Source: Lentimicrobiaceae bacterium (GTDB taxonomy: Bacteria > Bacteroidota > Bacteroidia > Bacteroidales > F082). From it: a DNA stretch of 64,000 nucleotides. This document shows positions 1-64,000 of this stretch, piece after piece; position 1 is the first letter of the stretch; each line of letters begins with the position of its first letter. The DNA lies in the NCBI GenBank assembly GCA_015061335.1, contig SUWT01000006.1, forward strand, positions 1 to 64,000, read 5' to 3'. The notes under the pieces were generated by a model. It worked only from the letters and a program-made list of their open reading frames with translations. It was not told the origin of the DNA and did no database searches. The translations under genes and the position numbers were made by a program.

Positions 1-285
1 CAAGGTTGTGTGGGAAAATACCGCAAGCCCCACGGGGCGAGGATGATTTTTCCACGACACCCGCAGGGCTTGACCTTGCTTGGACGAAAAGAACACGAGT
101 TACCTTTGCCTGTGGTTTGGTGAACTCGGCTGCGATACGACTGTTTCCTATAATATTATTTCGTGTTCCTAAAAAAATATATATGAAACAATCTTAAATG
201 CATGAAAAAATACTAATTTTGTATTACTACATAATTTATGATTAATGACCAATCGATACTATATTATAAAAATTGATACGCAAAA

Positions 286-1095
286 ATGACATTAATTGCA
301 GCATGGGTAGGAGTTGATAACAAAAAAGAGGGTAGGAAAATATCTTCCATATATTTTGCGGCAGATAGTCGTTTTTCATGGAGATACACAAAGTCATCTT
401 CAAAATACGATGAAGGAATGAAAGTTTTTTGCTCCCTCCAACATCCATATATTTTTGCTTATTGTGGGGATGTTTTATTTCCACTTCATACTCTTGAGAG
501 AATAATATATAAAATAGATTGTGGTTTATTTTTCGAGCAAACAGAAGATAGTTTTATGAACAAATTATCTTCTGTTAGAGCGGAAATTGAATCGTCACTT
601 ATAAATTACCCTAATCCCAAACCATCCTTTTCAATTTTATTTGCATCAAGAGAATCATATTATGATTTTCATTTAGGTGAAATAATAAGTGTTGAAGGCT
701 GTATTAGTTGTAAAGAAATAATACTACCAAACAAATCCCAGATAGTATATATTGGAGGAAGTGGTAAAAGCGACTTTAAAAATGTCGAATTAGAATTAAT
801 GAAAGAACGCAATCCAAATGAGGGAACTAGTCGTTTTTGTTTCCATTGTGTAGCAAAAACCATAAAGGAACATGAAAGTCCCACAGTAGGTGGTGTTCCA
901 CAACTGGTTGGCCTTTATCGAGAAGGAACTGGAAAAATTTTTGGTATTGAATACGAGGGAGAAAGATATATTTTAGGCAAACGTATAAATTTTATGCCTG
1001 AATATTTTCATATTGAGTGGAGAAATAGTAATTTTGAGCGGATAAATCCAAAAACATTGAAATTATTAGAGGGTGCACAAGCACAACCTTTTTAA
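286..1095 (+). CDS. Orphan proteasome/HslV-like Ntn-hydrolase family protein (putative)
   Basis: ORF track; N-terminus M-T-LIAAW with Thr directly after Met, then YFAADSR, MKVF and FAYCGD spaced like the HslV/proteasome beta Thr1/Asp17/Lys33/Gly47 region. Confidence 0.55.
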   Translation: MTLIAAWVGVDNKKEGRKISSIYFAADSRFSWRYTKSSSKYDEGMKVFCSLQHPYIFAYCGDVLFPLHTLERIIYKIDCGLFFEQTEDSFMNKLSSVRAEIESSLINYPNPKPSFSILFASRESYYDFHLGEIISVEGCISCKEIILPNKSQIVYIGGSGKSDFKNVELELMKERNPNEGTSRFCFHCVAKTIKEHESPTVGGVPQLVGLYREGTGKIFGIEYEGERYILGKRINFMPEYFHIEWRNSNFERINPKTLKLLEGAQAQPF

Positions 1096-1540
1096 AGAAG
1101 CAACTCCCTGGCTCTCCACAATTTTCTTTTTATTTACGGGGAGGTCGAGGTGTCTGGCAACCAAAAGTTGCCATCAGGGTATGGGGACGGCCAAAAGCCG
1201 TCCTCTAGTTTTATAATCAATTGTCCTCTACGTTGGCATATTAGGATTGTCTAGCTTCTTAAATCGTTTACTCTATTATAGTGTTGCAAGATTGGTACAA
1301 AATTGTTATGTCATTTTCTATATACCAAGAAGAGTTTTTTCAAGGGTGTCTTCTTATAATTGCGAAAAGAATCGTATCTTTGCACTTAGAAAAGAGTTAT
1401 TTGAAAAGCATGAGAAATATAGTGTAATAAAACAAGTTAGCAATTTCTTATCCATTGCCCATTCTCATGCAAGTTCTTCTTAATGGTTTGATACTCAAAG
1501 ATTCTTAATCAAACTTCATCAAATATACACAAAAACAGTA

Positions 1541-1630
1541 TTCAAATCACCTTATTCTGTAAATTTTACACATTCAAATCACCTTATTCTGCAAATTTTG
1601 TATCTTTATATCACCTTATTTTGCAAAAGA
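1541..1630. repeat. Three tandem copies of a ~32-bp repeat (TTCAAATCACCTTATTCTGYAAATTTT...)
   Basis: Copies start at 1541, 1573 and ~1605; the third overlaps the 3' end of the 1616..2917 CDS. Confidence 0.75.
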
Positions 1631-2916
1631 ATCGTCGATTTCATGAAATAGAACGGAGTTCTTGACGAAACCTGATTCCTTATCGAATTGTTTCTCTTTG
1701 CCTTGACAAACTAATTCTAGAAATCTTGCTATCGTAATTCCTAACTTGCCTTCTAAATGAGAATTGGAAGAAGCGTTATAATATTGTAAGACTTCTTTTG
1801 TCGGCATTACATCTTTAGGATTCTTAATGAATTTTAACAATTCATCTTCAGTATTTGCCAATTTAACCAAATTATTTTTAACGAAATTATAATCGTCTAA
1901 CACTTTATTATCAGACATATTATAAAGAACAGTAGGACAATACATTATAGAAGCATCAAGATGAATTGCCGACTCATTGGAAATCATGAAGTCGATTTTG
2001 GAAATGAAGTCGAAAGACGATTCTTCCTTTGGATTGGAAATAGAAATGTTATTATTTATTAACCATTCTGAATTCAGATGCTGATAACGAGGATGCGGAC
2101 GAAGAATTAAGTCGTTATAGTTATTATTTTTTAAGAAAAGACAAAGACTTTTAATCTTTTCAAAATCATCTAACATATTGATAGCAATGCCGATTCTCTG
2201 AGTTTCATAATTTCTTTTAACAATCTTGTCGTAAAGAGAATCAAAACGAACTCCTCCTGAAAGATAAACTTCGCCTTTAGGTTTTCCGTCATAAAGATAT
2301 TTCTCCAAGGATTCTTTTCCATCGAGAAACGAATATGTGAAATCCAATTTTGGGAATCCTCTTTTTACTGACGCATGTTGAACATAAACCGTTTTTATTC
2401 CTTTTTCCAATGCATTAAAAATCAAGCATCTGTTTATGTCGTTATGATCATTTGCAAGAACTAAAACCTTTACCTTATATTTATCCAACATCTCGCCTGC
2501 AATTTTATAAAGTCCGTATGTTGTCCAAAGTCGGGTGAAATATTTTAGAATCAATGCCTTATCTTCTTTGTTAGATTTTTTGTAAAGTTTTATTAAGGAA
2601 AAGAGATAGGGGATGCTATGCCACCAAGCACGTCGTTTATGAACATCAGTAACATGATTATTAAGATAGAGATATGTGTCGTTTTTCACATTATTGATTA
2701 TCGGTTCAAGCGAGCGACGATTGTTGAGAGAAACTCCGAAGAAAAGCAGACCTTTATAATTGGCTGGCAACGCTTTATACTTAAAATGAATTAAGAATGT
2801 ATAATAAAAAAGCTGCCCGATGAAGATACAGATCTGCTTGAATAATGAAGGTTGCTTTTCCTTTACTATATATGATATTTTATTGATTTCTAAAACATTA
2901 AGCTCGCTATATTTCA

Positions 2917-2917
<1 letters not shown>
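1616..2917 (-). CDS. Putative surface-polysaccharide glycosyltransferase (CDP-glycerol/polysialyltransferase-like GT-B)
   Basis: ORF; motifs KVLVLANDHNDINR, YVQHASV, LRPHP, FMISNESAIHLDA; operonic with nonulosonate genes. Confidence 0.55.
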
Positions 2918-3884
<967 letters not shown>

Positions 3885-4928
3885 CTATTCTAAGTTTTGT
3901 GGATAAATTATTTCGTTTCTTGGTATTTCAACTTTCACTTTTCTTCCTACAACGTTATGTTTTTCAGACCATTTAAAGCCATCGCCTGGACTTAAAAGAT
4001 GAATGTCGTTTTCAGAGATAACATCACCGACTTTCAAATCACGATTTGTCGCGATGGAACGTTCAAGTTTTATCTTGCTGTTTTGAACTTCAGGTTCTAT
4101 GAAAATATCTTCTTTTCCCATCGACATTTCGGTAATTCTGATGTCACGAATCATTCGGTTCACGCCGTCAGGACCTAAAGAACCAGCTTGATCGGTACCT
4201 TTCATTCTTCTGTCGATAGTGACGTGTTTTTCAATGATTTCCGCTCCCATAGCAATGGCGGCAATCGGTGCAGAAATTCCAATAGTATGATCAGAAAAAC
4301 CAATCTTATATTGAGGATAATTATTCTTTAGATATTTTATTGTGTTAAGATTCAAATTGTTAGGATGAGTAGGATATTGAGAGACGCAATGAAGAATAGA
4401 GATATTGCTATGATATTTTGTGATAACATCAAGAGCTTCGTCCAATTCTTTTTTACCAGCCATTCCGGTCGATAAAATAATAGGAATTCTTGTCTCTGCG
4501 AGAACTTCAAGCAATGGGATATTTGTCAGGTCGCGACTTGCAACTTTCAGATAATCAGGAGAAAAATATTTCATTATGCTTAGACAAGAAGGAGCGCAAA
4601 GAGTTTCTACGAAATCTAAACCTTTTTCTTTTGCGTACTTATAAACCTCATAATGTTGTTCGTCAGAAAGTTCCAAAAATGCACGATGTTCTCCGTAAGT
4701 CTTTCCAAATGAATTAGGTGAGTCGTAAATACGTGACATTTGCGAATCGGAGAGTTCGTGAGCTAAATCGCGTTTTGTCATTTTAACAGCATTCATCGGT
4801 TGCAAGTCAATGCCGAAATATTCTTCTTTGACAGGACGCGAAACGAGTTCAACGATAAGTTTCGCAATATCAACAGAACCATTATGATTCTGCCCGATTT
4901 CACCTATAATATACGTTCCGTTTTTCAT
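3885..4928 (-). CDS. N-acetylneuraminate/KDN-9-P synthase family protein (NeuB-like with C-terminal SAF domain)
   Basis: IGEIGQNHNG, ILSTGMA, ILHCVSQYPT, GFSDHT, IEKHVTID; C-terminal antifreeze-like SAF region. Confidence 0.88.
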   Translation of the reverse strand: MKNGTYIIGEIGQNHNGSVDIAKLIVELVSRPVKEEYFGIDLQPMNAVKMTKRDLAHELSDSQMSRIYDSPNSFGKTYGEHRAFLELSDEQHYEVYKYAKEKGLDFVETLCAPSCLSIMKYFSPDYLKVASRDLTNIPLLEVLAETRIPIILSTGMAGKKELDEALDVITKYHSNISILHCVSQYPTHPNNLNLNTIKYLKNNYPQYKIGFSDHTIGISAPIAAIAMGAEIIEKHVTIDRRMKGTDQAGSLGPDGVNRMIRDIRITEMSMGKEDIFIEPEVQNSKIKLERSIATNRDLKVGDVISENDIHLLSPGDGFKWSEKHNVVGRKVKVEIPRNEIIYPQNLE

Positions 4929-4931
4929 ATC

Positions 4932-5690
4932 TTACTTCTGATTCTTTGAGATTTCTTCCTTCATGATTTCAAGATATTCTTTATTTTCATTAAGAAAGTT
5001 TAGAACATCGAGAGCATTGAAATTAGGTTTCTCTTTATATATTTTGTTAAATATTTCTTTCTGAATATCAAAATCGATTTTAGTGTCTATCGTCAATCTG
5101 ATGTCATTGTGAGAATCTATCTCTTCTGGAATGTTAAAAAATTTTATGTTAAAATCATCAGGATTTGCATAGATGAAGTTTGTGACATGCTCGTGATAAA
5201 GATTTTCGTCTGTCATTGATTTTACGTTTTTCAATGCATTGAGCGTCACAGCTTCCGCCCAAAAACCATAATGAGTTTTAATTGTAGGAATATAATTAGA
5301 AGTCATGAACGACATATAATCATAATCTGTGTTTTCAAAATTATCTAAAAGAAAATTAAGAAAATCAATATCCAAGAAAGGATTATCGGCGCAGACTCTG
5401 ATTATCTTATAAGCATCAAATTCTTTGGCTGCATCAATAAAACGTTGAAGGACATCGTTTTCAGAACCTCTATAATAATTGATTCCGTAGCTTTTTGCAA
5501 TCTCGACTAAAACGTCATTATTCTCGTTTGTTGAAGTTGCGAGAATAATATTATCTTTCTTTACAGATGATGTTAATCTTTTAAGTATCAATGAGAAAAT
5601 ACCTTCATTCTCATAAAATGGAAGTATCATCTTTTGAGGAAGTCGTGTCGAACCTGTTCGTGCTTGTATTATGATTTTTATTTCGTTCAT
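4932..5690 (-). CDS. SpsF/NeuA-type cytidylyltransferase
   Basis: IIIQARTGSTRLPQKMILPF...SENDVLQRF...RVCADNPFLD. Confidence 0.85.
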   Translation of the reverse strand: MNEIKIIIQARTGSTRLPQKMILPFYENEGIFSLILKRLTSSVKKDNIILATSTNENNDVLVEIAKSYGINYYRGSENDVLQRFIDAAKEFDAYKIIRVCADNPFLDIDFLNFLLDNFENTDYDYMSFMTSNYIPTIKTHYGFWAEAVTLNALKNVKSMTDENLYHEHVTNFIYANPDDFNIKFFNIPEEIDSHNDIRLTIDTKIDFDIQKEIFNKIYKEKPNFNALDVLNFLNENKEYLEIMKEEISKNQK

Positions 5691-5706
5691 TTTTTAATTT
5701 TTTTTA

Positions 5707-5760
5707 AGACGTGTCAATAACATATTATTAATAATTGTTGAGTTATTGACGCGTCTCTAC
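5707..5760 (-). repeat. Hairpin element family A, copy 1 (reverse orientation)
   Basis: AGACGTGTCAATAA (5707-5720) / TTATTGACGCGTCT (5743-5756) followed by CTAC; the right arm supplies the last codons (VETRQ*) of the adjacent CDS. Confidence 0.75.
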
Positions 5761-7065
5761 AATTTTCTTAATAAGATTAACATATTCTTTTGCGAGAGAA
5801 CGTCGTGAATAATTTTCGACGATTTCGTTCTTTTTTGTAATCAGTTGGTTTTCTTTATATTTATTAAACAAATCAATAATTACATTTTTAATTTCGTTTT
5901 TATCTTCAAAATCGATGATAACTCCTGATTTCGTTTTATCGAGGATAATAGCAGTATCACCATCAGTTGGTCCGATTGCGAAAATAGGTCGTCCCGATGC
6001 CATATATTCAAAGATTTTACCTGTCATGATTCCCTTGGCATTAGGCGAATTGTTAATAAATAATAACAAAACCTGAGAAGAACTCTGCTCAACAATGACT
6101 TCTTCGTGAGGAATATAAGGAATTATCTCGACATAACTTTCCAAATCATTTTTCTTGATAGTCTCGATAACAGAATTATCGACTTGTCCTATCAATCTAA
6201 TTTTTAATGATTTAGAAAAATCTTCTAATGTATTTTCTTTTACAAGTTCGCCGAGAGCTTCCCAGAAACGAACTGCATTTCTTGCCGCGCCTACAATTCC
6301 TACATGCGACATTGTAAAGTCGGAAGATAATTCAACCTTTCTTAATTTTTCTTCAATATTAAAGTCGTAGCCATTAGTAATGACAGCGACATCTTTAGCA
6401 CCGTGATTTTCAAGACCTTTAGCCCAATCCCAACCGACGGTAACGACTTTGTTTGCTTCAGTAAGAACCTGATATTGAAGTTTATGATGTTTCTTTAGAC
6501 TACGTTTTGTTAATTTTAATTCACTAAAGAAGTCGATGTCAGTCCATGGGTCGCGGAAGTCGGCAATCCAAGGAATGTTAAATTTTTTATGTAACTCTTT
6601 GGCGATGAGATGCATCGAATGAGGAGGTCCCGTTGAGATTATCGCATCTACAGGATTTGTTTCTAAATATTTTTTAAGAAATCTGACTGAAGGTTTTATC
6701 CACCAGCAACGAGCGTCAGGAATAAACAGATTGCCTCTTAACCAGACACTTACATTCTCTTTCCAAGAAGATTTCTTTTTTCCTTCATTGATGAAGCCAG
6801 CCTTTATCTTCTCATCTTTCTTGATTCCTAAAAATTTCTTATAAAAAGAATAAGGTTCAATTATCTTATGTCTTAACACTTCCGCTTCGGGAGCGACATC
6901 TTTTTCCAGTGATAAATCCTCTACAGGATATTCAGCTCCATCGGCAGTGTATATTACTGGTTGCCACCCGTTTCCAGGAAAATATTTCGACATCTTCAAC
7001 CAACGTTGAACGCCGGAACCGCCAGATGGTGGCCAGTAATATGTTATTATTAAGACACGGTTCAT
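5743..7065 (-). CDS. Glycosyltransferase (GT-B, group 1-like)
   Basis: YYWPPSGGSGVQRWLKM...STGPPHS...IADFRDPW...VTNGYD-like...KIFEYMASGRPIFAIG. Start trimmed from 7077 to the MNRVLII Met. Confidence 0.85.
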   Translation of the reverse strand: MNRVLIITYYWPPSGGSGVQRWLKMSKYFPGNGWQPVIYTADGAEYPVEDLSLEKDVAPEAEVLRHKIIEPYSFYKKFLGIKKDEKIKAGFINEGKKKSSWKENVSVWLRGNLFIPDARCWWIKPSVRFLKKYLETNPVDAIISTGPPHSMHLIAKELHKKFNIPWIADFRDPWTDIDFFSELKLTKRSLKKHHKLQYQVLTEANKVVTVGWDWAKGLENHGAKDVAVITNGYDFNIEEKLRKVELSSDFTMSHVGIVGAARNAVRFWEALGELVKENTLEDFSKSLKIRLIGQVDNSVIETIKKNDLESYVEIIPYIPHEEVIVEQSSSQVLLLFINNSPNAKGIMTGKIFEYMASGRPIFAIGPTDGDTAIILDKTKSGVIIDFEDKNEIKNVIIDLFNKYKENQLITKKNEIVENYSRRSLAKEYVNLIKKIVETRQ

Positions 7066-7067
7066 TT

Positions 7068-7130
7068 CAATTAACAATGTACAATTAACAATTATTCATT
7101 CTTCATTATACATTTTTCACTCTTCATTGT
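7068..7130. repeat. 7-bp-period array, 9 units (CAATTAA CAATGTA CAATTAA CAATTAT TCATTCT TCATTAT ACATTTT TCACTCT TCATTGT)
   Basis: Read directly; bridges the gap between two CDSs and encodes the last residues of the YfhO-like protein. Confidence 0.75.
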
Positions 7131-9557
7131 CATTACTATCGCTGCTATTAAACCTAAGATTAATATCAATGATGAGACGAATTGGATCGTGTTGCCGACT
7201 TTCCAGATCTTAGGTTCATAGCGCATCATAATCTCGTGATTACCAGCTGGAATGACAGCAGCTCTCAAGATATAATCAGCTCTGATTAAAGGAGATTCTT
7301 TTCCGTCGATCCACATTGTCCAGCCTTTGCTTGTCCATATTTCTGAAAAAACAATCAATTCATCTTTTGTTGAATTAAAACTGTAAATCAATTCATTAGG
7401 TTTATATGAATCTAATTTTATAGTTCCTGAATTTGTTGTAGGTTTAAAGTCGCCGATAACATTTCTAAATTCTTCATTGATAATCGCAGTCGTTTTGACA
7501 TTTGTATTTTCGATAGCATCAATTTCTTCATTTGGAGTCGTAACCCATTTAATATCAGATACAATCCAAGCATTGCCGAAAGCGTCAGGATTTGGAACGG
7601 CAACAGGATTATTGGCAGATTCAGGATATATTAGATACTTAGTATTCAACATATTGAGAACATTCCAGAAACCATTGCTACCAACTTTATTTCCACCTAA
7701 ATAATGATTGATAATATCCTGATAACGACGAAGTTTAGCACCATGATAACCACCTATCGACTTATGGAAATAAGAAGTACTTGCGTCGTTGAAAGTGCTT
7801 GTAGTAAGGTTCATAACCCTGTAATCCAAGCTGTTATCCTGAAGGATCTGTTTGTCGATTTCCGACAGCACGAACGGTTTCTCAAAACGGCGGCTATCGA
7901 TGAAATTATCATTATTAAGATAACGTTTATTTATCGGGAACATATCTATGACAACCAATGCTGCGAGCATTGCGAACATCGCATTATTCTTTAATTTGCC
8001 GTTAATAGTTATTAACATAATGATAGCTGCAGCTGTTATAAACAAGAAACTTCTTATGGCATCGGCTTTGAAGATAGCCATACGAACTTTCTCTAATTCA
8101 TTTGCGAATGTCTGATAAACGGCACCATCTTTTCCTGCACCTAACTGAGCGAATTGAGCAGCTTCGCTTTTGCTGAGGAAGTTGAAGAATACGTCAGGAA
8201 TGATGTAAAACAAGAGGCATAAACCAGCAGTCAGTCCGAAAGAGATGTAGAAATAAATCTTATTTTTCTTTAAGCATTCAGGATTTCTCATCATTTCAGC
8301 GAGAGCGAGGAAAGCTAAAATCGGCATACAGACTTCAGCTATTACGAGAGTCATTGAGACAGCTCTGAACTTGTTATACATCGGGAAATAATCGAGGAAG
8401 AAGTCGGTGAATCCCATGAAGTTCTTGCCCCAACTCAATAATATTGAGAGGATTGTAGCTGTGAGCAACACCCATTTTATTTTTCCTTTTACGATGAAAA
8501 GACCGAGTACGAACAAGAAACAAACGATTGCGCCGACATAAACGGGACCGCTTGTTCCAGGTTGGTCGCCCCAGTAAGCGTTGTTTTGAGCAATCATCGA
8601 GCGGAAACGAGGATCGGCATTTTCCAAAGCAGGATTGTCGTTGCCAATATAAGCTGATGCTCCGCCTTTAACATTAGGAATCATCAAGCTCCAGGTTTCT
8701 CCGATGCCGTAACTCCATTGAGTGACGTAATCTCTGTCCAATCCACGAGTCTGATTACCAGTGTTTTCTGTCAGAACAGGCTTGCCACGCATCGTCTCTT
8801 TTCCAAATTCATAATTAGCGTAAAGTGTAGTTGTACTTGTAAGAATCGCAAGAATCGCTGCGCATACAAGGATTCCGCTTGCCTTGAAAAATTCGTGATA
8901 TTTTTTGTTTTTGATAGTCTCGATAAACTCAGCTATGACAAAAATCAACACTATCATGAAAAGATAGTAAGTGATTTGGATATGACCTGCTCTTATTTCC
9001 AAGGCGAGAGCTATTGCGGTGAGCACTGTGCCCCAGAGATATTTTCCTTTGTAAGTCATTATGATACCAGCAATTACGGGAGCCATATATGCCATAGCGA
9101 CGGCTTTAGAATTATGACCTGCACCCATCACAATGAATAGATAAGATGTAAATCCGTAAGCCAGAGCACCGATGAAACTAATCCATATTTTACAATCCAG
9201 GACGAGAAGCAAGATAAAAAATCCTAGCATGCTGATAAAGACAGACATAATCGGACTTGGAAAACCTAATCCTATGATTTTCTGTACGTAAGTCATGAGA
9301 TTGCTATTTTGCTGAACGCCGATGTTCCAGGCAGGCATACCGCCGAACATAGAATTTGTCCATAAAGACTGTTCGCCAGTTTCTTCTCTGAACTGGTTGA
9401 TTTCATGAGACATGCCTTTATACATCTCAATATCGTGTTGTTTTATTCTTTTACCTTCGAGAATAGGGGAGAAGTAAATCAAGGTAATTGCTGCAAAAGC
9501 AATAATAGCGAATATGATTCCGAGAAATTGTTTGTTTTTTAGGATGTTATCTTTCAT
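7092..9557 (-). CDS. YfhO-family multi-spanning membrane protein
   Basis: Many TM segments; LWTNSMFGGMPAW, periplasmic domain, C-terminal beta domain typical of YfhO. Start trimmed to MKDNILKNKQ (9557) to avoid overlap. Confidence 0.82.
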   Translation of the reverse strand: MKDNILKNKQFLGIIFAIIAFAAITLIYFSPILEGKRIKQHDIEMYKGMSHEINQFREETGEQSLWTNSMFGGMPAWNIGVQQNSNLMTYVQKIIGLGFPSPIMSVFISMLGFFILLLVLDCKIWISFIGALAYGFTSYLFIVMGAGHNSKAVAMAYMAPVIAGIIMTYKGKYLWGTVLTAIALALEIRAGHIQITYYLFMIVLIFVIAEFIETIKNKKYHEFFKASGILVCAAILAILTSTTTLYANYEFGKETMRGKPVLTENTGNQTRGLDRDYVTQWSYGIGETWSLMIPNVKGGASAYIGNDNPALENADPRFRSMIAQNNAYWGDQPGTSGPVYVGAIVCFLFVLGLFIVKGKIKWVLLTATILSILLSWGKNFMGFTDFFLDYFPMYNKFRAVSMTLVIAEVCMPILAFLALAEMMRNPECLKKNKIYFYISFGLTAGLCLLFYIIPDVFFNFLSKSEAAQFAQLGAGKDGAVYQTFANELEKVRMAIFKADAIRSFLFITAAAIIMLITINGKLKNNAMFAMLAALVVIDMFPINKRYLNNDNFIDSRRFEKPFVLSEIDKQILQDNSLDYRVMNLTTSTFNDASTSYFHKSIGGYHGAKLRRYQDIINHYLGGNKVGSNGFWNVLNMLNTKYLIYPESANNPVAVPNPDAFGNAWIVSDIKWVTTPNEEIDAIENTNVKTTAIINEEFRNVIGDFKPTTNSGTIKLDSYKPNELIYSFNSTKDELIVFSEIWTSKGWTMWIDGKESPLIRADYILRAAVIPAGNHEIMMRYEPKIWKVGNTIQFVSSLILILGLIAAIVMTMKSEKCIMKNE

Positions 9558-9561
9558 AGTT

Positions 9562-11184
9562 TTAATAAACAAATTTAGCATTCCATGTGTTATCAAGAGT
9601 TTCAATACTTAAGAAATAGAGCATATTTCTTTTATTTATCTGAAGTGTTAAATCCTTGAGATACAAGACATTTTCACCTGCCGACATTATTCCGTAATTT
9701 TTTGTGCCTACTAGGCATCCTTTTTGGTCGTATATATTTACGATAACATTAGAAGATTTGTTCAACTTAAACTTACAGATACTATTGTCGGTTATAGGAT
9801 TAGGATAGATATTTAAGTTGTTGTTATCTGTTGTGAATTCATGAACATTGACGCCGCTGTATTCATAGCAGCCCATATCTATGATACCTCCTAGGATTCT
9901 TGGCATGCCAGCGAGGTCGGTATCAGGAAGATACAGATCTGTTGTGTCAATAGTTCCTTTATTGATGACAGGGCTGTATTCTGTTAATCTAAAATCACGG
10001 GCGATAGTATCGATGAACATAGGATCTTCTTCTATCATGTTCTCATAAATCTTAATATATTCATTACCATAGACATCCTTTAGTCCACCTTCTAAAACAG
10101 AATTATAGAATGAAGGCGAACAATTGCCTCCCCATATAAATATCTGAGATGAGTTGTTTTGGAAATTCTCGTCATACCAGTCATTGCCCCAAATGATACA
10201 GTTTTTAAAAATAGGATAAGCCTCTTCAAAAAACTGCATGGCGCCGCCGCCAGCACTGATACAATGATTGTTAACCATGGTGACATTCTGAATTAGAGGA
10301 GATGAAGTCGCTATTGCCATGGCACCCCCATAATGAAGTACCAAATTGTTGTTTAACAATGTATTATATACTCTTACATCCAATCCGTTGCTACGTTGGA
10401 TACCTAGTCCTCCAGCATTGACAGCATAGTTGTCTTCGAAAACAGCTTTATTTAAAACGACATTACAACTATCGAAATTCATGCCTCCACCGTAACAAGC
10501 TGTACAATAGTTATCATGGAAATACATGTCTTCCATATTGACATTACATTTCAGGAATTGGAAACCACCGCCATGCATATATTCTCCGTCCTCGTTATAG
10601 CCCAGGTTGCCATCAACTTCGCAGTTTGTTATGTAAATATCAGAATTCTCTGCATACATGGCACCGCCTTTCCCTGATGTGAAATTATGATAGAAAGTAC
10701 AATTATTTATTGTCACTTCATTAGCTCCCAGCAGTCTCAATGCACCGCCAAGACGATTCTTGTCACCAGCGGCTTTTCCGTATGAGAAATGACAATACTC
10801 CATCTTGACCTTTTCCTTAGTATCTTGGATGATGATGCCATTCCAACCGCCTTTACCACTATCCCACAAATAGAAACCAGTCGTATCAGCAATAGTAAAA
10901 TATATAGAGTCTTCCTCGCAGCCAACAGCTTCAAAGCCGCCATTTACTCTTATGCTATAATAATCCTTGAAAATAACCTTGGTGCCTTCTGCAATTGTTA
11001 GACTATTCCCTACAGGTACCTCAACGTCGCCCACTATGAAAATAGTATCATAATTCCATGTACCATTCTGAATACCAGATACTTCATACGATGATCTTTC
11101 TGAATCTGCATACAATGATGCCTCTATCTGAGCCTTGGAAATAAAAGGCAAAAACAAAAGTAAAAATAATAATGTATTTCTCAT
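9562..11184 (-). CDS. Secreted right-handed beta-helix protein with T9SS type A C-terminal sorting domain
   Basis: Signal peptide MRNTLLFLLLFLPFISKAQ; polymorphic-like beta-helix repeats (GGAMYAENSDIYITNC...); C-term NIYPNPITDNS... Confidence 0.85.
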   Translation of the reverse strand: MRNTLLFLLLFLPFISKAQIEASLYADSERSSYEVSGIQNGTWNYDTIFIVGDVEVPVGNSLTIAEGTKVIFKDYYSIRVNGGFEAVGCEEDSIYFTIADTTGFYLWDSGKGGWNGIIIQDTKEKVKMEYCHFSYGKAAGDKNRLGGALRLLGANEVTINNCTFYHNFTSGKGGAMYAENSDIYITNCEVDGNLGYNEDGEYMHGGGFQFLKCNVNMEDMYFHDNYCTACYGGGMNFDSCNVVLNKAVFEDNYAVNAGGLGIQRSNGLDVRVYNTLLNNNLVLHYGGAMAIATSSPLIQNVTMVNNHCISAGGGAMQFFEEAYPIFKNCIIWGNDWYDENFQNNSSQIFIWGGNCSPSFYNSVLEGGLKDVYGNEYIKIYENMIEEDPMFIDTIARDFRLTEYSPVINKGTIDTTDLYLPDTDLAGMPRILGGIIDMGCYEYSGVNVHEFTTDNNNLNIYPNPITDNSICKFKLNKSSNVIVNIYDQKGCLVGTKNYGIMSAGENVLYLKDLTLQINKRNMLYFLSIETLDNTWNAKFVY

Positions 11185-11305
11185 AATTAACTTATTTATA
11201 TTCTACATTAAAAGCAGAGATGTCTTCTGCTGACTCCTCTGCATTAGCTTACAAAAATAAGCATTTTTCATCAATAAAGACTTCATTTATTATTTATTAG
11301 GTAAT

Positions 11306-11338
11306 TTTGTTTAAGATTAAGAATTTTAATTATTTTTG
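11306..11338 (+). promoter_or_regulatory. Bacteroidetes-type promoter upstream of mutA
   Basis: TTTG (11306-11309) - 21 nt - TATTTTTG (11331-11338), matching the TTTG/TAnnTTTG consensus. Confidence 0.6.
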
Positions 11339-11397
11339 TAGGATGAAATGATAACATCTTATTTTAAAGGAAATCAATAATTTTTAACAATAAAGAT

Positions 11398-13248
11398 ATG
11401 AGTAACAATAAAAAACTTTTTGAGGAATTTCCAGCGGTGACTACAGAACAATGGGAAGCCGTCATTCAAAAAGACCTCAAAGGAGCTGACTACAACAAGA
11501 AACTTGTTTGGAAGACAGCTGAAGGTTTCTCGGTAAAACCATATTACCGTGCCGAAGACCTCAATTCAATCGCATGGAACAACGTGGAACCTAACCAGTT
11601 CCCATTCGTCCGCGGCAATAAGACTAAAGGCAACGAATGGCTTATCTGCCAAGACATCAATGTCAAAGATTGTCAAGCCGCTAATGAAAAGGCTTTGGAC
11701 GCTATCTCAAGAGGTGCCAACGCCATCACATTTCGTTTAGAATATGATAAACTCTACACCGACCTCGAACTCTCAGCATTGCTCAACGGCATCAACGCTA
11801 AAGAAGTCGAGTTGAGTTTCTACAACAACAAATATCACTTGCCGCTTTTAGAGCAACTCTCAAGAATCCCTGAGTTACGCGGTTCTTTGAACTATGACCC
11901 ATTGACACGCTACATCCGTCGCGGCACATGGTTCATCTCTGAAACCACCGATATGGAACTCGCTTACATCTTGACAAAAGCCGAGATGCCAGGTTTCCAA
12001 ACCATCTGTGTCAACAGCCACGTCTTCACAAACGCTGGCGCTACCATCGTTCAGGAAATGGCATTCGCTTTGGCAATCGGATCTGAATATTTAGACAAAC
12101 TCACCGACACAGATTTGACAATCGATGAGATACTTCCTAAGATGCGCTTCAACGTAGCAGTAGGTCAGAACTACTTTATGGAAATGGCTAAGATGCGTGC
12201 TTACAGAATCCTCTGGGCTAACATCGCTAAGGCTTACGGCGCAAAAGAAGAAAACGCCAAGATGCTCATCCATGCTTTCAACGCACAAATCAATATGAGT
12301 TTATACGACTCATACGTCAATATGTTACGTACCACAACAGGAACAATGTCGGCTGTTCTCGGCGGCGTTCACTCATTCAGCGTAACACCATTCGACATGG
12401 TTTATGAACCAACAACAGAATTTGCAGAACGTATCGCACGTAACCAACAGCTCATCTTGAAAGAAGAATCACACTTCGACAAAGTAGCTGACCCTGCAGC
12501 AGGTTCATACTATATCGAAAACCTCACCGACTCATTGGTAAAAGCAGCTTGGGATTTGTTCTTACAAATTCAAGAAGAAGGCGGTTATCTCGCAGCATTA
12601 CGTAACGGCACAATCCAAAAGATGGTCAAGGAAAGCGCAGCTAAACGCCTCAACAACGTAGCAACACGCCGCGAAATCATACTCGGTACAAACCAATATC
12701 CTAACTTCACAGAGACAATGAAGTCAAATCCGGAAGCTTGGGTGTTTGAAGCTAACTGCCGCCGCGACGAAAACGCAGAAATCGACACAATAGTTACTTA
12801 CCGCGTCGCTCAACAATTCGAGCAATTACGTTATGCAACCGACGTTTATAGCCAAAGCAACAAACGTCCTGTAGCATGGATGTTGACATACGGTAACTTG
12901 GCAATGTTGAAAGCTCGTGCCAACTTCGCTTCTAACTTCTTCGCTTGCGCCGGTTTTGAAGTCGTTGACAACGCCGGTTTCAAGACTGTTGAAGACGGCA
13001 TAGCAGCAGCTAAGGAAGTGAAACCTGAAATCGTTGTGATCTGTTCTTCAGACGAAGAATATGGCGAAGGCAACGCTCTCAAGATTTACGAAGCTCTTAA
13101 AGATCAAGCTATCGTCGTCTTGGCAGGTAATCCAGAAGGCACAGCCGACGTTCTCAAAGCAGCTGGCATGGAATATTTCATACACGTGAAGAGCAACGTC
13201 TTGGATACATTACAAGATTTTCAAAAGAAATTAGGTATAACAAAATAA
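11398..13248 (+). CDS. mutA: Methylmalonyl-CoA mutase small subunit
   Basis: Full-length protein with mutase-like barrel and degenerate B12-type C-terminal domain; directly upstream of mutB. Confidence 0.95.
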
Positions 13249-13262
13249 AGAAAGGAATTATC

Positions 13263-15413
13263 ATGAAGCCAAATTTTAAAGATATAAACATCAACGTTAT
13301 ACCTCAGACAGAAGACCCAAAAGAATGGGAAAACAAGAACGGTATAAAACCAGAATGGGAAACTGTTGAACATATCAACGTTCGTCCTGCCTACACTTCA
13401 GCACAGTTGGAAGGCATGGAACATCTCAACTATGCAGCAGGTATCGCTCCTTATCTCCGCGGACCTTATTCAACAATGTATGTGATGCGTCCTTGGACCA
13501 TCCGTCAATATGCAGGTTTCTCAACAGCAGAAGAATCAAATGCTTTCTATCGTCGTAACATCGCTGCCGGTCAGAAAGGTCTGTCAGTAGCTTTCGACCT
13601 TGCTACACACCGCGGATATGATGCCGACCACGAACGCGTTATGGGCGACGTAGGTAAAGCCGGCGTCAGCATATGCTCTGTAGAAGACATGAAAGTCTTA
13701 TTCGACCAGATTCCTTTAAATAAGATGTCAGTATCTATGACAATGAACGGCGCTGTTTTGCCAATCTTAGCATTCTATATCGTCGCCGCTTTGGAACAAG
13801 GTGCTACCTACGAAGAACTTCAAGGTACAATCCAAAACGACATCTTGAAAGAATTCATGGTTCGTAACACATATATCTATCCACCTGAGTTCTCAATGCG
13901 TATCATCGCCGACATCTTCGAATTCACTTCTAAGAAGATGCCTAAGTTCAACTCAATATCTATCTCCGGTTATCACATGCAAGAAGCCGGTGCTACCTGC
14001 GACATCGAGTTGGCTTACACTCTCGCTGATGGTTGGGATTATCTCCGCACAGGTGTCAAGTCAGGCTTAGACATCGACGCTTTCGCACCACGTCTTTCAT
14101 TCTTCTGGTGTTCAGGCATGAACCACTTCATGGAGATCGCTAAGATGCGTGCAGCTCGTATGTTATGGGCTAAGATTGTCAAGACTTTCAATCCTAAGAG
14201 CGAAAAATCTTTGGCATTACGTACTCACACCCAGACATCAGGTTGGTCATTGACAGAACAAGACCCATTCAACAACGTAGCACGTACATGTATCGAAGCT
14301 ATGGGCGCAGCACTCGGTCACACACAATCATTGCACACCAATGCTTTGGACGAAGCCATCGCTCTTCCAACAGACTTCTCAGCACGTATCGCTCGTAACA
14401 CACAGATCTACATCCAAGAAGAGACAAACGTATGTAAAGTCGTTGACCCATGGGCAGGTTCATATTACATTGAATCATTGACAAAAGAAATCGCCGACAG
14501 AGCATGGGAACACATCATGGAAATCGAGGCTATGGGCGGTATGGCAAAAGCTATCGAGACAGGTCTTCCAAAGATGCGTATCGAAGAAGCAGCAGCACGC
14601 AAGCAAGCTCGTATCGATGCTGGCAGCGAAATCATCGTCGGTATCAACAAGTTCCGTCTCGAACATGAAGACGCTATCGAGACTCTCGAAGTCGATAACA
14701 CAGCAGTTCGCGAATCACAAATCAAACGTCTCAACGACTTACGCGCTAAACGTAACCAAGCCGACGTCGATCGTTGCTTGGCAGCTATCACAAAGGCAGC
14801 TGAGACAGGCGAAGGCAACTTGTTAGAGTTGGCAGTCGAGGCAGCAAAATGCCGCGCCACATTAGGCGAAATCTCAATGGCATGTGAAAAGGTAGCAGGT
14901 CGTTATAAAGCAGTTATTCGTACAATCTCAGGAGTTTATTCTATGGAAACAAAAGGTGATGCTAAGTTTGCAGAAGCCGTCGCTAAGGCTGACGAATTTG
15001 CAAAAGTCGAAGGACGTCGTCCTCGTATCATGATTGCCAAGATGGGACAAGACGGTCACGACCGTGGCGCTAAGGTAGTTGCTACAGGTTATGCCGACAT
15101 AGGTTTCGACGTTGACATGGGACCATTGTTCCAGACACCGGCAGAGGCAGCACGTCAAGCAGTAGAAAACGACGTTCACATCCTCGGCGTTTCAAGTTTG
15201 GCAGCAGGTCACAAGACACTCGTTCCACAAGTAATTGAAGAACTCGAGAAGTTAGGTCGTCCTGACATCATGGTCGTCGTCGGTGGTGTCATCCCTCCAC
15301 AAGACTACCAATTCTTGTACGATGCTGGCGCAGCAGCCATCTTCGGACCAGGTTCAGTCATCAGCGACTCAGCTATCAAGATGTTAGATTTGCTTTTGGC
15401 AGCAAGAGGATAA
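13263..15413 (+). CDS. mutB: Methylmalonyl-CoA mutase large subunit
   Basis: [52 protein letters not shown] (B12-binding DxHxxG). Confidence 0.97.
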
Positions 15414-15414
15414 T

Positions 15415-15449
15415 AGCTATCAGCTTTTAGCAGTCAGCTATCAGCATAT
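15415..15449. repeat. 7-bp-period array (AGCTATC AGCTTTT AGCAGTC AGCTATC AGCATAT)
   Basis: Read directly; begins 2 nt after the mutB stop codon. Confidence 0.75.
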
Positions 15450-15450
15450 A

Positions 15451-15485
15451 AGAGATGTCATTTTAAAGATGGCATCTCTTTTTTT
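15451..15485 (+). terminator. Rho-independent terminator after mutB
   Basis: AGAGATGTCAT...ATGGCATCTCT stem followed by T run. Confidence 0.75.
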
Positions 15486-15494
15486 ATGGCACCA

Positions 15495-15954
15495 TCACTC
15501 TTCTTCGTAATAATACGAATAATCTATTCCTTTCATGAATATTTCTCTGTCGTTGATTTTGTCGGTTAATGCATTGCCGACAAGTCTTTTTATCTCCGTT
15601 CCGTCAGCTGAACCTGCTTTTACTGATGTTCTTCGTTCTTATCTTTCCTGCGAAGTCGTGAAGTCCGCCGAACAGATAAGCATGAATCTGCTGTAAACAT
15701 TTGACGCTTCCATGTTCAAGGTTATTCAGTAAACCGCTTTCGAACAAGGTATATGCTTTCTTTTTACTCTGTCCGTCGATAGTGTTGTCGCTATATAAAA
15801 ACCAATCGAGGAAAGCGGATGCCCAATTCTTTGACAATTCAATAACTCCATTATTATCGAGAGTATCTGTCAAATATCTTTTTCCATCGGCTGCGGTTAA
15901 TTTCAGTTGGTTAGTCTCACTAACCAACTGACTATTTTCTTTGTTAAATCTCAA
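15495..15954 (-). pseudogene. Decayed Fic/DOC-family gene (core catalytic segment deleted, frameshifted)
   Basis: N-term ORF ends ...IHAYLFGGLHDFAGKIRTKNISKSRFS*; another frame continues ...AGSADGTEIKRLVGNALTDKINDREIFMKGIDYSYYYEEE*, a typical Fic C-terminus; HPFxxGNGR segment absent. Confidence 0.8.
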
Positions 15955-17197
15955 GACTATCGGGATTTAAAAGGAAATCCATTATGCTCATATACAAAAC
16001 ACCTTGTTCATTATACCAAGGTTTTGTTGGTATTCTTTGTATAATTATCTTTTTAAAAGAATCATCTACATTACGGAATGATTGCAGCTCTTGTCTTATT
16101 TTTTCTTCATTAGAAATCTCGTATGCCGATTGAATATAGTAACGTTTGTCGCCTTTATTCGCAATGAAATCTATTTCCAATTGTTTCTTTACATATTTAT
16201 TTTCTTGTTTCTCATTTACAGGAACGACACCGACATCTACACTATATCTTCTTCTGAGAAGCTCGTTGTAAATAATATTTTCCATTATATGATTTTCTTC
16301 TTGTTGACGAAAATTAAGTCGTGCATTACGTAAACCTACATCAACAAAATAATATTTCATAGGCGTTCCAATATATTTACGACCTTTAACATCGAATCGG
16401 TGAACACGCTCAATAAGAAAAGAATCAACAAGATAATCTATATATGAAGAAATTGTAAATTGAGAAAGTTTAAGATTGCTTGAAGACTGGAATGTATTAG
16501 CCAAACGTTGAGGATTTGTTAGAGAACCTATAGACGACGCTAAGACGTTTGTCAGGACTCCGATTTCATCATGACCTTTTAGTTTATATCTATTTATTAT
16601 GTCTGAAAGATAAACTTGCTCAAATAGATTCTTAAGATATGACTCACGTTCATCGTCAAAATCCATATTCCATACCAAAGGCATACCTCCATAACGACAA
16701 TACAAAGTCCATAATTTCTCTTTATCAAAATCAGATATGCCGCATATCTCTGCAAAGCTAAAAGGATAAACTCTTATTTCGTCACCTCTGCCTCTAAATT
16801 CTGTTATTATGTCACTCGATAAAAATCTCGAATTACTTCCTGTTACATAAACATCGACATTCGATATATGTAAAAAACCATTCAATACAGATACAAAATC
16901 ATCAACCAACTGAATTTCATCAAGAAGAATATAATACTTCTCTTCATCTTTGATTCTATTCTTTACATAATTATATAACTCTTCAGGATTATGATATTTT
17001 TTGTTTGAAAAATCATCTAACGCCAATGCAATAATATGATCTTCATCAACACCGGATTCTATTAACTTACGACGGAATAACTTAAAAAGCAGATAAGATT
17101 TTCCGCATCTTCTGACCCCTGTAATGATTTTAATTAAACCATTACCACGTTTCCTAAGCAACCAATCAATATAATCTTTTCTGTCAACTTCTTTCAT
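15944..17197 (-). CDS. AAA-family ATPase with DUF4143
   Basis: GVRRCGKSYLLFKLF Walker A; YYILLDEIQLV Walker B; DUF4143 C-terminal pattern. Confidence 0.9.
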   Translation of the reverse strand: MKEVDRKDYIDWLLRKRGNGLIKIITGVRRCGKSYLLFKLFRRKLIESGVDEDHIIALALDDFSNKKYHNPEELYNYVKNRIKDEEKYYILLDEIQLVDDFVSVLNGFLHISNVDVYVTGSNSRFLSSDIITEFRGRGDEIRVYPFSFAEICGISDFDKEKLWTLYCRYGGMPLVWNMDFDDERESYLKNLFEQVYLSDIINRYKLKGHDEIGVLTNVLASSIGSLTNPQRLANTFQSSSNLKLSQFTISSYIDYLVDSFLIERVHRFDVKGRKYIGTPMKYYFVDVGLRNARLNFRQQEENHIMENIIYNELLRRRYSVDVGVVPVNEKQENKYVKKQLEIDFIANKGDKRYYIQSAYEISNEEKIRQELQSFRNVDDSFKKIIIQRIPTKPWYNEQGVLYMSIMDFLLNPDSLEI

Positions 17198-17263
17198 ATT
17201 ATTTAATATTTTTGCAAAAATAGAAAAAATCTTAAACAGAAGCGTTTTTTATTTAATATTTTT

Positions 17264-18538
17264 TCAATCTAAATTCACACTGATTTTATCAAAAAGAATC
17301 TGAAAGTCTTCGAGACGGTCGGCACCTAAGAAAACGGCAATCATATTTTTTTCTGGATTTATATATAAGACCTGACCATAAAGTCCGAATCCCCAATAGC
17401 CGCCGTTGTGTATCACTACATAATAACCATTATCATTTTTCCATACATCAAGTTCACCTTTAACAGGATTTAAACGATAGTAATCAACAAGACTATCTTT
17501 GCTTTCAAAATATTTTTGACCGTTATTATATTCATCATCCGTAAATCCCCAATACCAGGAATATGAATAACGACCTTTGCTCTTGATTCCAGCATTATTT
17601 GTACTCAAACAACGTTGAACGAATGAAGAGTCAACAATTTGAGTTCCGTTATAACTGCCATTATCCAAAAACAGTTTACCTATCTTTGCCAAATCTCTTA
17701 CATTTGTCGTGAGACCTCCATAACTTTTGGCAACATGATGTTTGTCGCTATCGAGTCCTATTAATGCAGATTTCTCCATTCCGAGTGGTTGCCAGACTTT
17801 CTCTGACAGATATCGGGCGTATGATTTTCCGGTTGCTCTTTCTATGGCCATTCCAAGTATGGCAGTTGTTGCAGACTTATAGGAATAAATCTCGCCAGGT
17901 TTATTAGAGAACTTTAAATTTTTAATGACCTTATACGAATTATTTCCGAGATATAGTCGTGCCATCTTTGAAAAAGGATTAGAGCTATAGTTCTCTTTAA
18001 ATTTAATTCCTGCTGTCATATCCAGCAGATGTTCAATTTGAAGTTGAGAGAACGTCGGGTCGGCGTCTTTTAATTCAGGCAAGTATTCTGTCACGGGATC
18101 ATTTAAGCTTTTTATATATCCTTCTTGCAGAGCGATACCACAGAGAAGACTTGTGATTGTCTTTGTTACTGAGAATATACATGACTGAGAATCTTCATTC
18201 CAACCACCACTATAATGTTCGAAAAGTACGGTATCATTCTGTATAACAATGGCAGCAGCCGGCACATCCATATAATCCATAGTCTCACGAAGAGTAAGAT
18301 TAAGAAGTGTATCTGATTTTGACAAGTAAATATCGAATTTAAGAGTATCTATGAGATGTTCATTTTCCAGATTTCTTGCGAAATGAAAAGTCTGCAAACC
18401 ATTATGAACTGTATCTTGTCTAAATAAGCTATGATCATCTACTGATGCGTTAACGTATTTAATACCTTTTGTTATCACACACGACTGAAGGCATAATATC
18501 AATATGAAGATAATATAGATAGAATTTTTCTTGTTCAT
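17264..18538 (-). CDS. Beta-lactamase-family serine hydrolase (class C-like), lipoprotein
   Basis: Signal with LCLQSC lipobox; SVTK (SxxK); HNGGYWGFG. Confidence 0.85.
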   Translation of the reverse strand: MNKKNSIYIIFILILCLQSCVITKGIKYVNASVDDHSLFRQDTVHNGLQTFHFARNLENEHLIDTLKFDIYLSKSDTLLNLTLRETMDYMDVPAAAIVIQNDTVLFEHYSGGWNEDSQSCIFSVTKTITSLLCGIALQEGYIKSLNDPVTEYLPELKDADPTFSQLQIEHLLDMTAGIKFKENYSSNPFSKMARLYLGNNSYKVIKNLKFSNKPGEIYSYKSATTAILGMAIERATGKSYARYLSEKVWQPLGMEKSALIGLDSDKHHVAKSYGGLTTNVRDLAKIGKLFLDNGSYNGTQIVDSSFVQRCLSTNNAGIKSKGRYSYSWYWGFTDDEYNNGQKYFESKDSLVDYYRLNPVKGELDVWKNDNGYYVVIHNGGYWGFGLYGQVLYINPEKNMIAVFLGADRLEDFQILFDKISVNLD

Positions 18539-18640
18539 TGTTATAATTGTATGATATTAACTTCTTTTATACATAATTTACATTTTACTCAGTGAATTGA
18601 GTATTTTTACTCAGTGTAAAGATAATAAAATATACTAACA

Positions 18641-18686
18641 CACAAAACCTCCGCAAAGGAAAAATTTCTCATGCGGAGGTTTTGTG
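18641..18686 (-). terminator. Terminator hairpin
   Basis: Perfect 15-bp inverted repeat CACAAAACCTCCGCA / TGCGGAGGTTTTGTG downstream of the 18710..19618 CDS. Confidence 0.8.
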
Positions 18687-18709
18687 ATTGATGTAATATT
18701 CTAAAAATG

Positions 18710-19618
18710 CTATTCTACATATTCATAATATAATGTAATTATGCCTAATATTTCCTCTTCTCCTCCTACGTTATGCACGACTATGTTGTCTCTTTCAACA
18801 GGATAATCACCTTCATATCTATATGTATATTCAATAGTGTCGATATACTCAACAGGATATGTGTCTTTCTTGATAATCCTTGTCACTACATTCTTGCTTG
18901 CCGGAACAGAATTCGATGCATAAGATGATAATACACTGGAAGTAAACAGATTGTAATATGGATTCAGCTTACTGCTATACTCATATTCCATTATATAGCT
19001 TCCCAAAAGTTCACCATGTGGCCATTCTATCTTTGAAACATTGTCACCATCCCATTCTATGTCGATAATGTCCGTTTCACCTCTCGAATTATTATTATCT
19101 AAAACCATCTTAATATCATTGAAAGCATCTTCTGTGAGCAACATCTTAATAGGATTAAACCCTCTATTGTTCATCTTGTAACCATAAGTAAATTCTAATC
19201 TCGTGACCTTATCTCCAGTGTATATAAAAGACACGCATTCATTGAGATAATGACCGAGCTTATCATAATATTTTATGTTAGATATTTTATCATCTACATA
19301 TTCAAACTCACAATAATATATATGATTACTTTTATAATCAATACGAGCCAGTTGATTCTTATCGTTATATGAATATTTCTCCGTTAACGATACTACCCAT
19401 TCTCCAAGATTGTCATAGTCGTAATATTCAATCTGTTTCAGATAGTCGTCTTCCCAGGTCCATGCTTCATGTACAATCACAGTCGAACTGTCGTCATATA
19501 ATATCTTATTATAGGTACTGCTGAGCTTTGCTCCATTGCCAATATTGCTTTCTTCACCGCAAGAAATCATCATTGCAAACATTGCAACAATTGTCATAGC
19601 AAATAATGTCCTTTTCAT
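18710..19618 (-). CDS. Hypothetical lipoprotein (DUF4595-like, YD-repeat-like beta strands)
   Basis: MKRTLFAMTIVAMFAMMISCGEE lipobox; repeated DNLGEW/NDKNQLARIDY-type motifs. Confidence 0.65.
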   Translation of the reverse strand: MKRTLFAMTIVAMFAMMISCGEESNIGNGAKLSSTYNKILYDDSSTVIVHEAWTWEDDYLKQIEYYDYDNLGEWVVSLTEKYSYNDKNQLARIDYKSNHIYYCEFEYVDDKISNIKYYDKLGHYLNECVSFIYTGDKVTRLEFTYGYKMNNRGFNPIKMLLTEDAFNDIKMVLDNNNSRGETDIIDIEWDGDNVSKIEWPHGELLGSYIMEYEYSSKLNPYYNLFTSSVLSSYASNSVPASKNVVTRIIKKDTYPVEYIDTIEYTYRYEGDYPVERDNIVVHNVGGEEEILGIITLYYEYVE

Positions 19619-19840
19619 AATTTCAAATTTTTAGATTTACTGCAAATATATTACATTTTTTTTAAAAATCCCCCCAAAAAAAAATTGCATTTTTATGCAG
19701 TTTTCATACTAACAACTTTAATGTCAAACTCCTATATCTTTGTTAAAAGTATCAAAATACAAAAAATCATTTTTTTAACACTACACCATAAGCAATTTCT
19801 CTGCGTTATTTGTTATGTACTAATTAAAAAATACAACAAA

Positions 19841-20710
19841 ATGAAAAAAACACTATTAATTTTAGGATTATTTATCCTTGCGCTAACAACAACTATGACA
19901 AGTTGTAATGAGCCTGAACCTGAGTCTGGACAAGGCGGTAATAATGGAGGTAACGGCACTATCACCAATTCAACTACTATCGGCGATGATGTTTATGAGA
20001 TCATTTCTGCTGTTTTCGTTGCAGATGAAAATGAGAATTATGTAGAGCTTACATTTAATTGTAATGATCTGGAGATAAATATTGAACTTGATGGTTTTGA
20101 TAAGATCCCTACAGGTACTTTCGAACTTACTCGTGAAGGAATATATACTGCAGAAGCTGATATGTTGTTCCAAGATTACGAATATGAAATTACGGGTGCC
20201 TTGACAATAAGCGTGTCATCTAATGTCATTACTGTAACTATCTCTGGTGATGCATACAAAGACCGTTCTTCTAAGAAGTTCTCATTATCATACCAAGGCG
20301 AGTTCGGCAATGGTGGAGGTAATGGCGGTGGTGAAATCCCTACAGATAATTCAATATTAATTAATGAGTCTCTATTTCCTATAGGAACTGCCTTGTATTA
20401 TGTTGAAAATGATGGCTTTGAGACAGAAGTGATTATGACTTTCATTGGAGAGACAAGTCCGGGAGCTATAGTTGACATTACATTAGAAGGCTTTAATGAT
20501 TTAGTTCCTGGAACATACAATCTAACATCAGAAGGTTTGTATCAGGCTGAAGCAGCAACTATAATGAATGATTTCGATATTATAGGAGAATTGGTGGTAA
20601 ACAAGAGTAATAATATTTATGTTGTAACTATTGTCGGAGATGCTGTTGAAGATGGTATCGTAGTACCTTTCGCATTGAATTATAAAGGTGAATTAGCCTT
20701 ACGAAGGTAG
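19841..20710 (+). CDS. Lipoprotein with two tandem copies of a novel ~105-aa domain
   Basis: MKKTLLILGLFILALTTTMTSC lipobox (start trimmed from 19685); two homologous halves each with G-x-(F/Y)-x-L-x(3)-G-(I/L)-Y-x-AEA and (Y)xGE motifs. Confidence 0.7.
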   Translation: MKKTLLILGLFILALTTTMTSCNEPEPESGQGGNNGGNGTITNSTTIGDDVYEIISAVFVADENENYVELTFNCNDLEINIELDGFDKIPTGTFELTREGIYTAEADMLFQDYEYEITGALTISVSSNVITVTISGDAYKDRSSKKFSLSYQGEFGNGGGNGGGEIPTDNSILINESLFPIGTALYYVENDGFETEVIMTFIGETSPGAIVDITLEGFNDLVPGTYNLTSEGLYQAEAATIMNDFDIIGELVVNKSNNIYVVTIVGDAVEDGIVVPFALNYKGELALRR

Positions 20711-20745
20711 TTTGTTAGAGATGAAATAAGGATCTATAAAAGGAA

Positions 20746-20772
20746 GGAGCCACGTTATCACAACGCGACTCC
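20746..20772. terminator. Imperfect hairpin between convergent genes, probable terminator
   Basis: GGAGCCACGTT atcac AACGCGACTCC. Confidence 0.45.
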
Positions 20773-20825
20773 AAAAATCAATTAATTAATGAAAAGTTAA
20801 ATTACTATTAAACGATATAATAGTT

Positions 20826-21095
20826 TCAATCATTCTTTCTTTTTCGCATTGCGTAGGCTGCGCCTAAACCAGCGAGAATTAACAAACCGCTGCCAAGTGG
20901 AGCATTCTGATCAACACCTTGACCACGCATTGGTAATAAAGGAAGACCAGTACCTGTGTCTTCACGATAACCCGGAGCCATGTTGTTTGATGAGAAGAAA
21001 CCATCAGATGATCCAGAATATTGGTAATATTCCTGTGCATTAACATTCAAGCCTAAAGCTGCTATTATTGATATTGCTATTATGAATTTTTTCAT
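20826..21095 (-). CDS. Small secreted protein with exosortase-like C-terminal sorting tail
   Basis: Signal peptide; C-term NAPLGSGLLILAGLGAAYAMRKRKND (short motif, TM helix, basic tail). Confidence 0.65.
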   Translation of the reverse strand: MKKFIIAISIIAALGLNVNAQEYYQYSGSSDGFFSSNNMAPGYREDTGTGLPLLPMRGQGVDQNAPLGSGLLILAGLGAAYAMRKRKND

Positions 21096-21118
21096 TTTTA
21101 ATTTTCCTTATTTTGGGC

Positions 21119-21181
21119 TTTGAGCCTTGAGCCTTGAGTCTTGAGCTTTGCTCTAAACTCACAGCTCATAGCTCATAGCAA
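21119..21181. repeat. 7-bp-period array, 9 units, self-complementary halves
   Basis: TTTGAGC CTTGAGC CTTGAGT CTTGAGC TTTGCTC TAAACTC ACAGCTC ATAGCTC ATAGCAA. Confidence 0.85.
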
Positions 21182-21183
21182 GA

Positions 21184-24100
21184 TTAGTCAATTATAATTT
21201 TTTGTACTTTAACACCACTTTCATCTATCACTTGAATCATATAGGCTCCACTTCTGAATGATGTGGTTGAGATATTTGCTGAACCGAATACATTGTATTC
21301 TGCTACAGGACGACCCAATACGTCAACTATTCTGATAACACCTTCACCTTGGATGTCGTTGATCATCATTTCATCGTTGCTGAAGATCACGAAGTTTTCA
21401 GCGCCGAAGCTTTGATCGAAGCTATTTACTAATCTGATGATGAAACGATCTGCATTATCTTTTGAAGTAGCAATGAATGTATAATCTTCAAGAAGGAGGT
21501 TTGTGCTGTAACCAGTCATCTTGTCGATGAGGTACATCTGAGCAAACTCACAGTCTTGAGCCTCAACGCTGATTGTGTATTCTCCCATTGTCTTAGCTAC
21601 GAATGAAACAGGAATTTCTGTAACATCTTGGCTCATTATAGCGACAGCATAGTTAGTACCATTGACAGGGACATAAACCATAGGGATGTTGGCGTTGCGG
21701 TGTTCAATCTTATCCAAGCCGATACCTTTATTGAATGATACGTAAGCAACGTCATTGTAATTGTCGTTTGAAACTTCGATCTTGATCTGACCGTTGTTTT
21801 CGCTTCCTGATCTCTTAGCACTATTTGGAGCAATTGTAAAATTATCTATTATTTTTTCAGTAGCCTTAATGAGAGCACCTTGCATTGGAGCAATAGTTGC
21901 GCTTTCTGCATTTGTCTGCCATGCACCTTGATTTGAAAGTGTATAGAAACCTTCAGCTAAGCTTGCACCGCTCATATTGGACTTTGTAATGTTATATGTA
22001 AATGGATTACCGATGAGGTTGAAGCCTGCAAGACTGTTTCCTTCTGTATATGAAATAGAATATGTTACAGCTGCTGTGTTAAGTGGACCTTTGAATAACA
22101 AGTCGGTATTAACGGAGTTAGCATAAAGATAACCCTGACCTTTTTGTAATGTTGTATACGCATTATCATCTGTATCCTTAACATTTTCCCACATCATCTC
22201 TTCTTCATTGTAGTAATAAAGATCGTGAGTGCCGTTTAACAAACCTACAACATCAGTGTGATATACAGTTCCAACAGGAGATGAGATTGTGTACCAACCT
22301 TCTGCTTCTGTACCTTTAATATGTTTCTTGATGGTTGTTGTCAAGCCGTTGTGGAAGAGCTGACCTTTACCATCGATAGAGATGTAAGAAATTTTTGAGC
22401 CTTCGCCTAATGCATTTATGTTAAGTGTTGCGCTTACTTCAACAGCACCTTTGATAGCACCTGTTGTGTTGACAGTAACAACTGGAAGTTCTGTATATCC
22501 ACCAGCGCTATAATCGTATGAATCGAATGCGAAATGATTTTCACCTTCTACTTCATTAGCTAAGATGCTTGTAGAACCATTGATAAGGACGTTACCGCAG
22601 TTGACAGAAAGAACGTATGAATAGTTGTTACGATCTAAATGATTACCATCCAATGTCATATCTGTTATTGTGAGGTTAGCGTAGTTCTGGATGAGCATTG
22701 CGAAAGCTTCACCTGCTGCTTCTGCTACATTCAAAATACCGTTCTTTAAAACGACTGTGTTGTCTTTCAAAATTTGGAAACCTTGAGTTTTTGTTCCGTT
22801 AGAACCTACGGCTGGTTCTACAAATGTGTATTCTTTACCGTTAAAATCTATTGTAAGAGATTTGTTGATTACTACACCTGAGCCTTCAGCGTTTTTTATC
22901 AATTTAACAGTTTCACCAGCATTTGCAGCATTAATAGCTGCTTCGAGAGTTGAGTAATAATAATCATCTATTTGAGCGACAGAAGCTTGGGTTGGAAGAA
23001 GATTTTCAAGACCATTTTCCTCAGTATAAACAGCATAATAGCTATTAGGTGTTATACCTTCAACCAAATAGTAAGCAGGTGTATGCTCTTCTACAGGATT
23101 TGCTCCATTCCAATAGTTTTTATCGATAGATACATTTTCAGTATTACCAGTAATCTTAACGAATTCTTCTGGAGCATTATCATGAATCATAGCATTGTTT
23201 TCAATTGTCATAGCTCTTGGTTCTACACCTGTTGCTATTCTTATTGCACGACCTTCTGTTGCATTATAAGCCCAGTTTTCCAATACGTTATTTGTTATGA
23301 TATATGTGCCGTTTTCAGCTTCTGTGTAAGCAGTTCCATGTTGGAATGTGATAGCGTTGTTACCTGTATTTTTTATAGAGTTACCTATAATTGTAGCGTT
23401 AACAGGGTTGCGTAAATTGATACCAGCTCCTGCTACATCTTCTATTTCACAATTTTCAACAATTATTGATGATGTGAACTCATCAGCTGCGACATAGATA
23501 CCATTACCTTCAGTTATGTTCTTAAATGTACATTCATTGATTGTAACAGATTTAAAATCACTAATCGTAATACCATTAACTGAGAAATTAACATTTTTAA
23601 CTGTGATTTCGCTATTATCAGTATTGTGATCATCTCTACCGAAGGTCCATTTACCTGTAACATTGAAATTACCACCATCTATAGTGAATATCTTGTTGAA
23701 AGGTTTTTGATTTTCATTACCAGCTACAATGTTTTCACTATTATGGGTAAGTAATTCAATTACCTGATTGTTTTGAACATTATTGATTGCTTCTTGAAGA
23801 GTTTCGTAACCGTTATCGCCAATTCTTGCAACATAATTCATATTGAAGTCGATTGCATCATAATCATAATCTGCAACTTCATAAACATTTTCATTTTTAA
23901 CAAGAGCGTTAGTTGCTGCATCTTCACCTTGTGAGTTATCGACTATAGCTAATGCCAAATTGACTTGGATGTTAGGATTTGCTGCAAGGATTTCTGGTGT
24001 TAAGTAAAGAGCGCACATGAAGTCTTGAACACTTGAACAGATAGTATTATAATTCTGTCCCATACCAACACCGAGCATTACAGGGTAACGTACACCATCT

Positions 24101-27069
24101 TCAATTGTCATTCCATCTACAGGAACCTTAACCCAACCGAAATCGCCATAGTGACCTGCTAAGTAGCAACCGTCTGCTATGAAGCTTTCGTTTTCAATAC
24201 CTGTGAAAGTGATAACGAAGTCGCCGTACCAATTAGCGAAAGGACTTGTTGCCATGTCTTCAGCATCTTGGTCAGCGAGGAACTGCATTACAAATGAGAG
24301 AGGCATATCGCCATCATCTTCTGTATTTGGATCAAAACTACCATTCCAAATAGAGTAATCTCCAGCAAGAATTGTCATTCTTCCTAAGTTGTTTACTGTT
24401 GCTGTAGGTCTTACACCGACAATGAAATTACCATTTAAGTCAGGGAGAGCGGCGTAACCTTCGGCGCAGAAGTTAGTGCCAGCACCTTCAACAGCGTTGT
24501 TTTCTGGGTTGAAACCTACGAATGTACCGCCTTTAACTGTGATGTTTGCTTTACCTGCACTGTACATATCATCGATACAGTTCAAATCAAATTCGCCTGG
24601 ACTTTCAAATGTTCCGCCATTGATAGTTGCAATACCATTGGTTACAGAAATAACAGATGCATCATTGCCGTAGAAGGTGCCGTTTTCAATTACGAGAGTA
24701 CCAGCATTGCCATCAGTAGTACCTGCTGTTCTGTGGCCAACAATGATGGCATAAACTGCTGCCTCATTAGCAGGAGCAGCATTGATAGTACCGTTACCGG
24801 TAATCGTCAAGCCGTCGCATACCCAGAACGCACTCTTTGCAGTTGTGTTATCCCAGTCGTCACTCATTGTAATAGTCTTGTTATTCATGTCAAGGGTAAG
24901 CATTCTTGGGTTAGCGGAATTGAAGAAAGTTACCATTCCGTCTAACACGATATCCTTAAGAAGAACAATTGTTTCACCGTCTTTAGCTGCGTTTTCAGCT
25001 GCTTGGAGAGATGTGTATTTTGTTTCACCGATTTGAGCTACATTTGGGTCTTCAACAACGCTGTATGTACCGTCACCAGTTTCAACAAAGATGTATCCAT
25101 CATCTTCTGCGTACCATGCTGAATAATCTGTTGCGAAAGTTCCTCCTGTAATTTCAATAACTGATTGCGTATGGTCATTATCATCTGCATAACTAAATAT
25201 ACCATATACACCATTTATAGTACCACCGCTAACGATAGCTGTGTTAGCTTGCATTGTATTTGTTGCTGCAGCGTTGAGTGCTACGTTGCCATTAATTACG
25301 GCATCACCACTAATTTCAAGATCTATTAAGTTTTCAGCACTTTGTCCGTTTGAATATACGTATATAGCTAAGTTGTATGTACTTTCATTAGATTTAAGCT
25401 CGCCACCAGAAATATTGATATCCATTGCAGGTTTTGATGGTGAACCAGCGCTGCCTGGAAGTTGAACTTGGAGAGCTCTAGTTCCTTCAATATATCCACC
25501 GCTTACATTAACTGTATTTTGTGCTGTTCCGAAGGAAACCATGCGGATTGCGTGTCCATTTAAGTTAAGAACTTTACCACCTTCTATATTAAGTGTTGCT
25601 CCTGCATTTGTGTTGATAGCATAGCTGGCATGTGACATTTTTTGTGTTGTGTTTTCAACTATACCTGCTAAGATTGTAAGAGTACCTTCGTTTTGGATAG
25701 TAGCGTTATCATAGGTGTAGTTACTGTCTGGATTACCAGTATATTTATAAGTAAGTTTACCATCTTTTGTTTCGGTGTTATCTGTTATAACTAAACTGCC
25801 TTTATTAACGATTAAATCATCAGCTTTACTTTCTGCAAAAGTTTTAGATATTGTCTTACCATTCAAATCTAAGGTAATGTTTTTAGTATTATTTAAAGGC
25901 TCATCAACTTCAACATTTGCTAACATTATGATTGTCTCACCGTTTTCAACAGCTCCGAATGCACCAGCAAGGGTTGGATATCCTTGGCCTCCAACTATTT
26001 GAGCTACAGAACCTTCTTCAACAACGCCGTATGTGCCGTCACCAGTTTCAACTAATTCATAACCTTCAGCGCAGAAGTCTGAAACGTTTTCTGTGAAAGT
26101 ACCGCCAGTGATAGACATTTCATCTGTACCTGCAATAATCTTACCTTTGATGAAAGCACCAGAAATTGTAGCTTCAACATTTTGAGCTTCGTATGTGTCA
26201 GTATCGAATTGGATAGCACCACGATTTGCATCGCTATTTTCTATTGTACCGCCAGTAACAACCAATTCTCCTTGCTTCTCATTAGCACCTGTACATTTTT
26301 GTCCCCAAACACCTCTGCTTTGTCCATAAATGTATCCACCATAAACATACATATAACTGATGTCGTTTCCTGGATTTCCATTTGCAGCAGGATTTTCCAT
26401 TCTCATACGAACACCGATATATGTTTCACTTATGATTTCACCACCTTTGACATAGAGATAAGCTGGTCCGAAGCTGTTTGCGCTATTGCAGATAGTGATA
26501 GCCATATCAGTACCGCCTTTATGGACATATTTACCACCGTTAATTGTAAGCACACCACCTCTGTTCAATACAATTGTTGATTGAGCATTCCAATCGCGAT
26601 CTTTTGTAGCTGTCAATTCAACGACTGCTGAACCTTGACTATCATTCAATGTTAACTCACCATAGTTCGAGAATAACAAGAAGTTACCATTTGAATTTTC
26701 AGTTGCAGTTATTTTCTTACCATTTAAGTCGATAGTAATCTTATCATCTTCATTGACCTTAAAGTATCCGTAAGCGCTATTACTATGGTCAGTTTCAATT
26801 ACAATATCATTGATAATTGTTACAGTTTGACCTTCTGTTGCAGCGTCGATAGCGCTTTGGAGTGTTGCGTAAGTAACATCTCCTATTTTAGCAACTGCCT
26901 CGCTAACACCACGGCTGTTATCACCAATTTGAAACTGTGTATCCATCTTTGCATTGTCTTGCAAAGATGCAATATTGTCCCAGTCGTAGTTAGCGCCGGT
27001 TTGATGTCCGAACAAAAACGGACTCGACATCATCATTAAAAATGTCAGAATAAATGTTTTAAATTTCAT
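21184..27069 (-). CDS. 1961-aa secreted repeat/beta-helix surface protein with T9SS-like C-terminal domain
   Basis: Signal peptide; five repeats of VA(K/Q/R)I...Y.TL..A...A..G.T(V/I).L(L/I); C-term DVLGRPVAEYNV...GAYMIQVIDESGVKVQKIIID. Confidence 0.85.
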   Translation of the reverse strand: MKFKTFILTFLMMMSSPFLFGHQTGANYDWDNIASLQDNAKMDTQFQIGDNSRGVSEAVAKIGDVTYATLQSAIDAATEGQTVTIINDIVIETDHSNSAYGYFKVNEDDKITIDLNGKKITATENSNGNFLLFSNYGELTLNDSQGSAVVELTATKDRDWNAQSTIVLNRGGVLTINGGKYVHKGGTDMAITICNSANSFGPAYLYVKGGEIISETYIGVRMRMENPAANGNPGNDISYMYVYGGYIYGQSRGVWGQKCTGANEKQGELVVTGGTIENSDANRGAIQFDTDTYEAQNVEATISGAFIKGKIIAGTDEMSITGGTFTENVSDFCAEGYELVETGDGTYGVVEEGSVAQIVGGQGYPTLAGAFGAVENGETIIMLANVEVDEPLNNTKNITLDLNGKTISKTFAESKADDLIVNKGSLVITDNTETKDGKLTYKYTGNPDSNYTYDNATIQNEGTLTILAGIVENTTQKMSHASYAINTNAGATLNIEGGKVLNLNGHAIRMVSFGTAQNTVNVSGGYIEGTRALQVQLPGSAGSPSKPAMDINISGGELKSNESTYNLAIYVYSNGQSAENLIDLEISGDAVINGNVALNAAATNTMQANTAIVSGGTINGVYGIFSYADDNDHTQSVIEITGGTFATDYSAWYAEDDGYIFVETGDGTYSVVEDPNVAQIGETKYTSLQAAENAAKDGETIVLLKDIVLDGMVTFFNSANPRMLTLDMNNKTITMSDDWDNTTAKSAFWVCDGLTITGNGTINAAPANEAAVYAIIVGHRTAGTTDGNAGTLVIENGTFYGNDASVISVTNGIATINGGTFESPGEFDLNCIDDMYSAGKANITVKGGTFVGFNPENNAVEGAGTNFCAEGYAALPDLNGNFIVGVRPTATVNNLGRMTILAGDYSIWNGSFDPNTEDDGDMPLSFVMQFLADQDAEDMATSPFANWYGDFVITFTGIENESFIADGCYLAGHYGDFGWVKVPVDGMTIEDGVRYPVMLGVGMGQNYNTICSSVQDFMCALYLTPEILAANPNIQVNLALAIVDNSQGEDAATNALVKNENVYEVADYDYDAIDFNMNYVARIGDNGYETLQEAINNVQNNQVIELLTHNSENIVAGNENQKPFNKIFTIDGGNFNVTGKWTFGRDDHNTDNSEITVKNVNFSVNGITISDFKSVTINECTFKNITEGNGIYVAADEFTSSIIVENCEIEDVAGAGINLRNPVNATIIGNSIKNTGNNAITFQHGTAYTEAENGTYIITNNVLENWAYNATEGRAIRIATGVEPRAMTIENNAMIHDNAPEEFVKITGNTENVSIDKNYWNGANPVEEHTPAYYLVEGITPNSYYAVYTEENGLENLLPTQASVAQIDDYYYSTLEAAINAANAGETVKLIKNAEGSGVVINKSLTIDFNGKEYTFVEPAVGSNGTKTQGFQILKDNTVVLKNGILNVAEAAGEAFAMLIQNYANLTITDMTLDGNHLDRNNYSYVLSVNCGNVLINGSTSILANEVEGENHFAFDSYDYSAGGYTELPVVTVNTTGAIKGAVEVSATLNINALGEGSKISYISIDGKGQLFHNGLTTTIKKHIKGTEAEGWYTISSPVGTVYHTDVVGLLNGTHDLYYYNEEEMMWENVKDTDDNAYTTLQKGQGYLYANSVNTDLLFKGPLNTAAVTYSISYTEGNSLAGFNLIGNPFTYNITKSNMSGASLAEGFYTLSNQGAWQTNAESATIAPMQGALIKATEKIIDNFTIAPNSAKRSGSENNGQIKIEVSNDNYNDVAYVSFNKGIGLDKIEHRNANIPMVYVPVNGTNYAVAIMSQDVTEIPVSFVAKTMGEYTISVEAQDCEFAQMYLIDKMTGYSTNLLLEDYTFIATSKDNADRFIIRLVNSFDQSFGAENFVIFSNDEMMINDIQGEGVIRIVDVLGRPVAEYNVFGSANISTTSFRSGAYMIQVIDESGVKVQKIIID

Positions 27070-27383
27070 AATATAATTTTTAAGTTATTAATATTCAACT
27101 AAACACATGCCCTAAGCTGTGAATGATAATAATAAGTAAATATATCTGATTGAAAATCAATGTTATTTAATGTTCTCTCACTAACATCCCTGCTCGCAGA
27201 AACATTAGAAAAACAAATAGTACAGGCTCTAACACCAGATAAGTTTTTATCAAACTTACTGGATAATACATTGCTTGAAAATATATTGCTGATGATATTC
27301 TTGCTATCGGTATCAGGCGATACCAAATATGAAAACTGTTTGTTGTAAAATGTTAATTTTTCAATTTTTCGAAACTCAAAATA

Positions 27384-27392
27384 CCCCCCCCC
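27384..27392. repeat. Poly-C tract (9 C)
   Basis: ATACCCCCCCCCGTTAAGG in the intergenic region. Confidence 0.9.
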
Positions 27393-27612
27393 GTTAAGGC
27401 TAACAGGTTGATAATCAATAATATAAGGATGTATTTGCTTTTCATATTATTAGTTTTCTGTCTAAAATTTTAATCTAAATTAACACTAAACACTACGTTT
27501 TCGGGCTGCAAAATTACAAACTTTTTTTAACATGAAGATTTTTTTTTTAATTTTTTTTAACATTTTTGTGAAAATTGTAAAAATAACTATAAAACACTTT
27601 TGTTTTACAACA

Positions 27613-27645
27613 TTTGAATGAAATTCAATAAAATCATTATCTTTG
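27613..27645 (+). promoter_or_regulatory. Bacteroidetes-type promoter
   Basis: TTTG (27613-27616) - 21 nt - TATCTTTG (27638-27645), 20 bp upstream of the 27665 ATG. Confidence 0.7.
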
Positions 27646-27664
27646 CACCTCAAAATATGCTTTT

Positions 27665-28138
27665 ATGAAAAATAAATTCGTCTCTCTAAGTGCAGTAATT
27701 CTCTCATTATCAATGATATTATCAGGCTGTAATAATATGAATTATAAGGACGATTTGACTGCTAATAATGAAATGACAGTTGAGAATAATATTATTATTG
27801 GTGAAAATAACTTTTGTATTGATTCTGCCGTTTGTATGCTTGACGATGATGATACAGAAATTAATCTGAGATCTGTTGATGTTGGAGTTTATTTTGAATT
27901 TGATCATCAGGATACTATTCCTTCAGGTGAGTTTGAACTAAGTTTGGATGGATTATATACCGCAGAAGCTATGATTCTTGGAACGGATTTAGATTATGAT
28001 CTCACAGGTTTATTATCAATTGAATTTATCAACGACAGCTTATGTAGTCTTACTGCTTCTGGAAGTGCTTTTGTCGATAGGGCATCTGTTCCTTACTCTA
28101 TTAATTATAAAGGTGTAATTTTATTCAAGAAAGATTAG
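27665..28138 (+). CDS. Lipoprotein with a single copy of the 19841..20710 domain
   Basis: LSLSMILSGC lipobox; IPSGEFELSLDGLYTAEA...YDLTGLLSIEF...SINYKGVI aligns with both halves of the other protein. Confidence 0.7.
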   Translation: MKNKFVSLSAVILSLSMILSGCNNMNYKDDLTANNEMTVENNIIIGENNFCIDSAVCMLDDDDTEINLRSVDVGVYFEFDHQDTIPSGEFELSLDGLYTAEAMILGTDLDYDLTGLLSIEFINDSLCSLTASGSAFVDRASVPYSINYKGVILFKKD

Positions 28139-28158
28139 TTAAAAATCATATAAAAAAG

Positions 28159-28200
28159 AGGGGCTGACCAAGAATCACTTTTTAGTCAGCCCCTTTATTT
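28159..28200. terminator. Bidirectional terminator
   Basis: AGGGGCTGAC (28159-28168) / GTCAGCCCCT (28185-28194) flanked by A and T runs between convergent genes. Confidence 0.85.
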
Positions 28201-28217
28201 TGTTTTAACAATTATAA

Positions 28218-29621
28218 TTACTTGATAATCAGTTTTTCAACAGAATATTTGTTGTTTGTTTGGATCATAAAGAAATATACTCCTTTATCTAAACCTTCAA
28301 CATTGACAGTTGTATTGTTAATGTCGGCTACATTTAGTTTCTTTACGCAACGTCCAATCATATCGATGATGCTGATTTCTGCTTCTCCTCTTAATTCTGT
28401 TTGAAGATCAATCATTGTTGATGCTGGATTTGGATAAATGCTGAATGCGTCAGGAATTAATTCAGCGCATGCATCTACAGATGTGTAGAATTCGACCATT
28501 GTTGTTTCTCCCCATTCGCCATTAGCGTTGACACCTGTTGAGATAGCATAATAGTAGATGTTAGGAACTAATTCTATCCATGTCCACTCATCGTATGAAT
28601 ATAACTCATAACCATCGTTACGTATGAGTTCTACTGCTGCTTCTTCTCCTATTTCTTCAAAATATGTCTTCTCAATAAGACCATAGTGGTATGATGCGGT
28701 CTCTTCGTTTGGTGTAGCTCTGGTAATGACCTCTGTATCGCTTACATTTTCTACTTCCAAGGCTATAACAGCTACGCCTGTACCTCCAGCTTGTTCTGTC
28801 GTTGCTATTGCAGTATTCAACTCGCCATAGTTTCCGTCAGTATCAAGAGGTAATGCATATACTGTATATTCTGTGTTAGGAGTCATGTCTGTCCATGTAT
28901 GTGTGTATTCTGTTGTTTTTTCGATACCCCATTGTTTAACTAACTCTTCTAATGATAAGCCCATAACGTTAACCCATTGTTCCATCTCAGCAGCTGTGCT
29001 TATCATGAGATAATATGAAGCACAGTCGTCATTAGGTGTGAATGTGGCTTCTACTGTTGTAGATGTGACTTCGCCAACAGCGATTTCAACTGCTGGATTT
29101 GTAGCAACACCGCACTCATGCTCTTCGATACCGAATGGAGCAAGGGCATTGATAACGGTTTGTGCATTGCTGATAGGCCATATATCATTGATAACGATAG
29201 AACGATCAGGTGCTATGAGGATCACAGTTGGATATGCAGGAATTTGGTAGTTACTGCAGATAGTGCCGCCACCTCCTGCTGTTCCAATGGTAGGATATTC
29301 TACACCGAACTGATTACACCATGTCTGACATGCTGCGTCGCCGTCGGATGGAGATATTTCCATAAAGAACACCTCATGTTCATTGCATCCTAATGCATGA
29401 TAGGCTTCAACTACACTAGGAGTGGCTGATTGACATGGTCCACATGTCGTGAAAAAGAAGTCAATAAGTACATATTGACCACCATCTAAGATGTCGAAAA
29501 GATGAATTTCTTCACCATGACAATCTGTTGCTGTAAAATCAATAGCTTCTGTTATAGGGCATTGTGCCTTAACACTGATGCTAAAAATAATAGCGATGAT
29601 AAAAGTTAAAATTTTCTTTAT
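28218..29621 (-). CDS. TlpA/thioredoxin-like secreted protein with T9SS type A sorting domain; likely start is ATA
   Basis: ORF track starts at a GTG (29372), but the open frame extends upstream: (ATA)KKILTFIIAIIFSISVKAQCPITEAIDFTATDCHGEEIHLFDILDGGQYVLIDFFFTTCGPCQSATPS..., with signal peptide and CxxC; C-term SIYPNPASTMIDL. Confidence 0.75.
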   Translation of the reverse strand: MKKILTFIIAIIFSISVKAQCPITEAIDFTATDCHGEEIHLFDILDGGQYVLIDFFFTTCGPCQSATPSVVEAYHALGCNEHEVFFMEISPSDGDAACQTWCNQFGVEYPTIGTAGGGGTICSNYQIPAYPTVILIAPDRSIVINDIWPISNAQTVINALAPFGIEEHECGVATNPAVEIAVGEVTSTTVEATFTPNDDCASYYLMISTAAEMEQWVNVMGLSLEELVKQWGIEKTTEYTHTWTDMTPNTEYTVYALPLDTDGNYGELNTAIATTEQAGGTGVAVIALEVENVSDTEVITRATPNEETASYHYGLIEKTYFEEIGEEAAVELIRNDGYELYSYDEWTWIELVPNIYYYAISTGVNANGEWGETTMVEFYTSVDACAELIPDAFSIYPNPASTMIDLQTELRGEAEISIIDMIGRCVKKLNVADINNTTVNVEGLDKGVYFFMIQTNNKYSVEKLIIK

Positions 29622-29753
29622 AAATGTAAATATTTGTTAAATAATAATCTGCAAAGGTATAAAAAAAACATAAAACTGACAAATTATTGTAAAAATTAGA
29701 CCTTAAACTTAATAATTTGTATTTTTGCAAAAAATAGCTTAATTAAAGGCTTA

Positions 29754-31115
29754 ATGATTATGGAAGAAGGTAAACCCCTAAGAAAAAGAGATAAGATAAT
29801 AAGAGGATTTTCCAAACTTCTTAAGGAAGATAAACTTAAGGTTGTTGCCGAATATATTGAAAATCCAAGCGAATTTGTAGCTCTGTTAAAGAGTTTTTGG
29901 TATCAAGACAAAGAGAAACAGAAGCAATTTGATGAGTTTAGTGAGAATACGATTTCTAATTTTCATATTCCATACGGAGTCTCGCCTAATGTAACTATCA
30001 ATGATAAATCGTACGTTGTTCCAATGGTTATTGAAGAAAGTTCTGTTGTGGCAGCAGCCTCAGCAGCAGCAAAATTCTGGGGCGAGAGAGGTGGCTTTCA
30101 TGCTGAAGTAATTGATACTCAAAAAGTAGGACAAGTACATTTTTGTTGGAAGGGTAAAAAGGAAATCTTAATAGACTTGATGCCTTCCATAAAGAAGGAA
30201 TTACTTCTTAATATCTCATCTATAACAGAAAATATGAAGAAACGCGGCGGCGGTATTCTTGATATACAACTTCTGGATTATACAGATAAAATAGATAATT
30301 ATTATCAACTGCTGGTGACATTTAATACATGTGACTCCATGGGCGCGAATTTCATAAATTCTATTCTGGAGTCGTTCGGACACAGCCTTCAGGACTTCTT
30401 TAAACGTCAGGAACAGTTGAATGATGATGAACGAGATGTGGAAATCGTGATGTGTATCTTATCAAACTATACCCCCGAATGTAGAGTTAAAGTATGGGTG
30501 GAATGTCCTTTTAATGAATTGGATGGTATTGATAAGTCTCTTGATGGTAAGGCTTTCGCTGAGAAATTTAAAAAAGCTGTCGATATTGCTCACATAGATG
30601 TCTATCGTGCTGCTACTCATAACAAAGGTATATATAATGGTATAGATGCTGTGGTGCTGGCAACAGGCAACGATTTCAGAGCTATTGAAGCTGCCGGACA
30701 CTCTTATGCGGCAAGAAATGGGACTTATGAGAGCTTGTCGGAGGTTGTAATTAATGAGGATATATTTCGCTTTAGCTTAGAAGTCCCAATGTCGTTGGGT
30801 ACTGTAGGCGGCTTGACCTCACTGCATCCTTTGGCAAATAAATCGCTGGAATTATTGGGATTCCCCTCTGCAAAAGAACTGATGATGATTGCTGCCACAA
30901 TGGGATTGGCTAATAATTATGCTGCTGTGAAATCATTGATAACTAAAGGAATACAACAAGGTCACATGAAAATGCACCTTGCTAATATCTTAAATAAGCT
31001 CGGCGCTACAGAAAAAGAGAAATCCTTGGCGACAGATTATTTTAAAGATAAAATAGTCTCATACTCCGAAGTGGATAAATATCTTAAACAATTGAATGTA
31101 AAAACACTCCATTGA
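29754..31115 (+). CDS. mvaA: Hydroxymethylglutaryl-CoA reductase (class II-like)
   Basis: VPMVIEESSVVAAASAAAKFW; ATGNDFRAIEAAGHSYAARNG; VGGLTSLHPLANKSLELLG. Confidence 0.92.
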   Translation: MIMEEGKPLRKRDKIIRGFSKLLKEDKLKVVAEYIENPSEFVALLKSFWYQDKEKQKQFDEFSENTISNFHIPYGVSPNVTINDKSYVVPMVIEESSVVAAASAAAKFWGERGGFHAEVIDTQKVGQVHFCWKGKKEILIDLMPSIKKELLLNISSITENMKKRGGGILDIQLLDYTDKIDNYYQLLVTFNTCDSMGANFINSILESFGHSLQDFFKRQEQLNDDERDVEIVMCILSNYTPECRVKVWVECPFNELDGIDKSLDGKAFAEKFKKAVDIAHIDVYRAATHNKGIYNGIDAVVLATGNDFRAIEAAGHSYAARNGTYESLSEVVINEDIFRFSLEVPMSLGTVGGLTSLHPLANKSLELLGFPSAKELMMIAATMGLANNYAAVKSLITKGIQQGHMKMHLANILNKLGATEKEKSLATDYFKDKIVSYSEVDKYLKQLNVKTLH

Positions 31116-31147
31116 AACGTCTTTAAAATCAGAATGTAAAATCTTAT

Positions 31148-32095
31148 ATGATGCGGCAATATTTTAAATCTAACGGAAAATTTATGCTGACAGGGGAGTA
31201 TCTGGTCTTGAAAGGTGCAACAGCTTTGGCTTTGCCCTTGAACCTTGGTCAAGATATGTGTGTGGATACATTAGATGATAATGATGGCAGAATCTATTGG
31301 AACGCATCTATAAAATCAACAGACATCGCTCAAAGACATTGGTTCTCTTCAATAATAAATAAAAATGACTTCAGTATTGTCGATACCGACAATAAAGAAA
31401 TAAGCAAACGATTGTCTGATATTTTATCTGAAATTAAATCGTTGAATGATAATGTTTTTAATGATTCTCATGACTATAGGTTTAGCACAATACTAGATTT
31501 CGACCCACATTGGGGACTTGGTAGCAGCTCAACATTGATTAATAATCTTTCTAAATGGGCGCAGATAGATCCTTACAAATTGCTGGAATCAACTTTTAAA
31601 GGTTCTGGCTACGATATCGCTTGTGCTGCATCTTTTTCTCCTATTTTCTATAAGATCAAGACTCAGCAGACAAGCCTTAACAGACAAGTTTCTTCCGCCG
31701 ATTTTAATCCTGATTTTAAAGATATGCTTTATTTCGTTTATCATGGCCATAAACAAAATTCTGCTAAAGAAGTAAAGGCTTTTCTTGGTAAAGATAAGGA
31801 TTATGAAAATGAAATATCAGCTGTTTCAGAGATAAGTGAATCATTGCCTAAGATAAAGAATATCAGTGATTTCTGCTATTTAATGAAAATGCATGAAGAT
31901 ATAATATCCTCATGTATATCTCATGATAAAATAGGCGATTCTTTTCCCGATTTCGAAGGTCAGCTTAAATCTCTTGGAGCATGGGGCGGCGACTTCTTTA
32001 TGGCTGCTACAGATTGGGATGAAATAAAGGTAAAATCTTATTTTGAAAATAAAGGTCATAATATTATTTTAAAGTATAAAGATATAATTTGTTGA
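31148..32095 (+). CDS. GYDIA-type GHMP kinase (possible phosphomevalonate kinase)
   Basis: SNGKFMLTGEYLVLKGATALALPL; WGLGSSSTLINNLS; GSGYDIACA. Confidence 0.85.
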   Translation: MMRQYFKSNGKFMLTGEYLVLKGATALALPLNLGQDMCVDTLDDNDGRIYWNASIKSTDIAQRHWFSSIINKNDFSIVDTDNKEISKRLSDILSEIKSLNDNVFNDSHDYRFSTILDFDPHWGLGSSSTLINNLSKWAQIDPYKLLESTFKGSGYDIACAASFSPIFYKIKTQQTSLNRQVSSADFNPDFKDMLYFVYHGHKQNSAKEVKAFLGKDKDYENEISAVSEISESLPKIKNISDFCYLMKMHEDIISSCISHDKIGDSFPDFEGQLKSLGAWGGDFFMAATDWDEIKVKSYFENKGHNIILKYKDIIC

Positions 32096-32103
32096 AAATT
32101 AAG

Positions 32104-32152
32104 GTGGAGACGCATCAATGTTACATTCAATAAAATACATTGACATGTCTCA
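32104..32152 (+). repeat. Hairpin element family A, copy 2 (intergenic)
   Basis: GAGACGCATCAATG (32107-32120) / CATTGACATGTCTC (32138-32151). Confidence 0.8.
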
Positions 32153-32180
32153 AAATTGAAAATTGATAATTAATTTACTA
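32153..32180. repeat. 7-bp-period array (AAATTGA AAATTGA TAATTAA TTTACTA)
   Basis: Directly abuts hairpin element copy 2; AT-rich, so weaker. Confidence 0.45.
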
Positions 32181-32209
32181 TAGCTTTTTAATTCTACCCT
32201 GAGCAAAAA

Positions 32210-33220
32210 ATGAACAGTTCGCAAATAATAAAACGTAGTCCTTCCAATATCGCCATAGTAAAGTATTGGGGGAAGCATGATAATCAATTACCGAATAATC
32301 CTTCTATAAGCTTTACCTTAAGTAATTGTTATACAGAGACTAAACTTGGCTATGAAATAAATGATATAGATAAAGACAATATACATCTTGATTTTTATTT
32401 TGAAGGCAAAGAAAATGAAAAATTTAAGACTAAGATAGAAAAGTATCTTCATGATAATGAGGAGTATTTTTCATTCCTGAAAGGTTTAAAACTAAGAATT
32501 GAAAGTACTAATTCATTCCCTCATTCTTCTGGAATCGCTTCAAGTGCTTCATCAATGAGTGCTTTGGTGTTATGTCTTTTGGGCATCAAATATAAAGATG
32601 CTGAGATTAATCTTCAGGAAGCTTCCTTCCTTTCAAGATTAGCTTCTGGAAGTGCTTCACGTTCAATTTTCCCGACAATGAGTTTGTGGGGTGAAACTCC
32701 TTCATTACCAAATAGTTCAGATGAATATGCTGTGTCTATAGCAGATTTGGTAGATCCTGTTTTTAAATCATACCACGATAGTATCTTAATAGTTAGTTCC
32801 GAAGAAAAAAGTGTTTCTAGCAGAGTTGGTCATTCTCTGATGAACTCTCATCCTCAGGCTCAAGAACGTTATGCTACAGCGAGAAAAAATACTGAAGACT
32901 TGCTGAAGATACTTCAAAGCGGTGATCTGGAAGGCTTTATTAATATTGCAGAGGCTGAAGCTAATCAACTTCACGATCTGATGGCAACATCAACACCTTC
33001 TTATACCCTCAAAAAACCTAATACAATAAAAATAATTGAAAAAATTGTACAATTTAGAAAAGATACCTCATTGCCAATATGTTACACACTCGACGCAGGA
33101 CCTAATGTGCATCTGCTTTATCCAGACTTCTGTGCTCAAGATGTGAAATCGTTTATCAATGATGAGCTGAAGAATCATTGCTTCGAAAATAAATGGATTG
33201 AGGATAAAGTTAGCATTTAA
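32210..33220 (+). CDS. mvaD: Diphosphomevalonate decarboxylase
   Basis: SPSNIAIVKYWGKHD; SSGIASSASSMSALV; SGSASRSIF; YTLDAGPNVHLLY. Confidence 0.95.
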   Translation: MNSSQIIKRSPSNIAIVKYWGKHDNQLPNNPSISFTLSNCYTETKLGYEINDIDKDNIHLDFYFEGKENEKFKTKIEKYLHDNEEYFSFLKGLKLRIESTNSFPHSSGIASSASSMSALVLCLLGIKYKDAEINLQEASFLSRLASGSASRSIFPTMSLWGETPSLPNSSDEYAVSIADLVDPVFKSYHDSILIVSSEEKSVSSRVGHSLMNSHPQAQERYATARKNTEDLLKILQSGDLEGFINIAEAEANQLHDLMATSTPSYTLKKPNTIKIIEKIVQFRKDTSLPICYTLDAGPNVHLLYPDFCAQDVKSFINDELKNHCFENKWIEDKVSI

Positions 33221-33225
33221 TAGTT

Positions 33226-34146
33226 ATGGATAATAGAAAATATTTCGGTAAACTGATATTGTTCGGAGAATACTCCATGATTTATGGCTCTGATGCCTTA
33301 CTTATGCCACTGTGCTCTGTGAGTGCTGAATGGAGTTCTATCATGAACAGACCTTCTGCCAAAGGTATAGAATCTAATAAGAATCTATTTGAATTTTATA
33401 ATTATCTTCATGATAATGATAAATTTAGGCTCTTAGATCTGCGTCGTTTTGAGATGGAACTAAATGCAGGTCTCTACTTCGACTCATCTATTCCTTTGGG
33501 CTACGGTTTGGGAAGCTCAGGTGCTCTGGTAGCTGCTATTTATGAACGTTACAAACTTGTTGAGCTAAACGATACCACAAGACTTCGTACTTTCTTGGCA
33601 GAGATGGAATCTTATTTTCATGGTAGCAGTTCTGGTATCGACCCTCTGCAATGTTATTATGGAAAACCCTTCATTCTAAGTCAAAAGTCAACAGACAATG
33701 GCAAACAGACAATATTAGATTTTCTAGATAATGATTATATCTCCGATAATATTAGAATATTTTTAATTGACAGTAAAATTAAGAGCGATACCGCTCCTCT
33801 GGTCGAGTATTTTAAAAAATTGAGACAAAATGAACTTTATCTTGAACAATTTAATAATGAATATGTTCCTTTAGTAAATAATTGTATTAAATCATTAACG
33901 GAAAAGCTTATAGATAAATTTTTTGATAACTTGTCTCAATTATCTTATTTGCAAAGTGTTATGTTAAAACATGCTATTACTGATAATATGAAAGATTTAT
34001 TTATGGGTGATTTTGAAAATAATCATCTCATGGTTAAGATCTGTGGTTCAGGAGGTGGCGGTTTTTTGCTTGGCTTTAGCGATGATGCAGAAACTACTGC
34101 AAATTATCTAAAGAATAACAAATATAATTTTATAAGAATAAAATAA
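33226..34146 (+). CDS. Mevalonate kinase (GHMP family)
   Basis: GKLILFGEYSMIYGSDALLMPL; GYGLGSSGALVAAIY; GSSSGIDPLQCYYGKP; ICGSGGGGFLLGF. Confidence 0.85.
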   Translation: MDNRKYFGKLILFGEYSMIYGSDALLMPLCSVSAEWSSIMNRPSAKGIESNKNLFEFYNYLHDNDKFRLLDLRRFEMELNAGLYFDSSIPLGYGLGSSGALVAAIYERYKLVELNDTTRLRTFLAEMESYFHGSSSGIDPLQCYYGKPFILSQKSTDNGKQTILDFLDNDYISDNIRIFLIDSKIKSDTAPLVEYFKKLRQNELYLEQFNNEYVPLVNNCIKSLTEKLIDKFFDNLSQLSYLQSVMLKHAITDNMKDLFMGDFENNHLMVKICGSGGGGFLLGFSDDAETTANYLKNNKYNFIRIK

Positions 34147-34188
34147 TTCTACATTATTATCGTTGATTAAAAAAAATAAACTAAAACA

Positions 34189-34620
34189 ATGAGAAAAAAT
34201 TTTCTAACATTAGTACTACTATTAATAGGTACTTTCGCTTTCGCTCAAAATGGAATGACGAAATTTGAGCAACTTCCTGCTAACTCACAAGAATTTGTTA
34301 ACACTTACTTCAAGGACTACAAAGTGATGTATGTATTCATGGAGAAAGAATTTGCTGATACCGAATATAAGCTCCGTTTTGAAGATGGAACAGAAATTGA
34401 ATTTAATGCAAAAGGTGAATGGAAGAATGTGAGTGGTGAGAGAAACTGTATTCCTACAGCTTATATCTTAAAAGAAATTACAGATTATGTCGCTGCATAT
34501 CATAAAGATATGTGTATAACAGATGTTGAAAAAGATCATAATCGTATTAAGGTTGAGCTTAACGATCAATTAGAGATTGAATTTAATAGTAAAGGTAAAT
34601 TTATTTCATACGATGATTGA
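34189..34620 (+). CDS. PepSY-like (DUF2874) periplasmic protein
   Basis: Signal peptide; duplicated LPANSQEFVNTYFKDYKV...EYKLRFEDGTEIEFNAKGEW units. Confidence 0.8.
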   Translation: MRKNFLTLVLLLIGTFAFAQNGMTKFEQLPANSQEFVNTYFKDYKVMYVFMEKEFADTEYKLRFEDGTEIEFNAKGEWKNVSGERNCIPTAYILKEITDYVAAYHKDMCITDVEKDHNRIKVELNDQLEIEFNSKGKFISYDD

Positions 34621-34635
34621 AATAAATATTTCTGA

Positions 34636-34680
34636 AAAAAGGCTGCCTGGAAAATGAAACTTACACAGGCAGCCTTTTTG
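34636..34680. terminator. Bidirectional terminator
   Basis: AAAAAGGCTGCCTG / CAGGCAGCCTTTTT between convergent genes. Confidence 0.88.
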
Positions 34681-34682
34681 TT

Positions 34683-37211
34683 TTAATCGTAATAAATTAC
34701 ATTTAATTCTGGTCTGTTTTGCCGTAAAAGCAGTATATCTTTCTTAGGTACTTTTGTCTTAAACGCAGTAAGGTGTCGTAGTGATGGTAGATCTTTGACC
34801 GGATACAGACTCTTTACAGCAGTATTAATAATACTCAACTCCTCTAATTTATTAAAATTACTGATAGGTTTTAGATTCTTTACTGATGTTCCTCCAATAT
34901 TAAGTGTTTTAATATTCTGTAGTTCTGTAATAGGAGTAAGATCGGCGACAGCTGTATTTTCTATATCAAGATGCTCTAATAAAATCATATTTTCTAATGC
35001 ACTTATATCATCGACAGGATTGCCGCTTATCGACAATGTTCTCATAAATTCCTTGTCTCTCAAAGGACTGAGGTCATATATCTGATTGTTTTTAACTATT
35101 AATTTTTCAAGAAAAGCCATTTGGCTTAAAGCTTCAAGGTCTTGAATTACATATATTGGATCTATTACAATTTCTTGAATATCGACAATATCCTGTAATT
35201 GCTCTGCAGTAGGGTTGGAATTACAATTAATATGTGCATTGAAAATCTCACGCCATGATGTGCTGATATTGCCCCACCAACGCCTCAAATCATCAGTCTG
35301 GTAAATGACTTTAACCTGTCTCTGATGTTTTCTCAGATTAACAACCTCATCACGTGTTACTTGACTTCCTTCAGCCTTGATATTCATTAATTTTGATAAT
35401 CCATGAAGTGATGCAAGAGATTGTACCTTAGTATTTTCAATGTTTAAGTCTGTCAGTTCTGTGTTATTCTTCAAGACACTTATATCGGAAATTGTGGTGT
35501 TGCTGAGATTCAAGTGTTTAAGATTATATAATCCATAAATAGGCGACAGATCAGTGATTTTTGATGATGATAAATCTAAACTTTGAAGATTAGTCATTTT
35601 TGCAATCGGTGCTAAATCCAGTACATATTTATCAATGACAAGTTCTTTCATGTTAATTATAGCATGTAATTGTTCTTTGGTAGGATTGAAATTTGCATTG
35701 TTTTGTTTTACTAATAGAGATTTCCAGAATGATGGTAAGGATTCCCACCAATTCTCCAAAGTTTCTGTTTCGTTGATGACCAAAGCATTTGTGTTAATTC
35801 TCATGAATTCAAATGCTATATCTCTTGTAATTAAAGTGTGATCGCAATAGACTCTATTGAGAGATTTTATGTTGTTCAGTGGTGAAAGATCTGCTATATC
35901 GGTATTTGAAAAGTTAATTTCATTTAAATTTTGAAGATTTGCTAATGGTGATAAATCATTTACTTTAGAGCCTTCTATATTCAGAAAATGAAGATTCTCA
36001 GCATTTTGAATAGCCGACAGGTCGTTTATAGGAGTGTAACTAATATCCAGATTGTAAATATTAGGTAAATTCTTGAGTGCATCAATAGAATCAATATCTG
36101 TTTGAGAAATGTTGAGAATGTTAAGATTTTGACAATCAGATAGGGGAGTGATGTCAAAGACATCTGTGTTGGCAATTGATAATGTATTCAGTTCTGAATA
36201 TGATGAGACCACAGATATATTGTTGATATAAATATTGTTAGCTATAAAATTTTGAATTCCGTTAGTATATTTCAGATTTGAGATATTTGTTATATTTGTG
36301 TTGGAAATATCTAAATAACGGATTTTACTTAGGTTACGAATTGGTGTAATATCGTTGACTTTAGTGCCGGAGCAGTTGAGATATGTTAATTCGGATAGTT
36401 CTGAGAGAGGCTCCAGATTATATATGTCCTTGTCGTCTTTCACATTTATTTCTGTGGTATTTGTCATTTCTTTCAACAAAGGAAAAATCTTGTTGATGTC
36501 GTAAGGAAAAATGCTATCAGTGATGTTATTAATAGTATCCATTTCCAGAATAAGATTATCTTCCTGAATCTCTTTAACATAAATCATCTCTATAGAGTCG
36601 GCTACATATACATGTGTGCCGAAATAATTTTTCCAGCCATCACTCATCTCATTCCACCATTTGCGAAGTTCTTCAGTTTCATTTGGTTTTGTGGTATATA
36701 GACTCACGATTCTAAGATCTTTTTTCATTGGGTTGAGGTTGATCTCCATAAAACGTTTTTTTGTGTTGAAGATACTATCACCCTCAATCGTTTTGGCTGT
36801 CATGCTACGCATCATAGTGACTTTAAAGAATGTCTCTCCCTGGTAATTTGTCTGTGGTTCAATCTTTTGAATATCATATTTAAAATTCACTTTTTGAAAG
36901 AAGAAATCTATATCTTTCAGATAAGCCTGAACATCTTTATTGATGCTTGTCCCGCGATCTTCATCGAGGTCATCTTCGATCTGAACATGTTCGTCTCTGA
37001 ATATTTTGGTATAACTTTCGCTGAAGATAATATCTTTCTCTTGTGCAGTATTATCAGGATTTCCTATAAAGTTCAATGTTTCCTGGAAATAATTTATCAT
37101 CTGTTCTACCTGATGTTTGTATTCTTTGATGTCTTTATCTGTCAATGATATTTGTGCATTGAGCATCAATGTAGATAAGAATAAGATTAGAAGCAATGCT
37201 ATCTTTTTCAT
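34683..37211 (-). CDS. Leucine-rich-repeat (internalin-like) secreted protein
   Basis: Signal peptide; ~22-aa repeats LxxLxxLNISxTxIxDIxPL in three blocks separated by WW-containing modules. Confidence 0.9.
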   Translation of the reverse strand: MKKIALLLILFLSTLMLNAQISLTDKDIKEYKHQVEQMINYFQETLNFIGNPDNTAQEKDIIFSESYTKIFRDEHVQIEDDLDEDRGTSINKDVQAYLKDIDFFFQKVNFKYDIQKIEPQTNYQGETFFKVTMMRSMTAKTIEGDSIFNTKKRFMEINLNPMKKDLRIVSLYTTKPNETEELRKWWNEMSDGWKNYFGTHVYVADSIEMIYVKEIQEDNLILEMDTINNITDSIFPYDINKIFPLLKEMTNTTEINVKDDKDIYNLEPLSELSELTYLNCSGTKVNDITPIRNLSKIRYLDISNTNITNISNLKYTNGIQNFIANNIYINNISVVSSYSELNTLSIANTDVFDITPLSDCQNLNILNISQTDIDSIDALKNLPNIYNLDISYTPINDLSAIQNAENLHFLNIEGSKVNDLSPLANLQNLNEINFSNTDIADLSPLNNIKSLNRVYCDHTLITRDIAFEFMRINTNALVINETETLENWWESLPSFWKSLLVKQNNANFNPTKEQLHAIINMKELVIDKYVLDLAPIAKMTNLQSLDLSSSKITDLSPIYGLYNLKHLNLSNTTISDISVLKNNTELTDLNIENTKVQSLASLHGLSKLMNIKAEGSQVTRDEVVNLRKHQRQVKVIYQTDDLRRWWGNISTSWREIFNAHINCNSNPTAEQLQDIVDIQEIVIDPIYVIQDLEALSQMAFLEKLIVKNNQIYDLSPLRDKEFMRTLSISGNPVDDISALENMILLEHLDIENTAVADLTPITELQNIKTLNIGGTSVKNLKPISNFNKLEELSIINTAVKSLYPVKDLPSLRHLTAFKTKVPKKDILLLRQNRPELNVIYYD

Positions 37212-37212
37212 T

Positions 37213-38064
37213 TTATTTCAAATTAGGTTGATAAAACTGTAGAAGTTGTTGTTTTTCTTCTTCTTTTAAGAAGATGAGGTTAGAGATAAGCCAGCCGCTA
37301 TTATAGCCATCTCTATTAAACCAAGAGACCTCAAAATACCAATTGTCTATTTGGAAGACGTGAAACTTCTCGCTATTTACTTTCTCGAAGACAAGATTAC
37401 CCTGTTTTATCTCATAGAAGAATATGGAGAGGTAATCTGGTGAGTATGAGTTGGATGCGTAATATTCAATACATTCAGGAGTCTTAAATATCTTATAAAT
37501 ATTCATGAAATCTAATTCGTGACTCATGGGATGCAGGAAATGCTTCTGCTGTTCTGAGATGTCACCTTTAGGGAACATCTTACTGAATTCGGGGAAATAC
37601 ACGTTTGTCAGAACCCATTTAGAACCTAGATTCTCTTTTTCTATAGCAAGTATCATACTTATTTCCACCTCTTCACCTTTCCATTTATATGTGGCAGAGA
37701 CTTCTGTGTACCATTCGCCGCCAAGGAATTCGAAGTAATTTGAGTCTGCTTTAGTGAGGTCTTCAATGAAGAAATCACGTAATGATCCGCTAGTCCTTTG
37801 ATTCTCCATATCGAACAAAAGAGGTAGTGTTAGTTTACGATTCTCTTTGTTTCTATATTCTGGTGAATCAGGATGGATTTTCTTTCCATATTGATCTTCC
37901 TCATAGTTAAAACGACTGATAAACTGACTCATCTGTTTGGTCATCGTATATAATGCCCTTTCATCTTTCTGAATATCACCTAGATCACTATATGTCTGTG
38001 CCTCAGAAATTAATATACAAGATGCAAACAGAAATAAAAAAATATACTTCAAATTCTTTTTCAT
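37213..38064 (-). CDS. Hypothetical secreted protein
   Basis: Signal peptide MKKNLKYIFLFLFASCILISEAQ; 1 bp from the LRR gene. Confidence 0.6.
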   Translation of the reverse strand: MKKNLKYIFLFLFASCILISEAQTYSDLGDIQKDERALYTMTKQMSQFISRFNYEEDQYGKKIHPDSPEYRNKENRKLTLPLLFDMENQRTSGSLRDFFIEDLTKADSNYFEFLGGEWYTEVSATYKWKGEEVEISMILAIEKENLGSKWVLTNVYFPEFSKMFPKGDISEQQKHFLHPMSHELDFMNIYKIFKTPECIEYYASNSYSPDYLSIFFYEIKQGNLVFEKVNSEKFHVFQIDNWYFEVSWFNRDGYNSGWLISNLIFLKEEEKQQLLQFYQPNLK

Positions 38065-38117
38065 TTATAAAAATTTAAAAATAGCTCCGAAGAATCTCAG
38101 AGCTATTATGTTAATCA

Positions 38118-38693
38118 TCAGTGCGTTGTTTCCTTAACGCGCATATCTCCTAGCAGTACGTCCCAGAAACCAATGAGACGACCTCCTATCTGGGTCTCTT
38201 TACGTTTTACATAAACTGTGATGTCTTTCTTGGTTGTATCTTGATATACAAGACGACCTTCTTTGTCATAACCTTTAAATGTTTGGAATATTGTTATAAC
38301 ACCAACGTATGTGCCATCAGGTTGACGTTGTAAATCACTGACATATTCTATGTTATACCAATCGATCTCAACCTTATCGTAGTTAAGGCGCATCAATCTT
38401 TCAAGATATTGGCGTACTTTATAATACATTACCTCATTGCTTGCCAATGATGATACACCTATTTCTGCTTCAGGAGCAAAAAGTTCTTCTGCACGGTCTA
38501 TAACACGATTCGCCTCACTCCATGGTGTGTCTTTGGAACCTATGATCTTAATATACTTACTAAGGTCATGTACTTTCTCAAGTGCAAGACTATCAATAGC
38601 TTGTTTGCGTTCAGGACTTAATTCTTGTGCGAAAGCCTGTGTATTTATTGCTACAAAAATCCCAATTAACAATGTCAAAAAACTCTTTTTCAT
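38118..38693 (-). CDS. Hypothetical secreted protein resembling the N-terminal domain of the LRR protein
   Basis: Signal peptide; YDKVEIDWYNIEYVSDLQRQPDGTYVGVITIFQTF... layout parallels LRR residues ~85-165. Confidence 0.6.
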   Translation of the reverse strand: MKKSFLTLLIGIFVAINTQAFAQELSPERKQAIDSLALEKVHDLSKYIKIIGSKDTPWSEANRVIDRAEELFAPEAEIGVSSLASNEVMYYKVRQYLERLMRLNYDKVEIDWYNIEYVSDLQRQPDGTYVGVITIFQTFKGYDKEGRLVYQDTTKKDITVYVKRKETQIGGRLIGFWDVLLGDMRVKETTH

Positions 38694-38698
38694 ATTTC

Positions 38699-39325
38699 TC
38701 ATTTTTTAATTAATTCTAACTCAGTAATCTTGTTATTATTGTCATATTTAATATCATTTATTCTGACATTGACTTCCTTTTTATCTTTAAGATAATTCAG
38801 ATATTTCTCTATTGTCGTTGGAGCATCGTAATCAATGATGTCGCCTACGTGATAAATTATGATAAGTACTGGGACATCAGGAGATGCGAACTGTTTCAGA
38901 ACGTTTTTAATTGTTGAGTTGGCACTATTTGCGTCTGGTGCACCTGCTATGATGGCGAAATAATCCTCCAACGATGTTATCGGTTTTGCCTGTTCTTCTA
39001 ATAAACGTAGTCGTTCTTCTTCCGCTAGACGGGCTGCTTCTGCCACATCATTGGCAATCTTGTCTTTAGCTCTTAAAATCAATGCATTAATCTCTTCGTT
39101 CTGTAAATCCATCTGCTCTATCTCAGCGACACGTGCAGCTCGATCCTCCAATGACCATTGTGTAGTGTTTTCTAAAATAGCGTTTAAATCAGTAGTGGCT
39201 TGTGCCAATTTTGCTTCATATTCTTGTTTGGCTAATTTCTTCTTACTTGAACAACTTGTTGAACCTCCAATTGTTACAAGAGCAATCATTGTAACGAAAA
39301 AAATGTTTTTAATCTTTGAAATCAT
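38699..39325 (-). CDS. Hypothetical lipoprotein
   Basis: VTIGGSTSCSSKKK lipobox; coiled-coil region. Start trimmed to MISKIKNIFF. Confidence 0.6.
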   Translation of the reverse strand: MISKIKNIFFVTMIALVTIGGSTSCSSKKKLAKQEYEAKLAQATTDLNAILENTTQWSLEDRAARVAEIEQMDLQNEEINALILRAKDKIANDVAEAARLAEEERLRLLEEQAKPITSLEDYFAIIAGAPDANSANSTIKNVLKQFASPDVPVLIIIYHVGDIIDYDAPTTIEKYLNYLKDKKEVNVRINDIKYDNNNKITELELIKK

Positions 39326-39469
39326 AACTTTAAAATTAGAATTATACAACGCAAAAATAATCATTTTAAGAACGTAAATCCAATTGTTATTGTATAAAAT
39401 TTATAAAAATATTATACAAAATGCTGCTGATAAAATTTTTTTAGCGAATTTTGCGAAAATAATGTCACT

Positions 39470-41293
39470 TTGATGATAAAACACTATAACATACCGATTT
39501 TTTTACCAGAACTCGCTTGTCCTTACAGATGTGTTTATTGTAATCAATTTAGTATTACAGGACTGAATGCCTTTGTTAAACCTGAGGATGTTAAAAATAT
39601 AATTGACAGTCATTTATCTTCCTTCAAAGAAGAAAACAGATTTGTTGAAGTTGCTTTCTTCGGAGGTAATTTCACAGGTCTTCCTATCAAAATGCAGAAC
39701 GATTATCTCGAGATAGTTCAGCCTTATCTTGATAAGAATCTCATTCACGGAATACGTTGCAGTACGCGTCCCGATTATATCGACCTTAAACGTGTAAGGG
39801 AAATAAAATCATACGGAATGCGTAATATCGAACTCGGAGCACAAAGTACCAACGACGATGTCTTGAAACATTGCAAACGTGGACATACTTATAACGATAT
39901 TGTTGAAGCATCGCAAATAATTCTCTCAGAAGATATTACTTTAGGATTGCAGATGATGATAGGTCTGCCTTCTGATTCTGAAGAGAAAGATTTTCAGACA
40001 GCCAAAGACATTGTAGATCTCGGTGCGAAGGAAACTCGTATCTATCCTTGTATCGTAGTGAAAGACACTGAATTAGAAATGATGTATAATTCAGGAGAAT
40101 ATAAAGCACTTTCTATTGAAGAAGCTGTTGTACGTTCTTCTAAATTATATACTTATTTTGCTGAAAATCAGGTGAAAGTACTACGAATCGGACTTCATGC
40201 TTCCGATGAATTGGATAACGAAGCCTACGTGGCAGGTCCTTATCATAAGAATTTTGCCGAGATGGTTTTCTCTCGCATCTGGAGAGATAATCTGAAAACC
40301 TTAAAACCTGAGAATCTGAGAAGTAAGGACATTATCATCAACGTTCCTGAATCGCAAATTAATCATGCTATTGGATGGAAAGGCGAGAATAAGAAGATGT
40401 TGTCGGAAAAGTTTGATGAGGTATTTTTTAAGGTCAACAAGACAACAAGTAGAGACGCGTCAATGACTCCTATAAAATTAACAAACATTGACACGTCTCA
40501 ACAACTAAATGAATTCTATTTTACCATCACTTTAAAAGAAGATTTGCCGACGATAATAGCTGACTCTAAGATGCCTGAGGAAGCGAAAAAGAATCTTAAA
40601 AAAATAGGTAACGTACTTTTTATCAACCCTACTTCAATAACTTACGATTCAATATCATCGCATCCTGACATTTTCTTTTTCCAAAAAGATGATGCTTTGA
40701 TTTATGCACCTAATGCTCCGAAAAAGATTGTCAAGGAATTGAAGAAGAGAAAGATAAATCTTATCGAAGGCGAGAAAGAAGTAGGGAAGAAATATCCGGA
40801 TACGGTTCCATATAATGCAGTCGGAATCGGAAATTTATTGATACATAGTTTGAAATATACCGATGCTAAAATTTTATCATCTTATAAAAATCATATCCAT
40901 GTAAATCAAGGATATACGCGATGTAACCTTTTGGCTTTGAACGAGAATTGTTTCATAACATCTGATATTGGCATTTTCAATGCCGTCAACGGACAACAGA
41001 CAACGGACAACAGACTTTGTTCTCACGAATCTCTTGTGGAGACGTACGGACGTACGTCTGAATACATATCCGTTCTTTACATCGACCCGAAGCAGATTAA
41101 CTTAGAAGGTCAGAAAAACGGATTTTTCCCCGGTTGCTGCGGAGTATGGAAGAACAATCTTATCGTTTGCGGTAGCACGAAATATTTAAAAGAAAAAGAA
41201 GAATTAGACCAATTCCTTCAAGACAACAATTTTAATCTCATAGAGTTATATGATGGAGAATTGATTGATGTGGGAAGCGTTTTTTTCAATTGA
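39470..41293 (+). CDS. Elp3-like radical SAM protein fused to a DUF6873/GME-like domain
   Basis: ACPYRCVYCNQFSITG (CxxxCxxC); VAFFGGNFTG; C-terminal PNAPKKIVKELKKRKINLIEGEKEVGKKYPDTVPYNAVGIGNLLIH...HVNQGYTRCN.. Confidence 0.8.
   Translation: MMIKHYNIPIFLPELACPYRCVYCNQFSITGLNAFVKPEDVKNIIDSHLSSFKEENRFVEVAFFGGNFTGLPIKMQNDYLEIVQPYLDKNLIHGIRCSTRPDYIDLKRVREIKSYGMRNIELGAQSTNDDVLKHCKRGHTYNDIVEASQIILSEDITLGLQMMIGLPSDSEEKDFQTAKDIVDLGAKETRIYPCIVVKDTELEMMYNSGEYKALSIEEAVVRSSKLYTYFAENQVKVLRIGLHASDELDNEAYVAGPYHKNFAEMVFSRIWRDNLKTLKPENLRSKDIIINVPESQINHAIGWKGENKKMLSEKFDEVFFKVNKTTSRDASMTPIKLTNIDTSQQLNEFYFTITLKEDLPTIIADSKMPEEAKKNLKKIGNVLFINPTSITYDSISSHPDIFFFQKDDALIYAPNAPKKIVKELKKRKINLIEGEKEVGKKYPDTVPYNAVGIGNLLIHSLKYTDAKILSSYKNHIHVNQGYTRCNLLALNENCFITSDIGIFNAVNGQQTTDNRLCSHESLVETYGRTSEYISVLYIDPKQINLEGQKNGFFPGCCGVWKNNLIVCGSTKYLKEKEELDQFLQDNNFNLIELYDGELIDVGSVFFN
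40449..40502 (+). repeat. Hairpin element family A, copy 3, in frame inside the radical SAM CDS
   Basis: GTAGAGACGCGTCAATG (40449-40465) / CATTGACACGTCTCAAC (40486-40502); encodes SRDASMTPIKLTNIDTSQQ. Confidence 0.85.
40985..41015 (+). repeat. 7-bp-period array inside the radical SAM CDS
   Basis: GTCAACG GACAACA GACAACG GACAACA GAC; encodes VNGQQTTDNRL. Confidence 0.8.
41040..41059. repeat. Short perfect palindrome related to family A, inside the radical SAM CDS
   Basis: AGACGTACG GA CGTACGTCT; encodes ETYGRTS. Confidence 0.7.
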
Positions 41294-41322
41294 GAATTGA
41301 AAGTTGAAATTTGAAAATTTGC
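41288..41322. repeat. 7-bp-period array at the radical SAM stop codon
   Basis: AATTGAG AATTGAA AGTTGAA ATTTGAA AATTTGC; contains the TGA stop (41291-41293). Confidence 0.6.
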
Positions 41323-41384
41323 GACTTGCATCTTACAATTTTTAAAAAAAATGCGACTTGTATCTTACAATTTTAAAAATATCT
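41321..41384. repeat. 32-bp tandem direct repeat (GCGACTTGYATCTTACAATTTT...)
   Basis: Copies start at 41321 and 41353. Confidence 0.85.
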
Positions 41385-41480
41385 TTATAATGTATTATAA
41401 ATCAAGTGTTTTTCCAACTAAAGTTTGTAATTTAAAGATAAGTCTTTAATCAATGACCAAAGACTTATCTATAAAACGAG

Positions 41481-42320
41481 TTACGGTTTAGTTACAGGAA
41501 CTTGAATAATGGTAAGCCATTTGCTCGTATCGTCTTGATTCCAGATACCATCTATATAGTTGGCTCTTGGTTCTCCAGCAATCTCATAACCGAGTTTTGC
41601 AATTTCTTCAAAAAGTTCCAAATAACTTTCGCGAAGTAAAGAATAAGGTCCGTAGACTTTCTTACAGATTGCGGTCTGTACCTCAGGAAGTTTCTTGAAT
41701 TTCACTATGTCAGAATCAGTTCCCATCTCGGTCACTCTTTCACAATACTCGATTTCAAAATCTGTTTCCTTATATTCTCCGGATAGTTCGGTAGTGAAGC
41801 AATAACCAGGTTCAGGACATTTGCAAGCGAGTCGCGCCATTTCAGGGCCGACAATGTTCACAAGATGTGTTCCCAATTCGTCATAACACTTAAGAGTCGT
41901 TCTGTTGTATGCCACAATAATTTCAGGCAATGAATCGAAAAAAATGCTTTCCATAGTTTTAATTTTTTTAATTTTCTTTTGCTCGGAAAGATAATTCTTC
42001 AGATGAAGTTGACGCTGTTTCAGATATGCGATTTGTTGTTTGCACTCATCAATCTTAATCTTAATTGCCTCAATATCAGGAATAGGATTTTCGTCGTCAT
42101 ACAATTCCCGAATCTCAGTCAAACTAAAACCAAGATCTTTGAGTTTCAGTATCGCTATCAGTTTCTGCAGATTTGCCGTACAATAATAACGATATCCCGT
42201 CCATCTGTCGATAATATCTGGTTCTAACAAACCGATTTCTTCATAGTGTCTGAGAGTCCTCACCGTCACCCTTGCGAGTTTGCTTATCTCTCCGATTTTG
42301 TACTTAATTATTTTAACCAT
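41481..42320 (-). CDS. MerR-family transcriptional regulator with GyrI-like effector-binding domain
   Basis: YKIGEISKLARVTVRTLRHYEEIGLLEPDIIDRWTGYRYY; C-terminal AraC-E_bind/GyrI-like region. Confidence 0.92.
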   Translation of the reverse strand: MVKIIKYKIGEISKLARVTVRTLRHYEEIGLLEPDIIDRWTGYRYYCTANLQKLIAILKLKDLGFSLTEIRELYDDENPIPDIEAIKIKIDECKQQIAYLKQRQLHLKNYLSEQKKIKKIKTMESIFFDSLPEIIVAYNRTTLKCYDELGTHLVNIVGPEMARLACKCPEPGYCFTTELSGEYKETDFEIEYCERVTEMGTDSDIVKFKKLPEVQTAICKKVYGPYSLLRESYLELFEEIAKLGYEIAGEPRANYIDGIWNQDDTSKWLTIIQVPVTKP

Positions 42321-42418
42321 ATCCGCTGCGCTTTGGATTTCGGTGCAAAGATATATCATGACCTTAGGTACGAGTCAAGAAAAATCTTGATTTATTTCTG
42401 ATTTTACTAAAATAACTC

Positions 42419-42480
42419 CTCATTGCTCAAAGCTCATTGCCAAAAAAATCTGTTGTCCGTTGACTGTTGTCCGTTGTCTT
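42419..42480. repeat. Two adjacent 7-bp-period arrays with different units
   Basis: CTCATTG CTCAAAG CTCATTG CC and TTGTCCG TTGACTG TTGTCCG TTGTCTT. Confidence 0.75.
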
Positions 42481-42508
42481 TTAGTATCTTTGCGACAAAC
42501 ATTTCCTT

Positions 42509-44428
42509 ATGAAAAAAATTGAGCTTTTATCGCCGGCGAAGAATTTGGAAGTTGGTATTGCTGCTATCAACCATGGTGCTGATGCTGTGTATATTGGAGG
42601 ACCGAGTTTCGGGGCGAGAGAGAAAGTCGGGAATAGCATTGAAGACATTGAAACTCTTTGCAGACACGCGGCTCTCTTTGACGCTAAAGTATATGTCACG
42701 ATGAACACATTGCTGTTCGACAGCGAGTTGGAAGAAGCTCGCAAGATAGCATACGACTGCTGGAACGCCGGTGTCGATGCGCTCATAGTTCAAGATATGG
42801 CGTTGTTGAATATGGATATGCAGCCTATCGCCTTGCACGCTTCGACTCAATGTCATAATATTGATGCGGAGAAGGTTAAGTTCTTGGAAGACGTAGGTTT
42901 TTCTCAAGTCGTTTTGGCGAGAGAATTAAGCATCGAGCAGATAAAGGAAATCCGTTCAAGAACTACAGTTCCGTTGGAATATTTCGTTCACGGCGCGTTG
43001 TGCGTCTCGTATAGCGGACAATGTTATTTAAGCCACGTCATCGGCGGACGTTCCGCCAACAGAGGAGCCTGCGCTCAGCCTTGCCGTCTCGCATGGAATC
43101 TCGAAAATGCAGAAGGCAAACGATTGGTTTCCAACAGGCATCTTCTTTCATTGAGAGATTTGAATGACAGCAAAAACATAGAAGAACTCATCGATGCCGG
43201 AATCACTTCTTTCAAAATTGAAGGCAGACTGAAAGACATCGATTATGTTAAAAACGTCACCGCTTTTTATAGAAAGACGATTGACGAAATCATTGAAGGT
43301 CGCGACGATTTATGCAGAAGCTCTCGCGGTGAAAGCAATCCTTCTTTCTATCCGAATCCGGAGAAATCGTTTTCAAGAGGTTTCACCGATTATTTTATTC
43401 ACGGTCGCCAGAAATATATTGACGCTCCTTATTCGCCTAAGTCGATGGGAGAATATCTCGGAACAATAGAAAAAGTCAAGAATAAGTCGGTGACTATCAG
43501 GACAGGGAAAACGCTTCATAATGGCGACGGACTTTGTTTCTTAGACAGAGAGAATAATCTTTTAGGATTTAATGTAAATGCCGTCAGTAGAGACGCGTCA
43601 ATGTTACCTACAATAAAACACATTGACACGTCTAAAAATCGACAAATTCAACGTCAGACGGTTACAAGCAATACCGACATTTCGATGATGACGAGATTTA
43701 AGATTGAGGGAAGCAAGATTTTCAGAAATTCGGATTTGGTATGGCAGAAAGAAGTCGAGAAATCGCAAGGTAACAGAAAGATTAAAATCGACTTGAGATT
43801 TACCGATACAGAAGACGGATTTGCTTTGTCGGCAAAATTACATAATGAAGATTCAGAATATGTTACGACGAATATTTCGATAGAAAAAGAAATCGCCAAC
43901 AATGCAGAAAAGGCGTTAGAAAATATTAAGAATAAAATATCGCAATGGGGCGACACGGAATTTTCGGTGGCAAAAATTGAAATATTTTTTGACAACAGAC
44001 AACAGACAACGGCCTATTTCATTCGCACATCGGTTCTTGGCGAGATGAAGAAAGATTTGGTGGAGAAATTGAAATCATATCTCATTGATAAACATCGTAA
44101 TGAAAGAGAGACATTTGTAAAACCAAAAACAAATGCGATTTATCCTAAAGAAAGTCTCTCTTATCTCGGCAATGTCATCAACAATAAATCGAGAGAGTTT
44201 TATGAACTTCATGGCGTTATAGATGTTGAAGATGGATTGGAAAAACTCAAATCTAATGACGAGCTTGTTGTAATGACGACAAAACATTGTATTCGTTACG
44301 CTAACAATATATGTAGCAAAGAAATCGGGAAACCGGCGACATCGTTATATTTGGTCAACGACAAAGGACGTTTCCGTCTCGACTTCGATTGCAGAAATTG
44401 TTGCATGAAAGTGATTAAAGAGAAATAA
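42509..44428 (+). CDS. Peptidase U32 family protein
   Basis: [72 protein letters not shown]. Confidence 0.93.
43587..43635 (+). repeat. Hairpin element family A, copy 4, in frame inside the U32 CDS
   Basis: GTAGAGACGCGTCAATG (43587-43603) / CATTGACACGTCTA (43621-43634); encodes [17 protein letters not shown]. Confidence 0.85.
43991..44012 (+). repeat. 7-bp-period array inside the U32 CDS
   Basis: GACAACA GACAACA GACAACG G; encodes DNRQQTT. Confidence 0.7.
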
Positions 44429-44480
44429 AAATCATTATTTTTGTAAGTCAAATTTTGAAATAATAAAAAAAGATATAAAT

Positions 44481-46247
44481 ATGTACAGAACACATACTTG
44501 CGGTGAACTTCGTCTTGCAGATGCGGGAAAAGAAGTCGTTTTAAGCGGTTGGGTGCAACGCGTTCGCGACAAAGGCACTCTCATTTGGATTGACATTCGT
44601 GACAGATACGGATTGACACAGCTCTTCTTACAAGAAGGCGTCACATCTGCAGAAGTGATAGAGAAAGCTCGTACCTTAGGACGTGAGTTCGTCATTCAAG
44701 CCAAAGGTAAAGTCATTGAAAGAGAATCGAAAAACCCTAACATCCCTACAGGTGAAATCGAGTTGCAACTCACAGAACTGAACATCTTGAATGCAAGTAA
44801 GACTCCGCCTTTCACTATCGAAGACAAATCAGACGGCGGCGACGACCTCCGTATGAAATATCGTTACTTAGACTTACGTCGTAATCCTTTGAAGAACAAT
44901 CTCATCTTACGTCATAACGTAGCAATCGAGACAAGAAGCTATTTGTCGGAACAAGGATTTATCGAGATAGAAACACCTTGTCTAATTAAATCGACACCTG
45001 AAGGAGCACGCGACTTCGTCGTTCCATCACGTATGAATCCGGGTGAGTTCTACGCACTTCCACAGTCGCCACAACAATTTAAGCAATTATTGATGGTAGC
45101 AGGTTTCGACAAATATTTCCAAATAGTACGCTGTTTCCGCGACGAAGACCTTCGTGCCGACCGTCAACCAGAGTTCACACAGATAGACTGCGAGATGTCG
45201 TTCGTAGAACAAGAAGACGTCTTGAACACATTTGAAGGCTTGACGAAACATCTCTTCAAGAAAGTCAAAGGCTTGGAATTCGATAAATTCCCACGCATGA
45301 CATGGCACGACGCGATGAAATATTACGGCAGCGACAAGCCAGACATCCGCTTCGACATGAAATTCGTCGAACTCACAGATTTAGCACAAGGCAAAGGATT
45401 CCCGGTATTCGACGACGCTGAGTTAGTCGTTGCTATCAACGCTAAAGGCTGCGCTTCATACACACGTAAGCAAATCGACGCATTGACAGACTTCGTCAAG
45501 AGACCACAAGTCGGAGCTAAAGGTTTGGTTTATGTAAAATATAACGAAGACGGCAGCATTAAGTCATCAGTCGATAAGTTCTATACACCAGAAGATTTGA
45601 AGACATGGTTAGACCGTTGCGGCGCAGTAGCAGGCGATATGTTGTTAATTCTCTGCGGTAAAGCGATGGAGACAAGAGAACAGATGAATTGCCTACGTCT
45701 CGAGATGGGCAACCAACTCGGACTTCGTAACCCAGACGATTACAAACCATTATGGGTCATCGACTTCCCACTCTTGGAATGGGACGAAGAGACACAAAGA
45801 TATTACGCAAAACATCACCCATTCACAGCACCTAAGCCGGAAGACGAATATCTTTTGGACGAAGATCCAAGCAGATGGGCTGAGATCAGAGCCAATGCTT
45901 ACGACATCGTATTGAACGGCGTTGAAATCGGCGGCGGTTCAGTACGTATCTTCAACAGAGACTTACAAAACAAGATGTTCCGCACTTTAGGCTTCACCGA
46001 TGAAAGCGCACAAGCACAATTCGGTTTCTTGATGAACGCCTTCGAATACGGCGCACCACCACACGCAGGTCTCGCCTTCGGCTTCGACAGACTCTGCTCA
46101 TTGTTCGGCGGTCAGGAAAGCATCCGCGACTTCATCGCATTCCCTAAGAACAATCAAGGTCGCGACGTGATGACAGAATCACCATCAACAATCGCTGACG
46201 CACAATTAGAAGAATTACAGATAAAATTAGATTTGAGGGGCGAATGA
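44481..46247 (+). CDS. aspS: Aspartate-tRNA ligase
   Basis: Full-length class II aa[12 protein letters not shown]...[10 protein letters not shown]...[18 protein letters not shown]...[15 protein letters not shown]. Confidence 0.97.
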
Positions 46248-47338
46248 AACGAGTATTAGTATTGACAGGCGGTGGCGACTGTCCGGGATTAAACGCCGTG
46301 ATAAGAGCCATCGTGAAAAGAGCCTCGCAGGAGAAAGACTGGGAAGTACTTGGCAGCATACAAGCATTCAACGGAGTGTTGTGGGAACCATCGGAGATAG
46401 TGAGACTCACACCAGAGAGTGTGAGAGGAATACATTTCAGAGGCGGAACAATCTTAGAGACAACCAACAAAGGAGGCCCGTTCTCTTGGCCTGTAAAAAA
46501 TAACGACGGCACTTGGACGACAGTAGATCGCTCCGATGAGATGATAAAGAAACTTCAATATATGGGAATCGATTGCGTCATCAATATCGGCGGTGACGGC
46601 TCGCAGAGAATCTCCAAGAAGTTATACGACAAAGGTTTAAATATCATCGGAGTTCCAAAAACTATCGACAACGACTTATCTATGACTGACAGCACTTTCG
46701 GTTATCAGACCGCCGTCGAGATAGCTACTGAGGCGGTGGATAAGTTAGTCACGACGGCAGCAAGTCACAACCGCGTCTTTGTTTTAGAAGTGATGGGACG
46801 CGACGCCGGATGGATTGCATTGAACGCAGCCGTTGCTGGCGGAGCGGAAGTCTGCTTACTCCCAGAATTTCCTTACGACATAGAAAAGGTAAAAGAAAGA
46901 TTAGAAAGCCGTTTCGTTCACGACAGAGGTTTTGCCGTCGTTGTAATATCAGAAGGTGCTAAACCTAAAGACGGACAGCAGGTGTTTGAAGTCAGCAAGG
47001 AGGTTGGTTACGAAAACGTGAAATTAGGTGGCATCGGACAGAAATTCATCGAGCAGATGAAAGCCGCAGGTTTCAAGCACGATATGCGTGAGACTACATT
47101 AGGTCACCTGCAGAGAGGCGGAGTGCCGATTGCTTACGACAGAGTTTTGGCTTCGCAATTCGGTGTCAAGGCGTTTGAAATGGTATTGAATCAAGAATAT
47201 GGAAAGATGGTAGCATACCGTCACCCGAATATCATCTCAGTACCATTAGAAGACGCTGTCGCCAAGATGAATCTCGTTACAGAAGACCACGACTTAGTCA
47301 GAACAGCGAAAGGATTAGGAATTTCGTTGGGAATTTGA
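46244..47338 (+). CDS. pfkA: 6-phosphofructokinase
   Basis: [26 protein letters not shown]-like [30 protein letters not shown]. Confidence 0.93.
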
Positions 47339-47364
47339 GGTAAATTATAATTATGCATTATGAA

Positions 47365-48624
47365 TTACAAGATATTCATTCTGTTCGCGTCCTGTTTTAG
47401 GAATACGAATATCATGATGCTGAACATCAATAGACTTGATCCTCCGTAACTTAGAAATGGCAATGGTATTCCTATGACGGGCATCAGACCTATAGTCATC
47501 CCTATATTTACAACGAAGTGGAAAAAGAATATTGATGCTATTCCGTATCCGTATATTCTACTGAAAGATGATCGTTGTCTTTCAGCTAAGATAATAATTC
47601 TTACCATGAAAGCCAGATACAGCATAAGTAAAATGAAAGATCCAATGAATCCGTGTTCTTCGCCAACGGTACAGAAAATGAAATCGGTATGCTGTTCAGG
47701 GACAAAGTTATATTTAGTCATGGTGCCTTGAAGGTGACCTTTACCAGTGAAACCTCCTGATCCTATTGCGATTTTTGATTGATGCAGGTTGTATCCAACG
47801 CCGTGAATGTCTTTTTCAATACCCAAAATAATATTGATACGCGTTCTTTGGTGTTGTTTTAATATCTTATAAAAGGCAAAATCGACGGATAATATAAATA
47901 TGGAAGACATAATAAACACTATTATTATTTTCCATATATTAGCTTTAGACTTTTCCATGAGGATAAATAATAATATGAATATTACGGTAAGACCTATCAA
48001 TACGTACCATTTAGAGAAAAAAAGTGTTAATAAAAAGAGAATAACAGCGAACGCTCCGAAGAGTAGTACTTTGCCAGACATGCCCTCTCGATAAAACACA
48101 AGAATAAAAGATAGAAACACTAAAGATGATCCTGCATCGCCTTGTTTGAGTATCAATAAGACAGGCAGTAGTACTATCCCGTATGCTAGTAATTGTGTTT
48201 TTATCTTCCCGAAGTCTGTTTTGATATTACCTAAGTAATGAGCTATAGCCAATGCTGTTGCGAATTTAGCCAGCTCTGAAGGCTGGAAAGAGAAACCTCC
48301 TATTTGTATCCATGATGTTGATCCACTTATAGTTGATCCTATCAGGAGTACTAATATTAGCATAAAAATAGCAAATGCATATATGATGTATGCGAAAGCA
48401 TTGAAAAATTTAGCGTCTATAAGTAGTATTATAAGACCAATGACAAGGCTGGCTCCAGCGAAAAGTATTTGTTTCCCATAGCATTGTGACAGATCGAAGA
48501 TGCTTGGATGTTGTTCGTTGAAAGCAGCGGCATAAATTGACATTATCCCTATGAATACAAGGGCGAAGTACATTAGCAGCAGCCACCAGTCGATCTTTCC
48601 GATTATGTTATTTCTTGTTGTCAT
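47365..48624 (-). CDS. rodA: Rod shape-determining protein RodA (SEDS family)
   Basis: Polytopic; FQPSELAKFATAL; GFTGKGHLQGTMTKYNFVPEQHTDFIF; PFLSYGGSSLL. Confidence 0.95.
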   Translation of the reverse strand: MTTRNNIIGKIDWWLLLMYFALVFIGIMSIYAAAFNEQHPSIFDLSQCYGKQILFAGASLVIGLIILLIDAKFFNAFAYIIYAFAIFMLILVLLIGSTISGSTSWIQIGGFSFQPSELAKFATALAIAHYLGNIKTDFGKIKTQLLAYGIVLLPVLLILKQGDAGSSLVFLSFILVFYREGMSGKVLLFGAFAVILFLLTLFFSKWYVLIGLTVIFILLFILMEKSKANIWKIIIVFIMSSIFILSVDFAFYKILKQHQRTRINIILGIEKDIHGVGYNLHQSKIAIGSGGFTGKGHLQGTMTKYNFVPEQHTDFIFCTVGEEHGFIGSFILLMLYLAFMVRIIILAERQRSSFSRIYGYGIASIFFFHFVVNIGMTIGLMPVIGIPLPFLSYGGSSLLMFSIMIFVFLKQDANRMNIL

Positions 48625-48629
48625 TTTTT

Positions 48630-48738
48630 AGTTTAAAGTTTAAGGTTTAAAGTTTAAAGTAGTTTTAAAGTTGAATGTTCTTAAGTTTTATAGTTTATCA
48701 AAAATTAACCTTAAACCTTAAGCATTAAACCTTAAACC
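48630..48738. repeat. Long 7-bp-period array with inverted halves between mrdA and rodA
   Basis: AGTTTAA AGTTTAA GGTTTAA AGTTTAA ... TTAAACC TTAAGCA TTAAACC TTAAACC. Confidence 0.8.
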
Positions 48739-48744
48739 AGATTT

Positions 48745-50550
48745 TCAATTCTCAATAAATCGTTTTTCTTTTTTAGTATCTTTAATATAACCTCTTAAAT
48801 ACTTCTCTATCATGAGACTTGCTATAGGAGCGGCCCATTGTGATCCGAATCCCGCATTCTCTACAACTACGGCAACTGCTATCTTAGGATTATCAGCAGG
48901 GGCGAATCCCATAAACAAAGAATGGTCATCACCATGAGGATTTTCTGCGGTGCCGGTCTTGCCAGCAATCTTGATACTATCTATTTTTGAATATCGTGCT
49001 GTGCCACTTTCACCTTCAAAGACACGGCACATCCCGATCTTTACATCTTCAAAATATTTCCTTTTAATGTCAACAGATCTCCTCGTTGTCATTGTAGAGT
49101 CGATAGGCGTTCCGTCATCGAAAGATTTTATCAGATGAGGGGGATAATAATATCCTTTATTGGCAATGACAGCAGCCATATTAGCAAGTTGAAGTGGAGT
49201 GACTAAAATCTCTCCCTGACCTATACTCAATGATCTTACTGTCATAGAATTCCATACACCTCTATACATTTTATCGTAAAATTCTGCAGTAGGAATATTG
49301 CCGGATACTTCAGACGGAATATCTGTCTTATATGTATTCCCTAAACCAAAACTAATGACATTATTGTACCAGTAATTGTATGCTTCTTTAGATGAAGCAA
49401 AACGAGGCATACTAAACATCTGTTTGAAAACTTTCCAGAAATAAGGATTACATGAGTTCTCTATAGCTTCATAGATGTCAAGTGGTGAACTATGATTATG
49501 TGTACATCTAATAGGTTGGCTTTCAGGTCCTTCACATGATATTAAGGAGTTAGGATGCACAGCTCCGCTTTGTAGTGTTATCAGGGCATTAATCATTTTA
49601 AAAGTTGATCCAGGTGGATATATTCCGCTTGTAGCTCTGTTTATGAGAGGTTTCAGACTATCATTTAGCAAGCGTCGATAGTTGTCTCCACGTACCCTAC
49701 CTACTAATTCATTAGGATCATAAGAAGGACTTGATATCAAAGCCAATACCTCACCCGATGAAGGTTCTATCGCTACAATGGAGCCTGTTTTGTTTTTCAT
49801 CAGAGCCTCTCCATAAAGCTGAAGTTCGGCATCAAGACCGAGAAAGATGTCTTTGCCTGCAATAGGAAGAGTATCGAACTTACCCTCCTCGAAACTTTCT
49901 TTTTCTCTGTTATGAACATCTACAACGATGATTTTCAATCCTTTCTCACCCCTTAGTTCGTTCTCATAAAAACTCTCTATGCCTGACTTGCCGATATAAT
50001 CTCCTGATTTATAATATGTATCTTTTTCTAAATCTTTTTTATCAACTTCACCGATATTGCCAAGAGTGTGTGCAGCAATTGGATATGGATACTTTCTTGC
50101 AGAACGTGTCTGAAAATAAAATCCATTAAATTGATGAAGACTCTCTGCTATTTTTCCATATTCTTCTTTGGTAAACTGTGTCATAAAAGCAGATGGACTG
50201 AAGGATGAATATTTTCTGGCTTTTCTTATCTTTTCAATATACGATTCTTTGCTGATATTCAATATATTGCATAAAGCAGTGGTGTCAATGTTCTTTACTT
50301 GACGAGGTATGACCATCAAATCGTATATGGCTTCATTATAAACAAGAAGATTTCCGTTTCTGTCGAATATCTTTCCTCTCGCCGGATATTGTGTTATGTA
50401 TCGTAAGGTGTTGTTGTCAGAAGAACGTTTATATGAATTGTCCAATACCTGAATCATGAATAATTTTACCAATAAGATCAAAGTGGCAATAGCAAAAATA
50501 GCTATTACTACAAATCTTCTCGACGAATAATTTATCTTATTATTAATCAT
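48745..50550 (-). CDS. mrdA: Penicillin-binding protein 2
   Basis: YPARGKIFDRNG; SGIYPPGSTFKMINAL; SIGQGEILVTPLQLANM; AGKTGTAENP. Start trimmed to the MINNKINYSS Met. Confidence 0.92.
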   Translation of the reverse strand: MINNKINYSSRRFVVIAIFAIATLILLVKLFMIQVLDNSYKRSSDNNTLRYITQYPARGKIFDRNGNLLVYNEAIYDLMVIPRQVKNIDTTALCNILNISKESYIEKIRKARKYSSFSPSAFMTQFTKEEYGKIAESLHQFNGFYFQTRSARKYPYPIAAHTLGNIGEVDKKDLEKDTYYKSGDYIGKSGIESFYENELRGEKGLKIIVVDVHNREKESFEEGKFDTLPIAGKDIFLGLDAELQLYGEALMKNKTGSIVAIEPSSGEVLALISSPSYDPNELVGRVRGDNYRRLLNDSLKPLINRATSGIYPPGSTFKMINALITLQSGAVHPNSLISCEGPESQPIRCTHNHSSPLDIYEAIENSCNPYFWKVFKQMFSMPRFASSKEAYNYWYNNVISFGLGNTYKTDIPSEVSGNIPTAEFYDKMYRGVWNSMTVRSLSIGQGEILVTPLQLANMAAVIANKGYYYPPHLIKSFDDGTPIDSTMTTRRSVDIKRKYFEDVKIGMCRVFEGESGTARYSKIDSIKIAGKTGTAENPHGDDHSLFMGFAPADNPKIAVAVVVENAGFGSQWAAPIASLMIEKYLRGYIKDTKKEKRFIEN

Positions 50551-50648
50551 GATCAGACCAAATTGCAGTATGAAAAATTGGATAACAAAATTACAAAAAA
50601 AAGACATATTTACTTGTGTTATCATGAAAAAAGTTTATATATTTGCAA

Positions 50649-51158
50649 ATGAATAAAATAAGGGAAATGCGCATTTTTTTGAAGGTATTATTTTTAGTTG
50701 TCGTGTTTGTTTCATGTTCAAAACATCAGGATTTTGTTGTTATTAACAAGAGTTTTGACAATGAAGAATGGGAGCGTTTTGAATATTTAAATGGAAAAAT
50801 TGAAATTGCAGACGCTGCTTCCAAGTATGATATTGTTATGGAAGTCGTTGTCTCTGATACATATCCTAGTTATTATGAGAACCATCAGAAAGATGGTGAT
50901 TTGCCGTTTAACATGACAATAATTAATCCGGATAATAGTGGTTCTCGTTCTAGAGATTATAATTTCAAACTGAAAGACAAAGAAGGTAATTGGAAATCTG
51001 ACAAAAGGAACGGATATTATACGTTTCGTTTACCTGTCATCAGCGAAATGACATTTAGTGATGATGGTGTTTATGAGGTTAAAATCGAAAATAAATATCA
51101 TAGAGATCCATTAGCCGGTATTAAAAGCTTAAAGATAGAGTGTGTAAGTTTAAAATAA
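50649..51158 (+). CDS. Putative GldH-like gliding motility lipoprotein
   Basis: Lipobox VVVFVSC; overall length and beta-rich pattern resemble GldH. Confidence 0.4.
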   Translation: MNKIREMRIFLKVLFLVVVFVSCSKHQDFVVINKSFDNEEWERFEYLNGKIEIADAASKYDIVMEVVVSDTYPSYYENHQKDGDLPFNMTIINPDNSGSRSRDYNFKLKDKEGNWKSDKRNGYYTFRLPVISEMTFSDDGVYEVKIENKYHRDPLAGIKSLKIECVSLK

Positions 51159-51172
51159 GTAATTTTAACGTC

Positions 51173-51991
51173 ATGAGAAAAATAGTTTTATTGTTCTGTG
51201 TGTTGTCGATAGTGGCAGTTTCAAGTTTTACATCATGTGTTTCCATGAAGAAAATATTATATCTTCAGGATGAGAGCATGTTGAACGATAGTGTATTTAT
51301 GTCGATAGAATACCCAAATGAACGTTCATTTAATTATAAAGTTCAGCCTGGTGATAATTTGTACATAAGAATTTCTAGTCTTGATGAGAAATTTGCAGCA
51401 TATTTCAACCTCATGAATCAGGGTGCTTATATGAACACCAGTACTCAATATAGCAGTGGTAATGCCAGCATTTACCTTAACGGATATACGGTAGGTGATG
51501 ATGGAAATATTGAGATTCCCTTTGCAGGAAAAGTGTTTGTAAAAGATCTTACCGTTGATGAGATACAGTACAAGATTCAAGAAATCATGGGAGAATATCT
51601 CCGTCAGACAGTGGTTTACGTCAAGCTTGGAGTTTTCAACTTGACAATACTTGGTGAAGTAGCCCGTCCAGGACAATACCAGATATATCAATCTGACATT
51701 AATTTGTTCCAAGCTCTGGCTTTGGCTGGTAATGCAACAGATTATGCCAATAAATCTAATATCAAAATCATCCACCAAACACCTAAAGGATCTCAAATCG
51801 TTAAGGTTAATATGAATGATGCAGATATTTTATCATCTCCTGATTATTATCTGAAACCAAACGACATCATCTATGTAGAACCATTGAAGATGAAACAATA
51901 TGGTTTCACCAGCGTACCATACGGTACAATCATCTCAGCCATGTCGCTGTTGGTTACATGTCTGACATTCGTTATAGTTTATATGCAATAA
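51173..51991 (+). CDS. Wza-like polysaccharide export outer-membrane protein
   Basis: SSFTSCVSMKKILYLQD lipobox; YKVQPGDNLYIRISS; SLBB region VTILGEVARPGQY-like LTILGEVARPGQYQIY. Confidence 0.93.
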   Translation: MRKIVLLFCVLSIVAVSSFTSCVSMKKILYLQDESMLNDSVFMSIEYPNERSFNYKVQPGDNLYIRISSLDEKFAAYFNLMNQGAYMNTSTQYSSGNASIYLNGYTVGDDGNIEIPFAGKVFVKDLTVDEIQYKIQEIMGEYLRQTVVYVKLGVFNLTILGEVARPGQYQIYQSDINLFQALALAGNATDYANKSNIKIIHQTPKGSQIVKVNMNDADILSSPDYYLKPNDIIYVEPLKMKQYGFTSVPYGTIISAMSLLVTCLTFVIVYMQ

Positions 51992-52011
51992 TTCTGAAAA
52001 TAATTTTTTAT

Positions 52012-54525
52012 ATGGATAATACAGAATTTCAAAACAAACCTCAGTATCAAGAAGAAGAAGTCCTTGATCTGAAAAATATCATTGTAAAAGTTCTTAGTTA
52101 TTGGTATTTATTTGTCGCAGGCGTTCTTATCGCTTTAGTGATCGGTTTTATTTATAACAGATACACTCCAAGTGTATATCAGGTGTCGGCATCAGTATAT
52201 GTAAAGGAGGATAAAATGACCATCGACCCTACATCTATGATGACGGGCTTGACATTTAAATCTAATATCAATATTGATAATGAAATTGGAATATTACAAT
52301 CGTTTACATTAAAAGAAAGAGCTATAAAAGAGTTAGAGTTCTTTAACGTTTCTTATTATTTGACTGGTCGTGTGGCGACACGTGAGATTTATAAAGAAAC
52401 TCCTTTTAATGTCGAGATAGATTACGATACATTACAGACTGTCGGTATCAAATATAGAATAGATTTCATCGATCAGGAAAGTTATGTGTTGACAACACAA
52501 GAAGGTCGCCGCGGTGTTTATGATTATTCTAAAGATATTAATGTCGGACCTATTGAAGTAATGGAGACCAGCAATATCTACAAATTTGGAGAATGGGTTG
52601 ACAACGGTTATAACAGATTCCGTGTCGTTCTCAATAGCAATTATACTCCTATTGATGAAACTGATGAGGAAGCTAAAGAAAAAAGCAAATACATGAAATA
52701 TAGCTTCATCATCAATAGTAGATTAGCTCTTATATCTCAGTTTAGCAGCCTGTCTATTGCTCAAAGTACAAAAATGTCTTCTATTTTGAATATGTCTATT
52801 CAAGGTCAGAATCCTCAGAAGATAACAGATTATCTTAACAAGTTGTTGGAAGAATATATGGAAAGAAACTTGGAGCAAAAGAATCTTGTTTCTGAAAATA
52901 CAGTGAAGTTTATTGATTTACAACTGGTTGGTATTGAAGAGGCTTTGAATGAAGCTGAGTTGGATTTACAAAAATTCCAGGAAGGTAATGAATTTATGGA
53001 TTTGAGTACTCAGTCCAGAACGGCTTATGGTCATCTTAAAGAAGTTGAGAAACGTAAAGCAGAACTTGAACTTAGTATCAAATATTATGAAAACCTTTTA
53101 GATTATATCAAAAAGAATATTGATGATGTCGATAAATTAGTTGTGCCAAGTGCTATGGGTATTCAAGACCAGATTCTTAACAAACTTGTTCTTGATTTGA
53201 TCGCATTATCATCTGAAAAAGCAAGATTGTTGACAACATCTGCAGAGAAAAACCCTGTCGTTCTAAATATCGACGAGCTAATTTTCCAAACAAAGAAACG
53301 TTTGTTGGAAAATATCGAAAATATGATTAACAATACTAATGTCACAATAGATGAGTTAACTCGTCAGATTCAAGAATATGAAGCTCAAATCAATGAATTG
53401 CCTACAACACAACGTATGTATTTGGGCTATGAACGTAAATTCTCTCTTAATGATGAACTTTATAAGTTTTTGATGCAGAAACGTGCTGAGGCTCAGATTG
53501 TTATGGCAAGCAATAGCCCTGATAACAGTGTTATCGATGCCGCTAGAGTGTCTAGAGCCAGAAAGGTAGCACCTAGAAGCATGATGATATATTTGGTATG
53601 TATGGTTATGGGTTGTGCTATCCCTGCAGCATTCATATTCCTAAAGGAAATCTTAAATACTAAGATACTTGAAAGAAGTGATATTGAAAAGATTACCAAA
53701 ATACCTATTATCGGTCAAATACCTTATACCAGTCCTGCTGAGGCTAAGTCGAGTTCAACATTAGTAATTGATTCTCCTAAATCTCCTGTATCTGAAGCCT
53801 TTAGATCTATCAGAACTAATATTGAATATATTGTCCAAGGTAAGGATAAATGTGTGTTTTCTGTCATAGCCGACTCTCCTCATATTGGTAAGACATATAT
53901 TTCCATCAATATGGCATCTATCTATGCCATGTATGGTAAGAAAACTGTTTTAGTAGGTATGGACCTTAGAAAGCCTCGTCTATATCAAGAGTTCAACTTG
54001 TCAAATAAGCTTGGCGTAAGTTCATATTTAGCAGGTAAAGCATCTATAAGTGAGATCGTTCAACATTCTGGTAAACTGCCTACTCTTGATATTATTACAG
54101 CAGGTCCTGTTCCACCAAATCCAGCAGAACTTATCGCTTCTGACCGTTGTACCGAGTTCTTCAATCAATTAAAAGAGATCTATGATTACATTATTATCGA
54201 TACTCCTCCTCTCATGTGGGTTACAGATGCTCTCCTTTTGATGAAGCATGTTGATACCTCTATATATGTTGTCCGTCAGAATGAAACTAATAAGAAAGCC
54301 TTCGAAACTGTTATCAAAGACTTGGAAAATCGTAAATGTAACATAAGTTTGGTAGTAAACGGTATCAACTATAAAGGATTATATGGCTATCGTTACAGCT
54401 ATGGTTATGGCGGTTATGGCTATGGTTATGGCTATGGATACGGTTATGGTAAAGGTTATGGCTATGGTAGTGGTTATTATGACGAAGAACATGACCCTAA
54501 GAAAAAACACAGAAATAAAAGATAA
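52012..54525 (+). CDS. Wzc-like bacterial tyrosine kinase / chain-length determinant with Gly-Tyr-rich tail
   Basis: Wzz domain; SPHIGKTYISINMA Walker A; VGMDLRKPRL; YIIIDTPP; C-terminal (GY)n tract. Confidence 0.93.
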   Translation: MDNTEFQNKPQYQEEEVLDLKNIIVKVLSYWYLFVAGVLIALVIGFIYNRYTPSVYQVSASVYVKEDKMTIDPTSMMTGLTFKSNINIDNEIGILQSFTLKERAIKELEFFNVSYYLTGRVATREIYKETPFNVEIDYDTLQTVGIKYRIDFIDQESYVLTTQEGRRGVYDYSKDINVGPIEVMETSNIYKFGEWVDNGYNRFRVVLNSNYTPIDETDEEAKEKSKYMKYSFIINSRLALISQFSSLSIAQSTKMSSILNMSIQGQNPQKITDYLNKLLEEYMERNLEQKNLVSENTVKFIDLQLVGIEEALNEAELDLQKFQEGNEFMDLSTQSRTAYGHLKEVEKRKAELELSIKYYENLLDYIKKNIDDVDKLVVPSAMGIQDQILNKLVLDLIALSSEKARLLTTSAEKNPVVLNIDELIFQTKKRLLENIENMINNTNVTIDELTRQIQEYEAQINELPTTQRMYLGYERKFSLNDELYKFLMQKRAEAQIVMASNSPDNSVIDAARVSRARKVAPRSMMIYLVCMVMGCAIPAAFIFLKEILNTKILERSDIEKITKIPIIGQIPYTSPAEAKSSSTLVIDSPKSPVSEAFRSIRTNIEYIVQGKDKCVFSVIADSPHIGKTYISINMASIYAMYGKKTVLVGMDLRKPRLYQEFNLSNKLGVSSYLAGKASISEIVQHSGKLPTLDIITAGPVPPNPAELIASDRCTEFFNQLKEIYDYIIIDTPPLMWVTDALLLMKHVDTSIYVVRQNETNKKAFETVIKDLENRKCNISLVVNGINYKGLYGYRYSYGYGGYGYGYGYGYGYGKGYGYGSGYYDEEHDPKKKHRNKR

Positions 54526-54546
54526 CATCTTTGTTATCAATTGAAT

Positions 54547-55065
54547 ATGACTGTTTTAAAAGAACATAAGGAATGGTTCGCTATCTATGTGAGATCAAGA
54601 ACCGAGAAAAAAGTCTTTAAATCTCTCCAAGATGAGGGTATCGAATCATTCCTGCCTCTAATAACAAGATTAAAACAATGGAGCGACCGCAAAAAAAAAG
54701 TGGAAGAACCATTGTTTCGTTCTTATCTGTTCGTACATATCGATAGAAAAGAATGTGCTAAAGTCCAAAAAATATCAGGTGTCGTTAAATTTATTAAATT
54801 CGAAAATCAAGCGGTAACTGTACCTGATAATCAAATATTAGCAATTAAAGAATTTATAAATGACACTGACCTTCATGATGTTGATTACTCCGATATCAAA
54901 GAAGGTGAACTCGTGATAATAAGATCAGGACAGATGAAGGGACTGGTTGGTAGATTTGTTGAGGTCAGAGGTAAGCATCGTCTTATCGTTGATATAGATG
55001 TTATAGGACAAACGATTCCTGTCAATGTTTCTCGTTCTAACGTTGAGGCATTCCGAAATAATTAA
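54547..55065 (+). CDS. UpxY-family NusG-like transcription antiterminator
   Basis: WFAIYVRSRTEKKVFKSLQDEGIESFLPL...EEPLFRSYLFVHI...GELVIIRSGQMKGLVGRFVE (KOW). Confidence 0.9.
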   Translation: MTVLKEHKEWFAIYVRSRTEKKVFKSLQDEGIESFLPLITRLKQWSDRKKKVEEPLFRSYLFVHIDRKECAKVQKISGVVKFIKFENQAVTVPDNQILAIKEFINDTDLHDVDYSDIKEGELVIIRSGQMKGLVGRFVEVRGKHRLIVDIDVIGQTIPVNVSRSNVEAFRNN

Positions 55066-55091
55066 AGTGACCTCATAATTGTAATTAAAAT

Positions 55092-55142
55092 GAGACGTAT
55101 CAATGATTCCTGAAATATAAATAATCATTGATACGTCTCTAC
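55092..55142 (-). repeat. Hairpin element family A, copy 5 (reverse orientation; convergent intergenic)
   Basis: GAGACGTATCAATGATT (55092-55108) / AATCATTGATACGTCTC (55123-55139) then TAC. Confidence 0.85.
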
Positions 55143-55148
55143 GACAAA

Positions 55149-55183
55149 TGTTAATTATACATTGTTAATCGTTAATTATTCTT
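55149..55183. repeat. 7-bp-period array (TGTTAAT TATACAT TGTTAAT CGTTAAT TATTCTT)
   Basis: Abuts hairpin copy 5 and runs across the stop codon of 55172..57010. Confidence 0.6.
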
Positions 55184-57010
55184 CACAGCTTCACCTATCG
55201 CTTTACCGAGATTGTAAAGTCTTTCAACATCTTCAGGACGATATGGTGCGCCTTTTACTTCGACGGACTCTGCCACGCGTTGCCATTGGTTCTTTTCCAT
55301 TACGCTGTTGATGTATTTCACACCGCCGCCGCCCCAGCTCATGCCGCCGAATACGCCATAGACTTTGTTCATCGGCTTGAACTCTGTAAGCTCGTGCAAC
55401 AATAATGTCATGTTAGGGAACACGCTGCCATAGTGGGCGCAGGCTCCGATTACGCAGCCTTTATATTTCCATATATCGCTGATGATATGTGACACTTCTG
55501 TCTTTGCCACATCGTAAATCTTGATGTTCTTGACGCCAGCTTCTGCCACGCCTCTAGCTATAATATCTGCCATGAGTGCTGTGTTACCGTACATTGAACC
55601 ATAAACCAAGACCACACCTTCTTCATTTTCGCCAGTGCTCCATTTGACATATCTGTCGAGAACCCAGTGTAAATTGCTGCGCCATACCAAACCGTGTGAT
55701 GGAGCAATCATCTTGATGTCAAGAGGTCCTAATTTCTGAACAGCCTTGACAGCTTGTCCTGCAACCTTGCCAACGATGTTAGCGTAATAACGACGCATAT
55801 CGTCTTCGTAGAAATCGAGGTTCGCCTCGTCATCGAAGATGCAACCGTTGAGAGCTCCGAAACCGCCGAAAGCATCGTTAGAGAATAATATCTTATTTGT
55901 CTGTTCGTAGGTCACCATCGATTCTGGCCAGTGGCACATAGGAACCATGAAAAACTGAAGTGTGTGTTTGCCAAGGCATAATGTCTCGCCTTCAGCGACA
56001 ATCTTCTTGTTGTTCAAAGGACCATAAAATGCTTCTAAAGGAGCGAATGTCTTAGCGTTGCCGATGACCTGTACCTCAGGATATTCTTGTACTATGGCGC
56101 GTACAGCTCCGCTATGATCCGGTTCGTCGTGATTTATAACGAGATAGTCGATCTTACGGTCGCCGATGACGCTTTTGATTTTGAAGAGGAACTCGGCCAT
56201 GAAGCTTACTTCCACTGGATCGATGAGAGCAACCTTATCATCAACGATGAGATATGAGTTGTATGAAACCCCGTTAGGAAGTTCCATGTGATTTTCAAAT
56301 AATTCGGTTTTGCGATCATTAACACCGACGTAGTAAATGTCGTTGGTTAAATTAATTTTTAACATATCAATATCTATTTTTGTATCTTGTTCTGTTGTTT
56401 TGTCATCTTCAATCTTCTCAAAAGCATCTTTGCCGTGTTTGCACAAAGGGCAGATTATGTCGTCAGGGAGTATCTCGTCTTCGTGAACCCATCCACAAAC
56501 TTTGCAATACCAGCCTTTTTTACCGCTGGTTTCTTTCTTGGGTTTAATATGATTTTGGTAATAGCTGTACGTTAGAGATTCTTTATTAGATGTCACTTCG
56601 CAGTCTATTACATCGGCGAAGAACATGGTATGTGTTCCCAGATCCTGATGACTTACCACGTGGCAAGAGATGTATGAGTTAGTATATTTAGGAATATATA
56701 GAACATTATTTTTCGAGCGGTATTCCTGTTCACAGTCGGCGAATTTATTGATGTCTTTCCCGCTTTGGAAACCGAAATGTTCTATCACCTTAAACGGAGT
56801 ATCTGTTGTCAGCATCGACAAATTAAATACGCACGAGTTAAGAACGAGCTCGTGCGTATAATTTTTTTTATTGACAACTACGGCTATACGTAAAGGTTCG
56901 TCAGTTACCTGAATAACAGTATTAATGATACAGCCGTTATCTATGTTCTCATAGTTAGAGGTAAGGACATATAGTCCGTATCCTATCTTAAAAAGAGCAT
57001 TTGTGTCCAT
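55172..57010 (-). CDS. Flavin reductase-rubredoxin-flavodiiron (FprA-type) multidomain protein
   Basis: N-terminal flavin-reductase-like domain; rubredoxin-like WYCKVCGWVHEDEILPDDIICPLCKHGKDAFE; HDEPDHSGAV metallo-beta-lactamase; flavodoxin VLVYGSMYGNTALMAD. Confidence 0.92.
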   Translation of the reverse strand: MDTNALFKIGYGLYVLTSNYENIDNGCIINTVIQVTDEPLRIAVVVNKKNYTHELVLNSCVFNLSMLTTDTPFKVIEHFGFQSGKDINKFADCEQEYRSKNNVLYIPKYTNSYISCHVVSHQDLGTHTMFFADVIDCEVTSNKESLTYSYYQNHIKPKKETSGKKGWYCKVCGWVHEDEILPDDIICPLCKHGKDAFEKIEDDKTTEQDTKIDIDMLKINLTNDIYYVGVNDRKTELFENHMELPNGVSYNSYLIVDDKVALIDPVEVSFMAEFLFKIKSVIGDRKIDYLVINHDEPDHSGAVRAIVQEYPEVQVIGNAKTFAPLEAFYGPLNNKKIVAEGETLCLGKHTLQFFMVPMCHWPESMVTYEQTNKILFSNDAFGGFGALNGCIFDDEANLDFYEDDMRRYYANIVGKVAGQAVKAVQKLGPLDIKMIAPSHGLVWRSNLHWVLDRYVKWSTGENEEGVVLVYGSMYGNTALMADIIARGVAEAGVKNIKIYDVAKTEVSHIISDIWKYKGCVIGACAHYGSVFPNMTLLLHELTEFKPMNKVYGVFGGMSWGGGGVKYINSVMEKNQWQRVAESVEVKGAPYRPEDVERLYNLGKAIGEAVKNN

Positions 57011-57025
57011 AAAGGATTTTGAACA

Positions 57026-57187
57026 TCAATCTTCTAATGAGAAATTATCTGTTCCGACACCGCAAAGTGGGCATGCCCAGCTTGCTGGAAGTTTGTCAAA
57101 TGGAGTACCTGGCTCAATTCCGTTATCAGGGTCACCTACTGCTGGGTCATAAACGTAACCGCAGACATCACATACGTATTTTTTCAT
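57026..57187 (-). CDS. Rubredoxin (53 aa; absent from the ORF track)
   Basis: Manual translation: [53 protein letters not shown]. Confidence 0.96.
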
Positions 57188-57224
57188 TTTTTTTTGTTAT
57201 TTTTAAGTTAAACAATATAATTAG

Positions 57225-58205
57225 TTAGTTCATGTCGTAGTTTCTTCTTAAATATTGAAGACGTTCTGCGACTTTTATATCTTCTTTTTTATTAACGATA
57301 CCTCTGAAGCTATCGACATTATCAAAATTATGTCTTTGCATCCAAGCTTCTATATCAGCGTTCATCTGTTTGATATAATCAATTCCATTTCGATACAGAG
57401 TGCTACATACTTGTACGGTCTTAGCTCCTGCAAGAATTTGTTTCACAACATCTTCTCCTGTATAAACACCTCTTGAGGCAGAAAGTTCGCAAGGAATACC
57501 CTGAGATGATAATAATGATATCCAACGGAGAGTGTTATGATTTTCTTCCGGTGCGGAAATAGAATTCCCAGGAACGACTCTCATTTTCTCAATATTGATG
57601 TCAGGATTATAGAAACGATTGAATAGTACCAAACCTTTGGCTCCTGCCTTTGATAATGCGAAAGCCATACGGCTGATATTACTAAAATGATCGCCTATTT
57701 TCACAGATACAGGAATACTGATATTTTTCTCAACCTCATTTAAGATGCTAATGTATTCATTTTCAATTCCTCTAGGGTCTATATCTCTATCAAAAGCCGC
57801 TATTGCGATATTAAGTTCTATGGCATCTGCTCCAGCATTCTGAAGTTCTTTTGCTATGCCAAACCATTCTCCTTTTGACGATGAGTTGACACTGGCAATA
57901 ATAGGAATATCAACAACTTTCTTTGATTCTTGAATGAGTCTGTCGTAAATATCTATCTCGTTGCCACGCATAAAGGTCGTAAGATACTCATGAGCTTCAA
58001 AGAAAGAATCATAAATATCAGTGTGGGCTTGTTCTTTCTTGATATCGGAAATGATCTGTTCTTCAAAAATTGATTTTAAGACGACTGCTCCGGCACCTGC
58101 TTCAGCACAATGTTTAATACTTTCTACACTACCTGTAAGTGTAGAACTACTTACTATGATAGGTGATTTAAGTTTTAATCCTAGATATGAGGTGTTTAAT
58201 TTCAT
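57225..58205 (-). CDS. Dihydroorotate dehydrogenase-like protein
   Basis: TSYLGLKLKSPIIVSSSTLTGSVESIKHCAEAGAGAVVLKSIFEEQI; KIGDHFSNI; ASRGVYTGEDVVKQILAGA. Confidence 0.88.
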   Translation of the reverse strand: MKLNTSYLGLKLKSPIIVSSSTLTGSVESIKHCAEAGAGAVVLKSIFEEQIISDIKKEQAHTDIYDSFFEAHEYLTTFMRGNEIDIYDRLIQESKKVVDIPIIASVNSSSKGEWFGIAKELQNAGADAIELNIAIAAFDRDIDPRGIENEYISILNEVEKNISIPVSVKIGDHFSNISRMAFALSKAGAKGLVLFNRFYNPDINIEKMRVVPGNSISAPEENHNTLRWISLLSSQGIPCELSASRGVYTGEDVVKQILAGAKTVQVCSTLYRNGIDYIKQMNADIEAWMQRHNFDNVDSFRGIVNKKEDIKVAERLQYLRRNYDMN

Positions 58206-58268
58206 TTGAGTTCTATTTTTTTACAAAGATAATAATTTTTTTTTGATTTGCAATTTTTTTTCAAGAAA

Positions 58269-59333
58269 TTATGAATCTATTACACCGCTTCCTAAAACTA
58301 TTGGCTCTGTAGCGTGATAGATAACACCAAATTGTCCAGCCGCCACACCAGAAATCATCTCATCTGAAATTATTGTAAGACCTTTCTCATTAAGTTTTAT
58401 GATACCTGTCTTAAAATCTGGCTGATGTCTGATTTTATATCTAATAACTTGATTATCATCTAATTTAATTGAAGGATTCATTGCCATTACATCAATTAAA
58501 TTAATAATGTTTACATACTGAGCGATAGGATCGTAACCTTTTGATACATATATCAGGTTATTCTCAGTGTCTTTATTGACGACAAACCAGGGTCCACCTC
58601 CAAGGCCTAAGCCTTTTCTTTGCCCGATAGTGTGAAACCAAAAACCTTTGTGTTTCCCTAGTTTCTTACCTGTCTCAAGTTCTATTATATCGCCTTCTCT
58701 TTCTCCAACGTATTCTCTTATGTAGTCGTTGTAATTGATTTTCCCTAGAAAACAAATACCCTGAGAATCATGACGTTGTGCGCTAGGTAGTTTGTATTCC
58801 TCAGCTAAACGACGTACTTCTGATTTAGGAAGATCGCCTATGGGAAACATTGCTTTCGATAGTTGATGATATGTTATCCTAGCTAAGAAATCAGTTTGAT
58901 CTTTAAAGGTATCTACTGCTGTTCCTAACCATGAAACACCTTCATTATCATACCATTGTCGAGCATAATGACCTGTTGCGATTCTGTCAAACTGGTATCC
59001 CATTTTCTCTTCAAAGGCTCCGAATTTTATCATTCTGTTACACATCACATCAGGATTTGGAGTAAGTCCTTTTCTTACCGAATCCATGGTGTAACTTGCA
59101 ACACGCTCGTAATATTCTTTCTGAAGATCAATAATATCGAATGAGCATGCGTATTTTTTAGCTATAAAAGAAGTGATTTCGATGTCTTCCTCGGAAGGAC
59201 AATCCATCATATCATCTTTGCCTTCTATACCTATCTTTATATAGAATATATGCGGGTTGTATCCTCTTTCCTTCAAGATAGGTACCATTACCGAGCTATC
59301 GACTCCACCTGATACTAATGCAGCTATTTCCAT
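58269..59333 (-). CDS. mnmA: tRNA 2-thiouridine synthase MnmA
   Basis: ALVSGGVDSSVMVPIL; GLTPNPDVMCNRMIKFG; ATGHYAR; SQGICFLG; HTIGQRKGLGLGGGPWFVV. Confidence 0.94.
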   Translation of the reverse strand: MEIAALVSGGVDSSVMVPILKERGYNPHIFYIKIGIEGKDDMMDCPSEEDIEITSFIAKKYACSFDIIDLQKEYYERVASYTMDSVRKGLTPNPDVMCNRMIKFGAFEEKMGYQFDRIATGHYARQWYDNEGVSWLGTAVDTFKDQTDFLARITYHQLSKAMFPIGDLPKSEVRRLAEEYKLPSAQRHDSQGICFLGKINYNDYIREYVGEREGDIIELETGKKLGKHKGFWFHTIGQRKGLGLGGGPWFVVNKDTENNLIYVSKGYDPIAQYVNIINLIDVMAMNPSIKLDDNQVIRYKIRHQPDFKTGIIKLNEKGLTIISDEMISGVAAGQFGVIYHATEPIVLGSGVIDS

Positions 59334-59341
59334 CTGAAAAA

Positions 59342-60187
59342 TTATTTTATGTTGGCAGTAGAAATGTTGGTTTTGATGATACGTACATATCCTACGTTTT
59401 CATATTCTTTTTCTGCTGCATCGTATATGGCGCCAAATCTTTTTCCTTTATATGCCGACCAGGTAGAATCACCGTATGAGAAATGCCACCATTCTTTTGG
59501 AAGATTAATAAATCCTTGAGAACGCATCAGCTTTATCAATAGAGAACGATTTTTTTTCTGTTCCTCGCTGAGATGCTTATATTTTGTTTTAATTGCAGGG
59601 ACATTATCATGGAATTTAGTGCCGAAATCGAGGTCTGTTCCATTTTTGTCGCACAATGCCACATCGATGGCTCCTCCTGTATCGTGACCTCCCAAACTGG
59701 CGTATGGATTAGACTGTTTATAGTTTGCCATATTCAGAATCTCAGCGCGACCCTTATCTGGATTTTCTTCAGAGAACTTATTAACTTCCTCAATCCAGGT
59801 GTTATAAAGTGATATGCGGGAACGATAAGCGCTATATACCTTTAGAAAGATATCATTGGGGAGACTGTCTGCCACTCTAAATAATTTTAATGCAACGTTC
59901 TTGCGCAAAAGAACAGGTCTCTCAATGGTGTTATCATTGATAATTATCTTTGGATGATTAACAAGATCAACTAATGGTTCGTAATTCTCTCTGACATGAA
60001 CCATTTTAATATATTTTTTTGAGATATGATTTTTTAAGCCTATCTTATACAATAAGAAATTGAAATAGAATAAGAATATGCTACGGTTTCTTTTGGATTT
60101 AAAATGTATAAAAGATAATATCAATAAAGCAATTACTAAGGTTATTATCGCTATTTCTTTTAGATTATATGTAATATATTCTACCAT
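59342..60187 (-). CDS. M15-family D-alanyl-D-alanine dipeptidase-like (VanX/DdpX) protein, N-terminal TM
   Basis: YSAYRS; SLGGHDTGGAIDVALCD; EWWHFSYGD. Confidence 0.82.
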   Translation of the reverse strand: MVEYITYNLKEIAIITLVIALLILSFIHFKSKRNRSIFLFYFNFLLYKIGLKNHISKKYIKMVHVRENYEPLVDLVNHPKIIINDNTIERPVLLRKNVALKLFRVADSLPNDIFLKVYSAYRSRISLYNTWIEEVNKFSEENPDKGRAEILNMANYKQSNPYASLGGHDTGGAIDVALCDKNGTDLDFGTKFHDNVPAIKTKYKHLSEEQKKNRSLLIKLMRSQGFINLPKEWWHFSYGDSTWSAYKGKRFGAIYDAAEKEYENVGYVRIIKTNISTANIK

Positions 60188-60195
60188 GCTTTATT

Positions 60196-60957
60196 TCATT
60201 TAATTTCAACAAATATAGGACAGTGGTCAGAGAAGTTGATTTCAGGATATATAGATGCATTCAATAGACGTTCATTCATATTATCGGTAATGATATGATA
60301 GTCTATACGCCAGCCTTTATTGTTCTGTTTGGCGTTAGCGCGATAGCTCCACCAACTATAATGATGAGGTTCTTTGTTAAGTCTTCTGAAGCTATCGGTA
60401 TAACCGTCGTTCAGGAAGTTTGAAAACCATTCTCTTTCTTCTGGCAGGAAACCCGATGATTTTGCATTACGGATGGGATCGTGAATATCTATTGCCTCGT
60501 GACAGATGTTATAATCGCCCGACAATACCAAATTCGGTCTTGAAAGTCTGAGTTCGTTAACGTATGATCTGTAGAACTCTAGCCATCTCATTTTAAAATC
60601 TTGTCGTTCTTCTCCAGATGTTCCGGATGGATGATATACGCTTACGACAGATAAATCTCCGAAATCAGCTCTTAGAAATCTGCCTTCGTCGTCGTATTCT
60701 TCATTATTCATGCCATAGACTACATTGTCGGGAGCAACTTTTGATAAGATTGCCACTCCACTATAACCTTTCTTTTTCGCAGGAAACCAAAAATGATTAT
60801 AACCAAGCATTTCTATTTCCATGAGAGGAATTTGATCCTGAGTGGCTTTTATTTCTTGAAGACATAACACATCGGGAGAAGTGGCTTCTAACCATGACAG
60901 CAGTCCTTTTGAGATAGCTGCTCTTATCCCGTTAACATTATAGCTTATAATCCGCAT
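60196..60957 (-). CDS. xth: Exodeoxyribonuclease III
   Basis: RIISYNVNGIRAAISKGLLSWL...LCLQEIKA...GYSGVAILSK...SGDYNICHEAIDIHDP...SDHCPIFVEIK. Confidence 0.96.
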   Translation of the reverse strand: MRIISYNVNGIRAAISKGLLSWLEATSPDVLCLQEIKATQDQIPLMEIEMLGYNHFWFPAKKKGYSGVAILSKVAPDNVVYGMNNEEYDDEGRFLRADFGDLSVVSVYHPSGTSGEERQDFKMRWLEFYRSYVNELRLSRPNLVLSGDYNICHEAIDIHDPIRNAKSSGFLPEEREWFSNFLNDGYTDSFRRLNKEPHHYSWWSYRANAKQNNKGWRIDYHIITDNMNERLLNASIYPEINFSDHCPIFVEIK

Positions 60958-61062
60958 TATACTAATACAATATTATTTTTTGCAAAAATAAAAAAAAATG
61001 TCATAAAAAGTGATGACAGATTAAATTCATTTTATATTTTTGGAGATTGAAATAATAGTGTT

Positions 61063-62856
61063 GTGAAGATAAAATTTAAAGCAAGAATATCGTCATTGGT
61101 AGATAGACTCGACAAATGGAGACATGCTCATCTTTCAGAGAAGCAGTTTATGTTGATTTTGAGTATTCCTACAGGTCTTTTAGCGGGTATGTCTGCTATT
61201 ATTATTAAGACTTTGGCACATTATATCAGAGATTTTTTCTTTGATATTGTAACTACTGGAGATCATTATAATTTGATTTTTTTTATTCTCCCAGCAATAG
61301 GAATTTTTTTGACGATTATTTTCTGTCGATACATTCTGAAAAAGGATGTAGGTCATGGTATTCCAGGTATCTTATACGCCATTAAGAAGAATAAGGGTGC
61401 GGTAAAACCATATAATACATATGCGTCAATTATAACAAGTTCATTAACTGTAGGTTTTGGAGGTTCGGTTGGATTGGAAGGTCCTTCTGTATCTACTGGA
61501 GCCTCAATAGGTTCTAATATAGGTCAGCTTTTACGTCTTAATCAGAAGAATATCGTTGTTTTGATTGGAATGGGTTGCGCGGCGGCTTTGGCATCTATCT
61601 TCCAGGCGCCAATAACGGGTATCATCTTTGCCATAGAAGTTTTTATGATAGATATTTCAATGGCGTCTCTGATCCCTATTATCGTATCTTCTTTTGTAGC
61701 TATCCTGACATCTTATTTCTTCTTAGGAAGAGCTTTTGAATATACCATTACAACAAGTTCCGCTTTTATGCCTTCTAATTCTTTGTTTTATGTCGGTCTG
61801 GGAATATTTGTTGGATTGATTTCTGCGTATTTCATGTACGTTTATTTTAAAGTTGACAAAAAAGTAAAAAAAGTGAAATCACCATGGAAGAGATTTGTCT
61901 ATGGCGCTACTGGTTTAGGTATTTTGATTTTTATCTTCCCTGCTTTATATGGAGAGGGCTACGAAGCTATCAATGCGGCTCTGAGAGGTGATACGGAGAT
62001 TCTGTTCGCCAACGAGTTTCTATCAGTCTTCAGATATAACACTTGGACTATACTCTTTCTGACTTTGGTCATAATATTCTTGAAAGCTTTTGCAACATCT
62101 TTTACTTTTGCCGCTGGAGGTGTGGGAGGCACTTTTGCACCTGCGTTGTTCATTGGATCATTCTCCGGAATGTTTTTCGCCATGTTGGTTAATAGCCTCG
62201 GCATAGGAGACCTTAATATTACAAATTTTGCCCTGGTAGGAATGGGCGGCGTTATCGCAGGTATGCTGCACGCTCCGCTGACGGGAATATTCCTCATAGC
62301 GGAAATCACAAACGGTTACTCACTGATGGTACCTCTCATGATAGTGTCAGCATTATCATACGCTATCAACAGAGCTTTCTTCAAAGATTCGATATACACT
62401 AAAGCAGTAAGTGAAAAGGGTGTTAAAGTTACACATAATAAAGATATTAGTATTCTTAATATGATGACTATCAATAATTTGATAGAGACAAACTTTAGTA
62501 CTATAAAACCAGGACAAACTCTTCGTGATCTTCTTCCTTTAATTGCTTCTTCAACGCGTAACATATTTCCTGTGGTGGATGAAAAAGGTAATTTCAAGGG
62601 TCATATTCTTTTCGACTCAATTAGAAGTATTATCTTCGACGAAAAGTATTACGACACCTCAGTGGAAGATATTATGTCATTTCCAGATTATATAATAAGC
62701 CCTGATGATAATGTTGAAGATGTAGTGAGGAAATTCGAAACATCAGGAAAATATAATATTCTCGTTATAGATAAAGGAAAATACCTCGGATATATATCGC
62801 GCGCTATAGTATTTACAACTTATCAGGCTACATTAAAAGAGATTTCAGATGATTAA
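61063..62856 (+). CDS. ClC-family chloride channel with C-terminal CBS domains (GTG start)
   Basis: GGSVGLEGPSVSTGASIGS; GMGCAAALASIFQAPITGIIFAIEV; AAGGVGGTFAPALFIGS; CBS pair. Confidence 0.95.
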   Translation: MKIKFKARISSLVDRLDKWRHAHLSEKQFMLILSIPTGLLAGMSAIIIKTLAHYIRDFFFDIVTTGDHYNLIFFILPAIGIFLTIIFCRYILKKDVGHGIPGILYAIKKNKGAVKPYNTYASIITSSLTVGFGGSVGLEGPSVSTGASIGSNIGQLLRLNQKNIVVLIGMGCAAALASIFQAPITGIIFAIEVFMIDISMASLIPIIVSSFVAILTSYFFLGRAFEYTITTSSAFMPSNSLFYVGLGIFVGLISAYFMYVYFKVDKKVKKVKSPWKRFVYGATGLGILIFIFPALYGEGYEAINAALRGDTEILFANEFLSVFRYNTWTILFLTLVIIFLKAFATSFTFAAGGVGGTFAPALFIGSFSGMFFAMLVNSLGIGDLNITNFALVGMGGVIAGMLHAPLTGIFLIAEITNGYSLMVPLMIVSALSYAINRAFFKDSIYTKAVSEKGVKVTHNKDISILNMMTINNLIETNFSTIKPGQTLRDLLPLIASSTRNIFPVVDEKGNFKGHILFDSIRSIIFDEKYYDTSVEDIMSFPDYIISPDDNVEDVVRKFETSGKYNILVIDKGKYLGYISRAIVFTTYQATLKEISDD

Positions 62857-63451
62857 TTTAAAAGAACTTAGTATTGAAAAGTTAAAAGAATATTATCAGG
62901 ATAAAAGATACACCTCTATGATGGATGTGGGTATGTTTGTTCTGTTGATATTCAGTTTTCACTTTTTATATTTGATTTGGGTTGCTGTGGATTATTCGCC
63001 ATTCACACAATCGGTGTATCGCCTATTTGACTGGGCTTCGACATTATTGTTTGATCAGAGTTGCTGGGTCTTAGAACATGTTTTTCATGTTGATCTTATA
63101 ACTCATGAACATGCTATAGGGGTCATTAATACTAATGACACTTATTCATTTATCAATGTCGCACCTGAGTGTACCAGCCTGAAACAGTGGCTCCATTGGT
63201 TGTTCCTGATGCTTCTTTTCCCAGGTCCGTGGAAACATAAACTATGGTATATTCCTTTAGGTCTGGTGATCATTGAATGGATTAATGTTTTCAGAGTTGT
63301 AGGAATAACATTATGTATGATTCCATTTCCTGATCATTTTGATTTCTTCCACGACTATTTCTTTAAGGTTCTGTTTTATCTGATAATCTTTTTGATGTGG
63401 GTTGTTTGGACTGAGAAATTTCTACATAAAAAGGTAAAAAATAATAAATAA
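62849..63451 (+). CDS. Exosortase/archaeosortase-family transpeptidase (XrtF-like)
   Basis: Polytopic; Cys in NVAPECTSLKQWLHW, Arg in EWINVFRVVGITL, His in FFHDYFFKVLFY, matching the Cys-Arg-His exosortase triad; overlaps the ClC stop codon. Confidence 0.8.
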   Translation: MINLKELSIEKLKEYYQDKRYTSMMDVGMFVLLIFSFHFLYLIWVAVDYSPFTQSVYRLFDWASTLLFDQSCWVLEHVFHVDLITHEHAIGVINTNDTYSFINVAPECTSLKQWLHWLFLMLLFPGPWKHKLWYIPLGLVIIEWINVFRVVGITLCMIPFPDHFDFFHDYFFKVLFYLIIFLMWVVWTEKFLHKKVKNNK

Positions 63452-63456
63452 TACTT

Positions 63457-64000
63457 ATGGATACAAGAAAAATCATTTTTGTCCTTGATGCTGGCGGCAC
63501 AGGATTCAATTTTTCAGCTGTTGAAAATTATAAAGAGATAATAGAGCCATTTACTGTAAAGACGGCTTCATCTACCTTAGAGGAACAATTACAAAAAATT
63601 ATTGATGGTTTTAAGCATGTTCAGGAATTATGTGGTTCTGCCCCTACAGCTATCAGTTTCTCATTTCCTGGTCCAGCTGATTATCCTAATGGAATTATTG
63701 GCGACTTGGAAAATCTTCCTTTATTCAAAGGAGGTGTGGCTTTGAAAGATATGTTGGAGGATGAGTTTAATGTTCCTGTCTTTATCAATAACGATGGTGA
63801 TTTATTCGTTTATGGTGAAGCCTTGGCTGGTTTGTTGCCAGAAGTCAATGCTATGTTAGAAAGAGAAGGTAATCCTAAGCGTTATAAGAACTTATTTGGT
63901 GTTACACTTGGTACAGGACTTGGAGGTGGTATCGTCTTGAATGGCAAACTTTTAGAAGGTGATAATTCTGCCGGCGCTGAGGTTTGTCGAACTAGAAATC
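63457..64000 (+). CDS. ROK-family protein (truncated by the window end)
   Basis: Manual translation: MDTRKIIFVLDAGGTGFNFSAVENYKEIIEP...ISFSFPGPADYPNGIIGDLENLP...VFINNDGDLFVYGEALAG...GVTLGTGLGGGIVLNGKLLEGDNSAGAEV. Confidence 0.85.
   Translation, partial: MDTRKIIFVLDAGGTGFNFSAVENYKEIIEPFTVKTASSTLEEQLQKIIDGFKHVQELCGSAPTAISFSFPGPADYPNGIIGDLENLPLFKGGVALKDMLEDEFNVPVFINNDGDLFVYGEALAGLLPEVNAMLEREGNPKRYKNLFGVTLGTGLGGGIVLNGKLLEGDNSAGAEVCRTRN

Follow-up and report, generated by a model that had tools for sequence, protein, structure and literature searches.

The imperfect palindrome GTAGAGACGCGTCAATG-TTACCTACAATAAAACA-CATTGACACGTCT, located at positions 43587-43637 (51 nt) inside a U32/DUF3656 gene, is probably one copy of a dispersed, non-autonomous, GTAG-tagged REP-like palindrome that survives in genes only if the reading frame is kept and the receiving loop is permissive. 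All positions refer to the window, that is, the whole stretch of 64,000 nucleotides that was analysed; the genome to which it belongs (assembly of 2.58 Mb) is designated G000.

The palindromic element of the U32 gene

The element is formed by a GTAG foot, a stem of 14 positions with one C.A mismatch and a 17-nt AT-rich loop. Its folding energy is -16.3 kcal/mol (z -4.45) and none of 200 shuffled sequences folded equally well, in agreement with the preliminary description of this DNA, which had placed an in-frame hairpin element in the U32 gene. The 51 nucleotides are read in frame as 17 residues, between the Peptidase_U32 (PF01136) and DUF3656 (PF12392) domains. We take this combination of domains to be the layout of RlhA/YdcP-like RNA hydroxylases, and for this reason 'peptidase' is likely a misnomer for the ORF. 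The palindromes of the window, their host genes and the neighbouring tandem arrays are the following:

5703-5760, minus strand: extragenic copy (covariance model)
32104-32154, plus strand: extragenic copy (covariance model)
39470-41293, plus strand: radical SAM/DUF6873 fusion ORF (Pfam domains), host of the radical SAM copy
40432-40448, plus strand: 8-mer tandem array GTCAACAA GACAACAA, adjoining the GTAG end of the radical SAM copy
40449-40502, plus strand: radical SAM copy, in frame between Radical_SAM_C and DUF6873 (72.7 bits)
42509-44428, plus strand: host gene of the U32 family with DUF3656 (639 aa; PF01136 and PF12392)
43587-43637, plus strand: palindromic element of the U32 gene (67.4 bits with covariance model R1)
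43991-44015, plus strand: tandem array of the 7-mer GACAACA in the same U32 gene, in frame (12 residues), a second kind of repeat insert
55089-55142, minus strand: extragenic copy, flanked by the 3' ends of two convergent ORFs

The AlphaFold model of the U32 protein has a mean pLDDT of 89, and its sole segment below 50 (residues 364-377) is the peptide encoded by the element, which forms a loop flanked by strands 351-361 and 381-387. A dip to 73 at residues 491-500 corresponds to the array at 43991-44015. When the model was used as a Foldseek query, it matched the U32 structure 5d88 and generic TIM barrels, and nothing else.

With up to 3 mismatches allowed, the window contains 10 occurrences of the 16-base left arm, where 0.39 would be expected, and the radical SAM copy encodes the peptide SRDASMTPIKLTNIDTSQ. 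We also observed that the radical SAM and U32 genes each carry one in-frame GACAACR 7-mer array (40978-41016 and 43991-44015), encoding NGQQTTDNR and DNRQQTT, respectively, and that similar arrays are present in further G000 proteins (loci L160 and L165). Another repeat of the window, the tandem TATGGC/TATGGT at 54378-54482, encodes a GY-rich tail close to the end of ORF 51958-54525.

A palindrome family dispersed in the genome and its relatives

The half-site GAGACGYRTCAATG, searched with at most one mismatch, was found 147 times in the G000 assembly, and the reversed control pattern was not found at all. A covariance model trained on 15 copies gave 135 matches counted on both strands, which places the family at about 80-90 loci; 92 elements are present in the G000 stretches analysed with the model when low scorers are counted. 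The left foot GTAG, the last G of which is paired, is present in 131 of 153 copies, while the right end is variable, and 132 of the 153 have a C.A or T.G mismatch at one stem position. The family has a stem of 14 positions with one mismatch, a loop of about 17-27 nt and an element length of mostly 51-60 nt. No Rfam family was matched at gathering thresholds, and a sub-threshold match to mir-509 near the element (E 0.22) was discarded as chance.

Some copies are themselves repeated: palindromes are tandemly duplicated on contigs C137, C14 and C64, with a cluster of four at C137:23368-23649 spaced by about 66-100 bp. Many G000 copies lie close to contig ends and probably break the assembly.

The relatives compared are ruminant-gut Bacteroidales MAGs. 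Exact half-sites are plentiful in G000 and in one of 35 other congeners (G009), and the covariance model adds G063, so that the family is abundant in only 3 of 40 congeners, the remaining ones having few and weak matches. In the genus, 39 of 40 genomes have a shorter sister form with perfect pairing, GTAGRGACG-N-CGTCYCTAC, which reaches 70 copies at most; in a sample of 297 genomes from the whole phylum, 56 have it. We regard the G000 element as one lineage's variant of the GTAGAGACG...CGTCTCTAC palindromes, a phylum-wide set.

Host genes, reading frames and orientation

Most copies are extragenic; 10 of the 92 G000 copies fall within ORFs of at least 150 aa. One of these ten (L159) was left out of the secure intragenic cases together with L213, as both lie upstream of a likely signal peptide and may belong to a 5' UTR. 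The other nine, a minimum for intragenic copies in Pfam-recognised genes, are all in sense orientation and occupy eight genes: radical SAM, U32, GH20 (two copies), PG_1098-like methyltransferase, ABC-2 permease, YjeF/NnrD, glycosyltransferase and DUF819.

Two reading frames are used by the ten copies, xRDASM in seven and VETxQ in three, and the third frame is barred because the TAG inside GTAG is a stop codon. Among the sister palindromes of the congeners, 14 of 74 are intragenic, ten of them in the VET frame and four in the RD frame. The idea that only one frame is tolerated therefore fails. Other claims of the preliminary description hold: the host genes belong to different Pfam families, and the copies of the U32 and radical SAM genes are indeed independent of each other, with the qualification that the U32 copy also occurs in other species, since additional U32 copies were found in MAGs of the same sub-clade.

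Every one of the 13 intragenic copies, whether from G000 or from a relative, is in sense orientation. Open frames in extragenic copies are more frequent in antisense (146) than in sense (65), and stop codons therefore do not explain the sense bias. For nine independent events, our own arithmetic on heuristic ORF calls gives 0.31^9, about 3e-5. Multiple in-frame insertions were also seen in single ORFs of relatives, such as the U32 gene of G002 (L056), with four in-frame GTAG palindromes, and a 419-aa ORF of G003 (L339), with three.

Empty sites, hotspots and tandem arrays

The U32 linker is empty (AVAENKTRSLTQTVT) in six close relatives (L237, L239, L240, L241, L243 and L244). Compared with the empty allele, the filled allele L235 fits an insertion of 47-48 nt, and at this one site (L235 filled, L237 empty) no target-site duplication is visible. 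The methyltransferase copy is a clean insert of 25 residues relative to two orthologues, and further pairs of filled and empty sites were found for GH20, ABC-2 and the gene at 31148-32095. This last gene, probably GHMP-kinase-like as judged from motifs only, is empty in G000, and its G063 orthologue has an in-frame copy (L194:8903-8956). The empty U32 orthologues and the dispersed copies support the earlier proposal of an insertion element. The peptide is not native to U32, as neither the six close relatives nor more distant U32 proteins have the SRDASM...IDTS peptide at this place; judging from the empty orthologues and from the position of the peptide in the only stretch of the model below pLDDT 50, it also looks nearly neutral for the protein, as had been suggested.

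The same sites were used repeatedly. In more distant congeners (G021, G035, G016 and G002) the U32 linker carries different GTAGAGACG...CGTCTCTAC palindromes, and congener U32 genes have palindromes also near positions 449 and 538. The radical SAM linker contains other palindromes in congeners and a tandem array in G063. Arrays of 7- or 8-mers adjoin the GTAG end in 34.5% of the copies, the figure being 0.8% for random segments and 0.3% for shuffled flanks. They were also detected at homologous sites free of palindromes, in U32 (8-mer arrays, G009 and L238), radical SAM (G063), GH20 (G063 and G009), ABC-2 (G063) and NnrD (G063), with control fractions of 0.007 to 0.022; weaker arrays were found in G009 for ABC-2 (0.063) and radical SAM (0.031). 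The same test found no array in the empty U32 linker. Arrays and palindromes thus share sites, and either the arrays are landing pads or both merely accumulate in tolerant loops. Intragenic REPs and RPEs have been published before (PMC3733652, PMC10969869), and recurrent hotspots common to palindromes and 7-8-mer arrays are apparently new.

Two further readings bear on this sharing of sites. We consider it a tentative possibility that palindromes and 7-8-mer arrays are products of one loop-diversifying process, in which the arrays would flag the permissive loops of proteins and serve as landing pads, and alleles with a palindrome would cross species by short recombination or homing. It is unlikely that, without any transposition, the palindromes and arrays arise and are replaced where they stand through slippage and template switching, unconstrained loops simply tolerating them: such turnover would suit the alternation of both at the same sites, the tandem duplications on three contigs and the lack of a detected transposase, but the difference between L235 and the empty allele resembles an insertion, and the presence of almost the same arms, with related loops, at some 80-90 unrelated loci requires copying from a common source.

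Evolution of the U32 copy

In a well-supported DNA tree of the U32 gene, constructed with the linker left out, the palindrome state is scattered and at least four changes are needed. The 51-nt element is identical in G000 and L234 (G063), in which 30% of the fourfold sites of the gene differ, and it is about 3 nt apart in G000 and L236, in which 50% of the fourfold sites differ. The U32 copies of four species do not differ in their arms, and the U32 loop sequence did not recur elsewhere in the stretches of G000 and its relatives that were examined. The extragenic pair L139/L198, orthologous in G000 and G063, has likewise hardly changed.

This identity together with the scattered state is not accounted for if a neutral insert was simply inherited vertically, which counts against our preferred reading of a dispersed REP-like element. 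The identity could result from species-to-species exchange, from parallel insertions of recent date or from constraint on the nucleotides. A joint process acting on arrays and palindromes, if true, would account for a U32 palindrome scattered on the gene tree and yet (nearly) identical in sequence.

That the hairpin is kept for a role in the mRNA (pausing, stability or attenuation) would agree with its stable fold, with the invariant U32 arms and with the conserved extragenic orthologue; we regard it as improbable, given that the element matches no Rfam family, is missing in most orthologues and resides in functionally unrelated genes, and that arms nearly invariant across the whole family are what recent spread predicts. 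That the peptide belongs natively to the U32 enzyme and serves a function in it, its coding DNA being palindromic by chance, is highly improbable: the identity between G000 and G063 is readable as constraint, but this explanation is already largely refuted by the six empty orthologues, and the absence from more distant U32 proteins, the presence of the same DNA in unrelated genes and between genes, and the low predicted order also oppose it.

Spread of the element and comparison with known systems

According to the REP-like model, the element would have risen to many copies within a single sub-clade of a Bacteroidales genus of the ruminant gut, inserting without visible target-site duplication and frequently next to 7-8-bp tandem arrays. 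Selection would have purged most of the insertions that hit genes, and the surviving intragenic copies would be those that keep the frame, avoid the TAG frame and are located in a surface loop or a linker, for example the one between U32 and DUF3656. There the insert would add a disordered, probably neutral peptide. The element may move as a single-stranded hairpin, through a Y1/HUH-type enzyme acting in trans.

The Y1 transposase profile PF01797 had no match in G000 (92% complete) or G063 and one in G009, and the surroundings of eight Y1 genes from congeners (about 3.3 kb) contain no GTAGRGACG foot. These results count against the model: the RAYT association that defines REPs fails here, and we therefore call the family REP-like and not a proven REP.

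The closest description is that of the GTAG-tagged REPs (Di Nocera et al. 2013, PMC3733652), which are likewise short, high-copy palindromes with a GTAG foot at one end only, mostly extragenic and with some in-frame copies in unrelated genes; neutral placement of intragenic REPs in linkers was already proposed in that work. Their stems of 5-13 bp and loops of 2-20 nt compare with about 14 positions and 17-27 nt here, and a stem and loop longer than in most described REPs also count against the REP-like model. Moreover, the family described here differs by the 7-8-mer arrays as flanks and by the lack of a detected RAYT/Y1 gene, and in the same paper Bacteroidetes are entered for CGTC elements only, not GTAG.

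Rickettsia palindromic elements (RPEs) are also in-frame palindromes in many unrelated protein genes, and in our family empty orthologues were found for such insertions. PMC10969869, citing Ogata et al. (2000, 2002), gives about 150 bp and ten families, and treats RPE-4/6 as CGTC-type REPs; RPEs belong to another phylum and are compared here by description. The E. coli REPs have in common with our element the GTAG foot and a conserved stem mismatch, both required for recognition of the single-stranded hairpin by TnpA-REP (PMC8266576). In contrast to E. coli, which encodes TnpA-REP, no Y1 gene was found here, and a similar mobilisation is what we infer. Bacterial MITEs are comparable as small, non-autonomous, dispersed elements with inverted repeats, but our element is smaller (about 50 bp), consists almost entirely of the stem-loop and shows no target-site duplication. 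Among the matches listed, a literature search with the foot sequence returned unrelated papers only.

Intragenic palindromes have so far been reported mainly from Rickettsia and some REP-rich genomes. This uncultured Bacteroidales genus offers replicated natural experiments, in which orthologous loops are empty, carry a palindrome or carry a tandem array. With them one can test which loops accept inserts, whether the insertions are targeted and whether the added peptides are neutral.
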